Shown: positions 1 to 64,000 of the stretch, one piece after another
How positions within the stretch are numbered: position 1 is the first letter of the stretch
Layout of the letters: the number at the start of each line of letters is the position of its first letter
From: Undibacterium umbellatum
Lineage (GTDB): Bacteria; Pseudomonadota; Gammaproteobacteria; Burkholderiales; Burkholderiaceae_D
DNA: 64,000 nucleotides
Assembly (NCBI RefSeq): GCF_014284125.1
Contig: NZ_JACOFX010000001.1
Span: 310,001-374,000, forward strand
Direction of reading: 5' to 3'
Position numbers and translations under genes: made by a program
Notes under the pieces: model-generated
Told to the model about the DNA's origin: nothing
The model's input: only the letters and a program-made list of their open reading frames with translations
Databases searched by the model: none

Positions 1-393
1 ACTCAGTTCTTGTATGGATAATGGATTGCCATCGGCGGCGAACAACTGGCGCGGATCGAAGAAGGCCAGCCTGGCAATCTCGCGCAAGGTGCGCTCCAGG
101 GTAATGCCCGTCTCATGCTTAACAGCCTCCAACACTTCCTGTTGAGCTTGTTGAATTGCCTGTTGAATTCTTTCATTTTTCAACAGCCGGGAACCTTGTG
201 AACCAGCAGTATCGGCAGAGTAGCCGGCGCGAATGGCTGCTTTTGTCGCATTTCCGTCCTTCAGATACTCAGTCAAGAACAGGCGCTGGGTATCCGTTAA
301 ACCGTCAGCGCCCTTCTTGTTGCCAGACGGTTTAACAGCTTGTTGCGCGGTTTCTGTTGAATCCTGTTGAGAAATTGACTGATCTTTGTTCAT
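1..393 (-). CDS. Phage terminase small subunit (partial, C-terminus outside window)
   Basis: The gene reads leftward from ATG at 393 and stays open to the window edge (131 codons). A Q/S/T-rich N-terminal tail is followed by GLTDTQRLFLTEYLKDGNAT and KAAIRAGYS, the DNA-binding helix-turn-helix signature of the terminase small subunit family (Terminase_2). Then come an AGSQGSRLLKN segment and a helical stretch ending in FFDPRQLF. In this family the protein recognises the packaging site and recruits the large terminase, which should lie just left of the window. It is the distal gene of the leftward arm, separated from the rest of that arm by one opposite-strand gene. Confidence 0.85.
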   Translation of the reverse strand, partial: MNKDQSISQQDSTETAQQAVKPSGNKKGADGLTDTQRLFLTEYLKDGNATKAAIRAGYSADTAGSQGSRLLKNERIQQAIQQAQQEVLEAVKHETGITLERTLREIARLAFFDPRQLFAADGNPLSIQELS

Positions 394-471
394 GCCTGTA
401 TTACATCAAGCATGATTGTGTTGTTCAACTAGGGTCGAAACGTGCGACTAAATCAAGAATTTGATTTAAGA

Positions 472-477
472 TATACT
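472..477 (+). promoter_or_regulatory. Candidate -10 element (TATACT) for the 503 gene
   Basis: TATACT lies 25 bp before the ATG at 503, in an A/T-rich stretch between two genes that both read the other way. No convincing -35 hexamer is seen at 16-18 bp. The gene needs its own promoter because its neighbours are on the opposite strand. Confidence 0.3.
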
Positions 478-502
478 TTTATCATGACATAGTACTACTT
501 TT

Positions 503-1207
503 ATGAGCGCCAATCCTATACCAGAAATAAAGTCACATGTATATGTCCCAACAATTCTGACGATAATTTGGTTTCTGCTGGGTGGGTTGATCGTTTATTC
601 GAAATGGCCCTTTACTCCGGAACTAAAAATAAATGAAATTGGCGATGCACTAGCTGGATTCTTTTCCCCTGTTGCGTTTTTGTGGTTGGTATATGGATAT
701 TTGCAGCAAGGGAGAGAATTAAAATTAAGTTCCGATGCCCTCAGACTTCAAGCGCAAGAATTACAAAACTCTGTACAACAACAAAAGGCACTTGTTGAAA
801 TTGGTCAAAGCGAGCTTGCTGCGATGCAGCTGGCAATGGAAAAGCAATCTGATCAAGAAAAAGAGAAATTCCGCCCAGTTTTTTTTATTCAAGGCCAAGG
901 TACCGGCTCTGGGAAGCAAAAAGTAATACGAGTAACTTACACGATCAAGAACACTGGTTCTACAATTAGTAAATTTGAAATTTCATCTGAAAACCTTCTC
1001 ATAGAGCCGCACAAATATGAAATCTTTCAGAGAGATCAAACTATTAAGTTTAGCTTTGAAATTGACGCACTTATTGAACAGAACTTGACAATAACATGCG
1101 TTTACGTGAATGGAGAAGGAGTTCAAGAAAAACAAACTGCTGTGGGGCTACCCGAACGAGGAAGCGCAATTCACGTTTTTCCAAGATTCGAAAGAGTGCC
1201 AGTTTAG
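503..1207 (+). CDS. Two-TM coiled-coil membrane protein, probable prophage cargo gene
   Basis: A 234-aa protein with two hydrophobic segments (about residues 16-32 and 50-66), a heptad-like Q/L/E-rich coiled coil (about 67-120) and a C-terminal domain of about 110 residues rich in beta-type residues (NTGSTISKFEIS, FEIDALIEQNLTI). I recognise the N-terminal pattern (EIGDALAGFFSPVAFLWLVY, then QQGRELKLSSDAL) as common in uncharacterised proteins of prophages and genomic islands, but know no established function. It is the only + strand gene between terS and the next leftward gene, is more A/T-rich than its neighbours and has its own leader. This is the pattern of a moron gene expressed in the lysogen. 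Exclusion or defence is a guess. Confidence 0.75.
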   Translation: MSANPIPEIKSHVYVPTILTIIWFLLGGLIVYSKWPFTPELKINEIGDALAGFFSPVAFLWLVYGYLQQGRELKLSSDALRLQAQELQNSVQQQKALVEIGQSELAAMQLAMEKQSDQEKEKFRPVFFIQGQGTGSGKQKVIRVTYTIKNTGSTISKFEISSENLLIEPHKYEIFQRDQTIKFSFEIDALIEQNLTITCVYVNGEGVQEKQTAVGLPERGSAIHVFPRFERVPV

Positions 1208-1214
1208 GTAAGCA

Positions 1215-1469
1215 TCATTTCAAATTTTCAACACCAGCCTTCTTTACAATCTTTCCATGCTCCAGCAAATGGTCAAGCGACAGCTCATAACTCCCGCTGG
1301 CCATACGCCCCTCGCCATCCACAGCGCGCACTGTCACCGTCTGCGACTGCACAACCACTGTGGTTATCTTACGGACGTTGACAATTGAGCCTGAAGGCAA
1401 TTCTATCCAGGCCCCGACACCGACTTGGTCATCAATCAGATTTGCTGACTTATCTTGTTTTGTACTCAT
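1215..1469 (-). CDS. Hypothetical phage protein, 84 aa
   Basis: A small protein whose middle (GAWIELPSGSIVNVRKITTVVVQ, split here as GAWIELPSGS and IVNVRKITTV) alternates hydrophobic and polar residues, suggesting a small beta-barrel, followed by an acidic helix ending in LEHGKIVKKAG. Its ATG overlaps the stop of the upstream 157-aa gene by 4 bp, so the two are probably translationally coupled. It is the last gene of the leftward block before the inserted + strand gene. I do not recognise the family. Confidence 0.6.
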   Translation of the reverse strand: MSTKQDKSANLIDDQVGVGAWIELPSGSIVNVRKITTVVVQSQTVTVRAVDGEGRMASGSYELSLDHLLEHGKIVKKAGVENLK

Positions 1470-1939
1470 GCAGCCTCCTTTAATCTTTCAACTTGTTCTT
1501 GTATCTGGGTATCACGTATCAGCCCGCTGGCGTATCCGACTGTCATCCGCAATGTGGCGGAATGCATGCGATTGAAACAAGCCCGGCAATCTTCGGTATC
1601 GCAGAGTAGGATATCCACGTCATTCTTAAGTTTCGAAGCCAGTCTGCGGAGTGGCTCCATATCAATCACGACGCCAGCACGTTTTTCGTGGATTTCGAAT
1701 ACATCGACAACACCCATGATCGCGGTATAGCTTTCGTACCAGTACCCGTCAACGACATCCTTAAACACCGCAGTGCCGTCGTTTTGAATATCTGCCGTGC
1801 CGTCGCACTCCAATTGGTCGACAATCGCCAACAGCGGGTCAAACAACGCCTTGATACGCCATGGTTGTGTCTTCAACAGCGCATTGTCTGGATTCCACGG
1901 CTTACGCACCTTTTTTGTCCGTTTCGAACTCGCCATCAC
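1466..1939 (-). CDS. Hypothetical phage protein, 157 aa
   Basis: The protein starts with a basic tail (SSKRTKKVRKPWNPDNALL), then a mixed alpha/beta body with WRIKALFDPLLAIVDQL and VVIDMEPLRRLASKLKND. It contains two nearby cysteines in LLCDTEDCRACFNRM, which may bind metal but do not form a complete finger. It lies in an overlapping gene string (4-bp overlap with the upstream DUF1064 gene and with the downstream 84-aa gene), between replication genes and terS. No function can be assigned. A DNA-associated role is plausible only from the basic tail and position. Confidence 0.6.
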   Translation of the reverse strand: MMASSKRTKKVRKPWNPDNALLKTQPWRIKALFDPLLAIVDQLECDGTADIQNDGTAVFKDVVDGYWYESYTAIMGVVDVFEIHEKRAGVVIDMEPLRRLASKLKNDVDILLCDTEDCRACFNRMHSATLRMTVGYASGLIRDTQIQEQVERLKEAA

Positions 1940-2334
1940 TTTGTCTCCCTGATTTCGATGTCAAAGACCGACTTCATGAGGTGACGCTTGATGATGTAGC
2001 CTTCGGTCAGCTTGCCCTTCACGTCCTCAACGATCTGTTTGCCGTTCTCGTTGTAGGTAAAGTCTGCGCGATACACCAATGCACGCTTGCGCACACCCTG
2101 CACCATGCACGCCGGTGCCAATTCAAACGACACCTGCCGCGTCAAGTTGCTGATTTCGCCCATGCGTTGCAGCATCTGGAGCTGGTGATAACGCTTTGCC
2201 TCGGCCATCGAATCGAATTTCTCGCCATCCAGGATGGTCTTGCGGTTTCTGTACTTGCTTGGCTGGCCCTGCTGAATCAGCCGTGAACTCATGCGCAACT
2301 GATTCAATTTCTGCTGTGTCAATCTTGATACCAT
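1936..2334 (-). CDS. DUF1064 family phage nuclease-like protein
   Basis: A 132-aa protein of the phage DUF1064 family, whose predicted fold is a small PD-(D/E)XK nuclease. Features seen: KYRNRKTILDGEKFDS, followed by MAEAKRYHQLQMLQRMGEIS (helix with the conserved Glu), the FELAP strand, then YRADFTYNENGKQIVEDVKG, which supplies the D...(D/E)xK catalytic-type residues (Asp of ADF, Glu-Asp-Val-Lys). In phages such proteins are proposed to be Holliday-junction or general endonucleases. Activity is not proven for this one. It sits directly after the DUF1376 replication protein with the start and stop overlapping by one base. Confidence 0.72.
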   Translation of the reverse strand: MVSRLTQQKLNQLRMSSRLIQQGQPSKYRNRKTILDGEKFDSMAEAKRYHQLQMLQRMGEISNLTRQVSFELAPACMVQGVRKRALVYRADFTYNENGKQIVEDVKGKLTEGYIIKRHLMKSVFDIEIRETK

Positions 2335-3536
2335 TATTCGCTTTCTAAAGAATATTCGACACCAAGGTCACCTGGTATCGATGCACGTTTCATTTTCAAT
2401 GCGGCCTTGAGCGCCTGGCTTCTGCTCTCCTTTGCTGCTGGCGTCATGTCGCGCTTGACCTCTGGTTCTGCAATGATTGTTGGCGTGACGACCTTTGGCG
2501 GCGGTTGCGCCGGTGTGACATCAGGCCCATCGATGGCGGCTTGCACCCTGGCTTTGAACGTCGCCATGTTTTCCCCTGGGTACGGCGCCAGCTTGTGCTT
2601 GCTCCCTTCAGCCAGGATCAGTTCGTCAGATGTCCACCATGGCGTCTTGCGCTTGCGCTCGCCAACAAGTGTCTGGCAGGTAGCCTTCAGGAATGCAATC
2701 GGGTCTACTGGCCTCTGCACGGCGGCAGTGCGCAAGGCTTCGATAACAATTTCATCGCCGTAGTCCTTGCAAAGCTTGCCAACAACTGTCCCGCACTGAG
2801 CGACTGGCGTGCCTGCCTCGAAGAGGATTGACTTGCCTACAGCCCAAAGCTCGGTCTTGGTCATCTGGTCTGGAGATTTGGCCAACCCTGGGCTTGGCGC
2901 TTCAGCGCCCTTACCGTTAGGTAAGGAATAATTAATAGTTCCCTCTCCGTTCTGTTCCCTCTCCGTTCCCTCTCTGTTCCCTCTAAGAGGGTTTTCCGCT
3001 GGAATTCCGGTGGAAAGTGGCTTGCTTTCCGGTGGAATATTTTCGCTATCCGGCAGAATTCCATTAGGGTATGCTCCGGATTTCCACTGCTCAAGCGATG
3101 GAATTCCAACTGGGGGTTTCTTCTCATGCGTGCGTTTTACGTTCTCTTTCCGCATGCGGTCACAGAATTTACCGTAGGCGTGGCGCTCTTTCGCTGCGTA
3201 TGCCGACACAGCTTTGTCGGCTATCACCGGGTGGTAAAGCCTGCCATCTGAACATTTGATAAACCCATGCAGGGCTTCGGCGCGCACCTTGCGCCACTCC
3301 TTTACAACCCTGCCATAGCCCGCCAGGTTGGCAAGTTCAATATCATCATCAGGTAATGAGGATGCCGGTGTCTGGTGCCAGGCAGCGCACCATAACAAGA
3401 TTGCGGCGCGAAAGGCTTCACCATCAGCAGATGCCGCGAATCTGGAGTCGCGCAGGCGGCGCACATCCAACTCCATATATTGGAAATCACTTAAATCGCA
3501 ATCGGGGGGCGTCAATGGCGCTGGTAATTCAATCAC
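2334..3536 (-). CDS. DUF1376 phage replication-associated protein
   Basis: A 400-aa protein. The first 120 residues match the DUF1376 pattern (LTPPDCDLSDFQYMELDVRR, RDSRF, AFRAAILLWCAAWHQTPASS), a winged-helix-like domain found in phage replication initiators and helicase loaders. It is followed by a basic linker (KENVKRTHEKK), a low-complexity Pro/Ser/Asn-rich region (about 140-210) and a C-terminal helical part (KTELWAVGKSILFEAG onward). In the equivalent position lambda has O and P, so this gene probably starts prophage replication. No Walker A motif is seen, so it is not itself a helicase. It overlaps the 3533 gene by 4 bp. Confidence 0.72.
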   Translation of the reverse strand: MIELPAPLTPPDCDLSDFQYMELDVRRLRDSRFAASADGEAFRAAILLWCAAWHQTPASSLPDDDIELANLAGYGRVVKEWRKVRAEALHGFIKCSDGRLYHPVIADKAVSAYAAKERHAYGKFCDRMRKENVKRTHEKKPPVGIPSLEQWKSGAYPNGILPDSENIPPESKPLSTGIPAENPLRGNREGTEREQNGEGTINYSLPNGKGAEAPSPGLAKSPDQMTKTELWAVGKSILFEAGTPVAQCGTVVGKLCKDYGDEIVIEALRTAAVQRPVDPIAFLKATCQTLVGERKRKTPWWTSDELILAEGSKHKLAPYPGENMATFKARVQAAIDGPDVTPAQPPPKVVTPTIIAEPEVKRDMTPAAKESRSQALKAALKMKRASIPGDLGVEYSLESE

Positions 3537-3916
3537 TCGTTTTTCTCCATTAATCCCATACGTTTTAAAATTCGGTGCGTGTGTGCCACTCCTTCCTTGA
3601 ATTGAGCAATCATCAATTCATAGCTAAACCCTTTTGGCCTGGCCATGCGCCCGTCTAGTACGTCATGGCAGGTCGAGCAGCCAAAAGCTGCAGCAGTATC
3701 AGGAGCCTTCAAGCCCATGCCCTTTCCATCTTCCAGAAGGTTGGAATGGCACAGTACTGTGGTGTCAGGGTTGTAATTGCAGGTCGGGAAGCGCAATGTG
3801 CATTCCTGGGCCCGAGCAGCGTTGCGAATCGGCGTTATGCGTGGACGACTGCTTTTCATGCGCTTCGTCCCCGGCTTCATGCGCTTTTTTGACGGTTTTA
3901 TGCTGGATCGCTTCAT
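3533..3916 (-). CDS. YbcO-type (DUF1364) phage nuclease-like protein
   Basis: A 127-aa protein with a very basic N-terminus (SIKPSKKRMKPGTKRMKSSR) followed by the DUF1364 core: RNAARAQECTLRFPTCNYNP, TTVLCHSNLLEDGKGMGLKA, PDTAAAFGCSTCHDVLDGR. The conserved Cys/His set (C-x5-C, H in LCHSN, C-x2-C-H-D) fits a zinc-dependent His-metal finger nuclease fold, as proposed for E. coli prophage YbcO. In lambdoid phages relatives lie in the nin region between replication genes and late control, which agrees with the position here. The start overlaps the end of the upstream gene by 4 bp. Confidence 0.72.
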   Translation of the reverse strand: MKRSSIKPSKKRMKPGTKRMKSSRPRITPIRNAARAQECTLRFPTCNYNPDTTVLCHSNLLEDGKGMGLKAPDTAAAFGCSTCHDVLDGRMARPKGFSYELMIAQFKEGVAHTHRILKRMGLMEKNE

Positions 3917-4434
3917 ACGTTGTAATTTGCAAGAATCGCTTCCATGCTCAGTTCAGACACCGCAGCTGACACATGCGGCCAAAGATACTTCTGCGCGTGC
4001 GGCGTCCGGAAAAACTCATGCGTGCCGGCGCAGTAAATCTGGAACTCACCCTCATCACATTTCTTATATGAGATAGACCTTGGCACCGGGAACACACCGC
4101 CTTTCGGGCCACTGCACCATATAACCCAGCCAGATCCCACCTTCAGCCAGAGCCTGAACATTTCTCGGTCTTTAAAGCGCTCCTGGTTCTTGAAGATTTC
4201 CCCCTCCAGTTTCATCTGCTTTCGATGAACTGGGCCAAGACGAGGAATCAGGGTTTCAATTGAAAAGAATTCGCCACTACCAAGGTTCCAGACCATGCGC
4301 CAGAAATTTCGCCAGGCCTTTTGGTCTTCTTCGGCTTGACCGTCAACCATTCCATACAGACAGTCACGCAAGACTTGACGTTGAGTCTCGGTCAGCTCTT
4401 GATCTGATTTCTTTGCGAGTACGATTTGGCTCAT
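3913..4434 (-). CDS. Phage protein, possibly DUF1367/NinB-like
   Basis: A 173-aa protein. The region KTEGEIF to FRLWLKVGSGWVIW is followed by PVPRSISYKKCDEGEFQIYC and LWPHVSAAVSELSMEAIL, which resembles the phage DUF1367 pattern (a basic 'sisf...de.ef...y' segment). The match is from memory and partial, so the family call is tentative. It lies between the DNA methyltransferase and the YbcO-like gene in the leftward operon with 4-bp overlaps on both sides, as expected for nin-region genes. A recombination or DNA-processing role would fit but is inferred only from context. Confidence 0.55.
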   Translation of the reverse strand: MSQIVLAKKSDQELTETQRQVLRDCLYGMVDGQAEEDQKAWRNFWRMVWNLGSGEFFSIETLIPRLGPVHRKQMKLEGEIFKNQERFKDREMFRLWLKVGSGWVIWCSGPKGGVFPVPRSISYKKCDEGEFQIYCAGTHEFFRTPHAQKYLWPHVSAAVSELSMEAILANYNV

Positions 4435-5525
4435 GCTGCCACCTCGACCTGAGCAAATAATGTTGAATCTGCCTGGATACGTTTACGGGCAATTTCCGCA
4501 TAAGCAGGGTTTAGCTCAATGCCTATGCAATTTCGCTGCAGGCGATCGGCAACCAGGCCTGTGGTGCCAGCGCCAAAGAAAGGATCCAGTACAGTTCCGC
4601 CAACAGGGCAGCCAGCTTTAATGCAGGTTTCCGGTAACTCTGGTGGGAATGTGGCAAAGTGAGCATCCTTGAAAGAATGCGTTGCCATGATCCATACAGA
4701 GCGCTTGTTTCGACCAAGTGGGTTATATTCACGATCGGACATCGTCATCGGTGGACGTGACACGCCATCACTGCGGCCCTTGTAGTTGGGCGAAGAAATA
4801 CCGCCACTAATAGATTTGACTCTTACTCGCTTGCGCATTTCTGAATCAGTGCCGTGCCCAAACCCAACACATCGAGAAAGTCGTTTTTGTGGCTTCTGAC
4901 CAGGCACTTCATAGTCTTTCGTATCAAACCTATTGCGTGAGGCCTCCGGATCACCAGTTGCCGGCTCCCTAATAGCGTCTGCGTTGTAGAAATACTGCTC
5001 GCTCTTGGTGAGCAAGAAAATGTATTCATGTGACTTTGTACAACGATCGCGCACCGACTCTGGCATGGGATTCGGCTTGCTCCATACAATATCCTGTCGC
5101 ACCCACCAGCCAGACTCTTGCAGTGCTATTGCCAGTCGGTGAGGCATCATGCACAAGTCTTTAGGTTTGAATCCGTCTAATTTCTTGCGATTGGGCTGCG
5201 TGTTAACGTGCCCGCGACGAATAAAGCGCTCGCCCTGGGCCCCACCACCAGGCGAACGGCCAACTGCGCCGGCACCGGTTGCATAGCTATCCCCCATGTT
5301 GACCCAACATGTACCGTCAGCCCGCAAGACACGCCTCACCTCTTCAAACACATCAACCATGATCGCAATGAATTCACCTGGCGTGGGCTCCAGACCAATC
5401 TGTCCTTCGACTCCGTAATCTCGCAGGCCCCAATATGGCGGGCTTGTCACTACACAGTGAATTGATTCAGACGCGATAGTTTTAAGCTGCTCGCGTGTAT
5501 CACCGATTAAAATCATTACGCTCAT
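4431..5525 (-). CDS. Phage N4-cytosine/N6-adenine DNA methyltransferase
   Basis: A 364-aa amino-methyltransferase with motif order of the beta class. Catalytic motif IV (TSPPYWGLRDYG) lies near residue 30, a variable target-recognition region in the middle, and the SAM-binding motif I (DPFFGAGTTGLVADRL) near residue 325, followed by GIELNPAYAEIARKRI. The Ser in SPPY is seen in both N4-cytosine and some N6-adenine enzymes, so the base cannot be decided. No restriction endonuclease gene adjoins it, so it is an orphan enzyme that probably marks phage DNA against host restriction. It is the longest gene of the leftward arm after the replication protein. Confidence 0.85.
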   Translation of the reverse strand: MSVMILIGDTREQLKTIASESIHCVVTSPPYWGLRDYGVEGQIGLEPTPGEFIAIMVDVFEEVRRVLRADGTCWVNMGDSYATGAGAVGRSPGGGAQGERFIRRGHVNTQPNRKKLDGFKPKDLCMMPHRLAIALQESGWWVRQDIVWSKPNPMPESVRDRCTKSHEYIFLLTKSEQYFYNADAIREPATGDPEASRNRFDTKDYEVPGQKPQKRLSRCVGFGHGTDSEMRKRVRVKSISGGISSPNYKGRSDGVSRPPMTMSDREYNPLGRNKRSVWIMATHSFKDAHFATFPPELPETCIKAGCPVGGTVLDPFFGAGTTGLVADRLQRNCIGIELNPAYAEIARKRIQADSTLFAQVEVAA

Positions 5526-5581
5526 ACCTCAACCTTTTCTTGCAAGCACTTTGAATATTGGTCTAAAATAATTTGAGTCAT

Positions 5582-5827
5582 TTATCGAAACCCTATTTTT
5601 GTTAATTGATCAGAAGCCCGGGCGGGTGCAACCGCTTGGGCTTTGCTTTTTGTGGTTACTGACTTGACATTGATGTATGTGGCGTACTGGACCACGTCAC
5701 GTATCGTGCTGGCGGCCACACCGTAGACTTGAGCCAATGCACCATAACCACGGCCATGCTTGTACGTCGCGTGCGTCGAGCGAATCTGGCGCACCTGGTC
5801 ATCTGTCAACTTGCGGCGGCGCGTCAT
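5582..5827 (-). CDS. Small helix-turn-helix phage protein
   Basis: The start was placed at 5827 because that ATG forms an ATGA overlap with the upstream 66-aa gene; an in-frame ATG at 5842 lies inside that gene. The 81-aa product begins TRRRKLTDDQVRQIRSTHA and continues YGALAQVYGVAASTIRDVVQ. This is a resolvase-tail-like helix-turn-helix (LTDDQVRQIR ... ALAQVYGVAASTIRDVV). The C-terminal 30 residues are basic and rich in Ala, Lys and Ser. It probably binds DNA. Its target and role are unknown. Confidence 0.62.
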   Translation of the reverse strand: MTRRRKLTDDQVRQIRSTHATYKHGRGYGALAQVYGVAASTIRDVVQYATYINVKSVTTKSKAQAVAPARASDQLTKIGFR

Positions 5828-6024
5828 TTCACACCTCGGCACAACCGGCAGTATTTGAAAATTGCTTCGCCTTTTTTATTTCGGAATTGCTGAACAGAAC
5901 GGCGACGACCATTGCAACGAAAGCCTTCACAGCACCTGGTTGCCGTGACCGTATGCACAGTTGACAGCGACTTATTGACGACCTGGTGAATGTATTGAGT
6001 AGTAGCTGGAGATTCGTACGGCAT
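5824..6024 (-). CDS. Small Cys-rich phage protein, possible zinc ribbon
   Basis: A 66-aa protein with two cysteine pairs: CCEGFRCNGRRR and, 16 residues later, YCRLCRG. The spacing (C-x4-C ... C-x2-C) with an intervening basic, beta-like stretch (RSVQQFRNKKGEAIFKY) suggests a small zinc ribbon that binds nucleic acid. It is coupled to the next gene by an ATGA overlap and follows the CII-like gene by 5 bp. I do not recognise a named family. Confidence 0.6.
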   Translation of the reverse strand: MPYESPATTQYIHQVVNKSLSTVHTVTATRCCEGFRCNGRRRSVQQFRNKKGEAIFKYCRLCRGVK

Positions 6025-6029
6025 CGTTG

Positions 6030-6383
6030 CTACCCCACAAATTGCGTGAAAAATTCTTCTGCACTACTCGCCTGGGTAATCTTGGTTCCCGCGATGGTCA
6101 TCAAGGCTTCAACGACCTTGGGCGAATAGGCGTGCTCAGTCGGCACCGCTTCAACACCAATCACAGCCAGGAACTGCGCCAGGAAAGTCAGCTCACCTTC
6201 ATTGATCCAGCGCCCCGCTGTCGTTTCATGCACACCGAACGCATCAGCGATCGTGCATACCTTTGTTTTTTGCACTTGTTGCAGGAGAGCGCTTTCTATC
6301 CTGCGTGCTTTTGCGAGCTGCACATCCGATAATTGGATCGTTGGCTTGCGAGAAAAGAGTGGTTCATTTCCTTGTGTATTCAT
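6030..6383 (-). CDS. Lambda CII-like transcriptional activator
   Basis: The 117-aa protein matches the CII family over residues 25-80: AKARRIESALLQQVQKTKVC, TIADAFGVHETTAGRWINEG, ELTFLAQFLAVIGVEAV. Lambda CII has the same arrangement (ARIESALL, a helix-turn-helix with TAEAVGVDKSQISRW, then FSMLLAVLEWG). In lambda CII is a tetramer that activates the repressor-establishment and integrase promoters and so favours lysogeny. Here it is the first gene of the replication block in the leftward arm, as in lambda, but is separated from cro by about 930 bp holding + strand genes. Length is close to the usual 97-115 aa. Confidence 0.8.
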   Translation of the reverse strand: MNTQGNEPLFSRKPTIQLSDVQLAKARRIESALLQQVQKTKVCTIADAFGVHETTAGRWINEGELTFLAQFLAVIGVEAVPTEHAYSPKVVEALMTIAGTKITQASSAEEFFTQFVG

Positions 6384-6471
6384 GTTTGTATATTTTTAAC
6401 TTTAGATGCCATAATTGCATGTTAAAATTGAAATGTATTACTTTTTTAATTGCCCACGAAAGGGGTACAAA

Positions 6472-6651
6472 ATGGAACTCAAAGAAGCTCGTGTTGATGC
6501 CGAAAATCTGCTCGAAGCACTCATAAAAAATCAGCCCAACCTAATTCAGCCGGGTCCGCATCCCTCGGCAGCAAACAATGGAAAGAACCTTGCTGAGTTT
6601 TGCTTCACCTTTATAGAAACGTATGCGGCCAGCCTCGTAGCGAGAAAGTAG
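6472..6651 (+). CDS. Hypothetical phage protein, 59 aa
   Basis: ATG at 6472 was chosen over an upstream in-frame ATG at 6415 because it follows a GAAAGGGG ribosome-binding sequence by 6 nt. The product is short and helical (LKEARVDAENLLEALIKNQP, then NLAEFCFTFIETYAASLVAR). It reads against the cII and cro genes on either side, so it is a separate unit, and is followed by a strong inverted repeat. No family is recognised. Confidence 0.5.
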   Translation: MELKEARVDAENLLEALIKNQPNLIQPGPHPSAANNGKNLAEFCFTFIETYAASLVARK

Positions 6652-6668
6652 TTCTATATCCATAATCT

Positions 6669-6707
6669 GGATCGGCTTTGCCAATCTGTAGTAATCAAAG
6701 CCGATCC
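6669..6707. repeat. Perfect 12-bp inverted repeat between two small + strand genes
   Basis: GGATCGGCTTTG (6669-6680) and its exact complement CAAAGCCGATCC (6696-6707) flank a 15-nt loop. It could form a stable hairpin at the end of the 6472 gene. There is no T-run directly after it, so it is not a canonical intrinsic terminator; it could be an operator, attenuator or mRNA end-protecting structure. Confidence 0.55.
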
Positions 6708-6738
6708 CGATCAGTTTGATTTTCCAGTAAAAACCCTC

Positions 6739-7002
6739 ATGCAAAATATTGATCAAATAAGAAACGACCTGCAATTCACAATTGGACGAGTCAACGGTAT
6801 CCACATGTTGCTGCTTACCATCGCCAGGGCACTTCCTCATGACGTTGCCGCTGCCTGCGTCAACGAATTAACTTTGTCCGTAGAGCGCGCAGAAGCTGAC
6901 CTGCTTGCTTTACCAATCGCCGATATCGCAATACAAGAAAACATTCGCGTCGTACGTGAAGGGATTTTTGTTCTGTCAAAGGCGGCACAAGAAATCCGTT
7001 GA
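6739..7002 (+). CDS. Hypothetical phage protein, 87 aa
   Basis: A wholly helical-looking product (QNIDQIRNDLQFTIGRVNGI, LSVERAEADLLALPIADIAI, REGIFVLSKAAQEIR) with normal codon use. No clear Shine-Dalgarno precedes the ATG, which may mean an mRNA with structured or reinitiating translation after the hairpin at 6669-6707. It lies on the strand opposite to cII and cro. Function unknown. Confidence 0.5.
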   Translation: MQNIDQIRNDLQFTIGRVNGIHMLLLTIARALPHDVAAACVNELTLSVERAEADLLALPIADIAIQENIRVVREGIFVLSKAAQEIR

Positions 7003-7079
7003 ATCGTCCATCTTCATTGATACCAACTGAATATTGAGAGCTGCCAACCGGCTTCCTAAGAGAAAACAAGGTGTAAATC

Positions 7080-7208
7080 ATGATCGTCATGTCCTTTATT
7101 GAATTGGTTGTTGTGACTAAAACTGGTATATCTGCTGTAACTGTGTGCATCGTCGTTTCGGCTAATTGCCGAGCCTTTGCCTTATGGCCCGCAGATATCG
7201 CTTTATAA
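7080..7208 (+). CDS. Possible 42-aa hydrophobic peptide in the 7,003-7,311 gap
   Basis: ATG at 7080 follows AAGGTG by 7 nt and opens a 42-codon frame with a hydrophobic body (MSFIELVVVTKTGISAVTVC). The frame just downstream (through about 7300) also stays open and reads like protein (IPDQLGCKLLAHGWAKGEPF), so this gap may hold a decayed or frameshifted gene. It is convergent with cro. Nothing else is seen in this stretch. Confidence 0.25.
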   Translation: MIVMSFIELVVVTKTGISAVTVCIVVSANCRAFALWPADIAL

Positions 7209-7311
7209 CGAGGCGATACCAGATCAGCTGGGCTGCAAGCTTCTGGCTCACGGATGGGCGAAAGGTGAACCTTTTAGAACTGCTGAAAAAATCCATCACA
7301 TTCGCTTCCAT

Positions 7312-7509
7312 CTATGTGGCTGATACAACGGTGCACTTCTCTTTGTGAAGCTCACTCAGCCGCTGTCCTATCTTGAAAGAAAGACGAGTTCCGCGATCAC
7401 CATTAAGTAATGCGCTAATGAGGGATTGGCTGCACGGAACCATTTCAGCCAATTTTTGCTGAGTGATCCCTGTGTCAAGCAAGTCAGAAACGGTTTTTTT
7501 GGTATCCAT
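7312..7509 (-). CDS. Cro-like repressor
   Basis: A 65-aa helix-turn-helix protein (TVSDLLDTGITQQKLAEMVP, CSQSLISALLNGDRGTRLSF, KIGQRLSELHKEK). In length and position, divergent from the LexA-type repressor across shared operators, it is a Cro analogue. The start is taken at 7509: a longer frame reaches an ATG at 7548, but that lies upstream of the promoter (-35 at 7540-7545). With -10 at 7517-7522 transcription should begin at about 7509-7511, so the mRNA would be leaderless or nearly so, and no Shine-Dalgarno precedes the ATG. It should turn down cI and its own arm. Confidence 0.75.
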   Translation of the reverse strand: MDTKKTVSDLLDTGITQQKLAEMVPCSQSLISALLNGDRGTRLSFKIGQRLSELHKEKCTVVSAT

Positions 7510-7516
7510 GAAAACA

Positions 7517-7545
7517 ATTATCACGTTTGTGTTTATCAATGTCAA
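7517..7545 (-). promoter_or_regulatory. pR-like promoter for cro and the leftward arm
   Basis: On the minus strand TTGACA (7545-7540) is separated by exactly 17 bp from GATAAT (7522-7517), one base off the sigma70 consensus. The -35 overlaps the middle operator and the -10 overlaps the cro-proximal operator, so repressor binding should block it directly. Confidence 0.85.
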
Positions 7546-7582
7546 CACCTTTGTGTTTATGTTTTATATTACATTCGTGATA
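7518..7582. promoter_or_regulatory. Tripartite CI/Cro operator region (three 17-bp sites)
   Basis: Three 17-bp sites of form 7-3-7 are seen: TTATCACGTTTGTGTTT (7518-7534), TCAACACCTTTGTGTTT (7542-7558) and ATATTACATTCGTGATA (7566-7582). Their centres (7526, 7550, 7574) are exactly 24 bp apart, as in lambda OR1-OR3, so bound dimers would lie on nearly the same DNA face. The last site reaches the first base of the cI start codon. Two more copies lie at 10384-10426. Confidence 0.85.
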
Positions 7583-8286
7583 TGAAAACTTTAGCAAGTC
7601 GCTTATTGCAAGCGCGCACGAAAAAAGGGCTGTCTCAGGAACAGCTAGCCAGGCTAGTCGGAGTTTCTCAATCTACAATTGGGAACCTTGAGGCTGGTAT
7701 CCGCTTGACGTCCAGAAACATCACTGCGATCGCAGAAGCATTGGATGTTGACCCTCGCTGGCTGGCGGATGGCAAGGGCACGATGAGTGCAACTAATAAT
7801 GATGCCGGTTCTGTGGTCGCTTTGGATGTTCCGTACAGACCTGTGACAATTGCAGATCCAAATGACCCCGAGTGGGTGGAAGTCAGGAAAGTGCAATTGA
7901 AGCTTGCCGCAGGCATAAGTGGTTTTTCCATCGATCATGACGCCGATGACGGACAATCGTTACCTTTCAGGCGGGGCTGGGTGGAAAAGAACGGATTTGC
8001 ACCATCAAAATTGGTGGCAATTAAAGTGAAGGGCGAGTCAATGGAACCGTCACTTTATGATGGCGATACTGTTGTGATTAATACAGCGGACATAAAACCA
8101 AAAGATGGCGAGGTCTTTGCGGTCAATTATGAAGGCGAGGCCGTAGTAAAGCGAATGGTTCGCGACTTGGGCCAGTGGTATCTGGCATCTGACAATGCGG
8201 ACCGGAAATATGCTCGCAAAGCTTGCCAAGATAAAACATGCATCATTATTGGCAAAGTTGTACATAAGCAAAGTGATCGAATTTAG
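7582..8286 (+). CDS. LexA-type CI prophage repressor (S24 peptidase)
   Basis: A 234-aa repressor with an XRE helix-turn-helix (residues 5-60: LLQARTKKGLSQEQLARLVG, VSQSTIGNLEAG) and a C-terminal S24 peptidase/dimerisation domain. The likely self-cleavage bond is Ala110-Gly111 (KLAAGISGF), the nucleophile Ser153 (GESMEPSL) and the general base Lys190 (AVVKRM). RecA-stimulated self-cleavage, and hence SOS induction of the prophage, follows from this family. ATG at 7582 overlaps the third operator; a TATATT at 7565-7570 could be the -10 of a maintenance promoter giving an almost leaderless transcript. The genes that follow on the same strand may be read from it. Confidence 0.88.
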   Translation: MKTLASRLLQARTKKGLSQEQLARLVGVSQSTIGNLEAGIRLTSRNITAIAEALDVDPRWLADGKGTMSATNNDAGSVVALDVPYRPVTIADPNDPEWVEVRKVQLKLAAGISGFSIDHDADDGQSLPFRRGWVEKNGFAPSKLVAIKVKGESMEPSLYDGDTVVINTADIKPKDGEVFAVNYEGEAVVKRMVRDLGQWYLASDNADRKYARKACQDKTCIIIGKVVHKQSDRI

Positions 8287-8315
8287 CGGTCCAACTACAT
8301 TCACCAAAATCTGAA

Positions 8316-8759
8316 ATGAAAAACTTACTTTGTGGTGCCATCTTGTTTTTTTTCAGTGGTTTTTCGTTGGCGGATAAGTATGGTGTGGATGAAAGTATTG
8401 GCGACGCACAATCTCTTCCAGCTTGGCTGCTTCCCGTTTTGTTCATCGGACTTCTGATTTACCATTTCAAAACAGTATCTGAATTGAAAGACGAAAATAT
8501 CTCGACAGCTGCTAGAAAAGATAGTCAGATTTTGAAAATTTTCGATGAGTTAGAGAAAGAGAAAAAAGGAAAAGAGGACGCTTTACGCAGCTTACGTCAA
8601 GCACTCCTGGAAATAACTCACGGAAAACTAAAAATTTACGGTCAGCATCAGGAATTGAAAGTACTGAAAAGTGCTTTGCAGCTGTATTTTGAAGGAGAAA
8701 TCTATGATACGGATTTGTTTGAAGCCGTCGAGCCATTTTTTCCAAATTACGCAAAATGA
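8316..8759 (+). CDS. Membrane-anchored coiled-coil protein, candidate exclusion component
   Basis: A 147-aa protein with an N-terminal signal-like segment (LLCGAILFFFSGFSLA, residues 4-19), a second hydrophobic helix (LPAWLLPVLFIGLLIYHF, about 35-52), then a charged coiled coil (DELEKEKKGKEDALRSLRQA) and a C-terminal segment ending in FEAVEPFFPNY. It starts 29 bp after cI with no clear ribosome binding site, so it may be expressed with cI in the lysogen. Its stop and the start of the nuclease gene form an ATGA overlap, indicating coupled synthesis. No family is recognised. A role as membrane partner of the secreted nuclease is inference. Confidence 0.65.
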   Translation: MKNLLCGAILFFFSGFSLADKYGVDESIGDAQSLPAWLLPVLFIGLLIYHFKTVSELKDENISTAARKDSQILKIFDELEKEKKGKEDALRSLRQALLEITHGKLKIYGQHQELKVLKSALQLYFEGEIYDTDLFEAVEPFFPNYAK

Positions 8760-9040
8760 ACTTTCTTCATTATGTGTTGGTGGCTGCAGTGGTTTTAACG
8801 CCGCACGTCGCAGAAGCCAAGATCCCCAGGTCAAAAGCGGCAGTCTCAGAATTTAAGAGACAGAACCCTTGCCCGATTACTGGCCTGCGCAAGGGGAAAT
8901 GCCCTGGTTACCAGGTTGATCACATTATTCCGCTAAAGTGTAGCGGGCCCGATACGTCTGCAAATATGCAGTGGCTATCAGTGGAGGATCACAAATTGAA
9001 AACAAGAAAAGAAGCTAAGCTTTGTAAAACCAAACTATAG
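8756..9040 (+). CDS. Secreted HNH-family endonuclease
   Basis: A 94-aa protein with a signal peptide (FLHYVLVAAVVLTPHVAEAK, likely cut after AEA) and a compact HNH core: QVDHIIPLKCSGPD (Asp-His), NMQWLS (Asn) and EDHKLKTRKEAK (His). This D-H...N...H arrangement is the beta-beta-alpha-metal nuclease motif. The two Cys-containing parts (NPCPITGLRKGKCPGY) could form a disulfide outside the cytoplasm. A periplasmic DNase made by a lysogen could cut DNA as it enters. That is a hypothesis from location and coupling with the membrane protein, not shown by the sequence. It lies where lambda carries rexAB, downstream of the repressor. Confidence 0.75.
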   Translation: MNFLHYVLVAAVVLTPHVAEAKIPRSKAAVSEFKRQNPCPITGLRKGKCPGYQVDHIIPLKCSGPDTSANMQWLSVEDHKLKTRKEAKLCKTKL

Positions 9041-9085
9041 AAGTTTCCCCAAAACTTGAAATAAAAGGTTATAAAGGAAAAGTAT

Positions 9086-9913
9086 ATGCCTACCCTCTAT
9101 GCTTGGGCGAAGCCGGCTTTCTTTAATGGATCCCTGATGGATCACACTTGGGTCACTGATTACGACAATAGAACGCAAAAATATCTAGATATCAACGAGG
9201 TTGTTGCAAATGGTAAAAACTATTGGTACGCCTGGGGGGACTATCATATACTGGGGTCAACACCACTGTTGACTGATGGATTTGTTTGTGGTGGAGACGG
9301 TTCACTTCCGTTGGCAAAGTGCCTTTGTTTACCAAACGTTCCTTCAAAGCAAAATCATCTAGCTAGAGGAACGATATTTAACTATGGTATTGAGGGAGTA
9401 TGTCATCAACTAACAAATCAGATACTTGCAGCTACTGATAGTAAATTATTAGTAACAAAAGTACGTGGTTATATCCTTACAACGATGTTTTTTGGTGATT
9501 ACGGTAAAAGTGAAGACAAGTTTTGGAACTCAAAGTATACAGGATGCAGCTCTCAGCCTGACAGTTACCGCTCAGATTTAATGAGCTTTAAGGAGGTTCA
9601 AATGAACCGACATGTTGATACATTCGAGACTCGAGCTCGATCCATATTATCTGGCAAATCAAATCATCACAAATTGAATAAGCTTCTTGAGTTGCGTCGA
9701 GCTCAACAAAGCTATCTTCATTCACTTTCTGACAAAATTGATTCTGAGAAAATCAGTTACCCAAGTGCCGAAGAACTCAATGCTAAATACAATGAGTTTT
9801 TGAGCCAGGCCGCAGATTTGCTAGGACCAGCCGCATTTCAATCTATATTTGATTTTCCTCCTGATACAGTTGTTAAATTGGTGGATGAGTCGCAACTCAA
9901 ATCAGCAGCTTAG
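9086..9913 (+). CDS. Unrecognised 275-aa protein, possible permuted papain-like hydrolase
   Basis: The start follows AAAGGA by 7 nt. The N-terminal part (1-165) contains MDHTWVTDYDN, NYWYAWGDYH, PLAKCLCLPN, ARGTIFNYGIEGVCHQLTNQ. A His before a Cys, with the Cys opening a helix (GVCHQLTNQIL), is the order expected for circularly permuted NlpC/P60-like (LRAT-like) hydrolases. I infer His in DHTWV and Cys in GVCHQ as a catalytic pair, but this is a motif-level guess. The C-terminal 103 residues form a charged helical region with its own perfect ribosome binding site and in-frame ATG at 9602. Codon use is A/T-rich compared with the pL arm. It ends before a bidirectional terminator. A membrane-lipid or peptide target for defence would fit, unproven. 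Confidence 0.65.
   Translation: MPTLYAWAKPAFFNGSLMDHTWVTDYDNRTQKYLDINEVVANGKNYWYAWGDYHILGSTPLLTDGFVCGGDGSLPLAKCLCLPNVPSKQNHLARGTIFNYGIEGVCHQLTNQILAATDSKLLVTKVRGYILTTMFFGDYGKSEDKFWNSKYTGCSSQPDSYRSDLMSFKEVQMNRHVDTFETRARSILSGKSNHHKLNKLLELRRAQQSYLHSLSDKIDSEKISYPSAEELNAKYNEFLSQAADLLGPAAFQSIFDFPPDTVVKLVDESQLKSAA
9590..9604 (+). promoter_or_regulatory. Internal Shine-Dalgarno and in-frame ATG inside the 275-aa gene
   Basis: AAGGAGGT (9590-9597) lies 4 nt before ATG 9602-9604, which is exactly in frame with the start at 9086 (codon 173). It is a far better ribosome site than those of the neighbouring genes and would give a separate 103-aa C-terminal product. Confidence 0.6.
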
Positions 9914-9947
9914 ATTAGTACCTAGATTGCTCAATTAAGCATTTACT

Positions 9948-9970
9948 AACCCGCCTCGGCGGGTTTTTTA
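9948..9970. terminator. Bidirectional intrinsic terminator
   Basis: AACCCGCC (9948-9955), loop TC, GGCGGGTT (9958-9965) and a following T-run. It ends the cI-side gene string and also serves the convergent membrane gene at 9975. Confidence 0.85.
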
Positions 9971-9974
9971 TTTT

Positions 9975-10238
9975 CTAATGCTTTTGGAGATAACAGTCCA
10001 GGACATTCAACCCGTTCTTACCGCATTCAGCAATTTTATTCACTTGCGGCTGAGCAAAGCTGCCCAATGCAAGGCCAAACACTGCCCAAAGGATCACTTT
10101 CGGCAGAACCATATCCTTTGGCAGCTCTTCTCGTTCAATTACTGCCCCAACATATTTAAAACTACGAAACGCCACATACAGCGCGGGAAACAAGACCGTG
10201 CCAGCCAATGAATACAGTCCAAAACTGAAATATTCCAT
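9975..10238 (-). CDS. Small two-TM phage membrane protein
   Basis: The start was placed at 10238 because this ATG follows GGGAGGG by 5 nt; two further in-frame ATGs upstream lack such a site. The 87-aa product has two hydrophobic segments (FGLYSLAGTVLFPALYVAF and VILWAVFGLALGSFAQ) with a charged loop between (REELPKDM), and a C-terminal tail with two cysteines (ECGKNGLNVLDCYLQKH). It reads toward the terminator at 9948 and away from the pL-like promoter. No family is recognised; an exclusion or anti-holin type role is possible but unsupported. Confidence 0.6.
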   Translation of the reverse strand: MEYFSFGLYSLAGTVLFPALYVAFRSFKYVGAVIEREELPKDMVLPKVILWAVFGLALGSFAQPQVNKIAECGKNGLNVLDCYLQKH

Positions 10239-10383
10239 TCCACCCTCCCAATTTAAACGGCTCATGCCGCAAAGAAACAATAGCTTAACTTGTTGAAAAA
10301 ATCAGACGGATAAACACCGTTTTTTGGGCTATTTAATGAGTTTTTCAAAATATCTTGATTATCAAAGATAAATTTCAACACTG

Positions 10384-10427
10384 TTATCACAAATGTGTTT
10401 GACATCCATAAACACATACGTGATAAT
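10384..10427 (+). promoter_or_regulatory. pL-like promoter with two CI/Cro operators
   Basis: TTGACA (10399-10404), 17 bp, GATAAT (10422-10427): the same hexamers and spacing as the cro promoter. Operators TTATCACAAATGTGTTT (10384-10400) and AAACACATACGTGATAA (10410-10426) have the 7-3-7 form of those at 7518-7582 and overlap the -35 and -10. Their centres are 26 bp apart. It should drive the + strand arm and be silenced by CI. Confidence 0.85.
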
Positions 10428-10465
10428 TAATCACATCGCAGCAAACAATTAATCAGGAGCCAAAG

Positions 10466-10687
10466 ATGAACACACAAACACCTTTCAACCTTGCCCCAGG
10501 CCACTTTGCCCAGCCAGCGGTTGACTCAAAACCGATGCTCATCAACGGCCAAAACCTGATCGATGCATTCGCTCAATGCGGCATGGAACAGTGCGAAAAA
10601 ATGGCCGCGATGCTCGATCAAGGACGGTACGAAAACTTTGGTCGAATGATGTTCAAGGTCATGCGCGAATGGTCTGAAGCTACTTAA
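10466..10687 (+). CDS. First gene of the pL-like arm, hypothetical, 73 aa
   Basis: The ATG follows AGGAG by 7 nt, and transcription should start about 32 bp upstream. The N-terminus is Pro/Ala-rich (PFNLAPGHFAQPAVDSKP); the C-terminal half is helical (LIDAFAQCGMEQCEKMAAML, FGRMMFKVMREW). In lambda this place belongs to the N antiterminator, but the product lacks the Arg-rich N-terminal motif, so it is not an obvious N. It precedes the gene-free structured stretch. Function unknown. Confidence 0.65.
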   Translation: MNTQTPFNLAPGHFAQPAVDSKPMLINGQNLIDAFAQCGMEQCEKMAAMLDQGRYENFGRMMFKVMREWSEAT

Positions 10688-10689
10688 TA

Positions 10690-11110
10690 AAAATTGGTTG
10701 CCGCCACCAAGTATCAAGGCGGCAGGGAAACTCAGATGCCTGAATCTTCTGACCTCTGTATCGGGTGATACCTCTAGTCTTGAGCAGGGACGGACAGTCG
10801 GGAAAGACCGACAAAGAATTGCAGTAGAGAAGAGTCCAACCTTCGACGGGTTGCGCGAAACAAAGCAAGTTATCAAATGCTGCGTTGGCGTATCAATCTG
10901 AAGACTAGAGGACGCCGAGGACGGAAGGCAGATGCCGTGACAGCCTGGAGAGACAGGCATCAAAACAAAACCGGCTTCCCCGCCCTAGCCAGCGGTGAAC
11001 TCCAGATTTACGAGGCCGGTTCTGTGTTGGTAAATGCATGATCGGAGCTGGACGGCTAGTACCCGTACCCGAAACTTGCAGTGTAGCCGAGCTGACATAG
11101 TCGAAAAATA
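10690..11110 (+). ncRNA. Candidate large structured RNA in the pL-like operon
   Basis: About 420 nt with no convincing ORF but dense perfect complementarities. Hairpin 10700-10705/10718-10723 (GCCGCC/GGCGGC). Hairpin 10758-10762/10767-10771 (GTATC/GATAC). Long-range 11-bp stem 10771-10781/10901-10911 (CCTCTAGTCTT/AAGACTAGAGG), which shares one base with the preceding hairpin and encloses hairpins 10797-10801/10808-10812 and 10837-10841/10849-10853. Then 10931-10936/10956-10961 (GATGCC/GGCATC). Then 10969-10975/11015-11021 (AACCGGC/GCCGGTT), enclosing 10980-10983/10992-10995. Then 11054-11058/11084-11088 (GGCTA/TAGCC), extended outside by AGCT/AGCT (11046-11049/11090-11093). It lies just after the first pL gene. 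I do not recognise a known RNA class. Boundaries are approximate. Confidence 0.6.
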
Positions 11111-11158
11111 GTGAAGATAGCCCATTTGCCAACACCTAATTTAACCAGGAGATCAGCA

Positions 11159-11536
11159 ATGAATGCAGCAGATCAGTTTGAAGTAGCGATGCATACGCCG
11201 GGGCCGTGGCGAGTTGGTTCTTCAGGAGGTGTTGTTTGTGACACCCCCATTAAGGACGGAATTCCTGGCTCAGATGAAGTCAAGTATTACGGCGGACATT
11301 TAATTTGCGAATCTATGACCTTTGCAAACGCCAAGTTGATCGCTGCAGCTCCTGATCTGCTGGCCGAATTAGGCAAAGCAGATTTGATCATCAATGTGAT
11401 GCTGAATCAGCTCACCACAGAGCAAAAGTGCGTCTGTGCAGCCAAGATTCAAGAGTTGGGCATTCATGGCCAAGGATTAGCCAGGGCGCACGAACGCGAC
11501 GCAGTTCTGCGCAAAGCATCGGGAGAGCCGACATGA
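11159..11536 (+). CDS. Phage early protein with HTPGPW...ANAKLIAAAPDLL pattern
   Basis: Start at 11159 follows AGGAGA by 7 nt; the longer frame lacks such a site. The 125-aa product carries MHTPGPWRVGSSGG near residue 11, a beta-rich segment, and FANAKLIAAAPDLLAEL in the middle. This pattern is very common in early genes of many temperate phages but has no established function that I know. The C-terminal part has two nearby cysteines (EQKCVCAAKIQ). Its stop overlaps the next small gene by ATGA. Confidence 0.65.
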   Translation: MNAADQFEVAMHTPGPWRVGSSGGVVCDTPIKDGIPGSDEVKYYGGHLICESMTFANAKLIAAAPDLLAELGKADLIINVMLNQLTTEQKCVCAAKIQELGIHGQGLARAHERDAVLRKASGEPT

Positions 11537-11643
11537 CCCGCGCCCACCCTCTTCGCGCATATCGCCATTGGCGCAGCGCTGGTTTCAGCATCAAGAATGC
11601 TCTCTACCTCACCTATAAATGGGGCTGTCCAGCATGGTACTGA
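11533..11643 (+). CDS. Small basic phage protein, 36 aa
   Basis: ATG at 11533 overlaps the preceding stop (ATGA). The product (MTRAHPLRAYRHWRSAGFS, then IKNALYLTYKWGCPAWY) is basic and aromatic. Its core RAYRHWRSAGFSIKNALYLT resembles the next tiny ORF (FYRRLGHSWRTAWHKAR): aromatic-Arg, Gly-aromatic or Gly-His, Ser, then a short amphipathic helix. It is too short for ordinary gene finders; coupling and similarity argue that it is real. Confidence 0.5.
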   Translation: MTRAHPLRAYRHWRSAGFSIKNALYLTYKWGCPAWY

Positions 11644-11720
11644 TCAAAAATATTCTGTTCTACCGTCGCCTTGGACATAGCTGGCGGACAGCCTGGCACA
11701 AGGCACGCAACACGATTTAA
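11634..11720 (+). CDS. Small basic phage protein, 28 aa
   Basis: The frame starts at ATG 11634, inside the last codons of the 36-aa gene, and ends 36 bp before the RecT-like gene. The product (MVLIKNILFYRRLGHSWRTA, then WHKARNTI) has the RRLGxSWRxAWxKAR pattern that I associate with tiny ORFs of other temperate phages. It looks paralogous to the preceding 36-aa protein. Function unknown. Confidence 0.42.
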   Translation: MVLIKNILFYRRLGHSWRTAWHKARNTI

Positions 11721-11756
11721 AGCGAAATTAACTCAAATTTAATTCTGGAGTCTCAA

Positions 11757-12860
11757 ATGTCACACGCGGATGCAGTCAAAACACAGGTAGCCACCCAACC
11801 CGATAACTCCATCGTCACCATGGGTTTTGGATCGTTGCAATCCTTCGAGTTCATGCAGCGTACTGCAAAGATGTTCGCTGTTTCCTCTATGGTGCCAAGC
11901 GCTTACCGTGCAGTAATCGAAAAAGGTTATGGCGACAACCTGCAATACGTCGACAATCCGGCAGCAGTTCCAAATTGCATCATTGCGCTCAACATGAGCC
12001 AGCGCATGAATGCAGATCCCTTGATGATCATGCAAAACCTGCATGTGATTGAAGGTCGTCCATCATGGTCATCACAGTTCATTATCGCCGCCATCAATTC
12101 CTGCGGTCGCTACTCCCCTCTTCGCTTTGACTTGGTCAAGGGCGAGGAAATGGATGCTTCTTTCACGACCTACGAATGGGAAAACAAAAAGAAGATTCCA
12201 AAAACATCGACTGTACGAACTCATGAAATGTCTTGCGTCGCCTGGGCCGTCGAACTCAGCACCAATCAGCGCCTGGAGTCTCCTAAGATCAGCATATCCA
12301 TGGCAGTGGCTGAAGGCTGGTTTGGTAAGAATGGCTCCAAATGGCGAACCATGCCAGAAGTCATGCTGCGTTACCGTGCCGCTGCATTCTTTGGCCGCAT
12401 CTATGCCCCAGAGCTCTTGATGGGCCTGCCAGCGGCAGAAGAGGTGCACGATGTTATTGATGTCGAGCTACAGAAAGACGGCACGTATGCAGCCACAGAG
12501 CAGCCAAAAGCAGACCCAAAACCGCCTCAATCCAAGTCTGAAAAGACGAAGCAGGCAGAAAGCAAGCCAGCTCCGGAAGTCAAAGCAACTGATGTTGAAT
12601 TCAAAGAAGCTTCTGAATCGCCTGCACCAGCGAACGAAGCAAAGGCAGAAGAAGTAACGACGGCAGCAGCAGAGACAGCCGAGTCTGTCCCTGGCAAAGG
12701 ATTGCCACTATCTGACTCTGAAAGCACATACATCAAATTCAAACTCGAAGAAGCTGCCCTGAGTTCCAACGATGTTTTCAAGAAGTTTGGTATTCGTCCG
12801 GAGCAAGTCACACAAACGGAATTCAAGGATGTTTTGGCCTGGATAAAAAGCCCTGACTGA
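11757..12860 (+). CDS. RecT-like single-strand annealing protein
   Basis: A 367-aa protein. The N-terminal 230 residues carry the RecT-type core: CIIALNMSQRMNADPLMIMQ, NLHVIEGRPSWSSQFIIAAI, then VAEGWFGKNGSKWRTMPEVM and LRYRAAAFFGRIYAPELLMG. The last part is a common signature in phage recombinases just before a PD-(D/E)XK exonuclease. It is followed by a charged Lys/Glu/Ala/Pro linker (about 245-315) and a small helical C-terminal domain (LPLSDSESTYIKFKLEEAAL ... FKDVLAWIKS) that may contact SSB. The partner exonuclease starts 2 bp after the stop, as in RecE/RecT and lambda Red pairs. The recombinase call rests on motif memory and this pairing. Confidence 0.7.
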   Translation: MSHADAVKTQVATQPDNSIVTMGFGSLQSFEFMQRTAKMFAVSSMVPSAYRAVIEKGYGDNLQYVDNPAAVPNCIIALNMSQRMNADPLMIMQNLHVIEGRPSWSSQFIIAAINSCGRYSPLRFDLVKGEEMDASFTTYEWENKKKIPKTSTVRTHEMSCVAWAVELSTNQRLESPKISISMAVAEGWFGKNGSKWRTMPEVMLRYRAAAFFGRIYAPELLMGLPAAEEVHDVIDVELQKDGTYAATEQPKADPKPPQSKSEKTKQAESKPAPEVKATDVEFKEASESPAPANEAKAEEVTTAAAETAESVPGKGLPLSDSESTYIKFKLEEAALSSNDVFKKFGIRPEQVTQTEFKDVLAWIKSPD

Positions 12861-12862
12861 TC

Positions 12863-13444
12863 ATGCTGACCTTTGATGAAGACAGCCATACGTACCGCTG
12901 GCACAACCAGGTTGTGCCAAGCGTGACGCAAATTCTGGCACCGATGCTTGATTACTCGAACGTTCCCGCAGAAAACCTGCGACGGGCTCAGTTGCTAGGG
13001 ACTTACGTTCATAAAACAACTGAGCTGTACGACTTGAACGATCTGGACTTTGACACCTTGCCAGATGAAATTGCGCCGTACCTGAATGCCTGGATCAAGT
13101 TCAAAAGGGAATGTGAGTTCGAACCGGCCACGGTCGAGCAGAAGCTGTACCACAAGCAGCTCGGCTATTCCGGTACATCTGACCGAACAGGACTGATACG
13201 CGGGCGTATGGCTGTCATAGACATCAAAAAAATGCTTTCGCTTGGCCCCGTAATCGGCATGCAGCTCGCAGCTTACAAAGAGCTCCATACCCATGCCGGG
13301 CAAAAAGTTCTAGACCGCTATGCGCTGGGCCTTCGCTCAGACGGGACTTATCGGATGGTCCCTTACAAAGATGAATCCGACTACGCCGCATTTATGTCGC
13401 TGTTGACCTTACGTAACTGGAGATTGAAACATGGAATTGCTTGA
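12863..13444 (+). CDS. PD-(D/E)XK phage exonuclease (recombination partner)
   Basis: A 193-aa RecB/lambda-exonuclease-like nuclease. Residues seen: SVTQILAPMLDYSNV, RRAQLLGTYVHKTTELYD (the conserved G-x2-H-x3-E helix), GYSGTSDRTGLIRGRMAVID (catalytic Asp), IDIKKM (D-x-K variant of the ExK strand) and GMQLAAYKEL (QLAAY helix). These are the motifs of the PD-(D/E)XK exonuclease family. It probably degrades one strand of dsDNA ends to give the annealing protein its substrate. It is compact (Cas4-like size) and overlaps the next gene by 14 bp. Confidence 0.8.
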   Translation: MLTFDEDSHTYRWHNQVVPSVTQILAPMLDYSNVPAENLRRAQLLGTYVHKTTELYDLNDLDFDTLPDEIAPYLNAWIKFKRECEFEPATVEQKLYHKQLGYSGTSDRTGLIRGRMAVIDIKKMLSLGPVIGMQLAAYKELHTHAGQKVLDRYALGLRSDGTYRMVPYKDESDYAAFMSLLTLRNWRLKHGIA

Positions 13445-14309
13445 ACGAGAAGAAACCACCGTAATCCCTTCTTTGCCCCAAGCCTCTGAACTGGCACAGG
13501 TAGCAGAAGGTGTATTTAAAGCTGCCCACGCCATCGTGATCAATTCGCCGATGATGTACGAAGTCGCCGCAAGTGAGCTGCAGTCTTTACAAACGAAACT
13601 GGAAGAATTGAACAATAAGCGCTTCGCCGTCACCAGGCCTATGGATGCAGCCAAGAAGAATGTGATGGAGCTATTCCGCGCACCAACAGAGCGCTGCGAA
13701 GTTGCGATTACCCATCTGAAGAATGCAATGCTGACATTTTCCAAGGCAGAGCGGGAAAAAGCAGCCGCAGCTCAAAAAGAGGCAGATGAACTGGCCAGGC
13801 AAGAACGCTTGAAACTGGAACAAAAAGCCCGTGAAGAACAAGCCGAAGCTGACCGCAAAGCGCGTGAGATTGCAGATGCAGAACAAAAAGCCCGCGCTAT
13901 CGTTCAGCAAGCTGCCAATGCCGCTGCCGCTGGCGACCGTGTTGCAGAAGAGCGTGCTAACGAAGAATTGCTGCTCATAAATCAAACCAAGGCAACAGCC
14001 GAAGCTGAGCAACAGCACGCTATGGCACGGGTAGCCCTGTCCCAGACCGTCGCAGCAGTCATGTCGGCACCAGTCGTGGCAAGCATTACGCCCAAGATTG
14101 CTGGCGTCTCCACTTCAGCGCCATGGACTGCAGAAGTCACAGACCTGTTCGCACTGGTGCGATTCGTCGCCGCCAATCCTGCATACATTAGCTTTCTGCA
14201 AGCGAACCTGGTGCCCATTAAGCAGCAAGCAAAGGCTCTGCAAATCAATTGCAGGATAGACGGGGTTAGGGTGTTTCAAGAAGAACGCCTCACTTCCCGC
14301 CGCAAATAG
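13431..14309 (+). CDS. Long coiled-coil phage protein, unknown function
   Basis: A 292-aa protein made mainly of helix: an N-terminal helical part (SELQSLQTKLEELNNKRFAV, TRPMDAAKKNVMELF), then a long Ala/Glu/Lys/Gln coiled coil (about 105-215, repeats such as ARQERLKLEQKAREEQAEAD) and a globular C-terminal end (ALVRFVAANPAYISFLQANL). It overlaps the exonuclease gene by 14 bp, so it belongs to the recombination cassette. In that position Gam-like host-nuclease inhibitors are found, but no Gam motif is visible here. Function is left open. Confidence 0.7.
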   Translation: MELLEREETTVIPSLPQASELAQVAEGVFKAAHAIVINSPMMYEVAASELQSLQTKLEELNNKRFAVTRPMDAAKKNVMELFRAPTERCEVAITHLKNAMLTFSKAEREKAAAAQKEADELARQERLKLEQKAREEQAEADRKAREIADAEQKARAIVQQAANAAAAGDRVAEERANEELLLINQTKATAEAEQQHAMARVALSQTVAAVMSAPVVASITPKIAGVSTSAPWTAEVTDLFALVRFVAANPAYISFLQANLVPIKQQAKALQINCRIDGVRVFQEERLTSRRK

Positions 14310-14337
14310 TAAAACCCTCACATCCCTGGAGAAAATC

Positions 14338-14613
14338 ATGTCCACCGCAACAGACGAAACAATCGAACTGCCAGAAATCAAACTGACCGAAGTCAAATCT
14401 TCGCAACTGGCTGCCATTGGTCACTGCCCAGCCACGAACCGCCTGGCGATTCAATTCAAAAGCTATGGCGACAAGCCAGGCAGTGTGTATCACTATCAGG
14501 ATTTTGATGCCGCTGCATTTGAGGCTTTCAGCACAGCCGAATCGCTGGGCTCGTACTTCAAGAAAATGATCAAAACCTGCCCTGATCGCTTCCCGTACAC
14601 AAAAATTTCATAA
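14338..14613 (+). CDS. KTSC domain protein
   Basis: A 91-aa protein whose residues 20-85 fit the KTSC domain: SSQLAAIGHCPATNRLAIQF, YHYQDFDAAAFEAFSTAESL, GSYFKKMIK. The conserved V/SS-x-IG, F-x-G/Y-Y and S-x-G-x-(Y)F-x2-x-I positions are present. KTSC domains are small, found alone or fused to lysyl-tRNA-synthetase-like or phage proteins; their role is unknown. The ATG follows GGAG by 8 nt and sits between the coiled-coil and FtsK-gamma genes in the pL arm. Confidence 0.72.
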   Translation: MSTATDETIELPEIKLTEVKSSQLAAIGHCPATNRLAIQFKSYGDKPGSVYHYQDFDAAAFEAFSTAESLGSYFKKMIKTCPDRFPYTKIS

Positions 14614-14673
14614 GCCTCAGCCGGCAGGCTGAATCAATACCCTATTCCCAAATACTAATTTTACGGATACATC

Positions 14674-15615
14674 ATGAGCAAAAAACAACCAAAATCTGGC
14701 AAACCGGCCTTTAACGTCGATGAAAACGGCTATGGCAGCCTGCCAGCCTTCGAGCATTTCATGCTCCCTGAAGAAGATCTGGCACCAGGTGCCGTCATCG
14801 ATGGCAACGAAATTTACATCCTGCGCCTGGTCGACGACAAAGCCAACGAAGCCCTTGCAGTTACCTGGGTAGAAGGTGATCCGAATGTTTCGAGTTGGAC
14901 CCCATCGGCACCGGAAGGCGATGATTGGGCCCTCTCTGCCATCTGCGAAACCGACGAAGGACCGTTCGCAGTATTTGCACGCCCGACTGGCGATGTACAG
15001 CCTAACGCCCGAGCATATGCGCAAGAATTCCTACTTGGAGCACTGATCAAGGCAGCGACAAAGCACCTCAAAACGCTTTCAAAGTCCTGGTTCGAGATGA
15101 CAGAAGGCGAACAGAAACGTGTCCTAGAGTATGTTCACCGGGATTGCCGCGAGGCAGTACGAGATGCAATCGACATCATCGCATCCAATGGCCGCATGAC
15201 TTTCACTGCTGCTGTTGACCAAGTTGTGTTCAAAGACGGTGTCAAAGCTGTGCTCTCTCTCGCCAAAGGACCATTTGCACACAGCCTCGCGGACGCAGAA
15301 GGTTCATTCGTCACTATCGTTATCGAAGAACGTTCGGTCTTGCTGCAAGAAGGCGACGCTCTCACTGTCGAGAAAGATCAAAAGCCGCTCTTCGAACAAG
15401 AGGCGCCCGATGATGATGGCAGTGACCCCTACTTTGACAAGGCAATTTCAATCGTCCGCAAGCATGACAAACCGAGTATTTCATTCCTGCAGCGTCAGCT
15501 TGAAATCGGCTACAACCGCGCCGCCAGACTCTTAGAGGCCATGGAACTGGCCGGTATTGTCACGCCTATGGATGCCGGCGGTAAACGCCTTGTTGTTGAA
15601 CTAGAGGCGGCATGA
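14674..15615 (+). CDS. Phage protein with C-terminal FtsK-gamma-like winged helix
   Basis: A 313-aa protein. The C-terminal 65 residues (DPYFDKAISIVRKHDKPSIS, FLQRQLEIGYNRAARLLEAM, ELAGIVTPMDAGGKR) are a close match to the gamma domain of FtsK/SpoIIIE, the winged helix that reads KOPS/SRS sequences, including the IGYNRAARL-x2-ME signature. The motor domain is absent (no Walker A). The N-terminal 200 residues are a phage-specific domain with no family I recognise. Middle residues 225-250 are acidic. It may bind host KOPS-like sites or interact with the host FtsK-XerCD-activated step. It is coupled by ATGA to the next small gene. Confidence 0.78.
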   Translation: MSKKQPKSGKPAFNVDENGYGSLPAFEHFMLPEEDLAPGAVIDGNEIYILRLVDDKANEALAVTWVEGDPNVSSWTPSAPEGDDWALSAICETDEGPFAVFARPTGDVQPNARAYAQEFLLGALIKAATKHLKTLSKSWFEMTEGEQKRVLEYVHRDCREAVRDAIDIIASNGRMTFTAAVDQVVFKDGVKAVLSLAKGPFAHSLADAEGSFVTIVIEERSVLLQEGDALTVEKDQKPLFEQEAPDDDGSDPYFDKAISIVRKHDKPSISFLQRQLEIGYNRAARLLEAMELAGIVTPMDAGGKRLVVELEAA

Positions 15616-15764
15616 TCATCAGCAAAGACCGTATCACACGCAAATATCAAGAAGTAGCCCAGCAAGAGCCGCCCGATGTGGCGGTTCAACACACAGCCGA
15701 GAAACTTGGCATTCCAGTGAACTGGGTAACCGAAACAATCAAAGAACAGGAGCAACCAGCATGA
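15612..15764 (+). CDS. Small phage protein, 50 aa
   Basis: ATG at 15612 overlaps the previous stop (ATGA) and its own stop overlaps the next ATG (15761), so three genes are coupled in a row. The product (MIISKDRITRKYQEVAQQEP, then VAVQHTAEKLGIPVNWVTET) is hydrophilic with one probable helix-turn-helix-like segment (TAEKLGIPVNWVTETI). Function unknown. Confidence 0.55.
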   Translation: MIISKDRITRKYQEVAQQEPPDVAVQHTAEKLGIPVNWVTETIKEQEQPA

Positions 15765-16069
15765 AAAACATAACAGATATCAACGGCACAGCCGGCGCGG
15801 CAGTAGAAGAAAAAATCTCTTTTGGCAAGGCATCTGAAAAGGCAACGCGTCAGACGCAGAACAATCTGCTTGACCATGCCATCAAGTCTGCAGGGCTGAA
15901 AAATGATGCTGGCCTGGCTCGTATGCTGGAAGTGGCACCGCCAGTCATCAGCAAAATCAGGCATAAGCATTTGCCAGTGGGAGCAACGCTGGCAGTTGCA
16001 ATAACAGAAGAAACTGATCTGTCCATCGCAGATATCGCGGCAATTCTGGCTGGCCGGGTGACTGCATGA
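15761..16069 (+). CDS. Small XRE-like helix-turn-helix phage protein
   Basis: A 102-aa protein. Residues 37-95 form a helix-turn-helix domain (LDHAIKSAGLKNDAGLARML, EVAPPVISKIRHKHLPVGAT, LAVAITEETDLSIADIAAIL) typical of phage antirepressor-type or 'LexA-binding' small regulators found before methyltransferase genes. ATGA overlaps link it to the 50-aa gene upstream and the C5 methyltransferase downstream. It probably binds DNA; its target is unknown. Confidence 0.65.
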   Translation: MKNITDINGTAGAAVEEKISFGKASEKATRQTQNNLLDHAIKSAGLKNDAGLARMLEVAPPVISKIRHKHLPVGATLAVAITEETDLSIADIAAILAGRVTA

Positions 16070-17868
16070 TCATCGAGAAAGATATCAGGCATTTCCACTT
16101 CTGCTGTGGCCTCGGGGGCGGCAAGAAGGGCTTCAACAAAGCCAGGCCTCGCGTTGGCAACATGGTAGGCAAACTTCGTTGCATCGGTGGCGTGGACGTT
16201 GACCCGGCAGCTATTCGCGATTTTGACAAAATGGGCGATGGCAGACCAGGCACGATTATGGACCTATTCACACGTGGCCAGTATACGGCTTTCCATAGCA
16301 AGCAACCTCCTGGCGAATGGCAAGAAATCACGCCTGCAGATATACGCCGCGCGGCTGGCACTGAGAGCCCGAACATTGTTTTCATTTCTAGCCCATGCAA
16401 AGGTGCGTCCGGTCTGTTGAGCGAAAAACTCAGCCAAACGGCAAAGTACCAGGCATTGAACGAACTGACGCTGCGCTGCATCTGGCTGATGGCTGAAGCC
16501 TGGGCAGATGACCCGGTCGAACTGATCGTGTTTGAAAACGTGCCGCGCTTGGCTACCCGTGGGCGTCACCTACTTGACCAGATTAACCAACTGCTGCACC
16601 GGTATGGCTATGCTGTGGCCGAGACAACGCACGACTGTGGCGAACTCGGTGGCCTGGCTCAGTCACGCAAACGCTTCTTACTCGTTGCGCGCCACATGGA
16701 AAAGGTGCCACCGTTCTTGTACGAGCCAGAGAAAAAGCGCTTGGCCGCTGTTGGCGACGTGCTTGGCCGCATGCCCATGCCAGGTGATCTGACTGGCGGA
16801 CCAATGCACCGCATCCCTCGCCTGCAATGGAAAACGTGGGTACGCCTAGCATTTGTAGAGGCCGGTAGCGACTGGCGCAGCTTGAACAAGCTGGCCGTGA
16901 ACAATGGGCACCTGAGCGATTACCTGATTGTGCCTGAGTATCGCTCTGGATACCTTGGCGTACAAAACTGGTCTGATACCTCGGGCACGGTCTGCGGGAA
17001 ATCAAATGCAACAAATGGCGCGTTTTCAATTGCAGATCCTCGCATGGTTACCACAGCCGAATACAGCCAGTACGGCGTGTTGCCATGGACAGACTCAACA
17101 GGTGTCATCAGCGCCCAATCAGCTCCAGGTGGCGGCAAGTACTCGGTAGCAGACCCGCGCATGCTGGAAAGCAGCCATCACAACAACTGTTTCAGGGTTG
17201 TTGCCTGGAATGGACATGCTGGTACCGTCACATCTGGCCACGGCCCAAGCAGTGGCGGTGGATGTGTGGCAGATCCGCGCCGGGCTGGTCCGTCATTCGG
17301 AAAATATGCTGTAACCAAGTTTGATGAGCCTGCCGGTACCGTGATTGCTGGCAGCACGACTGGTCAGGGAGCGTTTGCCGTGGCGGACCCACGCACAAGC
17401 ATGAATCGCAAGTCAGGCGATGCATATCTGACAGGTGGGCACTATGGCGTAGTGCCGTGGGATGCTGCTTGCGGGGCTGTTAGCGCATCGGCTGGCCTGG
17501 ACAATGGCCGCTGGTCGGTCGCCGATCCTCGTATCGCTACCCTGCCCGCCATGGATGAAAAGACGATTGCCATCATTCAGTCTTTGGATGGCACTTGGCA
17601 CCGCCCATTTACAACGCTGGAACTGGCCGCATTGCAAAGCCTGGTTGATCCGGAAGAAATGCTAGTTCTGGATGGTTTGTCTGATAGCGCTTGGCGCGAA
17701 CGTATCGGAAATGCCGTTCCACCGGCTGCAGCGGAAGCCATTGCCGAAGTCATGGGCACAACCCTGCTACTGGCCTGGTCAGGCGAAACATTCGTACTGT
17801 CGGCAATGCCTATCTGGGTGCAACCAGTGGCGGTAGCTCTGTCGGTTGCACAAGGGGAAGCAGCGTAA
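16066..17868 (+). CDS. Orphan C5-cytosine DNA methyltransferase with internal repeats
   Basis: A 600-aa enzyme with the C5-MTase motif order: FCCGLGGGKKGF (motif I), GVDVDP (II), SSPCKGASG with the catalytic Cys near residue 111 (IV), ENVPRL (VI, near 157), QSRKRFLLVARH (VIII), and C-terminal ERIGNAVPPAAAEAIAEVMG (X). Between VIII and X the target-recognition region carries five degenerate repeats of about 40 residues, each closing in (I/V)ADPR (near residues 323, 362, 402, 440 and 486) after a GTV...G(R/K/A)(Y/F/W)SVADPR-type strand. No restriction partner is present, so it likely protects phage DNA from host restriction. It is linked by ATGA and TAATG overlaps to its neighbours. Confidence 0.88.
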   Translation: MIIEKDIRHFHFCCGLGGGKKGFNKARPRVGNMVGKLRCIGGVDVDPAAIRDFDKMGDGRPGTIMDLFTRGQYTAFHSKQPPGEWQEITPADIRRAAGTESPNIVFISSPCKGASGLLSEKLSQTAKYQALNELTLRCIWLMAEAWADDPVELIVFENVPRLATRGRHLLDQINQLLHRYGYAVAETTHDCGELGGLAQSRKRFLLVARHMEKVPPFLYEPEKKRLAAVGDVLGRMPMPGDLTGGPMHRIPRLQWKTWVRLAFVEAGSDWRSLNKLAVNNGHLSDYLIVPEYRSGYLGVQNWSDTSGTVCGKSNATNGAFSIADPRMVTTAEYSQYGVLPWTDSTGVISAQSAPGGGKYSVADPRMLESSHHNNCFRVVAWNGHAGTVTSGHGPSSGGGCVADPRRAGPSFGKYAVTKFDEPAGTVIAGSTTGQGAFAVADPRTSMNRKSGDAYLTGGHYGVVPWDAACGAVSASAGLDNGRWSVADPRIATLPAMDEKTIAIIQSLDGTWHRPFTTLELAALQSLVDPEEMLVLDGLSDSAWRERIGNAVPPAAAEAIAEVMGTTLLLAWSGETFVLSAMPIWVQPVAVALSVAQGEAA

Positions 17869-18317
17869 TGTCACACAACAAGACACCATGGAACCCATCA
17901 AAGACGGCTACAGCCAGGGTTAAGAATCCGCTGCCAGCGCCAACCAAGTGCCCGTTCTGTGATCAATGCATCGTAAAAATCGTTCATCACAACGAGGTGT
18001 ATGGCCGTGTGTATGGGGAATGGCCATGGGTCTATATGTGCAAAGCATGTTGGGCATACGTAGGGATGCATCCGTTCACAAACATTCCGCTCGGCACACT
18101 CGCCGATGGCGCACTCAGAAAGGCCAGGAAGAACTGCAAAGATCCGTTTGAGCAGATTTACTTGTCTAAAAAGATGACACGCGACGAAGCGTACATGGGC
18201 CTAGCTGAGCATTTCGGCATCCCCAAAGAGGAATGCCATTTCGGCTGGTTCAACATTGAACAGTGCGAAATGGCGCGCGCCTGGTCTGTTGAAGTATTGA
18301 AAGGGCTTTCAGCGTGA
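17868..18317 (+). CDS. DUF3268-like zinc-finger phage protein
   Basis: The start at 17868 overlaps the MTase stop (TAATG); a longer frame runs inside the MTase gene. The 149-aa product has CPFCDQ and YMCKACWAYVGMH, a paired CxxC zinc ribbon separated by about 33 residues, followed by LGTLADGALRKARKNCKDPF and MTRDEAYMGLAEHFGIPKEE, the pattern of DUF3268 (zinc-finger-containing, common in phages). It ends in FNIEQCEMARAWSVEV. Role unknown; probably nucleic-acid binding. Confidence 0.72.
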   Translation: MSHNKTPWNPSKTATARVKNPLPAPTKCPFCDQCIVKIVHHNEVYGRVYGEWPWVYMCKACWAYVGMHPFTNIPLGTLADGALRKARKNCKDPFEQIYLSKKMTRDEAYMGLAEHFGIPKEECHFGWFNIEQCEMARAWSVEVLKGLSA

Positions 18318-18319
18318 TT

Positions 18320-18565
18320 TTACTGGCCGCGATCATGAAGCCTATTGATTGCCTCTTTAGTGGCAATTTCAACAGCGCGCCTGATCTCGCCGATTTCAGA
18401 AGAGGAATCAACGGAGCCTTTGACCGTGCCTTTGACCTCTTCACCAAGCTTTACTTCGGCCTGCCAGGGTACGCGATTGCCACCCTCTTCTATTGTGCCT
18501 TTGAAGTAATACATAACAGCGGGAGCCGAGTCTGGGCGGCAATAACCATCATAAGAGTGAATCAT
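18320..18565 (-). CDS. Probable small reverse-strand phage protein, 81 aa
   Basis: The frame from ATG 18565 reads as a plausible protein ([54 protein letters not shown]): a beta strand pair followed by a helix. It is convergent with the DUF3268 gene (3 bp apart) and divergent from the 18564 gene, with start codons sharing CATG. No Shine-Dalgarno is seen. The competing + frame (from GTG 18314) gives a less protein-like sequence. Moderate confidence only. Confidence 0.45.
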
Positions 18566-18752
18566 GTCTAATTTACCAATAAAAGAAAAGCCAATACTAT
18601 TTTCGGGGCCAATGGTACGCGCTCTCCTTGATGGCAGCAAGACGCAAACTCGTCGCATCTTAAAGCCAACGCCTAGTTTAGTAGATCTTGGCCTACCAGT
18701 GGCTTTAACACCTTGGGTTCGGGTAATCGCGTTTCGGAGGGCCAAGCCATGA
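18564..18752 (+). CDS. Truncated '[16 protein letters not shown]' phage protein
   Basis: A 62-aa product. Its residues 7-35 ([30 protein letters not shown]) are the conserved N-terminus of a widespread phage family (often labelled morphogenetic, ASCH/PUA-like) that normally runs to about 150-250 aa. Here the similarity stops at residue about 36 and is followed by an unrelated tail ([19 protein letters not shown]). It seems to be a remnant kept because its end overlaps the next start codon by ATGA. Confidence 0.6.
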
Positions 18753-19099
18753 GACGAGAAATCGCCGAACGATATAAACAAGTAGCCCAGGTATTAACGG
18801 ACAAGTGGCTATATATCGAAGACATCATGTACGAGCTACGCACTTCAGAAAACTATTCACGCAAGCTGATTGCAGACCTGGTGTTTTCTGGTCATGTACT
18901 CCAGCGCCCTATTCCCAATGGACGGGGCAGGAATCGCATGCAGTTCAGCTGGAATGCTGGCAAGCCGGCACCCACGGTGTACACCCGCCAGTTCACGCCG
19001 GCGCAAGTCGATATAAGGCGCACAGATCCCCTAATGATTGCGCTGTACGGGAACGGAACAAGTAATCGTAAGCAAAACAACGAAATATCAGGAGGTTGA
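18749..19099 (+). CDS. Hypothetical phage protein with winged-helix look, 116 aa
   Basis: Start at 18749 follows GGAGG by 9 nt and overlaps the preceding stop; the longer frame at 18713 has no such site. Residues 1-70 ([59 protein letters not shown]) look like a winged helix-turn-helix with a wing around [10 protein letters not shown]. The C-terminal tail is polar. It precedes the DUF4224/integrase pair. A regulatory or excisionase role is possible but not shown. Confidence 0.55.
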
Positions 19100-19101
19100 A
19101 T

Positions 19102-19317
19102 ATGAGCGAACTTACCTTGTCACAGGAAGAAATCGTTGAAGTTACGGGCTTCAAAATACCTTCCAAGCAAATCCGGTTCCTGAAAGAAATTGGCATTGAA
19201 GCTAAAAAACGGCGAGACAATACTGTATTTGTGAACCGCTTTGCTTATATGGCCGCAGCTAATCCGAAACCGCCAGAGCAAGAACCGACACCAAAACTGA
19301 AATCGATTAGAAGATAA
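19102..19317 (+). CDS. DUF4224 protein, integrase-associated
   Basis: ATG at 19102 follows AGGAGGT by 6 nt. The 71-aa product begins with the DUF4224 pattern (TLSQEEIVEVTGFKIPSKQI, RFLKEIGIEAKKRRDNTVFV). In many Burkholderiales prophages this domain protein lies immediately upstream of the integrase and may act as an excisionase-like or MerR-type DNA-binding protein; that function is inferred from genomic association. Its TAA overlaps the integrase ATG by one base (TAATG). Confidence 0.75.
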   Translation: MSELTLSQEEIVEVTGFKIPSKQIRFLKEIGIEAKKRRDNTVFVNRFAYMAAANPKPPEQEPTPKLKSIRR

Positions 19318-20411
19318 TGAGCAGAACTCGCAGATCAAACCGCTGGCTCCCGAAACGCGTCTATGACAAGGATGGCGCGTATCGGTTAAAGCCAACTGAA
19401 CCGATGATTGACCCAGCAGACGGTAAGCTGAAGTCATGGATTCGCCTGTGCGATCTTGGTTCAAGCCTGGAGCAAATCAATGAAGCACTTGAAAAGTTGC
19501 TGAATCAAGAGTTCGCCAAAGACACCATGCCCTACGTATGTAAAGAGTTCAAGAAAAACAAGCTGGGCAAGTTTTCAAAGGAAGTCCAAGACTCTTACAG
19601 CCGATTTTGTGATGTGATATCGAATTGCTTTGAAGATTTCAAGGTCAACCAGGTCAAGACCAAGGATTGTGCTGACTTCTTGCGCGACAATTTCAAAGAT
19701 AAGCCTAATACGGCCAAGAAATACGCGGCTTTGATGCGCAAGATTTTCAAGTACTCTATCTCTGAGCTGGGGCTACGTGAAGACAACCCTATCGACAATC
19801 TCGATCTTGGCGACTATGAGACCGTGCGGCGCGAGGTATTGCCGACGCATGAGCAGATTCAAGCAATCCGGAATGCGGGATTTATTGGAAAAGATGGGAA
19901 AAAGACCCACAGCGGCGAAATGTTCGCTTGCCTGATTGATATGTCATATCTGTGCTGGCAACGCGCGATTGACATCAGAACAATGAAAGAAGCGCAGATC
20001 ATTCGTGATGAGATCATCCGCTTTACACCAAGCAAGACCATGAAAAGCAGCGGAAAGAGTGTTGATATTGCCATTACCGGGGCAATTAGAGACGTGATCA
20101 AGCGGGCACAGGAAATTAAGCGCAAGCAGTCAATCATCAGCCCTTACCTGTTTGCTAAAGACGATGGCGACCCATATACCAGGTCTGGCCTCTTCTCAAT
20201 GTGGGACCGTGCACGGGAACGAGCGAGCATTACGGACGATGTTACGTTTAAAGACATACGTGCATTAGGCGCAACAGATGCAGCAAAAGCTGGAAATAGC
20301 ATTCAGGAAATCAGTGATCGCCTGGTGCATTCATCGACAAAGACAAGTGAGATTTATATCAAAGAAGCAGTGCCAACAGCATCAACCATTGACGCAAAAT
20401 TGCCCTGGTAA
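19317..20411 (+). CDS. int: Phage tyrosine integrase
   Basis: A 364-aa site-specific recombinase. The N-terminal region has a basic arm-binding segment (SRTRRSNRWLPKRVYDKDGA), then a SAM-like core-binding domain (about 80-165). The catalytic domain shows Arg in CWQRAIDIRTM, Lys in SKTMKSSGKSVDIAI, FKDIRALGATDAAKAG (K in place of the usual His in HxxR), His in LVHSSTKTS and the nucleophile Tyr in SEIYIKEA. Its gene lies 140 bp from a tRNA-Pro 3' end that probably serves as attachment core. It should catalyse prophage integration and, with a helper, excision. Confidence 0.9.
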   Translation: MSRTRRSNRWLPKRVYDKDGAYRLKPTEPMIDPADGKLKSWIRLCDLGSSLEQINEALEKLLNQEFAKDTMPYVCKEFKKNKLGKFSKEVQDSYSRFCDVISNCFEDFKVNQVKTKDCADFLRDNFKDKPNTAKKYAALMRKIFKYSISELGLREDNPIDNLDLGDYETVRREVLPTHEQIQAIRNAGFIGKDGKKTHSGEMFACLIDMSYLCWQRAIDIRTMKEAQIIRDEIIRFTPSKTMKSSGKSVDIAITGAIRDVIKRAQEIKRKQSIISPYLFAKDDGDPYTRSGLFSMWDRARERASITDDVTFKDIRALGATDAAKAGNSIQEISDRLVHSSTKTSEIYIKEAVPTASTIDAKLPW

Positions 20412-20550
20412 TTTCTATAATTCAAGTCGTCGCGCCGAAAGTTTGTGGGGCAAAAATGAATTTTACAAACTACTGTATATTAGGATTCAATTTACGTAGA
20501 TCGTTAATCCACGTGGGTTTCCGGCGAGTGCCGTCGAGAATGGGGTGCAC

Positions 20551-20584
<34 letters not shown>

Positions 20585-20591
20585 AAATTAC

Positions 20592-20625
20592 AAAAAGCTT
20601 ACAAATTTCGGTTTGTAAGCTTTTT
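20592..20625 (+). terminator. Intrinsic terminator after the tRNA 3' fragment
   Basis: A 14-bp perfect stem (AAAAAGCTTACAAA, loop TTTCGG, TTTGTAAGCTTTTT) 8 bp after the CCA. It is presumably the original host terminator of the tRNA-Pro transcript. Confidence 0.85.
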
Positions 20626-20756
20626 TAATAATTTCTGCTCCTAACGTCCTTCAGTAACCCAAAATTTTCCAATCGAATTGCCGCCGCAGAACGAGAAACT
20701 CCATACTCTTTCATAAGACCGCACATTACTTGCTCAAAACTTAATATATTGTACGG
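20625..20756 (-). pseudogene. Remnant of an ImmA/IrrE-like protein C-terminus
   Basis: The minus strand stays open for 43 codons from a stop at 20759 to TAA at 20625, without a usable start. It reads LSFEQVMCGLMKEYGVSRSA followed by AAIRLENFGLLKD. The (F/Y)GVSxxAxxIRLxxLG(L) pattern is the C-terminal helix-turn-helix-like segment of ImmA/IrrE metallopeptidases, which accompany mobile-element repressors. The HExxH part is missing. It is probably a scar of an earlier element inserted at the same tRNA. The family call is from a short motif. Confidence 0.45.
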
Positions 20757-20807
20757 TTAACTGTCGACATACATAGAGATCCGAAACCTTTATTGAAAGT
20801 TACGGCA

Positions 20808-21767
20808 TTAATAACCTCTGGCAATATCCACAGTCTGTGGTAACTCGCCACTGATGCGGTAACGCAGTATGTTTTCTGCGACGATCGCAGAGGCGGTTTT
20901 TCTATCAGTGGGTGCGGCGCAATGTGGCAACACGGATACATGAGGATGTTGCCAATGCCACTCTGACACTGGCAAAGGTTCGATAGCAAACACATCCAGG
21001 ACTGCATGAGTAATATGGCTGGATTCAAGTGCAGCGTGCAAGTCTTTGTCATTGACAATGGCACCCCGGGCAAAATTGATCAGGGATCCGCCCTGCGGTA
21101 ATTGTGCCAGCATGTGGGTATTGATGAGGCCTTTGGTGTCTGGCGTCAAAGGCAGCAGACAAACCAGAATATCAGTCTTTGCCAGCATGGCAGGCAATTC
21201 ATTTTCTCCATTAAAGCATTCAACCCCGGCGACCGATTTGTGGCTGCGGCTCCAGCCACAAACAGTAAATCCTGCCTGTAGCAAACTTTGCGCTGCCGCC
21301 TCACCCAAAGCCCCCAAACCTAACAGACTAATCGTTCTCTGCCGGGCCGGGACATATTCGCGTGGCTGCCATTTTTTTTGTACCTGCTGCTTGGCATAAG
21401 CAGGTATTTCGCGGTGCAAGTAAAGTGCCCAGGCCAATACGGCTTCAGCCATGGTGCTTGCCAGTTGCGGATCGACAAGGCGAACAATTTTAAGATCAGT
21501 TTTACCCAAATCTTCGACCAGGCGTTCTACCCCGGCCCAGACACTATGCACCCATTGCAGCTGCGGCAATTGCTGCAACTCTGCCGGATTGGGATTGGCG
21601 ACGATGGCGACTTTGCATGCGGCTTTCGCCTCATCAGTCATGTCGTCAAAGGCGACGATCTGTTCTTCAGGCATGGCTGTCTGCAAAGCTTGCACCCAGG
21701 CTTGGGTATGGGCATAGCCAGGAGCGGCCAGGAATGGAATTACATTCGGGATAAGATTCGATTTCAT
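20808..21767 (-). CDS. Glyoxylate/hydroxypyruvate reductase A-type 2-hydroxyacid dehydrogenase
   Basis: A 319-aa D-isomer-specific 2-hydroxyacid dehydrogenase. The NAD(P)-binding motif GLGALGEAAAQSLLQAGF lies near residue 147 and is followed by WSRSHKS, which suggests NADPH preference. Later motifs: INFARGAIVNDKDLHAAL (catalytic Arg), DVFAIEPLPVSEWHWQHP (Glu), VLPHCAA (catalytic His). The overall pattern, including VHSVWAGVERL, is that of GhrA, which reduces glyoxylate and hydroxypyruvate. Its ATG overlaps the stop of the VOC gene (ATGA), so the two are one operon, probably controlled by the divergent LysR protein. Confidence 0.83.
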   Translation of the reverse strand: MKSNLIPNVIPFLAAPGYAHTQAWVQALQTAMPEEQIVAFDDMTDEAKAACKVAIVANPNPAELQQLPQLQWVHSVWAGVERLVEDLGKTDLKIVRLVDPQLASTMAEAVLAWALYLHREIPAYAKQQVQKKWQPREYVPARQRTISLLGLGALGEAAAQSLLQAGFTVCGWSRSHKSVAGVECFNGENELPAMLAKTDILVCLLPLTPDTKGLINTHMLAQLPQGGSLINFARGAIVNDKDLHAALESSHITHAVLDVFAIEPLPVSEWHWQHPHVSVLPHCAAPTDRKTASAIVAENILRYRISGELPQTVDIARGY

Positions 21768-22177
21768 TTGTCGTATACGCTGTCCAGATGATTAAAACCC
21801 TTGATTTCTATGGGATTGCCAGAAGGGTCAAGAAAAAACATGGTGGCTTGTTCGCCAGGCTGGCCGGCGAAACGTATCGCCGGCTCCAGCACAAATTTAA
21901 TTTGCTGAGCCAGCAAACGGTCTGCCAATGCCTGCCACTCTGGTATTGACAATATCACGCCCAAATGTGGCATAGGAACCATGTGATCGTCTACCTGGCC
22001 AGTGTTGGTAGTGGTAAATGGCTGGCCCAGGTGCAAGGATATCTGATGTCCAAAGAAATCAAAATCTACCCAGGTAGCCGTGCTGCGCCCCTCAGCACAG
22101 CCCAATACACCAGTATAAAACTGTCTGGCTTCATCCAGGTCACGCACATGGTAGGCGAGGTGAAATAAGGCTTTCAT
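21764..22177 (-). CDS. VOC (glyoxalase/dioxygenase-like) family protein
   Basis: A 137-aa vicinal-oxygen-chelate protein. It begins LFHLAYHVRDLDEARQFYTG with the first metal-ligand type His, continues WVDFDFFGHQISLHLG and MPHLGVILSIPEWQALADRL (second half His) and ends ATMFFLDPSGNPIEIKGFNH with the Glu ligand of the last strand. The two beta-alpha-beta-beta-beta repeats are visible. Substrate is unknown. It is the first gene of a two-gene operon with the GhrA-like reductase. Confidence 0.82.
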   Translation of the reverse strand: MKALFHLAYHVRDLDEARQFYTGVLGCAEGRSTATWVDFDFFGHQISLHLGQPFTTTNTGQVDDHMVPMPHLGVILSIPEWQALADRLLAQQIKFVLEPAIRFAGQPGEQATMFFLDPSGNPIEIKGFNHLDSVYDK

Positions 22178-22191
22178 TAAAAATCTCCCGA

Positions 22192-22274
22192 TTGAATAAG
22201 AGTGTCACAACAGTGAAATGCTAGCGCCTCTCATTCAAAAGAGATAGCATATAATTCTTTCAGCATTCAAAAGA
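22192..22274. promoter_or_regulatory. Divergent VOC/LysR promoter region with repeated elements
   Basis: CATTCAAAAGA occurs at 22232-22242 and again at 22264-22274, and an inverted relative (TTGAATAAGAG) lies at 22192-22202. TATAAT (22250-22255) is a likely -10 of the LysR gene. The repeats may be the LysR-type binding sites controlling both directions. Confidence 0.45.
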
Positions 22275-22281
22275 AATATTT

Positions 22282-23145
22282 ATGGATAGCCGTTATTTGC
22301 AAAGCCTGATCGCTACCATAGAACATGGCTCCATCGCCGAAGCGGCTCGCGCTGAAAACCTGACTGCCGCAGCTATCAGCCAGCGCATACAAGCTCTCGA
22401 AAGAGAATTGGGCTTCCCCCTGCTTTCCAGGCTTGCCCATACAGCCAGGCCAACAGAAGCTTGCCTGCATTTATTGCCGCGAGCCAAGCATATAGTCAGT
22501 GAAGTGGCTTTACTGGCTGGCGATATCGATCCTGCAGGCTTGACCGGCACTATCCGGATAGGCGCTATATCGACCGCCATGACAGGCATGTTGCCGCTGG
22601 CATTGCGACAATTGAGGCAGAACGCACCCAATTTAAAACCAGGTATAGTGCCTGGCACTTCGAGGTCTTTGTATCAGGCAGTCATAGACGATGAAATAGA
22701 TGTGGCGATTCTGGTCGCACCCGTTTTTGATTTGCCCAAGAGCTTACAAATACGTAACATCAGGAGTGAATCTTTGGTTTTGCTTTCGCGGCATGCTCCC
22801 CAAGGCGGCATTCCTGCCACTTTGCAATCCCACCCCTATCTGCGATATGACCCCAGTGCCTGGGGCGGGCGATTTGCTGAAAAATATCTGAAGGACCACA
22901 ACTTGGAGCTGGAAGCCATGTGCGACCTTGACGCTCTAGAAACCATAGCCATGCTAGTTGCAGATGATGTGGGAATCAGTCTGGTGCCTCATTGGCCGGG
23001 CCTGGAAAAACTGGCGCATGATTGTGTAATCACCCGCATCCCTGACCCTGGCTACGCACGCAAACTGGTCTTGCTCAGCAAGTTGCAACATCCAAGACCC
23101 AGCATACTGGGACTATTGTCACAGGCTTTGGCAATCAAGCTTTAG
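22282..23145 (+). CDS. LysR family transcriptional regulator
   Basis: A 287-aa LysR-type protein: N-terminal winged helix-turn-helix (LQSLIATIEHGSIAEAARAE, NLTAAAISQRIQALERELGF) and a periplasmic-binding-fold effector domain (about 90-287, e.g. GTIRIGAISTAMTGMLPLAL). It is divergent from the VOC/GhrA-like operon across 104 bp and probably regulates it. The effector cannot be deduced. The last 11 bp overlap the end of the convergent RNase H-like gene. Confidence 0.86.
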   Translation: MDSRYLQSLIATIEHGSIAEAARAENLTAAAISQRIQALERELGFPLLSRLAHTARPTEACLHLLPRAKHIVSEVALLAGDIDPAGLTGTIRIGAISTAMTGMLPLALRQLRQNAPNLKPGIVPGTSRSLYQAVIDDEIDVAILVAPVFDLPKSLQIRNIRSESLVLLSRHAPQGGIPATLQSHPYLRYDPSAWGGRFAEKYLKDHNLELEAMCDLDALETIAMLVADDVGISLVPHWPGLEKLAHDCVITRIPDPGYARKLVLLSKLQHPRPSILGLLSQALAIKL

Positions 23146-23821
23146 ACAGCATAGCCATTTGAGTCAGGGCATCTGCAGTCTGGTTTTTATGGCGCGGCAC
23201 CCAGCGTACCTGCAGTTGCTTAAATTGTGTCGCCAAAAGTTTCGCCTGTTGCCTGTACTCCAACATACGGACCAACTTGCTTACTTTCCGCTGATTAAAA
23301 TCGTCGATGACAACCTGGCTGTCCCCATGCACGATAAGGTACTGCACATGATGATGTTGCGCTTGCTGCAATGCTAATAACAAGCCACTGTACTCTGCAT
23401 CACAACTGTCGCCATATTCGAAATTCTGTACATGCTCAAAGCTATGGCCTTCAGGCGATGTGAGTACGCAGGCAATCTGGCACTTTCCAGGATTTGGTAA
23501 AGCGGAACCATCGAACCAGGCCAGCCATGTGTTTGCGTTTTTTTGCAAGGGTGATTGCCGGTGCAACTGGTTCTTTCTTTGCTCTTGCTTCTCCGCTCTT
23601 TGCGCTTGTTTTCTGGCATTGTCAGCATTTTTTGCCTCACTGCGCTGTTCAGCCAGTTGTGATATATATCGAAGGCCTGCATGCCTTGCGCTTTGCTCCA
23701 GCAATAATGACAAGCTTTGCTCAATGGGCAGTTTTTTCTGTTTGGCCAACTGCTGGCTTTGTGCGTACTCCTTACGGGTAGCGATAGCTATTAATTGCTG
23801 GCGGGTGAAGGTGATAGACAT
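23135..23821 (-). CDS. RNase H-like domain protein
   Basis: A 228-aa protein with two parts. Residues 1-90 are helical, Gln/Lys/Arg-rich and basic (RKQAQRAEKQEQRKNQLHRQ). Residues 95-225 are an RNase HI-type domain: WLAWFDGSALPNPGKCQIAC (first Asp), DAEYSGLLLALQQA (Glu), LIVHGDSQVVIDDFN (Asp), HKNQTADALTQMA (last Asp). This is the prokaryotic RNase HI/reverse-transcriptase RNase H family, distinct from the main rnhA by its N-terminal extension. It probably hydrolyses RNA in RNA:DNA hybrids, but a specialised role is possible. It converges with the LysR gene. Confidence 0.78.
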   Translation of the reverse strand: MSITFTRQQLIAIATRKEYAQSQQLAKQKKLPIEQSLSLLLEQSARHAGLRYISQLAEQRSEAKNADNARKQAQRAEKQEQRKNQLHRQSPLQKNANTWLAWFDGSALPNPGKCQIACVLTSPEGHSFEHVQNFEYGDSCDAEYSGLLLALQQAQHHHVQYLIVHGDSQVVIDDFNQRKVSKLVRMLEYRQQAKLLATQFKQLQVRWVPRHKNQTADALTQMAMLSKA

Positions 23822-23957
23822 AAAGACTCTGAGAAAGAACTAACTGGACTATAGCAATGTCCCAATCTGACCGCCACTGGTCGCGATCATGGCTGGCAGG
23901 AGATATTCAAACTGGTATTCTGCATGATATCGACTCACAACAAAAAGGAAATGTATC

Positions 23958-24191
23958 ATGCTGGAATTAAGACCGAATTGTGAACGCTGTGACTGCGACT
24001 TGCCACCAGCCTCTACCAAGGCACGCATCTGTACGTTTGAATGTACTTTCTGTTCCGATTGTGTGGATGGCCCACTGCGTGGTGTATGTCCAAATTGTGG
24101 CGGAAATTTTGTCCCACGTCCTATCAGGCCAGAAAACAAACTGCTCAATAATCCAGCGTCCACCAAAAGGGTGTACGCTAAAACAAATTAA
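23958..24191 (+). CDS. DUF1272 zinc-binding protein
   Basis: A 77-aa Cys-rich protein: LELRPNCERCDCDLPPAST, ARICTFECTFCSDCVDGPL, RGVCPNCGGNFVPRPIRP. The paired C-x2-C and C-x2-C-x2-C sets and the RP(I/R)RP end are typical of DUF1272, a small zinc protein of unknown function widespread in proteobacteria. It is followed 20 bp later by the EamA exporter gene and may share its transcript. Confidence 0.85.
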   Translation: MLELRPNCERCDCDLPPASTKARICTFECTFCSDCVDGPLRGVCPNCGGNFVPRPIRPENKLLNNPASTKRVYAKTN

Positions 24192-24211
24192 TACACTTAA
24201 GCAAAGTCCCC

Positions 24212-25123
24212 ATGTCCAAATCTGTCCTTAGCCCGCGTCACATATTGATTGCTGCCATAGTCATTCTCTTGTGGGGGATGAATTTTGTGGTCATCAAAAT
24301 TGGCTTGAAAGGTATACCGCCTTTTTTGATGGGAGCGTTGCGCTTTATTTTGGTTGCCTTCCCGGCGATTTTATTTTTACCTCGTCCGAAAGTACCACTC
24401 AAACTATTGCTGGCGTACGCCATGTTCATCAGCCTGGGGCAGTTTGCCTTTTTGTTTTCAGCTATGGCAGTCGGCATGCCAGCAGGTCTGGCATCATTGG
24501 TGCTGCAGGCCCAAGCTTTCTTTACGGTAGGTTTGTCTGCCATGGTATTTGGTGACAAGCTGCGCCCGAGCAATTTACTGGGCATGCTGGTGGCAAGCAC
24601 AGGTTTGATATTACTGGGCACCGCCAGCATTAGCAGCTCTGCCAGCCAGGTGACATTAGCCGGTTTCGCTCTCACTTTATGCGCAGCATTTTCCTGGGCC
24701 AGTGGCAATGTCATCAATAAGAAGATAGGTGTGACGAATGTATTAAGCCTGGTGTCCTGGAGTGCTCTGGTACCCATCTTGCCCTTCTTCCTACTCTCCT
24801 ATATTTTTGAAGGGGGCGATGTTATTGTGCAGAGTTTGCAAAATATGAGTCTGTCTTCCGGACTCACCATTGTTTATCTAGCTGTAGCGGCAACCTTGAT
24901 AGGCTATACCTTATGGGGGAAACTCCTGGCCAGCCTGCCCACGCACCTGGTAGCGCCGCTGACCCTGATGGTGCCAGTCGTTGGCCTGACCGCAGCATGG
25001 GTATTACTGGATGAGGCATTGAACCAAACCCAGTTACTGGGGGCCGCGACTGTGATGGCAGGCCTGCTGATTAATGTCTTTGGCAGCAAACTCGCAACTG
25101 GCGTGCGCCGCATATTCGCCTGA
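24212..25123 (+). CDS. EamA/DMT family transporter
   Basis: A 303-aa inner-membrane protein with ten hydrophobic helices in two EamA halves. Half one starts LIAAIVILLWGMNFVVIKIG and has MGALRFILVAFPA; half two starts FALTLCAAFSWASGNVINKK and ends in TLMVPVVGLTAAWVLLDEAL. It belongs to the drug/metabolite transporter superfamily, YdcZ/EamA-like exporters of amino acids or metabolites. Substrate cannot be told from sequence. It lies before a GlxA-type regulator that starts 14 bp after its stop and may regulate it. Confidence 0.85.
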   Translation: MSKSVLSPRHILIAAIVILLWGMNFVVIKIGLKGIPPFLMGALRFILVAFPAILFLPRPKVPLKLLLAYAMFISLGQFAFLFSAMAVGMPAGLASLVLQAQAFFTVGLSAMVFGDKLRPSNLLGMLVASTGLILLGTASISSSASQVTLAGFALTLCAAFSWASGNVINKKIGVTNVLSLVSWSALVPILPFFLLSYIFEGGDVIVQSLQNMSLSSGLTIVYLAVAATLIGYTLWGKLLASLPTHLVAPLTLMVPVVGLTAAWVLLDEALNQTQLLGAATVMAGLLINVFGSKLATGVRRIFA

Positions 25124-25137
25124 GTTTCGTAAACATC

Positions 25138-26097
25138 ATGCACCGCATACAAGAAGTTTACTTTCTCTTACTGCCAGATACCCTGCTACTGGACGTTGCA
25201 GGGCCAGCCGACGCGCTTTTATTCGCTAACCGTTATCAAGATGAAGTGCGTTTTGAAATGCGTTTCATCAGCCCGCAACAGAGCATCAATTCATCTGTGG
25301 GATTGCGGCTCGGCCCCATGCAGCCTTTGCCAGCCAAGCTTGATGCTGATGCTATTCTAGTTTTGCCTGGGCTGATTGGTGGGAATGAAGTTTATACACT
25401 ACCGGATGCACAAGTCGCCATCACTTGGCTTGCACAGCACTTTCAGGCTGCCCACAGGCTGGTTTGCATATGTTCTGGCGCTCTGTTGGCAGCCCATGCC
25501 GGTTTATTAAGCGGACACCGGGCAACGACTCATCACAATCACTGCCTTGAACTGACCAGTATAGACAGTTCTATCAAGGTGGAAGAAAACCGTATCTTTG
25601 TGGAAGATGGCCGCATCTGCACCAGTGCCGGGGTTACAGCTGGTATAGACCTGGCCCTACATCTGATCAATGAACTTGCCGGGCCACTCACAGCCAGCGC
25701 GGTTGCCCGCAATCTGGTGGTGTATATGCGCCGATGCGGAAATGATTCCCAATTGTCGCCCTGGCTGAAATACCGCAATCACCTGCACCCTGCCGTTCAT
25801 AAAATGCAGGATGCCATGGTGAAAGACCCGGCACATCCGTGGAACTTAGCTGAACTGGCAAGCATCGCCTGCAGCAGTAGTCGCCATGCCACCCGCGTCT
25901 TCAAACTACATACTGAAGTATCAATACAAGCCTATCTGACTTCACTTCGTTTATCATTGGCAAGTAAATTCCTGGCCAATACGGATTGGTCAATAGAACG
26001 CATCGCTGAGTCATCTGGTTTTGGTTCTGCAAGGCAGTTCCGGCGCATTTGGAATATGCACTTCCCTGCTCCACCTTCAGCCTCGCAATTCAGATAA
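25138..26097 (+). CDS. GlxA-type transcriptional regulator (DJ-1/PfpI domain + AraC HTH)
   Basis: A 319-aa protein. Residues 5-190 form a DJ-1/PfpI-like glutamine amidotransferase-fold domain (VYFLLLPDTLLLDVAGPADA, DAILVLPGLIGG, VCICSGALLAAHAGLLSGHR with the nucleophile-elbow Cys, then VEDGRICTSAGVTAGIDLAL). Residues 220-315 are an AraC-type double helix-turn-helix (NLAELASIACSSSRHATRVF, IERIAESSGFGSARQFRRIW). GlxA proteins act as transcription activators responding to small amines or betaine-like metabolites. Position suggests control of the adjoining EamA transporter. Confidence 0.86.
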   Translation: MHRIQEVYFLLLPDTLLLDVAGPADALLFANRYQDEVRFEMRFISPQQSINSSVGLRLGPMQPLPAKLDADAILVLPGLIGGNEVYTLPDAQVAITWLAQHFQAAHRLVCICSGALLAAHAGLLSGHRATTHHNHCLELTSIDSSIKVEENRIFVEDGRICTSAGVTAGIDLALHLINELAGPLTASAVARNLVVYMRRCGNDSQLSPWLKYRNHLHPAVHKMQDAMVKDPAHPWNLAELASIACSSSRHATRVFKLHTEVSIQAYLTSLRLSLASKFLANTDWSIERIAESSGFGSARQFRRIWNMHFPAPPSASQFR

Positions 26098-26132
26098 GGT
26101 GCTGCACATTTTAAATTTTTCAATTTAACAGC

Positions 26133-26708
26133 ATGACACGCATCTGCCCAAAATGTAGTTACATACGCAAGGAAACCGACGAATGCCCCGAATGGCAATG
26201 TCCGTCATGTCAGGTTGCTTATATTAAAGCAGGTGACCTTCCAGGATCTCATAGCAAAAACGCCACGAGCAATAACAGAAATGCTCAGTTAAGCGAAAAT
26301 AATTCTTCCCATGTTGGTAAGTGGCTGATTGCTCTGGTTATCGTTGCTGGTGTCAGTGCGCAAAGCTATCTAAGCCATAAAGAGAGCAAAAAACAAGAAG
26401 CAATTGCCCTGCAAAATCTAACGGAAGCAAGAGCAGCCAAAGCCTCAGGCCAAACCAAGCAGCAACCAGTCATCACCTTGTATGGCACTGGCTGGTGTGG
26501 TTATTGCGTTGCAGCTAGAAGTTTTTTTAAAGAAAACGGCATTGCATATACAGATTTGGATGTGGAAAAAAATAAGGAAGACTACAATTCTTACAGAAAG
26601 TTTGGTAAAAATGGCATTCCCGTCATCACTATAGACAACGAGGTAGTTGAAGGTTTTGATGAGGGCGAATTCCGTAGAAAACTGGACCCGTGGTTAAACA
26701 AGGTTTGA
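26133..26708 (+). CDS. Zinc-ribbon/TM/glutaredoxin fusion protein
   Basis: A 191-aa protein of three parts. Residues 1-35 are a zinc ribbon (CPKCSYIRKETDECPEWQCP, then SCQVAY). A single hydrophobic helix follows (WLIALVIVAGVSAQSYL, about 67-83). Residues 108-190 form a glutaredoxin domain with active site GWCGYCVAARSFFKENGIAY, cis-Pro in NGIPVITIDN and the GF-DE-(G/E) end (VEGFDEGEF). The topology (ribbon inside, TM, Grx on the far side or the reverse) cannot be fixed. The dithiol CGYC suggests disulfide exchange at the membrane. Confidence 0.82.
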   Translation: MTRICPKCSYIRKETDECPEWQCPSCQVAYIKAGDLPGSHSKNATSNNRNAQLSENNSSHVGKWLIALVIVAGVSAQSYLSHKESKKQEAIALQNLTEARAAKASGQTKQQPVITLYGTGWCGYCVAARSFFKENGIAYTDLDVEKNKEDYNSYRKFGKNGIPVITIDNEVVEGFDEGEFRRKLDPWLNKV

Positions 26709-26730
26709 CCTTGCCCCTATTGGAGGCTGT

Positions 26731-27192
26731 ATGCAACTGAAATCCATGTTATTTGCTGGTGCATGCATCTTACTTTGTAGTAGCAGTTGGGCTGAAAATA
26801 GCATACAGGATATGCAATGGCTGCACGGTTGCTGGCAAGCCGCTGGCGCTGAAGTGGGTTCTGAAGAACATTGGCTGGCTCCCGCCGGCGGCAGCATGGG
26901 GCGCACAGTGCGCAAAGGCAAGACAGTGGCCTGGGAATTCATGCGCATACAAGAAAATGCGGATAGACTGACATTCACTGCCATGCCTTCCAGCAAGCCG
27001 GAAGCCACCTTCCAATTGCTGTTGCTTGACAAGCAAAGAGTTGTATTTGAAAACCCCAGACCCGAATTCCCCCAACGCGTCATCTATCAATTGAATGCCG
27101 ATGGCAGCTTGCTGGGACGCATAGAGGGAAAATTCAAAGACCTGGAAAAAGGCATAGACTTTCCCATGCAAAAAATATCTTGTAGCAGATAG
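26731..27192 (+). CDS. DUF6265-like exported protein
   Basis: A 153-aa protein with a signal peptide (LKSMLFAGACILLCSSSWAE, cut after SWA) and a lipocalin-like body: IQDMQWLHGCWQAAGAEVGS, EEHWLAPAGGSMGRTVRKGK, FMRIQENADRLTFTAMPSSK, VVFENPRPEFPQRVIYQL, GSLLGRIEG. This matches the DUF6265 family of unknown function. It follows the glutaredoxin fusion gene by 22 bp and ends before a bidirectional terminator. Confidence 0.8.
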   Translation: MQLKSMLFAGACILLCSSSWAENSIQDMQWLHGCWQAAGAEVGSEEHWLAPAGGSMGRTVRKGKTVAWEFMRIQENADRLTFTAMPSSKPEATFQLLLLDKQRVVFENPRPEFPQRVIYQLNADGSLLGRIEGKFKDLEKGIDFPMQKISCSR

Positions 27193-27210
27193 CATCCCAT
27201 AAAAAGCATC

Positions 27211-27251
27211 GGGCAATAAAAAACCGCATTTTCTGCGGCTTTTTATTGCCC
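27211..27251. terminator. Bidirectional terminator between DUF6265 gene and thrC
   Basis: A long stem: GGGCAATAAAAA plus CCGCA, loop TTTTC, TGCGG plus TTTTTATTGCCC. It has A-rich and T-rich sides, so it can stop both convergent genes. Confidence 0.85.
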
Positions 27252-27270
27252 TGCAAATGAGGGTTGACGA

Positions 27271-28731
27271 TTACAGCCCAGTATGTTTTGCGATAAAGGT
27301 TTTCATCTCGGTCACATCGGCAGTCATGACTTCAAAGCGCTGTGGCAAGGCTTCAATGTTTTCAAAGCCCACCGGACGCTCTGCATCACGGCCCAAGGCT
27401 TCCTTGATGGTTTCATTGAATTTTGCTGGCAGGGCCGTCTCCAGCACTATCATGGGTACACCTTCTTGCAAATTTTCAAGAGCGACCTTGATTCCATCTG
27501 CGGTATGGGTGTCAATGGTGATGCCAAATTCCTTATCTACCTGACGTATGGTGTGCAAGCGGTCTGCATGGACAGATTTACCTGATACAAAACCAAACTT
27601 AGCAATCTTATTGAACTCATGACCATCACTACCCGGTTTGCCAGACAAATCAAAACCGCCTTCAGTTTCAACTTTCTTGAACAGAGCAGCAACACGGGTG
27701 GCATCCCTGTCCAGCAAATCATAGATAAAGCGCTCAAAATTCGAGGCCTTGGAGATATCCATGGATGGGCTGGTGGTATGCCAGGTTTCAGCTGATTTGC
27801 GTACGCGATAAATACCTGTGCGGAAAAACTCGTCCAGCACATCATTTTCATTGGTCGCTACAACCAGCTTATCGATAGGCAAACCCATCATCCGAGCAAT
27901 GTGGCCAGCGCAAATATTACCGAAATTACCCGAGGGTACAGTGAATGAAACCTTTTGCTCATTGCTGGTAGTCGCACTCAGATAGCCACGGAAATAATAC
28001 ACAACCTGAGCTACAACACGTGCCCAGTTGATGGAATTGACCGTACCTATTTTTTGACGGTTTTTGAATTCCAGATCATTCGAGACTGCCTTGACCATGT
28101 CCTGGCAATCATCAAAAACGCCTTCGACAGCGATATTGAAAATATTCGGGTCTTGCAAACTGAACATCTGGGCAGTCTGGAAAGCACTCATTTTTTTATG
28201 CGGGGACAACATGAAAACCCGTATCCCCTTTTTGCCACGCATCGCATATTCAGCAGCGCTGCCAGTATCGCCAGAGGTCGCACCAAAAATATTCAGTTCT
28301 GCGCCATTCTTTGCCAATGTGTACTCAAACAAATTACCCAGCAATTGCATGGCCATGTCTTTGAATGCCAGGGTTGGGCCATTGGACAGGGCTTGCAACA
28401 CCAGCTTGCGTCCATTTTTTTCCTGCAGTACACGCAAGGGCGTGATTTGCGCAGCAGATTCATCGCCACGTGCATTTTTATACACATCCGATGTATATGT
28501 CTTGTCTGCCAGCACCCTTAAATCGGCCTCAGGAATATCTGTGGCAAATTTTCTCAAGACTTCAAAAGCCAACCCCGCATAAGACAGCTTGCGCCACGAA
28601 TCGAGTTCCACATCAGTTACCTGAGGGTAAGTTGTTGGCAGATAAAGGCCACCATCAGGGGCCAGGCCACCTAAGAGTATTTCCGAGAAATTTTGTGCTG
28701 CGGTATGCCCGCGTGTTGAAGCGTATTGCAT
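27271..28731 (-). CDS. thrC: Threonine synthase
   Basis: A 486-aa PLP enzyme converting O-phospho-L-homoserine to threonine. The start is placed at 28731 (MQYASTRGHTAAQNFSEILL), the family's usual N-terminus; an in-frame ATG at 28788 would add 19 atypical residues. Motifs: GGLAPDGGLYLPTTYP, LSNGPTLAFKDMAMQLLGNL (PLP Lys), FGATSGDTGSAAEYAMRGK (phosphate-binding), VPSGNFGNICAGHIARMMGL, and IDTHTADGIKVALENLQ. The long type-2 form (about 480 aa) is the one seen in beta- and gammaproteobacteria. No hom gene adjoins it here. Confidence 0.92.
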   Translation of the reverse strand: MQYASTRGHTAAQNFSEILLGGLAPDGGLYLPTTYPQVTDVELDSWRKLSYAGLAFEVLRKFATDIPEADLRVLADKTYTSDVYKNARGDESAAQITPLRVLQEKNGRKLVLQALSNGPTLAFKDMAMQLLGNLFEYTLAKNGAELNIFGATSGDTGSAAEYAMRGKKGIRVFMLSPHKKMSAFQTAQMFSLQDPNIFNIAVEGVFDDCQDMVKAVSNDLEFKNRQKIGTVNSINWARVVAQVVYYFRGYLSATTSNEQKVSFTVPSGNFGNICAGHIARMMGLPIDKLVVATNENDVLDEFFRTGIYRVRKSAETWHTTSPSMDISKASNFERFIYDLLDRDATRVAALFKKVETEGGFDLSGKPGSDGHEFNKIAKFGFVSGKSVHADRLHTIRQVDKEFGITIDTHTADGIKVALENLQEGVPMIVLETALPAKFNETIKEALGRDAERPVGFENIEALPQRFEVMTADVTEMKTFIAKHTGL

Positions 28732-28851
28732 AAGTCGACAGGATGAGGGAAAGATTAAAGGGAAGAATAAAGCGAATATTCTTCCCATTATAACTTTCCT
28801 GGAGTCTTAAAACCTCTGTAAATTTGGCAAAAATCCATTTTCATGCCTGCT

Positions 28852-29967
28852 TCATTCGGCCTGCAGTCTTTCCGGGTGAGAATAGGCTACAAAACCATGC
28901 TCACGGACAAAGCCTATCAGGCAAATACCCGCCTGCACTGCAAGATCAATCGCCAATGAAGTTGGCGCAGACAATGCAGCCAGGATGGCAATATTGGCCC
29001 GCGCTGCTTTTTGCACCAGTTCGTAGCTGATACGACTACTCATCAAGAGAAAGCCTGGCTCAAATGCCTTATGGATTACCTTGGCACTAGCCAAAGTGCC
29101 AAGCAATTTATCCAGGGCATTATGTCGCCCCACATCTTCACGCAAAGCCAGTATAAGCCCTTGCATATCTACCCAGGCAGCAGCATGAACTGCGCCTGTT
29201 TGTGAGTTAATAACTTGTTGTGCATTCAGGGCTTGCATCGCCTTGTACAAACTGGCTGGCGATAACTGTTCGACAAGTGCAGACTTGATTACGGGCAGTT
29301 GCATGGGCAAAGCCCGCAAGCTGTCTTTACCGCACAGGCCGCAACCAGTATTACCTGCCAGACTGCGTCGCCGCTCTTTCAAGGCAGCAAAGCGAGCCGC
29401 CGAGATGCGCATTTGTACTTCTATGCCATGCACATCGGCACTCGAAATACATTCAATCTCATAAATCTCACTGGGGTCGTCAACAATAGCTTCAGATAAG
29501 CTGAAACCCAAAGCAAAGTCTTCCAGATTCAAGGGAGTAGCCAGCATGACCGCATGGGAAATACCGTTGTAGACCAGGGCAAGCGGCACTTCTTCTGCCA
29601 CCTGATCCAGCACCGCTATACTTGCCTGACCATGAAAACTGACTCTTTGCACTTGATGTAGTATGACGCCGGTCGACACGGCTGCATCCTGATCTGGAGG
29701 CGCTGTCATCTTCTGGCATACCTGTCGGCCAGCTTCTGTCAGGCTCAGCATGCTGCGCTCACCATCTTGTTCCAGTCTTACCCAGCCAGCGCCCTGGTGC
29801 TGCCCCACACTTTGTTCGCCAAGGTAGGCAATACAGCGCAGCAGGGAACTCTGCCTCACGCCCAGGCGTTTGCCCAATCGAGGCAGGGAAACCGCCCCGG
29901 TATGATTGCTTAACTCAACCATGAGCTCAAGGCTGAGTTTGTCTTGCAAATTATCTAATGAATTCAT
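28852..29967 (-). CDS. fdhD: FdhD sulfurtransferase with an N-terminal winged-helix domain
   Basis: A 371-aa protein longer than the usual 260-280 aa. Residues 1-90 form a winged helix (LELMVELSNHTGAVSLPRLG, KRLGVRQSSLLRCIAYLGEQ, ERSMLSLTEAGRQVCQKM). Residues 105-365 are FdhD: ALVYNGISHAVMLATPLNLE, DFALGFSLSEAIVDDP, GNTGCGLCGKDSLRAL (the CxxC that carries sulfur), DVGRHNALDKLLG, FLLMSSRISYELVQKAARAN. FdhD moves sulfur from IscS to the molybdenum cofactor of formate dehydrogenases. It directly follows the FdhF/YdeP gene (11 bp), its likely client. The extra domain may sense or regulate. Confidence 0.88.
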   Translation of the reverse strand: MNSLDNLQDKLSLELMVELSNHTGAVSLPRLGKRLGVRQSSLLRCIAYLGEQSVGQHQGAGWVRLEQDGERSMLSLTEAGRQVCQKMTAPPDQDAAVSTGVILHQVQRVSFHGQASIAVLDQVAEEVPLALVYNGISHAVMLATPLNLEDFALGFSLSEAIVDDPSEIYEIECISSADVHGIEVQMRISAARFAALKERRRSLAGNTGCGLCGKDSLRALPMQLPVIKSALVEQLSPASLYKAMQALNAQQVINSQTGAVHAAAWVDMQGLILALREDVGRHNALDKLLGTLASAKVIHKAFEPGFLLMSSRISYELVQKAARANIAILAALSAPTSLAIDLAVQAGICLIGFVREHGFVAYSHPERLQAE

Positions 29968-29978
29968 TCAACCCCGCA

Positions 29979-32285
29979 TTAAACCTGGGCGTGATGGGTA
30001 TGGATGATCACGGGTATTGATTTCGAGGTAGGCGTGCGTGCGTGATCAGCAAAGCTGGACAAGGGCACCAGGCCATTTGTTTCCGGGAAATAAGCAGCCA
30101 GGCAGCCTTGAGGAATATTATATTCAACCAGCATGAAGCGTTTTGCCTGACGTTTGACGCCGTCATCGCACAGGCTTTCCATATCTATCCAGTCGCCTGC
30201 TTGCATGTTGAGTGCCTTGATATCATCTTTATTGATGAACAAAACGCGGCGCTCACCAAATACACCGCGATACCTGTCATTCATGCCATAGATGGTGGTA
30301 TTGAATTGATCGTGCGAACGCATGGTCGCCAGATTGAAGACCGGTGATTGTCTTTTCCTGCGCGCCTGATGTATCGGTAAATCAATAGGTACGGCATGGG
30401 TATTGAAATTGGCCTTACCTGTTGCTGTCATCCATACACGCTCAGATGCGGTATTGCGCAAATGGAAGCCACCAGGCACGTTGACACGCTCGTTGAAATT
30501 GGCAAAGTCATCAAACACGGCAGCTATTTTATTGCGTATGCGGCTATAGTCAGCCTGCAACCAGGCCCACTGGGTCTTGCTGCGACCTTTGAGTGTAGCC
30601 TGTGCCAGACGGGCAACTACTGCCACTTCAGACAACAAGTCTGCCGATGCGGGAGGATTAATGCCGGATGACAGATGCACCATGCTCATGGAGTCTTCAA
30701 CAGTCACGGTTTGCGGACCGGTTTCCTGGATATCGATTTCAGTACGTCCCAGGCACGGCAGGATGATTGCACTCTGCCCGCAGATCAAATGGCTGCGATT
30801 GAGCTTGGTTGTTACATGCACGGTCAATGCGCAGTTTTTCAAGGCTTTATGCGTCACTTCAGTATCCGGGGTGGCCGTGGCGAAATTGCCGCCCATGCCA
30901 AAAAATACCTTGCCACCTTCGTTGAGCATGGCCTCAATTGCTCCGACAGTATCGTAACCGTGTTTTTGCGGTGGCTGAAAATCAAATACCTGGCCCAAGC
31001 GCTCAAGGAAAGCTGCCTTTGGTTTTTCTACAATACCCATAGTACGGTCACCCTGGACATTACTATGTCCACGCACAGGGCAAGGCCCGGCACCAGGGCG
31101 GCCTATATTGCCGCGCAAGAGCAGGAGATTGACGATCATCTGTATGGTAGCCACAGAATGCTTGTGCTGCGTGATGCCCATGCCCCAGCAGGCGATGACC
31201 TTGCCAGCGCCTATGTAGGTATCTGCTGCGCGTTGTATCTGCGCCCTGTCCAGTCCGGATTCCCTGACGATGACCTCCCAAGGTTCTGCCATTGCTTCTG
31301 CAGCAAATTGCTCAAAATTGGCGGTATGTTCGGCGATGAAATCCACATCGATAATTCTATGCCGCCCTTCAGCTTGCGCCAATTGATCGGCTTCCAGCAC
31401 ACATTTGATCATGCCTTTGACTGTCGCCAGATCACCACCGATTTTCAATTGGAAATAGTCAGACGAAATGGTGGAAGCCTGATCGGTCAACATATCGATT
31501 GCATTTTGCGGGTTCTGGAATTTTTCCAAGCCACGCTCACGCAAGGGATTGAAAGAGACGATGGCGGAACCACGCTTGGATGCTGCACGCAACTCACCGA
31601 GCATGCGCGGATGATTGGTGCCGGGGTTCTGTCCAAAAATCAATATCGCATCGGCCTGCTGGAAATCTGACAGCAATACCGTACCCTTGCCTACCCCGAT
31701 AGCTTCGCGCATAGCAAAGCCTGAAGGCTCGTGACACATATTCGAACAATCAGGGAAATTATTAGTGCCAAATTCACGTACAAACAATTGATACAGGAAA
31801 GCCGCTTCATTACTGGTGCGGCCCGAAGTATAAAAAATCGCATCGTCAGGACTAGGCAAGGCATTGAGATGCGTAGCAATAGTCTCAAAAGCCTGATCCC
31901 AATCAATTACCTGATACCGGTCGCTGGCACGGTCATATAGCATGGGATGAGTAAGGCGCCCCTGGGATTCCAGCCAATAATCGGATTTTTCAAATAACTC
32001 AGTGACAGTAAGGCTGGAGATCACTTCTGGTGTGGCGCGTCGCGCTGTTGATTCGGCAGCAACTGCCTTGGCACCATTTTCACAAAACTCAAAGGTAGAG
32101 GTGTGATCTGCATCTGGCCAGGCACAACCTGGACAATCAAAACCATCTGGCTGGTTGGCAGACAGCAGAGTCATAGCCCCCTTCTTGGGGATGCCCTGTT
32201 CAAATATCTGTTGAGCTACACTTTTTAACGCTCCCCAGCCGCCTGCCGGCCTGTCATACACTTGAATTGTCTTATTCTTGCTCAT
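29979..32285 (-). CDS. FdhF/YdeP family molybdopterin oxidoreductase
   Basis: A 768-aa bis-MGD molybdoenzyme (start chosen at 32285, MSKNKTIQVYDRPAGGWGAL; an in-frame ATG lies 27 bp upstream). Seen: FDCPGCAWPDAD near the N-terminus, SGRTSNEAAFLYQLFVREFG, NNFPDCSNMCHEPSGFA (active-site region with Cys, no Sec), DAILIFGQNPGTNHPRML, CWGMGITQHKHSVATIQMIV, and LNMQAGDWIDMESLCDDGVK in the C-terminal MGD domain. This is the YdeP branch, which lacks the classical N-terminal 4Fe-4S cluster. Physiological substrate is unknown; formate is possible. FdhD follows in the same operon. Confidence 0.85.
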   Translation of the reverse strand: MSKNKTIQVYDRPAGGWGALKSVAQQIFEQGIPKKGAMTLLSANQPDGFDCPGCAWPDADHTSTFEFCENGAKAVAAESTARRATPEVISSLTVTELFEKSDYWLESQGRLTHPMLYDRASDRYQVIDWDQAFETIATHLNALPSPDDAIFYTSGRTSNEAAFLYQLFVREFGTNNFPDCSNMCHEPSGFAMREAIGVGKGTVLLSDFQQADAILIFGQNPGTNHPRMLGELRAASKRGSAIVSFNPLRERGLEKFQNPQNAIDMLTDQASTISSDYFQLKIGGDLATVKGMIKCVLEADQLAQAEGRHRIIDVDFIAEHTANFEQFAAEAMAEPWEVIVRESGLDRAQIQRAADTYIGAGKVIACWGMGITQHKHSVATIQMIVNLLLLRGNIGRPGAGPCPVRGHSNVQGDRTMGIVEKPKAAFLERLGQVFDFQPPQKHGYDTVGAIEAMLNEGGKVFFGMGGNFATATPDTEVTHKALKNCALTVHVTTKLNRSHLICGQSAIILPCLGRTEIDIQETGPQTVTVEDSMSMVHLSSGINPPASADLLSEVAVVARLAQATLKGRSKTQWAWLQADYSRIRNKIAAVFDDFANFNERVNVPGGFHLRNTASERVWMTATGKANFNTHAVPIDLPIHQARRKRQSPVFNLATMRSHDQFNTTIYGMNDRYRGVFGERRVLFINKDDIKALNMQAGDWIDMESLCDDGVKRQAKRFMLVEYNIPQGCLAAYFPETNGLVPLSSFADHARTPTSKSIPVIIHTHHAQV

Positions 32286-32420
32286 ACCTGCTTTTATCTC
32301 CATACAACACATACCCTATGCCACAAGAATAATTGCAGCCAGGCAGCAAAATATGATGTAGCAAACAAGTTTACAGTGTAGATCTTACCAGAATCCGCAA
32401 TATGGCATTCTGATTGGCAC

Positions 32421-32993
32421 TTAACGATGGATGACGACCAGCAGGGCTTTAGCTTCGGTTTTACCCAAATTACGGATAGCATGATTTTTATCTGCGTCAT
32501 AGCGCGCCGTTGCACCCAGTTTGAGCTTCTTGCGTGCGCCCTCCACTTCAATTTCGACGCTGCCATTCAACAAAGTCAGATGCTCTGATGCGCCAGGGTC
32601 GTGTGAGTTTGACACTAATGCACCACCGGGTGCCAGGGTCAGTTCATACCATTCATATTTACCCGCCAGCTCCATCGGGCCCAGTATGCGCAGCACGTAG
32701 CCAGCATGCTCACCTGGCAGTGTCGGCGTTTCGTGCGCTTCCAATACACGAATGGGATCAAGTTTGGGTGACTCAGATGACAATAGTTCCGCAATGCTGA
32801 CACCCAAAGCATTTGCCAATCTCCATGCAACAGCTATAGTGGGATTAGCCTTTTCCCTTTCTATCTGCGACAACATGGACTTCGACACTCCCGCTGTACG
32901 CGACAAATCTTCCAGCGTCAAACCACGCTCCAGACGCATTTTTTGCAAAGTCGCGCCCACTTCTGGCGGGGTATTGGGTAAAACTTTTTTCAT
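32421..32993 (-). CDS. XRE-cupin transcriptional regulator
   Basis: A 190-aa protein: N-terminal helix-turn-helix (LQKMRLERGLTLEDLSRTAG, VSKSMLSQIEREKANPTIAV) and a C-terminal cupin (YEWYELTLAPGGALVSNSHD, EHLTLLNGSVEIEVEGARKK, ARYDADKNHAIRNLG). Such proteins bind short palindromes and sense a small metabolite in the cupin, in this context possibly threonine, glycine or serine. It is divergent from kbl-tdh-sdaA; two tandem 14-bp palindromes lie between. The YdeP-like oxidoreductase and fdhD follow on the same strand. Confidence 0.84.
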   Translation of the reverse strand: MKKVLPNTPPEVGATLQKMRLERGLTLEDLSRTAGVSKSMLSQIEREKANPTIAVAWRLANALGVSIAELLSSESPKLDPIRVLEAHETPTLPGEHAGYVLRILGPMELAGKYEWYELTLAPGGALVSNSHDPGASEHLTLLNGSVEIEVEGARKKLKLGATARYDADKNHAIRNLGKTEAKALLVVIHR

Positions 32994-33029
32994 AGAGACT
33001 CTTGCATCAGTAAAAAAGCTAGCTTAATA

Positions 33030-33063
33030 TTCGATATATCGAACTTTAGTTCTAGATATTGAA
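33030..33063. promoter_or_regulatory. Two tandem 14-bp palindromes between the XRE-cupin gene and kbl
   Basis: TTCGATATATCGAA (33030-33043) is a perfect palindrome; TTCTAGATATTGAA (33050-33063) is an imperfect copy. They are spaced 20 bp start to start, two helical turns. They are good candidates for XRE-cupin operators. The rest of 33,064-33,205 is A/T-rich leader. Confidence 0.65.
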
Positions 33064-33205
33064 TTATTTAAATATTTTAGGAATTTCCAACAATAGTGTA
33101 ACAGTGCCTTTGATCTGCAGACATGAAATTGCCAGTCTTTCATCAATAAAGCTGGTAAACAAAGATCAAATATACACAGCAACACACCAGATACACGGGG
33201 ACACC

Positions 33206-34411
33206 ATGAGTCAGACCACTTCCAGAACAAACTTCATCCAAGGCTTGGCCAGCAATCTGAACAATTTGCGTGAACAAGGCCTTTACAAACCAGAGCGCGT
33301 GATTGCTTCCCGCCAGGGTTCTGAAGTCACTTGTGATGATGGCCGCAAGCTGATTAACTTATGCGCCAACAATTATCTGGGTTTGTCTGGTGATGAATCC
33401 ATGGTACAGGCATCCATAGCAGCTACTGAGCAATATGGTTATGGCCTGTCCTCCGTGCGCTTTATTTGCGGTACGCAAACTGTACACAAACAACTGGAAA
33501 CAGCCTTGTCAGCTTTCCTTGGCACGGAAGACTGCATCCTTTACGCAGCCGCATTTGATGCCAATGGGGGTGTATTTGAACCCTTGTTCGATGAAAATGA
33601 TGCCATCATCTCCGATGCACTGAACCACGCATCCATCATTGACGGCATACGCCTGTGCAAGGCCGCCCGCTTCCGTTATGCCCATAATGATATGGCTGAC
33701 CTGGAAAAACAATTAATAACTGCTGCCGATAAGCGTCACCGCATCATCGTGACTGATGGCGTTTTCTCCATGGATGGCACAATTGCCCAACTCGACAAGA
33801 TTTGTGACCTGGCTGACAAATATGATGCGCTGGTCATGATTGATGAATGCCATGCATCCGGCTTCATGGGCGCGACTGGTCGTGGTACACATGAACATCA
33901 TAATGTCCTGGGTCGCATAGATATTATTACTGGCACGTTAGGTAAAGCACTGGGTGGTGCCATGGGTGGCTTTACGGCTGCACGTAAGGAAGTCATCGAC
34001 ACCCTGCGCCAAAAATCCCGCCCATACCTGTTCTCCAACACCCTGGCACCGTCGATAGCCGGTGCGTCCCTGTCTGTTCTGGAGCGCTTGTCCAACTCGA
34101 CTGAATTGCGTGACCGCCTGCATGCCAATACTGCACACTTCCGTCGTGAAATCGAAGCACTGGGCTTTACCATCAAACCAGGCACACATCCTGTCGTCCC
34201 CGTCATGCTGTTCGATGCACCGGTTGCGCAAAAATTTGCTGCGCGCCTGTATGAACTGGGTGTCCTGGTGACTGGTTTCTTCTATCCGGTCGTTCCCATG
34301 GGACAAGCCCGCGTGCGTGTACAGCTGTCTGCCGCCCATACTACAGAACAATTGAATACTGCCCTGACTGCGTTTGCTCAGGCAGGTCGCGAATTAAACA
34401 TCATTAAGTAA
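33206..34411 (+). CDS. kbl: 2-amino-3-ketobutyrate CoA ligase (glycine C-acetyltransferase)
   Basis: A 401-aa PLP enzyme of the alpha-oxoamine synthase family. The start is placed at 33206 (MSQTTSRTNFIQGLASNLNN); the frame is open upstream but without conserved sequence. Motifs: CANNYLGLSGDESMVQA, YGYGLSSVRFICGTQTVHKQ, FDANGGVFEPLFDENDAIIS, VTDGVFSMDGTIAQL, IDECHASGFMGATGRGTHEH, IITGTLGKALGGAMGGFT (PLP Lys), SRPYLFSNTLAPSI. It cleaves 2-amino-3-ketobutyrate with CoA to glycine and acetyl-CoA, the second step of threonine breakdown. tdh follows by 9 bp. Confidence 0.93.
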   Translation: MSQTTSRTNFIQGLASNLNNLREQGLYKPERVIASRQGSEVTCDDGRKLINLCANNYLGLSGDESMVQASIAATEQYGYGLSSVRFICGTQTVHKQLETALSAFLGTEDCILYAAAFDANGGVFEPLFDENDAIISDALNHASIIDGIRLCKAARFRYAHNDMADLEKQLITAADKRHRIIVTDGVFSMDGTIAQLDKICDLADKYDALVMIDECHASGFMGATGRGTHEHHNVLGRIDIITGTLGKALGGAMGGFTAARKEVIDTLRQKSRPYLFSNTLAPSIAGASLSVLERLSNSTELRDRLHANTAHFRREIEALGFTIKPGTHPVVPVMLFDAPVAQKFAARLYELGVLVTGFFYPVVPMGQARVRVQLSAAHTTEQLNTALTAFAQAGRELNIIK

Positions 34412-34420
34412 GGGATATCC

Positions 34421-35401
34421 ATGGAACGTATTTTAGTGATAGGCGCCAACGGCCAGATCGGCAGTGAGTTGGTGGAAGCATTAGCAAACCAGCATGGGGC
34501 AGACAATGTAGTCGCTGCCGACATTAGGCCTGAAAGCCTGTATGGCGCTAAAATCTATGAAGTCATTGATGTCCTGAACCCTGAGAGTCTGGCGCAAGTC
34601 GTGGCTCAATACGACATCACCCAGGTCTATCAACTGGCAGCAATGCTGTCGGCGACGGGTGAACAAGCCCCCCTGAAAGCCTGGACGCTGAACATGGATG
34701 GCCTGCTCAATATCCTTGAACTGGCACGCACACGCAACGAAGCTGGCAAGCCATTGAAAGTATTCTGGCCTTCCTCCATCGCTGCATTCGGCCCAAACAC
34801 GCCGCCGATCAATACACCACAATACGCGGTAATGGACCCCAGTACAATCTACGGCATCAGCAAACTGGCTGGCGAACGACTGTGCGAATATTATTTCCAA
34901 AAATACAGTGTCGATGTACGCAGCATACGTTACCCAGGCATCATCAGCTACAAATCTCCTCCAGGCGGTGGCACTACCGACTATGCGATAGCCATATTTC
35001 ATTCAGCTCTGCGAGGCGAAATTTATGAATGTTTCCTTGAGTCAGAAACCAGCTTGCCGATGATCTACATGCCGGATGCTATACGCGCCACCATCTCCCT
35101 GATGGATGCGCCAGCCGCCAAACTTTCTATACGTTCTTCTTACAATGTAGCAGGTTTAAGCTTTAATCCACGGGAATTAGCGTTTGCAATCAAACAAAAT
35201 TTGCCTGCATTTGACATACACTACGCGCCTGACAGCCGTCAGGCAATCGCCGCTTCCTGGCCACAAAGCCTGGATGACAACGTAGCGACAACTGACTGGG
35301 GCTGGCAAGCACAAGTAGGCCTGCAACAACTGGTGGAAGACATGTTGAAAAATATTCGTGTCGATCAAACGGCGTTGAAGGAGTTGGATCAGGCCGCATA
35401 A
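34421..35401 (+). CDS. tdh: SDR-type L-threonine 3-dehydrogenase
   Basis: A 326-aa extended short-chain dehydrogenase resembling UDP-sugar epimerases: NAD motif ILVIGANGQIGSELVEAL, YQLAAMLSATGEQAPL, FWPSSIAAFGPNTP, active-site YGISKLAGERLCEYYFQKY (Y-x3-K), VDVRSIRYPGIISYKSPPGG. The RYPG-I-S...PPGGGTTDYA signature is that of the SDR (not zinc MDR) threonine dehydrogenases known from Cupriavidus and Flavobacterium. It makes 2-amino-3-ketobutyrate from threonine, feeding kbl just upstream. The three genes kbl-tdh-sdaA read as one operon. Confidence 0.88.
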   Translation: MERILVIGANGQIGSELVEALANQHGADNVVAADIRPESLYGAKIYEVIDVLNPESLAQVVAQYDITQVYQLAAMLSATGEQAPLKAWTLNMDGLLNILELARTRNEAGKPLKVFWPSSIAAFGPNTPPINTPQYAVMDPSTIYGISKLAGERLCEYYFQKYSVDVRSIRYPGIISYKSPPGGGTTDYAIAIFHSALRGEIYECFLESETSLPMIYMPDAIRATISLMDAPAAKLSIRSSYNVAGLSFNPRELAFAIKQNLPAFDIHYAPDSRQAIAASWPQSLDDNVATTDWGWQAQVGLQQLVEDMLKNIRVDQTALKELDQAA

Positions 35402-35434
35402 ATAATTAACAGAGACAAGTAAAGAGGTGAATTG

Positions 35435-36817
35435 ATGGACATGCGTGTATTCGAATTATTTAAAATAGGCGTAGGCCCATCGAGTTCCCATACGGTCGGC
35501 CCCATGCTGGCTGCCCGCAGATTTTTGCTTGAATCTGCAGATTTGTATAAGGTGTCCAAAGTACAGGTCGCCTTATACGGCTCCCTCGCTCTGACTGGCC
35601 ATGGCCATGCAACCGACAAGGCAGTTTTACTGGGCTTGATGGGCGAGACGCCGCAAGACCTCGTTCCTGAAAGCGTGGATGAAAAACTGGCCGCCCTGGC
35701 CAGTTCAGGCAAAATGAATTTGCTGGGTGAATACTCTGTCAAGTTTGATGTTGCCGCAGATATACTCTGGTTCAAGCAAGAAGTATTGCCTGGCCACCCA
35801 AATGGCATGAAATTCATACTGACTCGTAATGATGGCAGCAGTTTTGAAAAAATATACTACTCCACAGGCGGCGGTTTTATCTATTCATCAGAAGAACTGG
35901 CGAATCCTGACTCTGACGACAGCGGCGAATGGAAACCCCTGCCCTACCCATTTGGAACCATGGCCGAATTGCTGGCCCATGGCAAACGCACAGGTTTGTC
36001 CATCACAGACATGATGCGCGCCAATGAAAATGTCTACTGTAGCGACGAAGAACTCGATGCTGGCCTGGATAGAATCTGGTCAGTCATGAAAGGCTGTATC
36101 TCGCGCGGTCTGCAAACGTCTGGCGAACTGCCAGGTGGATTGCATGTCAAACGACGCGCTGCCAAATTATGGCGCGCTGCCAATGAAACAGCTGACGTAT
36201 TGCCACATGATGGCCTGCACCGTGTCAGTCTGTATGCCATGGCAGTCAATGAAGAAAATGCAGCTGGCGGCCGTGTAGTTACTGCGCCAACCAATGGTGC
36301 TGCCGGCATTATCCCGGCTGTGTTGCGCTACTACGCAGAAGACTGTAAACCCAGCCACCCAGAGCAAGGCATACGCAATTTCATGTTGGCAGCGTCCGCC
36401 ATAGGCATGCTGTGCAAAAAGAATGCCTCGATTTCCGGCGCTGAAATCGGCTGCCAGGGCGAAGTCGGTGTGGCCTGTGCCATGGCAGCTGCTGGATTGA
36501 CCGCCGCCCTTGGCGGCACTAATGAGCAAATTGAATCAGCCGCAGAAATCGGCATAGAACACCATTTGGGTATGACTTGTGACCCTATCGGCGGTCTGGT
36601 GCAAATTCCCTGCATAGAACGCAATGGCATGGGAGCAGTCAAGGCGATTACAGCTGCGTCATTATCCCTGCGCAGTGATGGCACGCATCATGTCAGTCTG
36701 GACGACGTAATAGAAACCATGCGTGCGACGGGTTTTGACATGCAGGCAAAATACAAGGAGACTTCCCTGGGCGGCCTGGCTGTACACGTGGTCACGGTTA
36801 ACTACGCTGCCTGCTAA
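35435..36817 (+). CDS. sdaA: L-serine ammonia-lyase (serine dehydratase)
   Basis: A 460-aa iron-sulfur serine dehydratase. ATG 35435 follows AGAGGTGA. Motifs: FELFKIGVGPSSSHTVGPML (substrate region), LALTGHGHATDKAVLLGLMG, GGRVVTAPTNGAAGIIPAVL, SISGAEIGCQGEVGVACAMA (cluster Cys), HHLGMTCDPIGGLVQIPCIE (two cluster Cys), ALSLRSDGTHHVSLDDVIETM. Both alpha and beta parts are fused, as in the single-chain type. It converts serine to pyruvate. Coming after kbl-tdh, it fits a route threonine to glycine to serine to pyruvate. A terminator follows. Confidence 0.92.
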   Translation: MDMRVFELFKIGVGPSSSHTVGPMLAARRFLLESADLYKVSKVQVALYGSLALTGHGHATDKAVLLGLMGETPQDLVPESVDEKLAALASSGKMNLLGEYSVKFDVAADILWFKQEVLPGHPNGMKFILTRNDGSSFEKIYYSTGGGFIYSSEELANPDSDDSGEWKPLPYPFGTMAELLAHGKRTGLSITDMMRANENVYCSDEELDAGLDRIWSVMKGCISRGLQTSGELPGGLHVKRRAAKLWRAANETADVLPHDGLHRVSLYAMAVNEENAAGGRVVTAPTNGAAGIIPAVLRYYAEDCKPSHPEQGIRNFMLAASAIGMLCKKNASISGAEIGCQGEVGVACAMAAAGLTAALGGTNEQIESAAEIGIEHHLGMTCDPIGGLVQIPCIERNGMGAVKAITAASLSLRSDGTHHVSLDDVIETMRATGFDMQAKYKETSLGGLAVHVVTVNYAAC

Positions 36818-36840
36818 TCCGAATACCCGGGCAACTGGAT

Positions 36841-36875
36841 AAAAAATGGCCGCTCTCTCACAGCGGCCATTTTTT
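36841..36875. terminator. Bidirectional terminator between sdaA and the S9-like gene
   Basis: ATGGCCGCT (36846-36854) and AGCGGCCAT (36862-36870) flanked by A-run and T-run. It lies between two convergent genes and overlaps the last codons of the S9-like gene. Confidence 0.85.
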
Positions 36876-38955
36876 ATTTAAGCACAAATCCTTTGTGCCC
36901 TGTCTGCCAAAGCAAGAAGGCCCAATTATCTGCAAGCTCACTAAGCGCATCATATTTCCAGCTACCAGCAAAGTCGGTACGAAATAATGCCGGTCTGGAT
37001 TTTTCTTCATTTACTGCTTGCAAACGCGCACTGAACTTGCCACTCATCCAGATTGGTGTATCGGCCAGACCAAAACGGGCCGATATCAGGGTTGCGGGAT
37101 AACTCCGTCCAGCACTCAAGCTGGCATACGGACTCAGGTTACCCCCGGTAACATTACTCTTGCCGCCTGCATTCGACTTTTGGTTTTTGCCCGCAGTCAC
37201 AGCTTCAGAGAGCACTGCCGCACTTTGCATGGCAACAAACAATTCAGGCCGCTGGCTAATGGCTTGCGCTAACCATCGCTTGCCTGGCGTTGTTTCTTGC
37301 GCGACCAGTTTCTTAGGGCTGGTATAACCTTCGGCAATCAAGTAGTCAGCAGCTGCAATAACCTCATCCAAGCCTTCATTTGGATTTTTTTGCTTGGCAT
37401 TTTCATTTGCCGGAATATGAACAATAGCCATCAGGGCATCCTGTTCCAGCCATGCCAGTCGCAAGGCGTCGAACCTGGCCAACTTCGACAAACCAGTACC
37501 CGTATCCACCGTCAACAAGCCAGGACGCTTACCATCCAGTTCCATGCCCTCGGAATATAGTAGTGTCAAGGCAATTTTCTTGTTGCTGCCAGGCCTGGAA
37601 ATACTCAGGTTCTTGCTGACGAAACGATGAAAACCAACTTGCGGCGCACGGAACACCTCTACATTCCTGACTTGACCACCAGCCAATGCACGGTAAGCTA
37701 AAGGCGCGGCATTTGCGGCCTCCAGAACAAAGAGCACCCCTTCACTATCGGCATCGGCACTCAAGTCACTGATACGTCCGGAACGCGGCAAACTCAGGTC
37801 CTCCTGCTTACTGCCATCAAGCTCCACCTTCATGAGCTTGCTATACCCGGCTTCAACGGCATGAATATACAAGGCATTCCGGGCAACCGCCACATCCAGC
37901 AATTCATCACTGCTGGCGGGCAAGACTTCCTTGGCAGCGCTGATTTGCGGTGTCTTTAAATCCAGTTTAAGTATAGCCCCTGTATTCTTCTTTTTTGTTG
38001 ATAACAGATAGAGTTGTTCACCAGCCAGCCATGCATTCCTTACTTTATCTGCTGGCGCTGCAATGCGCTGCCAGGGAGACGCTGCTCCATTTAGCTGATC
38101 CTGCTTGATGACGTACAGGCTGCGTTCTTGGTTATGCCCGTGCTGAACAGCTGCCAGCAGGTAGGGCGAGTTGGCTCTGGTCCTGATCGACACGATATCA
38201 CTGACAGCAAATCGTCTGCTCTTGTTAACGCCTGGACCAATGACGGGAACATCAGTTTCCAGTTTACTGCCAAGTAAGTGCTGCCAGATAGCGCCACGGT
38301 CGGCACCTGGTTTTGTTGCGGACTTACGGTAATAAATCGCTGTGGAATCAGCATTCCAGGCAACATCCTTGATGTCTGCAGCTATCATTTCCAGATTATC
38401 TTTGAGCATGCTGGCATCGCCAGTCTTGATAATACGCAGGCTTTGGCGCTGTCCAGGGGGGGTAATTATCGTCACGGCAACATGGCTGCCATCCACAGAT
38501 GGCGTGAACAGACCTATGCTTTGCCCAATCTCGGTCAGCAGGAGCAAGCGCTCAGCATTGGTAGCGGCATTGCGCATGAAAAGCTGCTGCCTGTTATCCG
38601 CAGTTATGCGCACAAAAAACTGCATGCCCCGCACTTCCAGCAAACTGCCGGCACCAAATTCTGTGCTTTGCAAGACTTTGAGGCGCTTCAGTAAAGCGTC
38701 CCGACCACTGATGTTTGCCAATGCCGCATTGGCAAAGTCAGTTTGCTTTTTCATCCAGGCCCGAACCTGGGCGTCACTTAGCGATTCCAGAAAGCGATGT
38801 CGGTCGTCAGCTTGCTCAGCCTGCCCTGAGGCACTAGGCTTGGGCAATGCGGGGTAATTTCCCCATGGCTGCAATTGTGCTAGTGCCAGCACTGGCCAAA
38901 ATGTCAGCAGCACAGCAAGCTGTTTGATCTGTTGAATGTATCGACTTCCCGACAT
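36874..38955 (-). CDS. Exported prolyl-oligopeptidase-like protein lacking catalytic residues
   Basis: Start at 38955 follows GGGAG by 7 nt; the product is 693 aa with a signal peptide (IKQLAVLLTFWPVLALAQ). The N-terminal part is a seven-bladed propeller type region as in S9 peptidases. The C-terminal part keeps the family frame (RPGLLTVDTGTGLSKLARFD, SPKKLVAQETTPGKRWLAQA, ISQRPELFVAMQSAAVLSEA, YPATLISARFGLADTPIWMS, GKFSARLQAVN). The GGSxGG nucleophile site is replaced by QETTPGKRW, and the GHG-type His site by DFAGSWKYDALSELAD. So Ser and His are lost and peptidase activity is unlikely; a binding or regulatory role is possible. Confidence 0.78.
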   Translation of the reverse strand: MSGSRYIQQIKQLAVLLTFWPVLALAQLQPWGNYPALPKPSASGQAEQADDRHRFLESLSDAQVRAWMKKQTDFANAALANISGRDALLKRLKVLQSTEFGAGSLLEVRGMQFFVRITADNRQQLFMRNAATNAERLLLLTEIGQSIGLFTPSVDGSHVAVTIITPPGQRQSLRIIKTGDASMLKDNLEMIAADIKDVAWNADSTAIYYRKSATKPGADRGAIWQHLLGSKLETDVPVIGPGVNKSRRFAVSDIVSIRTRANSPYLLAAVQHGHNQERSLYVIKQDQLNGAASPWQRIAAPADKVRNAWLAGEQLYLLSTKKKNTGAILKLDLKTPQISAAKEVLPASSDELLDVAVARNALYIHAVEAGYSKLMKVELDGSKQEDLSLPRSGRISDLSADADSEGVLFVLEAANAAPLAYRALAGGQVRNVEVFRAPQVGFHRFVSKNLSISRPGSNKKIALTLLYSEGMELDGKRPGLLTVDTGTGLSKLARFDALRLAWLEQDALMAIVHIPANENAKQKNPNEGLDEVIAAADYLIAEGYTSPKKLVAQETTPGKRWLAQAISQRPELFVAMQSAAVLSEAVTAGKNQKSNAGGKSNVTGGNLSPYASLSAGRSYPATLISARFGLADTPIWMSGKFSARLQAVNEEKSRPALFRTDFAGSWKYDALSELADNWAFLLWQTGHKGFVLK

Positions 38956-39181
38956 GCAGACTCCCAAGTCTTAATGTTTTAACAGGCACCTAGTATCTCT
39001 CAATGCGGCACCAATTGGCAAAAAGCATCTGGTTTTTCATGGGAAGGGGCGCCGCTCATGTTTCAATATTTGAATTTCGCCCCCCGGTTTCTGCATTTCA
39101 TCGCAAACGCATGGCAGTCACAAGGTAACTTGCTTAAAGTGCTTACATCGAAAGACCACACGAAGAACCAGAGAGAAAATA

Positions 39182-39496
39182 ATGAATATCGTCAAGAAAA
39201 CTAATTTAACACTCTTAACCATTTGCGTATTTGCTGCTACCATAGTATCGGTGACTACATATATTAATAAACTTGCTGCAAAAGCAAATATTTCCACAGT
39301 CACAATAACAGCACAGAGACTGACAGAACAACAAAAGATAGCTTTTGATATCGAACAGGCTGGTAACACGATGCAAACTGTCTTCATTGCGGCGAAACGT
39401 CTCAGCCCTGAGGAAAAGCTCGCTCTTGATCAGCAAGACAGGCAGACTCAACAGGCAAAGGTACCTGTACAGAGAAGGCCTCAATTGCTTGTTTAG
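39182..39496 (+). CDS. Small membrane-anchored or exported protein with an internal repeat
   Basis: A 104-aa protein with one N-terminal hydrophobic segment (LTLLTICVFAATIVSVTTY) and a charged helical body. Two related units appear: VTITAQRLTEQQKIAFD (about 40-56) and VFIAAKRLSPEEKLALD (about 67-83), sharing the pattern V-x-I-x-A-(Q/K)-R-L-(T/S)-x-(E)-(Q/E)-K-x-A-(F/L)-D. The end is Gln/Arg/Pro-rich. The 38,956-39,181 stretch before it shows no gene. Family unknown. Confidence 0.6.
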   Translation: MNIVKKTNLTLLTICVFAATIVSVTTYINKLAAKANISTVTITAQRLTEQQKIAFDIEQAGNTMQTVFIAAKRLSPEEKLALDQQDRQTQQAKVPVQRRPQLLV

Positions 39497-39625
39497 CATC
39501 TACTATCCAAAGATTTGTATTAAAAATAGCAAAAAACACACCCACGGTTTACTGAAACATTAACTGTGATAGTTGTGGCGAAATTGGTTTTGACACCCGC
39601 AGCACTTATTAATTTGCAGGCAATC

Positions 39626-39964
39626 ATGTTAAAAAAATCTATTTTCTTGTGCGTGCTGTCTTCCACTTTGCTGGTAGGCATAGCTTTTTCACAAGATTTT
39701 ATCTTTGCACCTTCCATTCCGATCCAGAACGAAGATCAGGGCAAGACAACGGAAGTGATGCAAGAAGCGCCTGCACAAACATCGGCAGCCCCTGCGCCTC
39801 TGCAACTGGATAGAAGCGGAATTGACCGCGCATCCGTGCACTTGCAAGTATTGCAGCAATCGAATCAACGTTTTACTGACAATTCACAAGCAGTACCTGC
39901 TGCAGTTAAAAAGACAACTTCAGAAGATAAAAAATCACAAGCCAAGTCGGCCAGCAGCACCTAA
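39626..39964 (+). CDS. Small exported Ala/Gln/Ser-rich protein
   Basis: Start at 39626 (MLKKSIFLCVLSSTLLVGIA, a typical signal peptide with cut near AFS-Q); the frame upstream contains another ATG but no signal-like start. The 112-aa product is low in complexity (QEAPAQTSAAPAPLQLDRSG, KKTTSEDKKSQAKSASST) and has no recognised domain. It is probably periplasmic or outer-membrane associated. It follows the 104-aa exported protein by 129 bp, which holds nothing I can name. Confidence 0.58.
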   Translation: MLKKSIFLCVLSSTLLVGIAFSQDFIFAPSIPIQNEDQGKTTEVMQEAPAQTSAAPAPLQLDRSGIDRASVHLQVLQQSNQRFTDNSQAVPAAVKKTTSEDKKSQAKSASST

Positions 39965-40013
39965 TTTTTTCAGTCCATCCCGGATACGACACTATCTGGG
40001 TCACGGTGCATCA

Positions 40014-40460
40014 CTATAGCGCTCCACGGTCTATCCTTTTACTCAATATCACTGAAGTTGAAGTCTGCCTGACACCATCCAGCGCCCCTATCTGATCCAG
40101 CAATTTGTCCAATGTATCCGTATTGCCGCACCGCAGTGTCAGCATATAGTCGATAGCACCGCTGACTGCACATAGCGTTTCGGTCTCCGGTAACTGCTGC
40201 AGATACTTGATCAAGCCAGCAGCATAACGTGCTTCCACTGACAAACCCACATAAGCCCTGACAGCGGGCTGCACCAACTTCTGATTCAGCTTTAGGCCGT
40301 AACCTGCTATGACTCCACGCTTCTCTAGTGCAGATATACGGGCGATCACGGTAGTTCTCGCTATACCCACCAATTTGGCAATACTTGTCACTGGCAGGCG
40401 GGCATTATCCATCAACAAAGCCAGGATTTTGTCGTCTATCTCATCAAGATCAGGTTTCAT
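40014..40460 (-). CDS. Lrp/AsnC family regulator
   Basis: A 148-aa protein: helix-turn-helix (LDEIDDKILALLMDNARLPV, TSIAKLVGIARTTVIARISA, LEKRGVIAGYGLKLNQ) and the RAM effector domain (AYVGLSVEARYAAGLIKYLQ, ETLCAVSGAIDYMLTLRCGN, ALDGVRQTSTSVILSKRID). It is divergent from the lysine catabolic genes and is likely their regulator, with lysine or 2-aminoadipate as candidate effector. An inverted repeat spans the intergenic region beginning at its start codon. Confidence 0.87.
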   Translation of the reverse strand: MKPDLDEIDDKILALLMDNARLPVTSIAKLVGIARTTVIARISALEKRGVIAGYGLKLNQKLVQPAVRAYVGLSVEARYAAGLIKYLQQLPETETLCAVSGAIDYMLTLRCGNTDTLDKLLDQIGALDGVRQTSTSVILSKRIDRGAL

Positions 40461-40519
40461 ATCGTCATTTTGTTTGATTATCTAGACATTTTATCTCGCA
40501 AATACACAATATGACGATA
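40460..40519. promoter_or_regulatory. Inverted repeat in the AsnC/lysine dehydrogenase intergenic region
   Basis: TATCGTCAT (40460-40468) and ATGACGATA (40511-40519) are exact inverse complements with centres 51 bp apart, about five helical turns. This suits an Lrp/AsnC octamer wrapping DNA. It would place the regulator on its own start and on the divergent promoter. Confidence 0.5.
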
Positions 40520-40612
40520 ACTTTGCTGCTATTAACTGACAAAACTAAGGCCTAGACTTCAGTATCAATCTTACACTTCCATTCACAACACAACTATATC
40601 CTGGAGACAAAC

Positions 40613-41704
40613 ATGACAACCAAACTAATACTTCTGGGCGCAGGCAAAATTGGTGATGCGATTCTGAATTTGCTGTCCCACACTGGCGATTACGAAATCA
40701 CAGTGGCAGACCGTGACCCGGAACGTCTGAAATATGTACAGCAAGCTGGCTTCCCGAATACCCGCATCGTCCAGGCTGATCTGGGTGATAAAGCGGCAGT
40801 CACAGAGTTAATACGCGGACATAAGGTCACCATGTCTGCCTGCCCTTACTTTTTGACACCCATCATCGCTGGCGCAGCACGTGAAGCTAATTCCCATTAT
40901 TTTGATTTGACTGAAGACGTGGAAAGCACACGTATTGTCAAACAACTGGCGGAAGGTGCTGATTGCGCCTTCGTACCACAATGCGGCCTGGCACCAGGTT
41001 TTATCTCTATCGTGGCCAATGATGTTGCCAAGCGTTTTGAAACCCTGCGCGATGTCAGCATGCGTGTCGGCGCCCTGCCTACCTTCCCGAATAATGCGTT
41101 GAAATACAATCTAACCTGGAGCACTGACGGCCTGATCAATGAATACTGCAATCCTTGCGAAGCGATTGTTGATGGTCAATTGCGCGAAACCGCAGCCCTG
41201 GAAGAAATCGAGCATTTCTCCCTGGATGGCATAGACTACGAAGCCTTCAACACTTCTGGTGGCCTCGGCACTTTGTGCGAAAGCCTGGAAGGCAAGGTAC
41301 AAAACCTGAATTACAAGACTGTGCGCTATCCTGGTCACCGCGATATCGTCAAAGTATTGATACGCGACCTGCAATTGGGCAAACTGGAGCGCCGTCCAAT
41401 TTTGAAAGAAGTCATGGAAACCGCTATTCCCATGACCAAACAGGACGTGGTGCTGGTGTTTGTCAGTGTTGTTGGTATGCGCGATGGCCGCCTGGAACAA
41501 GAATCCTACGCGAAGAAAATCTATGCACAAAAAGTCAACGGCCAATTGCTGTCAGCCATACAGTTGACAACTGCCTCCGGCATTTGCGCTATGGTTGACC
41601 TGGTAGTTACAGGTAAATTGCCACAGCACGGTCTGGTGCGTCAGGAGCAAGCTGTCCTGGCTGATTTCCTGGCCAACCGATTTGGTCAATATTACGCAGC
41701 GTAA
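40613..41704 (+). CDS. Saccharopine dehydrogenase-family protein, probable L-lysine 6-dehydrogenase
   Basis: A 363-aa NAD(P)-dependent enzyme: Rossmann motif LILLGAGKIGDAILNLL, DRDPERLKYVQQAGF, MSACPYFLTPIIAGAAREAN, YFDLTEDVESTRIV, VPQCGLAPGFISIVANDVAK, RVGALPTFPNNALKYNLTWS, DGLINEYCNPCEAIVDGQLR. The GLAPG and WS-x-(E/D)GLINEY motifs are those of lysine 6-dehydrogenase and related saccharopine reductases. Paired with an ALDH7-type enzyme, it probably oxidises lysine to 2-aminoadipate semialdehyde. SD GGAG lies 10 nt before ATG. Confidence 0.83.
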   Translation: MTTKLILLGAGKIGDAILNLLSHTGDYEITVADRDPERLKYVQQAGFPNTRIVQADLGDKAAVTELIRGHKVTMSACPYFLTPIIAGAAREANSHYFDLTEDVESTRIVKQLAEGADCAFVPQCGLAPGFISIVANDVAKRFETLRDVSMRVGALPTFPNNALKYNLTWSTDGLINEYCNPCEAIVDGQLRETAALEEIEHFSLDGIDYEAFNTSGGLGTLCESLEGKVQNLNYKTVRYPGHRDIVKVLIRDLQLGKLERRPILKEVMETAIPMTKQDVVLVFVSVVGMRDGRLEQESYAKKIYAQKVNGQLLSAIQLTTASGICAMVDLVVTGKLPQHGLVRQEQAVLADFLANRFGQYYAA

Positions 41705-41788
41705 TCAGCCAACATTGCTGTTCTGGGCACAAGATCGCTGCCAGAGCTACAATATGGCCACTGGCATTTAGCCTATCTAATAACTAAT

Positions 41789-41821
41789 AAAGGCAGACTT
41801 TCCAAAAGAAAGTCTGCCTTT
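41789..41821. terminator. Strong hairpin between the lysine dehydrogenase and aldehyde dehydrogenase genes
   Basis: A perfect 14-bp stem (AAAGGCAGACTTTC, loop CAAAA, GAAAGTCTGCCTTT) then more T. It looks like an intrinsic terminator or attenuator. The aldehyde dehydrogenase gene begins 25 bp later, so it may need read-through or its own promoter. Confidence 0.75.
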
Positions 41822-41845
41822 TAAAAACCTGACGAGGCAAACAAG

Positions 41846-43357
41846 ATGGAAAACACCACTTTGCAAGCGATCCTGAAAGAGCTTGATATCAATTTAAGCG
41901 ATTATCAGGGTAGCGACATTCACAGTATCTCCCCTATAGACGGCAAAAATCTGGCCAGCCTGCGCGCTGACACTGCGGCAGAGGTCAAACAACGCGTAGA
42001 CCGTGCCCATGCCGCATTTTTACAATGGCGCAACGTCCCGGCGCCGCGTCGCGGTGAGTTGGTGCGCCTGTTTGGGGAAGAATTGCGCACTCACAAACTG
42101 GCCCTGGGTCAGTTGGTGACACTGGAAGCTGGCAAAATCCTACAAGAAGGCCTGGGCGAAGTACAAGAAATGATCGATATCTGCGATTTCGCAGTTGGTC
42201 TGTCACGGCAGTTGTATGGTCTAACGATAGCTTCAGAGCGTCCTGGCCATCGCATGATGGAACAATGGCATCCGATAGGCGTAGTGGGTGTCATTTCTGC
42301 CTTCAATTTCCCGGTCGCAGTCTGGGCATGGAATGCCGCACTGGCTTTTGTTTGCGGCAATAGTGTGACCTGGAAGCCGTCAGAAAAAACCCCACTGACA
42401 GCGATCGCTACCCACGCCCTGTTCATGAAGGCAGTTGCCCGCTTTGGCAGCGATGCCCCGGCAGGTCTGGCAGAACTGATCATTGGTGGACGCGATACTG
42501 GCGCGCAAATGGTCGAAGACAAGCGCATCGCCCTGGTCAGCGCCACAGGCAGCACCCGCATGGGCCGCCAGGTTGCTGAAGTCTGCGCCAAGCGTTTGAC
42601 TCGTACCATCCTTGAACTGGGCGGTAATAACGCCATGATCGTGGCTCCAAGTGCAGATCTGGAAATGGCCGTCCGCGCCATCACCTTCTCTGCAGTTGGC
42701 ACTGCTGGTCAACGCTGCACTACCCTGCGCCGCCTGTTCGTCCATGACAGTATTTATGACACACTGGTGCCGCGCCTGAAGAAAATCTATGCAGGCCTGC
42801 CAGTCGGCAATCCTCTGAAAAAGACCACCCTGGTCGGCCCATTGATTGATGCTGCCTCTTTCGATGCCATGCAAAGCGCGTTGGCAATTGCCAAATCCGA
42901 ACAAGGTCAAGTGTTTGGCGGCGAACGCACCGTAGTTGAGGGCAACGAAGATGGCTTTTACGTCAGTCCGGCACTGGTAGAAATGCCAAGCCAGACTGCG
43001 TCCATGCACCATGAAACCTTTGCGCCCATCATGTACATAGTACGTTACAGCGATTTGCAGCAAGCTATCAGATTGAATAATGAAGTGCCGCAAGGCCTGT
43101 CATCTTCAATATTCACAACCGACCTGCGTGAAGCCGAGACCTTTGTCTCTGCTGCTGGCAGTGACTGTGGTATCGCCAACGTCAACATTGGACCTTCCGG
43201 CGCAGAAATTGGCGGCGCGTTTGGTGGCGAAAAAGAAACTGGTGGCGGCCGTGAATCTGGTTCTGACGCATGGAAAGCCTATATGCGTCGCACTACTAAC
43301 ACCTTCAATTACAGCAATTCCTTGCCACTGGCGCAAGGCATCAGCTTTGATATTTGA
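41846..43357 (+). CDS. amaB: L-aminoadipate-semialdehyde dehydrogenase (ALDH7 type)
   Basis: A 503-aa aldehyde dehydrogenase. Motifs: GVVGVISAFNFPVAVWAWNA, GNSVTWKPSEKTPLTAIATH, LVSATGSTRMGRQVAEVCAK, TILELGGNNAMIVAPSADLE (Glu), VGTAGQRCTTLRRLFVHDSI (catalytic Cys), HHETFAPIMYIVRYSDLQQA, NVNIGPSGAEIGGAFGGEKE, TGGGRESGSDAWKAYMRRTT. The GAEIGGAFGGEKxTGGGRESGSD end and NNAMIV are characteristic of ALDH7A1/AmaB, which oxidises 2-aminoadipate 6-semialdehyde to 2-aminoadipate. With the upstream dehydrogenase it forms a two-step lysine catabolic unit. Confidence 0.9.
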   Translation: MENTTLQAILKELDINLSDYQGSDIHSISPIDGKNLASLRADTAAEVKQRVDRAHAAFLQWRNVPAPRRGELVRLFGEELRTHKLALGQLVTLEAGKILQEGLGEVQEMIDICDFAVGLSRQLYGLTIASERPGHRMMEQWHPIGVVGVISAFNFPVAVWAWNAALAFVCGNSVTWKPSEKTPLTAIATHALFMKAVARFGSDAPAGLAELIIGGRDTGAQMVEDKRIALVSATGSTRMGRQVAEVCAKRLTRTILELGGNNAMIVAPSADLEMAVRAITFSAVGTAGQRCTTLRRLFVHDSIYDTLVPRLKKIYAGLPVGNPLKKTTLVGPLIDAASFDAMQSALAIAKSEQGQVFGGERTVVEGNEDGFYVSPALVEMPSQTASMHHETFAPIMYIVRYSDLQQAIRLNNEVPQGLSSSIFTTDLREAETFVSAAGSDCGIANVNIGPSGAEIGGAFGGEKETGGGRESGSDAWKAYMRRTTNTFNYSNSLPLAQGISFDI

Positions 43358-43381
43358 TCGAGATCAAATATATTAGCTTCA

Positions 43382-43405
43382 AAAGACCGCCAAATGGCGG
43401 TCTTT
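43382..43405. terminator. Intrinsic terminator after amaB
   Basis: AAAGACCGCC (43382-43391), loop AAAT, GGCGGTCTTT (43396-43405). Confidence 0.88.
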
Positions 43406-43479
43406 AACTTTATACCGCCAAGATTTCATCATACAATTTCTTACTCAGAACTCGCTTGTAAGGAGCAGCAAAAAAATTT

Positions 43480-43775
43480 ATGAAAAAGCACTTACTTGCA
43501 CTGACATCAAGCACTTGGAACAGTTACCAAATGTCGGCAAGGCTACAGTTGCCGACTTGCATCTACTAAGCATTACTGAGCCACAGCAGTTAAAAGGACG
43601 CAATCCCTACCAGATGTACGACGAGCTATGTGCCCTGACCAAAGTCAGGCATGACCCATGTGTCTACGATGTTTTCATTTCCATAGTAAAATTCATGAAT
43701 GGCGAACCACCTCAGACTTGGTGGCATTACACAGCAGAACGCAAAGCTCACCTGGCATCGCCCTCCTCACTATAA
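43480..43775 (+). pseudogene. Helix-hairpin-helix Cdd1-like protein with a frame disruption at the start
   Basis: The conserved frame reads LTCTDIKHLEQLPNVGKATV, ADLHLLSITEPQQLKGRNPY, QMYDELCALTKVRHDPCVYD, FISIVKFMNGEPPQTWWHYT: a helix-hairpin-helix domain of the Cdd1 ('pathogenicity locus') type, about 95 aa when complete. No ATG opens it. The only nearby ATG (43480, after AAGGAG) is in another frame. One extra A in the A5 run 43483-43487 would join them (MKKALTCTDIKHLEQ). Otherwise an ATT at 43476 or TTG at 43515 would have to start it. This may be a sequencing error, a true frameshift or slippage. Confidence 0.65.
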
Positions 43776-43807
43776 GTCTATTCCTGACAAAATTACTCAA
43801 GTTTGCT

Positions 43808-43830
43808 ATACTTGACTAAAATGCTCAACA
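43808..43830. promoter_or_regulatory. IscR type-1-like operator upstream of iscR
   Basis: ATACTTGACTAAAATGCTCAACA resembles the [2Fe-2S]-IscR type-1 site (ATAxTTGACT, A/T centre, inverted TCAA). It lies 49-71 bp before iscR, where the isc promoter is expected, so the operon is probably autorepressed when cluster supply is good. Confidence 0.65.
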
Positions 43831-43878
43831 ACTCAGGGCATTCAGCTTTTCGTGCGTGGAGTATCCCCGGAGTAATAT

Positions 43879-44361
43879 ATGCGACTGACCACCAAAGGAC
43901 GTTTTGCCGTGACGGCAATGATAGACCTGGCCCTGCGCCAGGATAAGGGACCCGTGACCCTGGCTGGCATCAGCCAGCGTCAGGATATATCCCTGTCCTA
44001 TCTTGAACAGTTATTCGGGAAATTGCGCCGCCATGAAATCGTTGAATCCGTCCGAGGACCAGGCGGCGGATATAATCTTGCCCGCAAGGCGCAGAATGTC
44101 ACCGTTGCCGATATTATCATTGCAGTTGACGAGCCTCTTGATGCAACGCAATGCGGTGGCAAAGGCAATTGTCATGGCAGCGACCATGAAAATGGCCTGC
44201 ACTGCATGACGCACGACCTGTGGGCGACGCTGAACGCCAAAATGGTCGATTACCTGGATTCCGTTTCACTTCAGGACCTGGTCAATCAGCAAAGACAGAA
44301 AGCATCAGAAAACCATGTAGTCGTCATGCACCATACGCATGTCAATCACATTGCCTCTTGA
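43879..44361 (+). CDS. iscR: Iron-sulfur cluster regulator IscR
   Basis: A 160-aa Rrf2-family regulator. Residues 1-70: MRLTTKGRFAVTAMIDLALR, ISLSYLEQLFGKLRRHEIVE, SVRGPGGGYNLARKA (helix-turn-helix and wing). The [2Fe-2S] ligands are Cys92, Cys98 and Cys109 with His112 (QCGGKGNCHGS, LHCMTH), with five extra residues compared with the E. coli spacing of the third Cys. It senses cluster load and represses the isc operon. It is the first gene of iscR-S-U-A-hscB-hscA-fdx-iscX, and a type-1-like site lies upstream. Confidence 0.92.
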   Translation: MRLTTKGRFAVTAMIDLALRQDKGPVTLAGISQRQDISLSYLEQLFGKLRRHEIVESVRGPGGGYNLARKAQNVTVADIIIAVDEPLDATQCGGKGNCHGSDHENGLHCMTHDLWATLNAKMVDYLDSVSLQDLVNQQRQKASENHVVVMHHTHVNHIAS

Positions 44362-44377
44362 ATATTTGGAGTTTTGA

Positions 44378-45631
44378 ATGAACGCCCCTTTGGAACAAAG
44401 CCTGCTCGACACCTTGAAGTCACCACACTTCCCTATTTATATGGATTATTCGGCGACGACGCCGGTTGACCCCCGTGTTGCCGATAAAATGATTCCCTTC
44501 CTGCGCGCGCAGTATGGCAATCCGGCTTCACGTAGCCATATGTACGGCTGGGATGCTGAAAAAGCAGTTGAAGATGCACGTGCGCAAGTGGCTGATCTTG
44601 TCAATGCTGATCCGCGTGAAATCATCTGGACTTCTGGCGCGACAGAAAGCAATAACCTGGCGCTGAAGGGTGCTGCAAACTTTTACAAGGCCAAAGGCAA
44701 GCACATCATCACGGTAAAAACCGAGCACAAAGCGGTGCTGGACACCGTGCGTGAACTGGAACGCCAGGGCTTTGAAGCAACCTATCTTCAACCAGGCGAC
44801 AACGGCCTGATCACGATAGAACAATTAAAAGAAGCCATACGTCCGGACACCATTCTCGTGTCCGTCATGTGGGTCAATAATGAGATAGGCGTCATTCAGC
44901 CTATCGCTGAAATTGGTGAATTGTGCCGTGAAAAAGGCATCGTATTCCATTCCGATGCAGCGCAGGCGACTGGCAAGGTGCATATCGATCTGGAAAATAC
45001 CAAGGTTGACCTAGTGTCTTTCTCTGCTCACAAATCTTATGGCCCGAAAGGCATAGGCGCGCTTTACATTCGCCGCAAGCCACGCGTGCGCCTCGAAGCA
45101 CAGATGCACGGTGGCGGTCACGAACGTGGTTTCCGCTCAGGCACACTGGCACCGCATCAAATTGCTGGTATGGGCGAAGCCTTCCGCATCGCAAAAGAGG
45201 AAATGGAAAGCGAGCTGGCACATGTACGCTCCATGCGTGACCGCCTGGCAAAAGGCTTGCAAGAAATTGAAGAAACTTATGTCAATGGCGACATGGAACA
45301 CCGTGTGCCGCACAACCTGAATGTCAGTTTCAACTATGTTGAAGGTGAATCCCTGATCATGGCAATCAAGGATATTGCGGTATCGTCCGGATCTGCATGT
45401 ACCTCAGCCAGTCTGGAACCGTCATACGTTCTGCGCGCACTGGGCCGCAGCGACGAACTGGCGCATAGCTCGATACGCTTTACTATCGGTCGCTTTACGA
45501 CAGAAGAAGATATCGACTTTACGATAGACCTGCTGAAGACCAAGGTTGCCAAGTTACGTGAATTGTCACCCCTCTGGGATATGTACAAGGACGGTATTGA
45601 TATCTCCACTATCCAGTGGGCTGCGCATTAA
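44378..45631 (+). CDS. iscS: Cysteine desulfurase IscS
   Basis: A 417-aa class V PLP aminotransferase-like enzyme with a short N-terminal extension relative to the usual 404 aa. Motifs: [100 protein letters not shown] (PLP Lys) and [20 protein letters not shown] (active Cys loop). It takes sulfur from cysteine for cluster assembly, tRNA thiolation and, via FdhD (encoded at 28852), the molybdenum cofactor. Confidence 0.95.
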
Positions 45632-45686
45632 TTCATATTCATGGCGCATTTGAAAAACGCATTTAAGAAAATCAAGGAGCATCAAA

Positions 45687-46082
45687 ATGGCTTACTCTGA
45701 AAAAGTGTTGGATCACTATGAAAATCCACGTAATGTCGGCGCCTTTGAAAAAGGCGATGACACTGTAGGTACCGGCATGGTCGGTGCACCTGCTTGCGGC
45801 GACGTCATGAAATTGCAAATCAAGGTCGGCGCTGATGGCGTCATCCAGGATGCCAAATTCAAAACTTATGGTTGTGGCTCTGCGATTGCGTCTTCTTCCC
45901 TGGTCACTGAATGGGTCAAGGGCAAGACATTGGACCAAGCCTTGGAGATCAAGAACACGGCAATTGCTGAAGAATTGGCACTGCCGCCGGTCAAGATTCA
46001 CTGCTCTATTTTGGCGGAAGATGCGATCAAAGCTGCTGTGCTGGATTACAAGAACAAGCACAGCGCTGAACAAAGCGCCTGA
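45687..46082 (+). CDS. iscU: Iron-sulfur scaffold IscU
   Basis: A 131-aa scaffold protein. The cluster ligands Cys37 (GAPACGDV), Cys63 (TYGCGSA) and Cys106 (VKIHCSILA) are present, with Asp39 and the HscA-binding LPPVK motif just before the last Cys. The C-terminal extension is short (DYKNKHSAEQSA). A ribosome site AAGGAG lies 10 nt upstream. It receives sulfur from IscS and is acted on by HscA/HscB. Confidence 0.95.
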   Translation: MAYSEKVLDHYENPRNVGAFEKGDDTVGTGMVGAPACGDVMKLQIKVGADGVIQDAKFKTYGCGSAIASSSLVTEWVKGKTLDQALEIKNTAIAEELALPPVKIHCSILAEDAIKAAVLDYKNKHSAEQSA

Positions 46083-46151
46083 AATTAGTTTCAAGATTCG
46101 TTTCAATAAAACTGGCAGCAAAAGTTTAGTAGCAAAAAAACTGGAATAAAT

Positions 46152-46475
46152 ATGGCTATCACACTCACAGAAAAAGCGGCAAAACATGTGACCCGTTATA
46201 TGGAGCGTCGCGGCAAAGGCATAGGCCTGCGCTTTGGGGTACGTACAACTGGCTGCTCGGGCATGGCTTACAAGCTTGAGTATGTGGATGAGGTCGGCAA
46301 TGACGACCAGATTTTTGAATCGCATGGCGTCAAGGTATTTGTTGACCCTAAAAGCCTGCCCTACATCGACGGTACCGAACTGGACTTTGCCCGCGAAGGT
46401 TTGAATGAAGGCTTTAAATTCTACAACCCAAACGTCAAGGACGAATGTGGTTGCGGCGAAAGCTTCAGGATTTAA
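46152..46475 (+). CDS. iscA: A-type iron-sulfur carrier IscA
   Basis: A 107-aa A-type protein with the three conserved cysteines: Cys35 ([10 protein letters not shown]), and Cys99 and Cys101 (DECGCGESF) at the C-terminus. It carries iron or clusters between the scaffold and target proteins. It lies between iscU and hscB as in other proteobacteria. Confidence 0.94.
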
Positions 46476-46486
46476 GGCTGGCGCAG

Positions 46487-46990
46487 ATGCAGAATCATTT
46501 TGAGCTATTCCAGTTGCCGCAACAGTTTGCACTTGATCAGGGACAATTGGATGCAGCTTACCGCGAGGTGCAAAACCAGGTCCATCCGGACAAGTTTGTG
46601 CAAGCCAGTGAAGCTGAAAAACGCGTCGCCATGCAATGGGCAACCAGGGCAAATGAGGCTTATCAAACACTGAAAAAGCCGTTGAAACGCGCACGCTACC
46701 TATGCGAATTGCAGGGCGTGGATTTGCAGACAGAATCCAACACCTCCATGCCTGGCGCATTTTTGATGCAGCAAATGGAATGGCGCGAATCCTTTGACGA
46801 CGCGCGGCAGGACAATAATGAAGCTGCCTTGCTACGTCTCGAACGCGAACTGAACAGTGCCTTACGAACGCAATTACATGCGGTTGGCAACTCGATAGAC
46901 CTGGGTAACTTTGAAGAAGCTGCACTGCAAATCCGTACCTGCATGTTTCTGGAAAAATTTATTGCCGATATCGCTGCTCTCGATGAGTAA
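46487..46990 (+). CDS. hscB: Co-chaperone HscB
   Basis: A 167-aa J-domain protein. The start is placed at 46487 (MQNHFELFQLPQQFALDQGQ), the family's normal N-terminus; the open frame begins inside iscA. The J-domain has VQNQVHPDKFVQASEAEKRV with the HPD motif, and the C-terminal three-helix domain (about 90-165) contacts IscU (FLMQQMEWRESFDDARQDNN, LRTQLHAVGNSIDLGNFEEA). It stimulates HscA ATPase and delivers IscU. Weak ribosome site; likely coupled to iscA translation. Confidence 0.92.
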   Translation: MQNHFELFQLPQQFALDQGQLDAAYREVQNQVHPDKFVQASEAEKRVAMQWATRANEAYQTLKKPLKRARYLCELQGVDLQTESNTSMPGAFLMQQMEWRESFDDARQDNNEAALLRLERELNSALRTQLHAVGNSIDLGNFEEAALQIRTCMFLEKFIADIAALDE

Positions 46991-47060
46991 TTTCGAATAA
47001 CCCGGCAAATCTGGCTATGCCGATTTGCCCTTTTTAGATGCTTAGCCATCCCACCTCACC

Positions 47061-48926
47061 ATGGCATTACTGCAGATTTCTGAACCTGGCATGTCCACCG
47101 CTCCACACCAGCACAGGTTGGCAGTAGGCATAGATCTGGGCACCACCAACTCACTGGTTGCAACCGTACGTAATAGTATCCCCGAAGTGTTAAATGATGA
47201 AGAAGGTCGTCCTCTGCTACCTTCTGTAGTCCGCTATCTGCCGAATGGCCATGCGCATATAGGCTTCAAGGCCCAGGCCGAGCAAAGCAATGATCCCAGG
47301 AATACGATAGCCTCCGTCAAGCGCTTCATGGGTCGCGGCCTGAAAGACATCGCCTATGCTGAAAATCTGCCTTATGATTTTCATGATGAACCTGGCATGG
47401 TGCAGATCAAAACTGTAGCGGGCATCAAAAGTCCGGTAGAAGTCTCTGCCCAAATTCTGGCCACCCTACGCCAGCAGGCAGAAGATGCTCTTGGTGATGA
47501 TTTGGTCGGCGCGGTGATTACTGTCCCCGCCTATTTCGATGATGCGCAAAGACAAGCTACAAAGGACGCCGCCAAGTTGGCTGGCCTGAATATCTTGCGT
47601 TTGCTAAATGAACCTACTGCAGCAGCAATCGCTTACGGTCTCGACAATGCATCTGAAGGCATCTATGCCGTCTACGATCTGGGCGGTGGCACATTTGATA
47701 TCTCCATCTTAAGGATGAGCAAGGGTGTATTCGAAGTACTATCAACTGGCGGCGATTCTGCCCTGGGTGGCGATGATTTTGATCACCGACTGTTTTGCTG
47801 GATCTTGCAAGAATCCAAACTAGCACCATTGTCCGATGAAGATACCAGTGCACTGATGATCAAGGCACGCGAAGCTAAAGAAATCTTGTCAAGCAAGCCC
47901 AGCACTTTTATCGATGCAAAGCTAAATTCTGGTGAATCTGTGCATTTGCAAATCAGTGCCACAGCATTTGCCACCATGACGCAAAACCTGGTAGTAAAGA
48001 CCACGACTCCCTGCCGCAAAGCGCTGCGTGATGCCAACCTGACGGTGGATGATATTGATGGCGTCGTGCTAGTGGGTGGTGCGACGCGCATGCCGCATGT
48101 ACGCAAGGCTGTCGGCGAATTCTTCCAGACTACACCCTTGGCCAATATTGATCCTGACAAGGTGGTAGCACTCGGTGCTGCGATACAGGCCAATCTGCTG
48201 GCAGGCAATCGCGCCCCTGGCGATGACTGGCTGTTGCTGGACGTAATTCCATTGTCATTGGGTGTGGAAACCATGGGCGGCCTGGCAGAAAAAGTCATCC
48301 CTCGCAATTCCACCATCCCTTGCGCCCGCGCTCAGGAATTTACGACATTCAAAGACGGACAAACCGCCATGGCCATCCATGTAGTGCAAGGCGAACGTGA
48401 ACTGGTAAGCGAATGCCGCTCACTTGCACGCTTTGAATTGCGCGGCATTCCTCCTATGGCGGCCGGTGCTGCACGCATACGCATCACCTACCAGGTAGAT
48501 GCCGATGGCTTATTGTCCGTTTCTGCACGCGAACTGCGCTCTGGTGTAGAAGCAGCGATCACCGTCAAACCATCTTATGGCCTGGCAGATGATGAGATCA
48601 CGCGAATGCTGCAAGATTCTTTCACCTCGGCAGATGCCGACATGCAAGAGCGTGCATTGCGCGAAGAAGGGGTGGAAGCGGAACGCATTTTACTAGCAAC
48701 CCAATCTGCGTTGAATGGCGACGCCCAATTGCTCAATGATGCAGAGCAAGAACAGATCAAAGCATTGATGAATCAGGTCACCAAACTGAAGGATGGAAAA
48801 GATCATCAATTATTGCATGCAGCCATCAGCGCACTCGCCGATGGCACTGAAGAATTTGCCGCTCGCCGCATGGACCAAAGTGTGCGCAGTGCATTGGCCG
48901 GAAAAAAACTGGATGAGATTGTCTGA
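47061..48926 (+). CDS. hscA: Hsp70-type chaperone HscA
   Basis: A 621-aa specialised Hsp70. ATPase motifs: [100 protein letters not shown]. The substrate domain (about 390-500) and helical lid follow ([40 protein letters not shown]). It works with HscB to release clusters from IscU. Length matches the family (about 616-620). Confidence 0.95.
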
Positions 48927-48998
48927 ACAGTATTGTCAGACATCACTCCTAGCCATACCCATATATATATATTGAAATAGTTAGATTACGAGAACAAC

Positions 48999-49337
48999 AT
49001 GCCACAAATTATTGTTTTGCCACACCCTCAACTTTGCCCAGAAGGAACTGTCATCGACGCACCGGAAGGAAAATCACTGTGCGAAGCTTTGGTTGAGAAC
49101 GACGTGGAAATCGAGCATGCATGTGAAATGTCCTGCGCCTGCACCACTTGCCATGTGGTCGTGCGTGAAGGCTTCAAGTCATTGAATGAATCTACTGATG
49201 ACGAAGAAGATTTGCTGGATGCAGCCTGGGGACTGGAAGCAACTTCACGCCTGTCTTGCCAAGTCAAGCTTGGCAAGCAGGATATCACTATCGAAATCCC
49301 CAAGTACACAATCAACCACGCACGCGAAAATCATTAA
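48999..49337 (+). CDS. fdx: Isc ferredoxin, 2Fe-2S
   Basis: A 112-aa adrenodoxin-type ferredoxin. The ligands are Cys42, Cys48 and Cys51 ([15 protein letters not shown]) with the fourth in RLSCQVKLG near residue 87. Other typical parts are [20 protein letters not shown]. It supplies electrons for cluster assembly. The 72-bp gap from hscA includes a TA-rich tract (ATATATATA) but no gene. Confidence 0.94.
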
Positions 49338-49387
49338 TATTGATTTTCACGTACTCGCCGTTAGCATTTGCAAAAGTCGAGCTCAAC

Positions 49388-49582
49388 ATGAAATGGACAG
49401 ACACCCACAGAATCGCCGAAGCACTTTGCGATAAGCTCCCTGATATTGACCCACTTACAGTACGCTTTACTGACTTGCATAACTGGATCGTCGATCTTGA
49501 AGCGTTTGACGACGATCATGCACGCGGTGGTGAGAAGATACTTGAAGCCATACAAATGGCCTGGATAGCCGAAAGCAAATAA
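49388..49582 (+). CDS. iscX: Isc accessory protein IscX
   Basis: A 64-aa acidic protein: [53 protein letters not shown]. This is the whole IscX (YfhJ) sequence pattern, an iron-binding modulator of IscS. The start at 49388 was chosen as the family's normal N-terminus; the longer open frame runs back into fdx. It is the last isc gene; the 49,583-49,830 region after it carries no gene I can support. Confidence 0.93.
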
Positions 49583-49830
49583 TCCCGTCAGCGTCCATGA
49601 TCACAATAAAGCGGCAATTTGCGAATTTTTTGGTCATTTGGATACACAGAATGAACACGCAATAATCATAACTTGCTGAAACGCAAAAAACCTTTTAGTA
49701 TTTTAGAATTGTTTGTGCGATCATCAAGCAAGCAGGTGCATGTTAAATCTGTATATGAATGTCTTGCGGGAAATTGCATCCTGTTCCCCCTGACTATACC
49801 TCCTGGGAAGTGTTGCACAAGGACCTAGCA

Positions 49831-51444
49831 ATGCAGTTTCGACATCTTCTATCCGCACTACGCCGCCGAATCACGCTAAGACTGGCGATTATTCTGGCTG
49901 TTGTATTCGGATTAACCGTCCCGGCTGCCATACTTATTCCCTATCACCTGCACACGATAGAAACTGCAGCGCAACTCAGGAATGCGGAAGATCATAATCG
50001 TCTGGTCGAAATTCTTTCTGTCATATTAAGCGAACCTTTGTGGCAAATAACACCGGAAATCGCCAATATCTCCAGTGAAGTAGTGTACTCCGACCCCAGG
50101 GTAGCGACCATAGAAGTGATCACCCTGCCCGACCGCAAGGATTTCATCAGGAACGACACCAGAAAAAAGACCCAGAAAGGACCTTTCACCAGCATGGCGA
50201 GAGAGATCAAGCATGGTGGTCAGGTGATAGGGCAGGTACGGCTGACATTGGCTGAAGACTTGCTACAAGAAAGCCTGGCCTCTGATTTTCGGCGTTATGT
50301 CACTACTGCTGTACTGTCCCTGGTTCTGGCTATATTGTTCATTCTCGTGGTCTTACAATGGCGCCTGGTGCAACCAGTCAGGATCTTGATGGGTGAATCT
50401 GACCGCTTGGCAAACGGTGAGTTGAATGATCCCATCGCATTGAACCGTGAAGACGAATTAGGCCATTTAGCAACCAGCCTGGAAGCGACGCGTCAGGCAT
50501 TGCAAAGGTCATTCGGTGAACTGGAGATCAAAAATCAGCAATTACTTGAATATTCAGGAACGCTGGAATCCAAAGTAAGACAACGCACTCAAGAGCTGGA
50601 AACAGTGAATCAAAATCTGGAGGCCGCTTTGACTAATGTGAATTCTGCCCAGGCAGAATTGGCGCGAGTAGAACGCATGGCAGCACTTGGCTCCATGGTC
50701 GCAGGCGTCGCACATGAACTCAACACCCCACTTGGCAATTGCCTGCTGGTTGCAAGTACCCTGGAGGAAGAAACCCGCAATCTGGTCAAGATGGTTGAAG
50801 AAGGCAAAATGAAGCGTTCTGACCTCACCCGTTATGCGACTACGGCAGTAGATTCGACCAAGCTGCTGTTGCGTGGCTTGCAACAATCTGCTCATCTGGT
50901 TGGCGACTTCAAGCAAGTTGCAGTTGATCAGTCCAGCGCCCAGCGCAGGCAATTTGCCTTGCTGGTCATGCTGCAAGAGTTGACTGCGCTGTTGCACTCC
51001 AGCTTGCGCAAAACCCCTTTCACGCTGGAACTTGATATTCCAGGCGAAATACAACTCGACAGCTATCCCGGCTTGCTGGGTCAGGTATTTACGAATCTGG
51101 TCAACAATGCAGTTGCGCACGGCCTGGAGGGGCGCGAGGAAGGTCACATGCACTGCACAGCAGAACAACATGGTGACCATGTCATCATTGTCTTTGAAGA
51201 CAATGGCAAGGGCATTTCTGCAGAAATCATTAACAGAATTTTCGAACCCTTCTTTACCACCAAGTTTGGCCAGGGTGGCAGTGGACTGGGCTTAAGTATT
51301 ACCTTCAATATCATCTCAAATGTTCTTGGCGGCACCATTCATGCCTCCAGTGTAGTTGGTCAAGGCACCCGATTCGAAATCAAATTGCCATTGGTCGCAC
51401 CGGGCGAACCAGAATCAAGCAATCCACTACTAAGCAAGCGCTGA
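49831..51444 (+). CDS. Orphan sensor histidine kinase
   Basis: A 537-aa membrane kinase. ATG 49831 follows AAGGA by 8 nt; an in-frame ATG at 49759 has no such site. Order: TM1 ([20 protein letters not shown]), periplasmic sensor (about 45-155), TM2 ([20 protein letters not shown]), HAMP ([20 protein letters not shown]), coiled coil, histidine phosphotransfer region ([20 protein letters not shown]), ATPase N-box ([17 protein letters not shown]), G1 (FEDNGKGIS), F ([10 protein letters not shown]), G2 ([13 protein letters not shown]). No response regulator lies next to it, so its partner is elsewhere. The signal is unknown. Confidence 0.87.
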
Positions 51445-51586
51445 TCAGCAGCACCCTGCACTAAAAGTCACGTCTGCGCATCCCCTTGGCCGAAGCCATT
51501 GCAATCCCCAAGTGTTTTCTGTTGCCCTAAGGTATACTAGTGCTTTAGCAAAGATGATAATTCAACATAGTAATTTATTAAGCCCC

Positions 51587-52381
51587 ATGCACCAATACCT
51601 TGACTTCATGCGCCATGTAAAAGAAAACGGCACAAAAAAAACCGACAGAACCGGCACCGGCACGGTGTCTGTCTTTGGTTATCAGATGCGCTTTGACCTC
51701 AGCAAGGGTTTCCCGTTGGTGACAACCAAGAAGCTACACCTCAAGTCCATCGTTCACGAACTTATCTGGTTTTTGGCAGGCTCAACCAATATCAAATATC
51801 TGACCGACAATGGCGTATCTATTTGGAACGAATGGGCAGATGTCAACGGTGACCTTGGGCCAGTCTATGGTTCTCAATGGCGCAACTGGCCCACGCCGTC
51901 TGGTGAACACATAGATCAGATCAAGCAGGTCATAGAACAAATAGGCAATAATCCCGATTCGCGCCGGCTTATTGTCTCTGCCTGGAATGTCGCCGACATT
52001 CCACAGATGAAATTGCCGCCCTGCCATATGATGTTTCAGTTTTACGTCGCTGATGGCAAATTATCTTGCCAGTTGTATCAGCGCAGTGCCGATATCTTTC
52101 TTGGTGTGCCTTTCAATATAGCCTCTTATGCCTTGCTGACGCACATGGTGGCGCAGCAAACAGGTTTGGAAGTTGGTGATTTTATCTGGACGGGTGGCGA
52201 CTGCCACTTGTATTCCAATCACCTGGACCAAGTTAACGAACAATTATCACGTAGCACTTTGCCATTAGGTCAATTGGTCATCAAACGCAAACCTGAATCC
52301 ATCTTTGATTATCAATTTGATGATTTTGAGTTTGCCAATTACCAATTTCACCCAGCAATCAAAGCGCCCGTTGCTGTTTAA
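51587..52381 (+). CDS. thyA: Thymidylate synthase
   Basis: A 264-aa enzyme, the same length as E. coli ThyA; start set at [20 protein letters not shown]. Motifs: [91 protein letters not shown] (catalytic Cys), [39 protein letters not shown]. It methylates dUMP using methylene-tetrahydrofolate. folA follows 11 bp later, recycling the dihydrofolate it makes. Confidence 0.96.
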
Positions 52382-52392
52382 CACCTGGATTC

Positions 52393-52881
52393 ATGAGCAT
52401 GTCATCTTTAAGTATTATTGTTGCAACCGATTCCAAGCTGGGTATAGGCGTGGACAATAAATTGCCCTGGCATTTGCCGGAGGATCTGGCACATTTCAAA
52501 CGTACTACCAGTGGTCATGCCATCATCATGGGCAGGAAGACTTTTGAATCCATAGGTCGCCCCCTGCCGAACAGACGCAATATTGTCGTTACGCGCAATC
52601 GTGAATGGCTACACGCCGGGGTTGAGACGGTTACATCACTGGACGCAGCCAGGAACTTGCTGAATGATGATTTCGCCTACATTATTGGCGGTGCCGAGAT
52701 TTACCAGCAAAGCATGCCCCTTGCGAATGAACTGGTAGTGACTGAGATACAACATGAATTTTCATGTGATGCTTTTTTCCCTGTGATCAATCCACTAATA
52801 TGGAATGAGACTAAAAGAGAAAAACATTACTCTGAAGAAAATAATTTGCATTTTGCATTTGTTACATACAAAAAGATTTAG
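52393..52881 (+). CDS. folA: Dihydrofolate reductase
   Basis: A 162-aa DHFR: LSIIVATDSKLGIGVDNKLP, WHLPEDLAHFKRTTSGHAII (catalytic Asp/Glu region), MGRKTFESIGRPLPNRRNIV, FAYIIGGAEIYQQSMPLANE, VTEIQHEFSCDAFFP. It reduces dihydrofolate to tetrahydrofolate with NADPH. The first codons could start at either of two close ATGs (MSMSSLS). It forms a pair with thyA. Confidence 0.95.
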   Translation: MSMSSLSIIVATDSKLGIGVDNKLPWHLPEDLAHFKRTTSGHAIIMGRKTFESIGRPLPNRRNIVVTRNREWLHAGVETVTSLDAARNLLNDDFAYIIGGAEIYQQSMPLANELVVTEIQHEFSCDAFFPVINPLIWNETKREKHYSEENNLHFAFVTYKKI

Positions 52882-52888
52882 GATTACT

Positions 52889-53458
52889 ATGTCAGGACAC
52901 GGGTTTCACGTACACGGACCACATGATCATGAATTGGAACATGCTGCACACAGCAATGATGATTTTGCCAGTAGAATTGCGGTAATGACTGCCATTATGG
53001 CAACGGTAGGCGCTTTATTTGGTTATCAGGGTGGTGCCACACAAAATGATGCGGCCATGTTCAAAAACAATTCCGCCATTAAAAAGACTGAGGCATCGAA
53101 CTTATGGAACCATTACCAATCGAAGTCTAGCAAGCAAAACCTGGCTGAATTGGCAATTGAAATACCCGGCGTTGACACCAAAAAGTATAAAGCTGACGCT
53201 GAACGCTATAAGTCAGAGAAAGAACAAATTAAAAAAGAAGCTGAAGCCCTGGAAAAAGTTAGCCTGGATTGGGAGGACAAGTCCAAAGCAGCCTTACATC
53301 AGCATCATCGCTGGGCGCAGGCCATGACAGCAGTGCAAATTGCGATATCTCTGGCTGCAATCACTTTGTTGACCAAGAAAAAGTGGTTGCAATATGCCTC
53401 GTACGGCGTAGCTGGCGTTGGTGCTGTCCTGGCGGGACTTGCTGCCTTACATATATAA
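52889..53458 (+). CDS. DUF4337 membrane protein
   Basis: Start at 52889 follows AGGA by 6 nt, 7 bp after folA. The 189-aa product has a His-rich N-terminus (GHGFHVHGPHDHELEHAAHS), one TM (IAVMTAIMATVGALFGYQGG), a long charged coiled coil (about 85-135) and two C-terminal TMs (AMTAVQIAISLAAITLL, YASYGVAGVGAVLAGLAALH). This is the DUF4337 pattern. The His-rich start could bind metal. Function unknown. Confidence 0.8.
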   Translation: MSGHGFHVHGPHDHELEHAAHSNDDFASRIAVMTAIMATVGALFGYQGGATQNDAAMFKNNSAIKKTEASNLWNHYQSKSSKQNLAELAIEIPGVDTKKYKADAERYKSEKEQIKKEAEALEKVSLDWEDKSKAALHQHHRWAQAMTAVQIAISLAAITLLTKKKWLQYASYGVAGVGAVLAGLAALHI

Positions 53459-53473
53459 ACAGATGAGAACATA

Positions 53474-54262
53474 ATGAAAAAAATACTCGGCATCACATTA
53501 TTGGCCATGACCTGTTCGGCGGGAGCCCAGACGTCACAATTTGTGCAACTGGTCCCCACTAGCTACCTGCCAAAGGATGTGAATTTTTCTTTGGGTGCAG
53601 TTGCACTGAGCATACCTAAATACACAGGCTCAGATGAGCGCCGCCTGGCTGCCTATCCCATGTTTGATGCACAATGGAAAAATGGCGCATTTTTTAGTGC
53701 AGTAAATGGTCTGGGCTATAATTTTTCAAAAGATGCCAGCCTGCAATATGGCTTGCGTCTGACTTTAGAAGGAGCCCGGGATGAGTCACGCTCAGGAAAA
53801 CTTCGCGGCCTGGGTGATGTCAATACTGCAGTTGAGACAGGTGCATTCCTGAATTACAATCTTGACCAGAATTTCTCCCTGGCGTCATCGATACGTTATG
53901 GATCTGGACTAGACCATAACGGCGTACAAGTCAGTTTTGGTGCGCGAGCCAGTACCTTATTGAGTCCACAACATAGATTGTCTGCCAGCATTGGTGCAAA
54001 CTGGGTTAATTCTGCCTACATGCAGTCTTACTACGGCGTTACTGCAGCACAATCGGCTGCGAGTGGTTATGCGCAATATACCCCCTCCTCTGGCATCTCG
54101 GACATCAAGCTAGGTGCGACCTGGCATTGGAATATAGACAACAACTGGTCACTTACCACTGGTGCCTCTGTAAGCCGTCTCAGCGGCGATTCAGGCAAAA
54201 GCCCTTTTGTATTCCAGAAAAATCCCGTCACCGTCTTTTCAGCTGCAAGTTATCGCTTCTGA
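53474..54262 (+). CDS. MipA/OmpV family outer-membrane protein
   Basis: A 262-aa protein with a signal peptide (KKILGITLLAMTCSAGAQ) and a beta-barrel body typical of MipA/OmpV: NFSLGAVALSIPKYTGSDER, RLAAYPMFDAQWKNGAFFSA, NGLGYNFSK, LGATWHWNIDNNWSLTTGAS, and a C-terminal strand ending in Phe (SAASYRF) that is the outer-membrane assembly signal. MipA links murein enzymes in E. coli; other members bind small molecules. The exact role is open. Confidence 0.87.
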   Translation: MKKILGITLLAMTCSAGAQTSQFVQLVPTSYLPKDVNFSLGAVALSIPKYTGSDERRLAAYPMFDAQWKNGAFFSAVNGLGYNFSKDASLQYGLRLTLEGARDESRSGKLRGLGDVNTAVETGAFLNYNLDQNFSLASSIRYGSGLDHNGVQVSFGARASTLLSPQHRLSASIGANWVNSAYMQSYYGVTAAQSAASGYAQYTPSSGISDIKLGATWHWNIDNNWSLTTGASVSRLSGDSGKSPFVFQKNPVTVFSAASYRF

Positions 54263-54292
54263 CAACGTCGCGTGCAAAAATCACTTTGACCC

Positions 54293-54318
54293 AAAAGCGC
54301 TCTGTTGAGCGCTTTTTT
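54293..54318 (+). terminator. Intrinsic terminator after the MipA/OmpV gene
   Basis: AAAAGCGCT, loop CTGTTG, AGCGCTTTT and further T. The following 54,319-54,582 leader holds no gene I can support. Confidence 0.88.
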
Positions 54319-54582
54319 CTTCATTCCTTGACTCTTGAAAGCCGACTCGTTTTGCTTGAATAAAATTCGTGTCGATGACCATTTAACTAAGCAAGATACG
54401 GTGCGATTCCAGATTTGATGACAATCAGATGAAATTTTGCATTTCAAGTCAGAAACCTGCGATTTTTTCACATCAGCCCCCACATATCTGAGAGAATTCG
54501 CTTCTTTGAATTTTCGGCGCGCAAGCGGTTGATTTAACTTGCCCAGGCGTCTCCCTTGTAACAAGCTTTTTTGGAGACCTCC

Positions 54583-56853
54583 ATGAAATTCCGCTTCCCC
54601 ATCGTCATCATCGACGAAGACTTCCGTTCTGAAAACACTTCTGGCCTTGGCATACGCGCACTTGCCGACGCCATAGAAACCGAAGGCATGGAAGTATTGG
54701 GTGTAACCAGCTATGGTGACTTATCCCAGTTTGCCCAACAACAATCCCGCGCATCTGCCTTCATCCTTTCTATTGACGATGAAGAATTTGGCGATGGCAC
54801 TGATGAAGAGACAGATTACGCACTAAAGTCTCTGCGTGCCTTCGTCGAAGAAATTCGCTACAAAAATGCGGACATCCCTATTTATCTGTACGGTGAAACC
54901 CGCACTTCCCGCCATATTCCGAATGACATCCTGCGCGAACTTCACGGCTTCATCCATATGTTTGAAGACACACCAGAATTCGTGGCTCGCCATATCATAC
55001 GCGAAGCACGCTCTTACCTCGATGGCCTGGCACCACCGTTTTTCCGTGCCTTGGTACATTATGCCAATGATGGATCCTACTCTTGGCATTGCCCTGGTCA
55101 CTCAGGCGGCGTGGCTTTCCTGAAGTCGCCTATCGGCCAGATGTTCCATCAATTTTTTGGTGAAAACATGCTGCGCGCTGACGTGTGTAACGCGGTGGAA
55201 GAACTGGGCCAATTGCTGGACCATACTGGTCCGGTTGCCGCATCCGAGCGCAATGCTGCACGCATTTTCAATGCTGACCATTGCTATTTCGTGACCAATG
55301 GCACGTCAACATCCAACAAGATGGTCTGGCACTCGACAGTGGCCCCTGGCGATATCGTTGTCGTGGACCGTAACTGCCATAAATCCATCCTGCATTCCAT
55401 TATCATGTGTGGTGCGATACCGGTTTTCCTGATGCCTACCCGTAATCACCTTGGTATCATCGGTCCTATCCCGCTGGAAGAATTCAGCATGGAAAGCATA
55501 CAAAAGAAGATTGAAGCCAATCCTTTTGCACGCGAAGCCAAGAACAAGAAACCACGCATCCTGACCATCACGCAATCAACTTACGACGGCGTGCTGTACA
55601 ACGTCGAAGTATTGAAAGACTTGCTGGACGGCGAAATTGATACCCTGCACTTTGACGAAGCCTGGTTGCCGCATGCGACTTTCCATGACTTTTATAAAGA
55701 CATGCATGCAATCGGCAAGGACAGGCCGCGTGCCAAGAAGTCGATGATTTTCTCTACCCAGTCTACGCACAAACTGCTGGCTGGTATCTCACAGGCATCG
55801 CAAATTCTGGTACGTGAATCCGAGACCCGCAAACTCGATCGCGACAGCTTCAATGAAGCCTACCTGATGCATACTTCGACTTCTCCCCAGTATTCGATCA
55901 TCGCATCTTGCGATATTGCGGCTGCAATGATGGAGGCACCAGGCGGCACCGCACTGGTAGAAGAATCCATACTAGAAGCTCTGGACTTCCGCCGCGCCAT
56001 GCGCAAGGTAGATCAGGAATGGGGCAAAGACTGGTGGTTCCAGGTCTGGGGACCAGAGGAGTTTGCTGCAGATGGCATAGGTTCACGCGAAGACTGGATG
56101 ATACGTGCCGAAGATAACTGGCATGGTTTTGGCAAACTGGCACCAGGCTTCAATATGCTTGACCCGATCAAGGCTACCATCGTGACGCCGGGCCTGTCGC
56201 TGGAAGGTAAATTTGGTTCGACTGGCATCCCTGCTTCCATCGTCACCAAATACCTGGCTGAGCATGGCGTTATCGTTGAAAAATGTGGCCTGTATTCTTT
56301 CTTCATCATGTTCACCATCGGCATCACCAAGGGCCGCTGGAATACTCTGCTAACCGCCTTGCAACAGTTCAAAGACGACTACGATAAGAACCAGCCTATG
56401 TGGCGCATCTTGCCGGAGTTTGCAGCTGCCAACCCTCGCTATGAAGGCGTCGGACTAAAAGATCTGTGCCAGGGCATACATGAAGCTTACAAGGGTCATG
56501 ATGTGGCACGTTTGACAACAGAGATGTATTTGTCCGACATGCAGCCTGCGATGAAACCGTCTGATGCTTTTGCGATGATGGCACACCGCGAAACTGAGAG
56601 AGTATCCATTGATGAACTTGAAGGGCGGGTCACTGCGATTTTGTTGACCCCTTACCCACCAGGCATTCCGTTATTGATTCCTGGTGAGCGCTTCAATCAG
56701 ACAATTGTTGATTACTTGCGTTTTGTGCGCGACTTCAATGAAAAATTCCCAGGCTTTGAAACGGATTGCCATGGTCTGGTCAAGGCAGAGATCGATGGTA
56801 AGCGCGGTTATTTCGTGGACTGCGTCAAATCCACTGCAGAATCAGGCAAATAA
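54583..56853 (+). CDS. Basic amino acid decarboxylase (arginine/lysine/ornithine, Orn/Lys/Arg class)
   Basis: A 756-aa PLP decarboxylase of the large fold-I type. ATG 54583 follows GGAGA by 6 nt. The N-terminal wing domain (about 1-150: FPIVIIDEDFRSENTSGLGI, SRASAFILSIDDEEFGDGTD) precedes the aminotransferase-like core: SWHCPGHSGGVAFLKSPIG, VEELGQLLDHTGPVAASERN, FVTNGTSTSNKMVWHSTVAP, VDRNCHKSILHSIIMCGAIP, DTLHFDEAWLPHATFHDFYK, FSTQSTHKLLAGISQASQIL (PLP Lys). Lys, Arg and Orn enzymes share these motifs, so substrate is not decided. They serve acid stress or polyamine synthesis. A leader of about 265 nt precedes it. Confidence 0.88.
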   Translation: MKFRFPIVIIDEDFRSENTSGLGIRALADAIETEGMEVLGVTSYGDLSQFAQQQSRASAFILSIDDEEFGDGTDEETDYALKSLRAFVEEIRYKNADIPIYLYGETRTSRHIPNDILRELHGFIHMFEDTPEFVARHIIREARSYLDGLAPPFFRALVHYANDGSYSWHCPGHSGGVAFLKSPIGQMFHQFFGENMLRADVCNAVEELGQLLDHTGPVAASERNAARIFNADHCYFVTNGTSTSNKMVWHSTVAPGDIVVVDRNCHKSILHSIIMCGAIPVFLMPTRNHLGIIGPIPLEEFSMESIQKKIEANPFAREAKNKKPRILTITQSTYDGVLYNVEVLKDLLDGEIDTLHFDEAWLPHATFHDFYKDMHAIGKDRPRAKKSMIFSTQSTHKLLAGISQASQILVRESETRKLDRDSFNEAYLMHTSTSPQYSIIASCDIAAAMMEAPGGTALVEESILEALDFRRAMRKVDQEWGKDWWFQVWGPEEFAADGIGSREDWMIRAEDNWHGFGKLAPGFNMLDPIKATIVTPGLSLEGKFGSTGIPASIVTKYLAEHGVIVEKCGLYSFFIMFTIGITKGRWNTLLTALQQFKDDYDKNQPMWRILPEFAAANPRYEGVGLKDLCQGIHEAYKGHDVARLTTEMYLSDMQPAMKPSDAFAMMAHRETERVSIDELEGRVTAILLTPYPPGIPLLIPGERFNQTIVDYLRFVRDFNEKFPGFETDCHGLVKAEIDGKRGYFVDCVKSTAESGK

Positions 56854-56894
56854 GCTCCCCCCAAAGCAGTTAAATCCGCAAAGCTAAGTCTTTT

Positions 56895-56935
56895 AAAAAG
56901 CACTTATCGCCAGAGAAAGGCGGTAAGTGCTTTTT
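56895..56935 (+). terminator. Intrinsic terminator after the decarboxylase gene
   Basis: AAAAAGCACTTA (56895-56906) pairs with TAAGTGCTTTTT (56924-56935), with an inner CGCC/GGCG stem. The 56,936-57,021 gap has no gene. Confidence 0.88.
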
Positions 56936-57021
56936 ATTATACAAACGAGCAACATTACACTTAATTTGCTCTGATTTTCGAGATACAATCAATTTGGTAT
57001 TTCACATTACGGATACAGGAC

Positions 57022-57948
57022 ATGGGTGGTGCATCAGGACTAATGCCAATCAAACACGCTGAAATCAGCGTAGGTCAGACCGTACCTTGGGCCATCTATG
57101 ATGAACAAGGCCATTTACTGATGGCATCTGGAGTCAAGGTAGAAAGCCAGCATCAACTGGACGGATTGCTGGAACATGGCTATTGCAATCCAGACGCCAT
57201 GTGGGACACCATCCCATCCAAGATGGCGCCTATTTCCAAACCTGTTTCATCTCAACCAGGATCCCCAGGTAGCAGCTCTTCGCAACAAGATGCTCACAAA
57301 GATGTGCTGATGGAGTTAGACAGCGTGCGCTGGAATGTGGGTGAAATCCTCTACCTGCAGGTCCATGATCATACTGCTGTTCGCTATACGGTAAAGTTGA
57401 TCGGCTTTGTCAAGAACATGTCCATCATGGTGACTGCGCCTACCGTCGATGGCAAGGCCGTTATCATTCGTGACGGTCAAACTTTTATCGTACGCGCGTT
57501 TCCAGGCAAAAAGGCTTATGCATTTACGGCCTCAGCAATCAAATCCGTATATTCGCCCCACCCTTACCTTCATATTTCTTACCCGAAACAAGTACGCTGC
57601 ACGACGATTCGTCAGGGATCCCGCGCGGCCGTCAAAATTATTGCATCCCTCACCATTGGCGATCCTGAACAAACAGCCGCTGCAACAATAGGCGACCTCA
57701 GCATGGGTGGCGCGTCAGGAGTCATCAAGAAGGCGGTTGGCAAAAAAGGGGATCTGGGTATCATCAAGTTCAAGGTCAGCGCGGCGGGGAATGACGAGTA
57801 TCTATGTTTGAATGTGATATTGCGGTCGCAAGCACCCACGGAAAATGGCCTTGAGTACAGACACGGTTTTGAATTCATTGATGTTTCAGCACAATCAAAA
57901 CTGATACTCTCTGCTTTCGTTCACCAAACCCTGGCCGAAATGGATTAA
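57022..57948 (+). CDS. PilZ domain protein (YcgR-like arrangement)
   Basis: A 308-aa protein. Residues 10-60 (AEISVGQTVPWAIYDEQGHL, LMASGVKVESQHQLDGLLEH) resemble the N-terminal module found before PilZ or HD-GYP domains. A YcgR-N-like beta barrel covers about 95-190. The C-terminal PilZ domain has TIRQGSRAAVKI (RxxxR-type motif, here R-Q-G-S-R) and GDLSMGGASG (D/N-x-S-x2-G). PilZ binds cyclic di-GMP, in this arrangement often to slow motility or control secretion. The first Arg pair is present, so binding is plausible. Confidence 0.78.
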   Translation: MGGASGLMPIKHAEISVGQTVPWAIYDEQGHLLMASGVKVESQHQLDGLLEHGYCNPDAMWDTIPSKMAPISKPVSSQPGSPGSSSSQQDAHKDVLMELDSVRWNVGEILYLQVHDHTAVRYTVKLIGFVKNMSIMVTAPTVDGKAVIIRDGQTFIVRAFPGKKAYAFTASAIKSVYSPHPYLHISYPKQVRCTTIRQGSRAAVKIIASLTIGDPEQTAAATIGDLSMGGASGVIKKAVGKKGDLGIIKFKVSAAGNDEYLCLNVILRSQAPTENGLEYRHGFEFIDVSAQSKLILSAFVHQTLAEMD

Positions 57949-58167
57949 GTAATTGACATCCATTCGCAAAAGGTCTGATTTTTCTGGCAAGTAGGATAAT
58001 TTTCCGACAATAAATTTGCGCCAGCAAATTACATCTGCTTACTCTTAATATCAATTCATGTAAAGCCTAACTGTTTGTTACACTTTATGGAGATTTCCAC
58101 CATAGGCATGGATTAAAATTAGCTTTCCAGGATGAAATAATCTGGAAACAGACAATTAGGGGTCACC

Positions 58168-60654
58168 ATGCCAAGTTTCAGACTCATCACACTCAAGCAC
58201 AGCTTGCTTGTGCTTTCAGTTATCGCACTAAGTTCCTGTGGTGGCGACGAAAAAACAACTACTCCTGCGAGCGCTGCTGCCCCAGCGCCAGTTTCAGCAT
58301 TACAAAGACTATTTGCACCAGCGCCAAACATCAGCAGTACGGTGGCGAACTTTAACGGCAATCGTTCAAGCTATACCATTACCAACAATGGCTCTGGATA
58401 TACAGTCAAAGATAATGTTGGAACAGATGGCACAGTTAGCCTGGCTACTACTACTCAGCAGTTGGTTTTTAAAGATGTGTCGGTCAACCTGCAAATCGAA
58501 AGCTTGGCCTCCAGCATCGCTGCCAGCGATTTGAATGCAATCATAGAACTGTACATTGCCTATTTCAACCGCATACCCGACTCCAATGGACTTGCTTACT
58601 GGATCAATCAATTCAAGAGCGGCGTATCAATAGAAAAAATAGGCGAATCTTTTTACATCGCCGCCATACAAGATGCTGCACTAACAGGCTACGCTCCCAA
58701 TGCCAACAATGTCGATTTTGTTACCAACGTCTATCGCAATGTGCTGAGCCGCACACCACCTGACAAGGCTGGCCTGGATTACTGGACTAACGGCTTGGCC
58801 AATGGATCAGTCACACGCGGTATTGTGGTACGTTCCATGCTCATTGCTACACATGGTTATGCTGGCGACCCTGTGTATGGCTGGGTGAACAGTTTATTTG
58901 AAAACAAAGTCAGCGTTGCCAAAAACTTTGCCATTCAACAGGGGCTGACCTATCTACGTACGGAGGATTCAATTACCAAAGGCATGGCGCTTGCATCAAC
59001 AGTGACGCCCACAGATACCAGTGTCGCCAATGGTTTAATACAAGCCCTGGTTGGTTTTCAATCGAATAATACAAATGCACCAACACCAGCGCAAGCCTCC
59101 CGTTTTCTTGCGCAAGCCAGCTTTGGCGCAAATAATGTAGAGATCAATAGTCTTGCCAATAGCAGCTACAAAGACTGGATAGACAAACAGCTTGTCATGC
59201 CTCAGAAGTTGCACCGTAGTTATATGGAAGCACAAGCAGCTGGCTTTATTAACGGACTGAAAGACCTCAATCAGAATCATTTTTTTGAGTCTTTCTGGCA
59301 GCAGGCAATCAAAGGCGACGATCAATTAAGGCAACGCGTCACCTTCGCCCTTTCTCAAATATTTGTAATCTCCTTTCAGGACAGTAATGTCGCCAACTAC
59401 CCGCGTGGCGTGGCAGCTTACTACGACACCCTGAGCGCCAATGCCTTTGGCAATTTCCGCAACTTGCTGGAGGCTGTCAGCCTGCATCCCATGATGGGAA
59501 CGTATTTGACTTCCTTACGAAATCAAAAAGAATCAGGAACCCAGGTGCCCGACGAGAATTACGCTCGTGAAGTCATGCAACTGTTCACTATAGGTTTATA
59601 TCAATTGAATCAGGATGGCACTTATATCATGAACGCCGGGAAGCCTGTAGAAACCTATACCAGCGCTGATATCACTGGCTTGGCCAAGGTATTCACCGGC
59701 TGGAGCTGGGCCGGACCTGACAAGAGTGATAATCGCTTTTTTGGTGGCAACGCAGATGCCAATCGTGAATGGCTACCCATGCAGGGCTATCCAAAATATC
59801 ACTCTGTCACCGCCAAGACCTTCCTGGGGGTGACGATTCCTGCGCAATCACCAGCCAATCCTGATGCTAGCCTGAAAATCGCTTTGGATACCTTGTTCAA
59901 CCACCAAAACGTGGGGCCATTCATTGGCAAGCAATTGATACAACGCCTGGTCACCAGCAACCCTAGTCCGCAATATATCTCCAGAGTTGCCGCTGCTTTT
60001 AATAATAACGGCTCTGGTGTAAGAGGAGATATGCGCGCTGTCATTAAGGCGATATTGTTGGACAATGAAGCACGCAATGATACGACTCTGACTTTCTCCA
60101 ATACGGGAAAACTAAGAGAGCCAGTATTGCGCTTGGCAAACTGGATGCGTGCATTCAACGTCAACTCAACTTCTGGCCGCTTCCTGATGACCAGTCTTGA
60201 TGACCCTTTGACTGGCCTGGCGGAAACACCCATGCGCTCGCCTTCCGTATTTAACTTCTATCGACCTGGTTATGTTCCGCCAAATTCCGGCATCGCCAAT
60301 GCTGGCCTGGTATCACCTGAAATGCAAATCACCGGGGAAACTTCAGTCGTCGGCTACTTGAACTTCATGCGCGATGTTATTCCGAATGGTACTGGCTCGT
60401 CACGCGATGTCAAAGGGAATTACACCAACCTGATCGCCCTCGCAGCCACCCCAGATCAATTGATCGATCAACTGAGCTTGACTTTGATGGCCAACCAGAT
60501 GAGTAGTAATTTACGTAGTCAAATTTTGACAGCGGTCAATTCTGTCACCATACCGACAAATAACACTGCCAATGCAGATACTGCGAAAAAGAATCGCGTC
60601 TACCTGTCAATTTTTCTGACTATGGCCTCACCTGAATATCTGGTCCAAAAATGA
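58168..60654 (+). CDS. DUF4214-DUF1800 lipoprotein
   Basis: An 828-aa protein. A lipoprotein signal (LLVLSVIALSSCGGDE, lipobox LSSC near residue 28) is followed by an Ala/Pro linker. Then DUF4214 (about 130-290: IIELYIAYFNRIPDSNGLAY, WINQFKSG, VYRNVLSRTPPDKAGLDYWT) and DUF1800 (about 310-828: ASRFLAQASFGANNVEINSL, RQRVTFALSQIFVISFQDSN, YAREVMQLFTIGLYQLNQDG, LAKVFTGWSWAGPD, KPREPVLR-like KLREPVLRLANWMRA, SPSVFNFYRPGYVPPNSGIA). DUF1800 proteins are exported, unknown in function, and usually paired with DUF1501. That partner follows 12 bp later. The 57,949-58,167 gap shows no gene. Confidence 0.87.
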   Translation: MPSFRLITLKHSLLVLSVIALSSCGGDEKTTTPASAAAPAPVSALQRLFAPAPNISSTVANFNGNRSSYTITNNGSGYTVKDNVGTDGTVSLATTTQQLVFKDVSVNLQIESLASSIAASDLNAIIELYIAYFNRIPDSNGLAYWINQFKSGVSIEKIGESFYIAAIQDAALTGYAPNANNVDFVTNVYRNVLSRTPPDKAGLDYWTNGLANGSVTRGIVVRSMLIATHGYAGDPVYGWVNSLFENKVSVAKNFAIQQGLTYLRTEDSITKGMALASTVTPTDTSVANGLIQALVGFQSNNTNAPTPAQASRFLAQASFGANNVEINSLANSSYKDWIDKQLVMPQKLHRSYMEAQAAGFINGLKDLNQNHFFESFWQQAIKGDDQLRQRVTFALSQIFVISFQDSNVANYPRGVAAYYDTLSANAFGNFRNLLEAVSLHPMMGTYLTSLRNQKESGTQVPDENYAREVMQLFTIGLYQLNQDGTYIMNAGKPVETYTSADITGLAKVFTGWSWAGPDKSDNRFFGGNADANREWLPMQGYPKYHSVTAKTFLGVTIPAQSPANPDASLKIALDTLFNHQNVGPFIGKQLIQRLVTSNPSPQYISRVAAAFNNNGSGVRGDMRAVIKAILLDNEARNDTTLTFSNTGKLREPVLRLANWMRAFNVNSTSGRFLMTSLDDPLTGLAETPMRSPSVFNFYRPGYVPPNSGIANAGLVSPEMQITGETSVVGYLNFMRDVIPNGTGSSRDVKGNYTNLIALAATPDQLIDQLSLTLMANQMSSNLRSQILTAVNSVTIPTNNTANADTAKKNRVYLSIFLTMASPEYLVQK

Positions 60655-60666
60655 ACGGGATCCATC

Positions 60667-62118
60667 ATGACTAAAGTGAATGCTTCACGCCGCGAGTTTT
60701 TGCGTGTTTCTACGGCACTTGGCGTAGCAGGTGCTGCGGGTAGTGCCAGTCTGCCATTTGCCATCAACCTGGCAACCATGGGGTCCGCTGCCGCACAAAC
60801 TTCGCCAGGTGGATACAAGGCCCTGGTATGCCTTTTCCTGTATGGTGCCAACGACCATGCCAATACTGTATTGGCCACTGACAGCACGTCGTGGAATCAA
60901 TACCTGACTGTGCGCACAACCAATGAGGCAGGCTCGATTGCCCTGCCTGCGACCAGTAGTAATGGCGGCGTTTTACCCATCAACCCAACCACATCCCAGG
61001 CAGGCCGCAGCTTTGCACTACACCCGCAACTGGGGCCGTTAAAGACGCTGTTTGAGAATGGCCGCGCAGCCATACTCAGCAATGTCGGCCCCTTGATCGT
61101 ACCCACTACTCTGGCACAATATAAGGCAGCCAGCGTGCCCCTACCTCCCAAGCTATTTTCCCATAATGACCAGCAATCATTGTGGCAAGCCTATGCACCA
61201 GAAGGTGCGGCTTATGGTTGGGGCGGTCGCATGGGTGACATGCTGGCCTCCAGTAATGCTTACCCTGTGTTTACGGCGATCTCGGCTTCTGGCAATGCAG
61301 TTTTTCTCTCCGGCCGTACTGTCAATCAATATCAGGTCAGTGCATCGGGTGCAGTCCCCATAGGTGGTCTGACAGGCAGCCTGTTTGGATCAAGCACAGC
61401 TGGCAACCCCTTGAAGAACATTATTGCATCGGACACCGCCAACCTGTTCCAGAAAGAACATGCGGCGGTCACCAATCGGTCCATCAATGCACAAAGCTTG
61501 CTCAGCCCTGCGATGGCACCGGCTGGTGCTACTGGAGTTCCAAATCCTGCGCAGTATACCAATCCAAACAATGGCAATCTTGCCAACAATGCTTTGGCCG
61601 CACAATTGCAGACTGTCGCCAGGATTATTGCTGGACGCAGCGCCCTTGGCGCACAAAGACAAGTGTTTTTTGTCAGTTTGAGTGGATTCGATACCCATGA
61701 TGCCCAGCGTACTGCGCATGCCGACCTGATGGCCAGACTGGCGCATGCTATCAGTTACTTTGACGGTGTCATGGGTAACTTGCAGGGCACTGATATGCGT
61801 AAGCAAGTAACCCTATTCACCGCTTCGGATTTTGGCAGGACCTTTACCAGCAATGGCGATGGCACGGATCACGGCTGGGGATCTCATCACTTTATCGTCG
61901 GTGGCGCAGTAAAAGGCAATAATATGTATGGCGAATTCCCGGTCACGGGACTCAAACATAGCCTGGATGTAGGTTCAGGTAGCTTGCTGCCACAGATTTC
62001 TGTTGATCAGTACGGCGCTACACTGGCGAACTGGTTTGGACTCAGCACAAGCCAGATCAATGACATTTTTCCGAATATCGTGAATTTTTCAAACCGCAAT
62101 CTGGGATTTATGGCCTAG
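60667..62118 (+). CDS. DUF1501 protein, Tat-exported
   Basis: A 483-aa protein with a twin-arginine signal (NASRREFLRVSTALGVAGAA, then GSASLPFAINLA). Body: YKALVCLFLYGANDHANTVL, ALHPQLGPLKTLFENGRAAI, LPPKLFSHNDQQSLWQAYAP, GWGGRMGDMLASSN, FFVSLSGFDTHDAQRTAHAD, LMARLAHAISYFDGVMGNLQ, TLFTASDFGRTFTSNGDGTD, HGWGSHHFIVGGAVKGNNMY. These are the DUF1501 (alkaline-phosphatase/sulfatase-like fold) conserved blocks with several metal-ligand type Asp and His. It is the usual partner of DUF1800. Confidence 0.88.
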   Translation: MTKVNASRREFLRVSTALGVAGAAGSASLPFAINLATMGSAAAQTSPGGYKALVCLFLYGANDHANTVLATDSTSWNQYLTVRTTNEAGSIALPATSSNGGVLPINPTTSQAGRSFALHPQLGPLKTLFENGRAAILSNVGPLIVPTTLAQYKAASVPLPPKLFSHNDQQSLWQAYAPEGAAYGWGGRMGDMLASSNAYPVFTAISASGNAVFLSGRTVNQYQVSASGAVPIGGLTGSLFGSSTAGNPLKNIIASDTANLFQKEHAAVTNRSINAQSLLSPAMAPAGATGVPNPAQYTNPNNGNLANNALAAQLQTVARIIAGRSALGAQRQVFFVSLSGFDTHDAQRTAHADLMARLAHAISYFDGVMGNLQGTDMRKQVTLFTASDFGRTFTSNGDGTDHGWGSHHFIVGGAVKGNNMYGEFPVTGLKHSLDVGSGSLLPQISVDQYGATLANWFGLSTSQINDIFPNIVNFSNRNLGFMA

Positions 62119-62163
62119 TTGATACTTGCCACTACACGCTAAAAATGCGTGCAGTGGCCCTCA

Positions 62164-63087
62164 TCAAAATATGGATCTGGCTGTCAGGGTCGTGAAGCGC
62201 TCCAGCGCATAAGTGCCCGCCAGCGAGTTACCTGTTGCATCCAGCCCCGGTGACCAGACAGCCACGGCCAGCTCCCCCGGCACCAGTGCCAAAATCCCAC
62301 CACCAACACCACTCTTGGCTGGCAAACCTACGCGATAAGCAAAATCACCTGCCGCATCATAAGTGCCGCAAGTCAGCATCAGTGCATTCAGACGCTTGGA
62401 TGAACTGGCATCAAGGATTTGTTGTCCACTCCAGGGTACGCTGCCATGATTGGCAAGAAAGCTGCCAGCCATGGCTAATTCCGTACAAGTCATGGTCAGC
62501 GAGCATTGACGGCAATAACTGTCGATGACAGTTTTGACAGGATTATGCAGATTGCCAAAATCCTTCATCAAATGCGCGATCGCGTAATTGCGATGCGCTG
62601 TCTGGCGTTCAGACTGGGCAACTGCAATATCAAAATCGATGGAAGGCTCACCGGAAATTATCCTGGCAAACTGTTGAACCGCAATATCCGACTGTACAAA
62701 GCGGGCCGACAAGATATCGGCGATGACCAGTGCACCTGCATTGATAAATGGGTTACGCGGCTTACCACGTTCATACTCAAGTTGTACCAGCGAGTTGAAG
62801 GGATTGCCGGAAGGCTCACGCCCTACCCGCTCCCAAATCGCATCGCCTTCACGAGAAAATGCCAGCGCCAGCGCAAACAGTTTGGTCACACTTTGCAGAG
62901 AAAACTTTTGCTGGCTGTCACCTATTTTGTAGGCACTACCATCCAGGCAATACACAGCCATGCCAAAATGCTGGGCCGACACTTTCGATAACTCAGGAAT
63001 ATAGGAAGCTACTTTTCCCTGAGGCAACAAAGGCTGGACTTCAGCATAAATTGTCTGAAGTATGGCTGCGTAGTCCGGTTGCATCAA
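62164..63087 (-). CDS. glsA: Glutaminase
   Basis: A 307-aa serine-dependent glutaminase (Glutaminase family, beta-lactamase-like fold). Motifs: VASYIPELSKVSAQHFGMAV, KFSLQSVTKLFALALAFSRE (Ser-x-x-Lys), GREPSGNPFNSLVQLEYERG, KPRNPFINAGALVIADILSA, CGTYDAAGDFAYRVGLPAKS, GVGGGILALVPGELAVAVWS, PGLDATGNSLAGTYALERF. It hydrolyses glutamine to glutamate and ammonia. It converges with the DUF1501 gene and follows dcd by 10 bp. Confidence 0.93.
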   Translation of the reverse strand: MMQPDYAAILQTIYAEVQPLLPQGKVASYIPELSKVSAQHFGMAVYCLDGSAYKIGDSQQKFSLQSVTKLFALALAFSREGDAIWERVGREPSGNPFNSLVQLEYERGKPRNPFINAGALVIADILSARFVQSDIAVQQFARIISGEPSIDFDIAVAQSERQTAHRNYAIAHLMKDFGNLHNPVKTVIDSYCRQCSLTMTCTELAMAGSFLANHGSVPWSGQQILDASSSKRLNALMLTCGTYDAAGDFAYRVGLPAKSGVGGGILALVPGELAVAVWSPGLDATGNSLAGTYALERFTTLTARSIF

Positions 63088-63097
63088 TTTATTAAAT

Positions 63098-63664
63098 TCA
63101 GGTTTTCGGCAAAGTTACGCCAACTTGTCCCTGATATTTGCCGCCACGGTCCTTGTAGGATGTTTCGCAGACTTCATCACTCTCGAAGAACAAGACCTGT
63201 GCACAACCTTCACCTGCATAAATCTTGGCTGGCAATGGCGTAGTGTTTGAAAACTCCAGCGTCACATAACCTTCCCATTCAGGTTCAAACGGTGTGACAT
63301 TGACGATGATGCCACAACGCGCATAGGTAGATTTACCCAGGCATATTGTCAATACGCTACGTGGAATACGGAAATACTCCATCGTCCGTGCCAACGCAAA
63401 TGAATTAGGCGGGATGATGCAAACATCACCCTTGAAATCGACAAAGGATTTTTCATCGAAATTTTTTGGGTCAACAATAGTGCTATTGATATTCGTAAAA
63501 ATCTTGAATTCGTCGGCACAGCGTATATCGTAACCATATGAGGACGTGCCATAGCTGACGATGCGATTGCCATCACGTTCACGCACCTGGCCAGGTTCAA
63601 ACGGCTCTATCATGCCGGTTTGTTCTGCCATGCGGCGTATCCACTTGTCTGATTTGATACTCAT
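63098..63664 (-). CDS. dcd: dCTP deaminase
   Basis: A 188-aa enzyme: [138 protein letters not shown]. This is the complete Dcd, which deaminates dCTP to dUTP, feeding thymidylate synthesis. ATG 63664 follows GGAG by 7 nt. The 63,665-63,942 stretch upstream shows no gene. Confidence 0.95.
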
Positions 63665-63942
63665 GTGCTTCTCCTGCCAAATTAATATTGGCGCGATTTT
63701 ACGCGAAAACAGCTATATCTAATATGGAATTAGCTCTTGAAAGAGCAAACTAATTTGAGGAAATTTCTACCTGACAGTTCTCATACCAGGCATCAGGCAC
63801 TTTACGACCTTGTCAGGCTCGTCATCTGAACATAGCAATTAGCCAACAAAAAGCCCTATCAATTTCATGCAAGCTTTTGATTTTCCAGAAGAATTTCCTT
63901 ATCGCCACGCAAAACCAGCAGCTTTCCGGTACAATTCCGCCA

Positions 63943-64000
63943 ATGAACGCTCAGCCTAAAAATCTATTCTCTTTCCCTCGTTTTCGCCCCGAAGTTGGCG
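63943..64000 (+). CDS. Start of an unidentified gene (cut by the window edge)
   Basis: ATG 63943 opens a frame that stays open for 19 codons to the edge: MNAQPKNLFSFPRFRPEVG. No strong ribosome binding site is seen. Too short to identify. It is divergent from dcd across 278 bp. Confidence 0.4.
   Translation, partial: MNAQPKNLFSFPRFRPEVG

Follow-up and report, generated by a model that had tools for sequence, protein, structure and literature searches.

The early region and its coding status

The window analysed here is a 64,000-nt stretch of the genome of Undibacterium umbellatum, and the region of interest lies on its + strand at 10690-11140, downstream of a pL-like promoter and one small gene. 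The promoter, TTGACA-17-GATAAT at 10399-10427 (+), is sigma-70-like and matches the consensus at 11 of 12 positions. The first gene behind it (10466-10687, +) encodes 73 aa, has no PHROG match, and is kept in two sister contigs, L036 and L072, which carry the same flanking genes as the window. The region is followed by a gene of 125 aa (11159-11536, +) that belongs to PHROG 1273, a group of unknown function, and then by a RecT-like annealing-protein gene at 11757 and an exonuclease gene at 12863. The first-pass annotation had placed the region in a pL-like position ahead of recombination genes, and both the promoter and these genes are present. ARAGORN found no tRNA in the window. One IMG/VR viral contig (L030) corresponds to the window around the core described below, and is identical to it from 60 nt before to 140 nt after the core pattern. 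Elsewhere in the window, positions 8756-9040, upstream of the early region, encode a 94-aa HNH endonuclease-like protein with an apparent signal peptide (by eye), and positions 16066-17868 encode a 600-aa protein that matches phage DNA methyltransferase families and whose N-terminus strongly matches a PHROG of unknown function.

The region had been described as lacking a credible open reading frame, a description that our analysis bears out. Frames wholly within it reach at most 76 aa, and a 145-aa frame that begins with TTG on the - strand extends out of it into the antisense of the 73-aa gene. A conserved frame with synonymous-biased substitutions, the observation that would speak against an RNA, was looked for in the sister contigs by counting substitutions in the three codon phases, pairwise among the window, L036 and L072. 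Codon phase was seen only in the flanking genes. For 10688-10815 the counts were 10/5/4 (window/L036), 7/7/9 (window/L072) and 7/6/7 (L036/L072); in the same order they were 2/5/2, 2/2/4 and 3/5/4 for 10955-11032, and 4/5/4, 2/3/2 and 3/2/2 for 11022-11140, while the poorly alignable middle block gave 13/15/16 for window/L036. None of these four blocks shows a codon phase, in contrast to the 73-aa gene (10/30/24, 3/21/10 and 10/32/25) and the 125-aa gene (33/60/41 for window/L072 and 2/21/6 for L036/L072).

For the + strand of 10690-11140 the computed folding energy is -148.8 kcal/mol (z -3.18), a value that none of 100 dinucleotide shuffles attained; for the - strand of the same region z was -1.41, and 8 of 100 shuffles were as low. 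Fold energy, the lack of codon phase and covariation across many phages (below) together support the conclusion that the region behaves as a structured RNA and not as protein-coding sequence, as had been proposed. Two of the stems originally singled out, an 11-bp long-range pair (10771-10781/10901-10911) and a 7-bp pair (10969-10975/11015-11021), are exact in the sequence, and a perfect stem of at least 11 bp arose in 1 of 60 mononucleotide shuffles of the region. The 11-bp stem is real in the window but is not conserved: its 5' arm is kept in L036 and L072, and its 3' arm is reduced to 7 nt in the former and 5 nt in the latter.

Searches for known RNA families

In the window no match attains the gathering score of any Rfam family, in agreement with the earlier view that no known class fits. 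At E<=10, the stretch 10400-11400 gives three matches, all far below threshold, of which only RAGATH-32 (13.4 bits against a cut-off of 41.8) falls within the region. No family overlaps the element at cut-off in the phage and plasmid loci scanned either (7, 8, 20 and 20 loci). The GAGGACGGAAGG string is absent from the open-access papers searched, although an earlier description elsewhere is possible, and the hairpin strings are matched there only in what is, by its title, a cementoblast study. The RNA, which we denote P1-GACA-P2 after its constant part, may represent a new RNA class.

A likeness to group I introns had been suggested from two short motifs. CATAGTC is exact at 11096-11102, and AGACTAGA is present but at 10902-10909, one base away from the position first given. 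RF00028, with its P3-P7-P8 core, gives no match at gathering score in the window or at E<=10 in 10400-11400. In view of this and of the lack of conservation of the 11-bp stem, we find no support for a group I intron. Near 10843 the string UUCGACGGGUUGCGCGAAAC resembles the 5' end of a tmRNA; this candidate was rejected, as the window has neither an Rfam tmRNA match nor an ARAGORN call. SRP RNA and the T4 stable RNAs were also considered and dropped.

Modular architecture of the region

The region consists of two units, each of which ends in a constant hairpin of the form GAC-A-[5-bp stem, GARAGA loop] (10789-10815 and 10935-10961), and two further modules, all on the + strand. Two models were built, one of the core of unit 2 and its relatives (R1) and one of the hairpin (R2). 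The variable body of unit 1 (10690-10788) has a consensus fold with L036 and L072; for the block 10688-10815 this fold, predicted from three sequences only, contains 33 pairs, 5 of which have changed on both sides. The body leads into the hairpin GAC-A-GUCGG[GAAAGA]CCGAC (10789-10815), which is matched in part by R1 (10793-10812, 17.1 bits; unit 1 is not in the R1 alignment) and by R2 at 29.9 bits, from an alignment that contains this hairpin.

The variable body of unit 2 (10816-10913), whose 3' part supplies the 3' arm of the 11-bp stem, is poorly conserved in L036 and absent from L072. It is followed by an H-type pseudoknot core (10914-10941) that has blastn matches in phages and plasmids and compensatory changes elsewhere. 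Helix Pa pairs GCC at 10914-10916 with GGC at 10927-10929, and helix Pb pairs ACGG at 10921-10924 with CCGU at 10935-10938, leaving GAGG and GAC unpaired. The unit closes with the hairpin A-GCCUG[GAGAGA]CAGGC-A (10942-10961), which shows covariation. The core scores 76.3 bits with R1 and the hairpin 41.4 bits with R2, the window being part of both alignments.

Downstream, a long hairpin module (C1, 10959-11031) holds the 7-bp stem mentioned above and has a consensus fold of 23 pairs on three sequences, 1 of them changed on both sides. The 3' module (C2, 11024-11135), defined by consensus fold and sequence, is closed by a 13-bp helix (11024-11036/11123-11135) and has no pair changed on both sides in the same three sequences. 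C2 overlaps the 3' arm of C1 in the window; in L036 the two are separate, with about 490 nt of extra modules between their counterparts. A pattern scan for the 3' module found no carriers beyond the three known relatives.

The region is modular, with gain and loss of units at the hairpin. In L072 unit 2 is missing altogether and the unit 1 hairpin joins the next module directly, and the flanking genes and modules are kept. Likewise, contig L020 equals contig L022 plus one unit, with the insertion point within the hairpin.

A pseudoknot core shared by phages and plasmids

When homologues were collected by blastn, as the first-pass annotation had suggested, the matches were limited to a short piece of the region (no more than 10908-10956) and came from four records of two Caulobacter giant phages and from two plasmids each of Leclercia and Acetobacter. 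Nothing is annotated at these matches, the plasmid gene table being one that omits RNA genes. A pattern scan of IMG/VR found the core in 28 contigs, all with the same layout by eye: GCC-GAGG-ACGG-AA-GGC-n-CCGU-GAC-A, followed by a hairpin whose loop is GAGAGA, GAAAGA or GAGAGU. As this first pattern fixed much of the helices, new searches were made with one or the other helix left free. In total, the core is present at 54 loci including the window, the 53 others being in viral contigs, Caulobacter phages, Leclercia plasmids and Acetobacter.

All three helices of the core show compensatory changes. In Pa, GCC/GGC is replaced on both sides by GGC with GCU (9 loci), GCA (2) or GCG (1), and by GUC/GAC (1); the outer pair is broken in 5 of 54 loci and the inner pair in 1. 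Support for Pb comes from two sequences, one with the two-sided change from ACGG/CCGU to ACCG/CGGU and one, ACGG/UCGU, changed on one side only. In an alignment of 34 of the 40 distinct cores, 92.0% of cells were paired compared with 82.4% in shuffles, and the covariation score was 0.262 against 0.105 in shuffles (0/500 as high), with slid controls at or below 0.067. Some P2 stems of 4 bp are out of register in this alignment, which lowers the P2 count. Covariation, put forward at the outset as a check on the listed stems, is found in the core helices; the 11-bp stem is not conserved.

A slightly loosened core pattern occurs in 1 of 399 genomes of the window's order, namely its own. A scan of the phylum with R1 gave hits in 47 of 398 genomes at E<=0.01, with 76.3 bits in the window's own genome and 30.9 bits at the best other place; among 11 of the other loci that were viewed, L097, L100, L105 and L107 resemble divergent hairpins by eye and the rest do not. 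The exact core pattern was found in 25 stretches of genome contigs, 5 of which we take as real (L045, L050, L055, L059 and L066); the other 20, which lack the GARAGA hairpin, were dropped. Among the dropped stretches is another repeated element, GGAGCGAGGACGGAAGG..GCGCCGTGACAGG, in most cases preceded by a conserved block. It was seen in L044, L046, L052, L057, L061 and L067, with several copies in a Clostridiales MAG and in a Saccharicenans MAG. It has the GAGG-ACGG..CCGU-GAC core in common with the phage core, though not the GARAGA hairpin, and has no Rfam match at E<=0.01.

The constant hairpin on unrelated sequences

R1 also matched the last hairpin alone at second sites of some core loci, including 10793-10812 of the window. 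When the hairpin was scanned for with GTGACAGYYNGGARAGACNRRC, at least 120 IMG/VR stretches were found, with upstream sequence that is mostly unrelated; by composition we would expect roughly one by chance (our own rough estimate and not the result of a tool). The upstream 150 nt of 79 loci among the matches listed (77 of them comparable) fall into 64 groups, and no match longer than 60 nt joins one group to another. The hairpin alone is commoner than the full core.

We aligned 72 hairpins, 60 from the scan matches listed and 12 chosen by hand. The one pair that the pattern leaves free forms in 71 of the 72 (GC 32, CG 27, UA 9, AU 2, UG 1). The 165-nt unit regions fold with a mean z of -1.32 (n=77), compared with -0.24 (n=66) and -0.34 (n=69) for their flanks; for unit regions with the pseudoknot core the mean z is -0.85 (n=23), slightly better than shuffles. 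P1-GACA-P2 is a widespread element, a constant 3' part on variable bodies that is enriched at boundaries (below), and the window holds two copies of it, recognised by the GAC-A hairpin, the GARAGA loop and covariation (29.9 and 41.4 bits).

Upstream of GAC there is often a further short helix that begins with AC and ends with GU: 47 of the 72 sites have an AC-started stem of at least 4 bp, against a mean of 27.3 and a maximum of 39 in 200 shuffles. The resulting RA/AC...GU/GA arrangement around P1 would suit a site for a conserved host protein, either kink-turn-like, with tandem GA next to an AC/GU pair, or a site for a ribonuclease or ribosomal protein, with the phage RNA acting as a decoy or a recruiter. 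We regard this explanation as unlikely, given that 25 of the 72 sites have no AC-started stem and that the unit 2 core has GG, not GA, before AC.

Genomic position of the hairpin

R2 was searched against 24 whole records, of which 23 were selected because a copy was already known. One to four hits were found in 22 of the 24, in a single cluster each except in G800, G807 and G808; HK022 gave no R2 hit, and neither did CcrColossus at the cut-off used, although it has the core. The window's own genome has exactly two R2 matches at E<=1, both in the region.

Among the matches listed, 12 of 115 distinct sites have a tRNA that starts 4-15 nt beyond the hairpin, compared with 10 of 2300 random control positions, and at one more of the 115 a tRNA lies beyond 15 nt but within 100 nt. 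A Shine-Dalgarno-like box with a start codon follows within 70 nt at 33 of 115 sites (control, 146 of 1051). Terminator-like signals are not clearly enriched downstream (8 of 115 sites against 45 of 1042 in the control). Provided that the two groups do not overlap, 70 of the 115 sites lack both a tRNA within 15 nt and a Shine-Dalgarno box with a start within 70 nt. In three contigs (L129, L148 and L188) two frames are separated, judged by eye, by about 65-85 nt, with the motif in between; we take these frames to be the capsid and DUF1320 genes of Mu-like phages. A crude gene caller placed the motif inside a frame of at least 80 aa at 64 of 132 loci, and in 15 of the 64 the frame and the motif share a strand; these calls were too unreliable in GC-rich contigs to be used for conclusions.

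Enrichment at cistron boundaries, together with about 15 strongly conserved nucleotides around two short helices in a setting that is otherwise freely exchanged, is what a new small self-cleaving ribozyme might look like, in which P1-GACA-P2 would form a catalytic core that cuts next to the following tRNA or gene. We consider such a ribozyme very unlikely, as most of the invariant bases were fixed by the search patterns themselves, no known ribozyme family appears at Rfam cut-off in the window or the loci scanned, and RAGATH-32 is far below its own.

In contigs of enterobacterial type, the core lies within arrays of hairpin modules, with tRNAs downstream in L012, L013 and L043. Contig L037 resembles phage records that are annotated at this place with dicB, DicF or kil. 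Its positions 4187-4600, an unannotated module 3' of the core and without the core itself, match 4341 of 5426 complete E. coli genomes, and in the one E. coli locus examined the L037-type 3' module lies near kil. R2 has no hit in the K-12 Qin stretch or in the E. coli A8 locus.

Several stretches that carry the core also hold other features. A permuted tmRNA lies among the tRNAs of each of the two Caulobacter giant phages (L009 1688-2103 and L010 1625-2008), and a viral contig has a tmRNA call at L079 4604-4986. In L016, a viral contig with tRNAs, two YrlA-like (Y RNA) matches below gathering score flank the core (341-461 and 1185-1288). On an Acetobacter plasmid (L014 4938-8047), a tRNA cluster with the core adjoins type I-E CRISPR-Cas genes.

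These positions bear on the antitermination RNA that had been proposed for the region. In HK022, as described in PMC9378689, put consists of two stem-loops in the early phage transcript; putL follows PL closely, and putR lies some 270 nt beyond the point where the PR transcript begins. In the window the hairpins lie about 360-535 nt past the -10 box of the promoter, a distance that may count against a put-like element. A put-like element in our region would be a cis-acting antiterminator of two helices; by binding RNA polymerase it would suppress termination in long phage transcripts that are not translated. The position in a pL-type operon and in tRNA arrays is in keeping with this, two stem-loops of modest size recall put, and a conserved target such as RNA polymerase would fit the spread over distant hosts. 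However, the whole HK022 record gives no more than 11.1 bits with R1 (E 0.53) and no hit with R2, and the module occurs in tandem copies. It also occurs where a transcript seems to end. In CcrPW the core comes after the last tRNA of the stretch read and before genes on the opposite strand. L020 and L022 have a common conserved block with an upstream CATAAT box, a promoter by eye though not by the scan's rule, and a terminator-like hairpin of 11 bp that lies 66 and 65 nt, respectively, past the last GAC hairpin and 203 and 65 nt past the core. Because of the tandem copies, the copies at transcript ends and the lack of a convincing HK022 match, we reject antitermination as the main reading and hold it to be quite unlikely.

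HEARO-like elements

A scan for the hairpin in 369 genomes of the window's class, its own included, gave matches in 5. In three genomes of one family (G924, G1035 and G1129) there were from 18 to at least 20 hits each. When seven of these loci were examined with cmscan, HEARO (RF02033, cut-off 83) was matched at 97-112 bits in four and at 35-71 bits in the remaining three. The elements are dispersed and ORF-less, share up to about 380 bp (L250, L254, L257 and others), and carry the GAC hairpin directly 3' of the HEARO model. A right-end motif is found in 20 of 28 loci; terminal inverted repeats were considered and rejected, as an inverted copy of the right end lies upstream in only 1 of the 28. 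IscB-type genes occur elsewhere in the same three genomes.

These elements raise the possibility that the phage RNAs derive from HEARO/IscB omega RNAs and serve as guides or decoys of an RNA-guided nuclease. Besides the hairpin, HEARO and the core share CGAGG, a very short stretch. The GAC hairpin is absent from the IscB copies L279 and L280, whose open frames have 420 and 465 aa; in L283 and L286 GAC is followed by a different hairpin. Neither the window nor any phage locus scanned matches HEARO. A derivation of the phage RNAs from omega RNAs is highly improbable, and we do not claim that they are omega RNAs. In our reading, a selfish element has taken up the module, or the likeness is due to convergence.

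A proposed role for the constant 3' module

We propose, short of even confidence, that the region is a processed phage non-coding RNA in which the variable body does the work and a constant module caps the 3' end. Fold, covariation, modularity and distribution of the phage module are observed directly; from them we infer processing, end protection and action in trans. The constant module would comprise the short helix P1 (of the AC..GU type, and part of the pseudoknot in unit 2), a GACA linker and the P2 hairpin with its GARAGA loop. The RNA would be cut out of the early transcript and, elsewhere, out of tRNA arrays, or come from a gene of its own. Where a tRNA follows, RNase P might generate its end; ahead of a gene an endonuclease might do so, and a terminator is the third candidate. 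The spacing of 4-15 nt to the tRNA suggests that an RNase P cut would give the upstream RNA a new 3' end that carries the hairpin. There, by its compact fold or through a conserved host factor, the module may form and protect the 3' end of each unit, and the variable body would act in trans.

Several observations speak against the capped, processed RNA that we favour. Terminators are not clearly enriched, and the 70 sites without a near tRNA or a Shine-Dalgarno box and start have no evident boundary of these kinds. L072 persists without unit 2, the core units fold only slightly better than shuffles, and the crude gene calls place the motif inside frames at nearly half of the loci.

A bolder form of the proposal, which is possible but on balance doubtful, is that P1-GACA-P2 is a universal RNA tail on unrelated phage non-coding bodies that marks unit boundaries, is read by a host factor or is itself a self-processing ribozyme, and has sometimes been captured by HEARO guide RNAs. 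If so, a single small fold would be common to more than 100 viral contigs, in mostly unrelated surroundings, and to a family of selfish elements. The attachment of one constant end to unrelated bodies would also imply a common handling step in phage RNA biology, whether processing, stability or docking, and annotators would gain a marker for hidden phage non-coding genes, including RNA arrays beside phage tRNAs.

Comparison with known systems

Known small RNAs come close to the core in two loci of enterobacterial type, in neither case overlapping it. STnc100/PasD reaches 48.1 bits in L037 (cut-off 47), with further matches below cut-off in L013 (36.4) and, as a distant one, in L037 (27.5), and DicF reaches 29.3 bits in L037, below its cut-off of 48. 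In CcrPW the tmRNA is separate from the core. HDV-like theta ribozymes are also RNA elements tied to phage tRNAs (PMC10879173), but no HDV-type family is among the Rfam matches seen for the phage module. The likeness to HEARO is confined to the three genomes whose ORF-less elements carry the same GAC hairpin 3' of their fold. The defining trait of HK022 put is suppression of termination via the zinc-binding domain of the RNA polymerase beta' subunit; unlike put, copies of our module are also found inside tRNA arrays, between other genes and at transcript ends.

GOLLD and ROOL, as described in PMC12286853, are found near tRNA islands; both are large, structured phage RNAs of unknown function, and in GOLLD the 3' part is conserved and the 5' part less so. 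The RNA described here is likewise phage-borne, is often near tRNAs and joins a conserved 3' part to a variable 5' part, as GOLLD is reported to do, and the window and L036 contain modular long hairpins. It could accordingly be imagined as an ornate phage RNA of this kind that acts in trans, is possibly multimeric, and uses the constant hairpin as a docking element. We think this rather unlikely: neither covariance model matches the window or the scanned loci (7, 8, 20 and 20), and some copies are very short, lying by eye in gaps of about 65-85 nt between two frames. What distinguishes the present element from GOLLD and ROOL is a constant module of about 30-50 nt that sits on unrelated bodies, with one to four hits per record.
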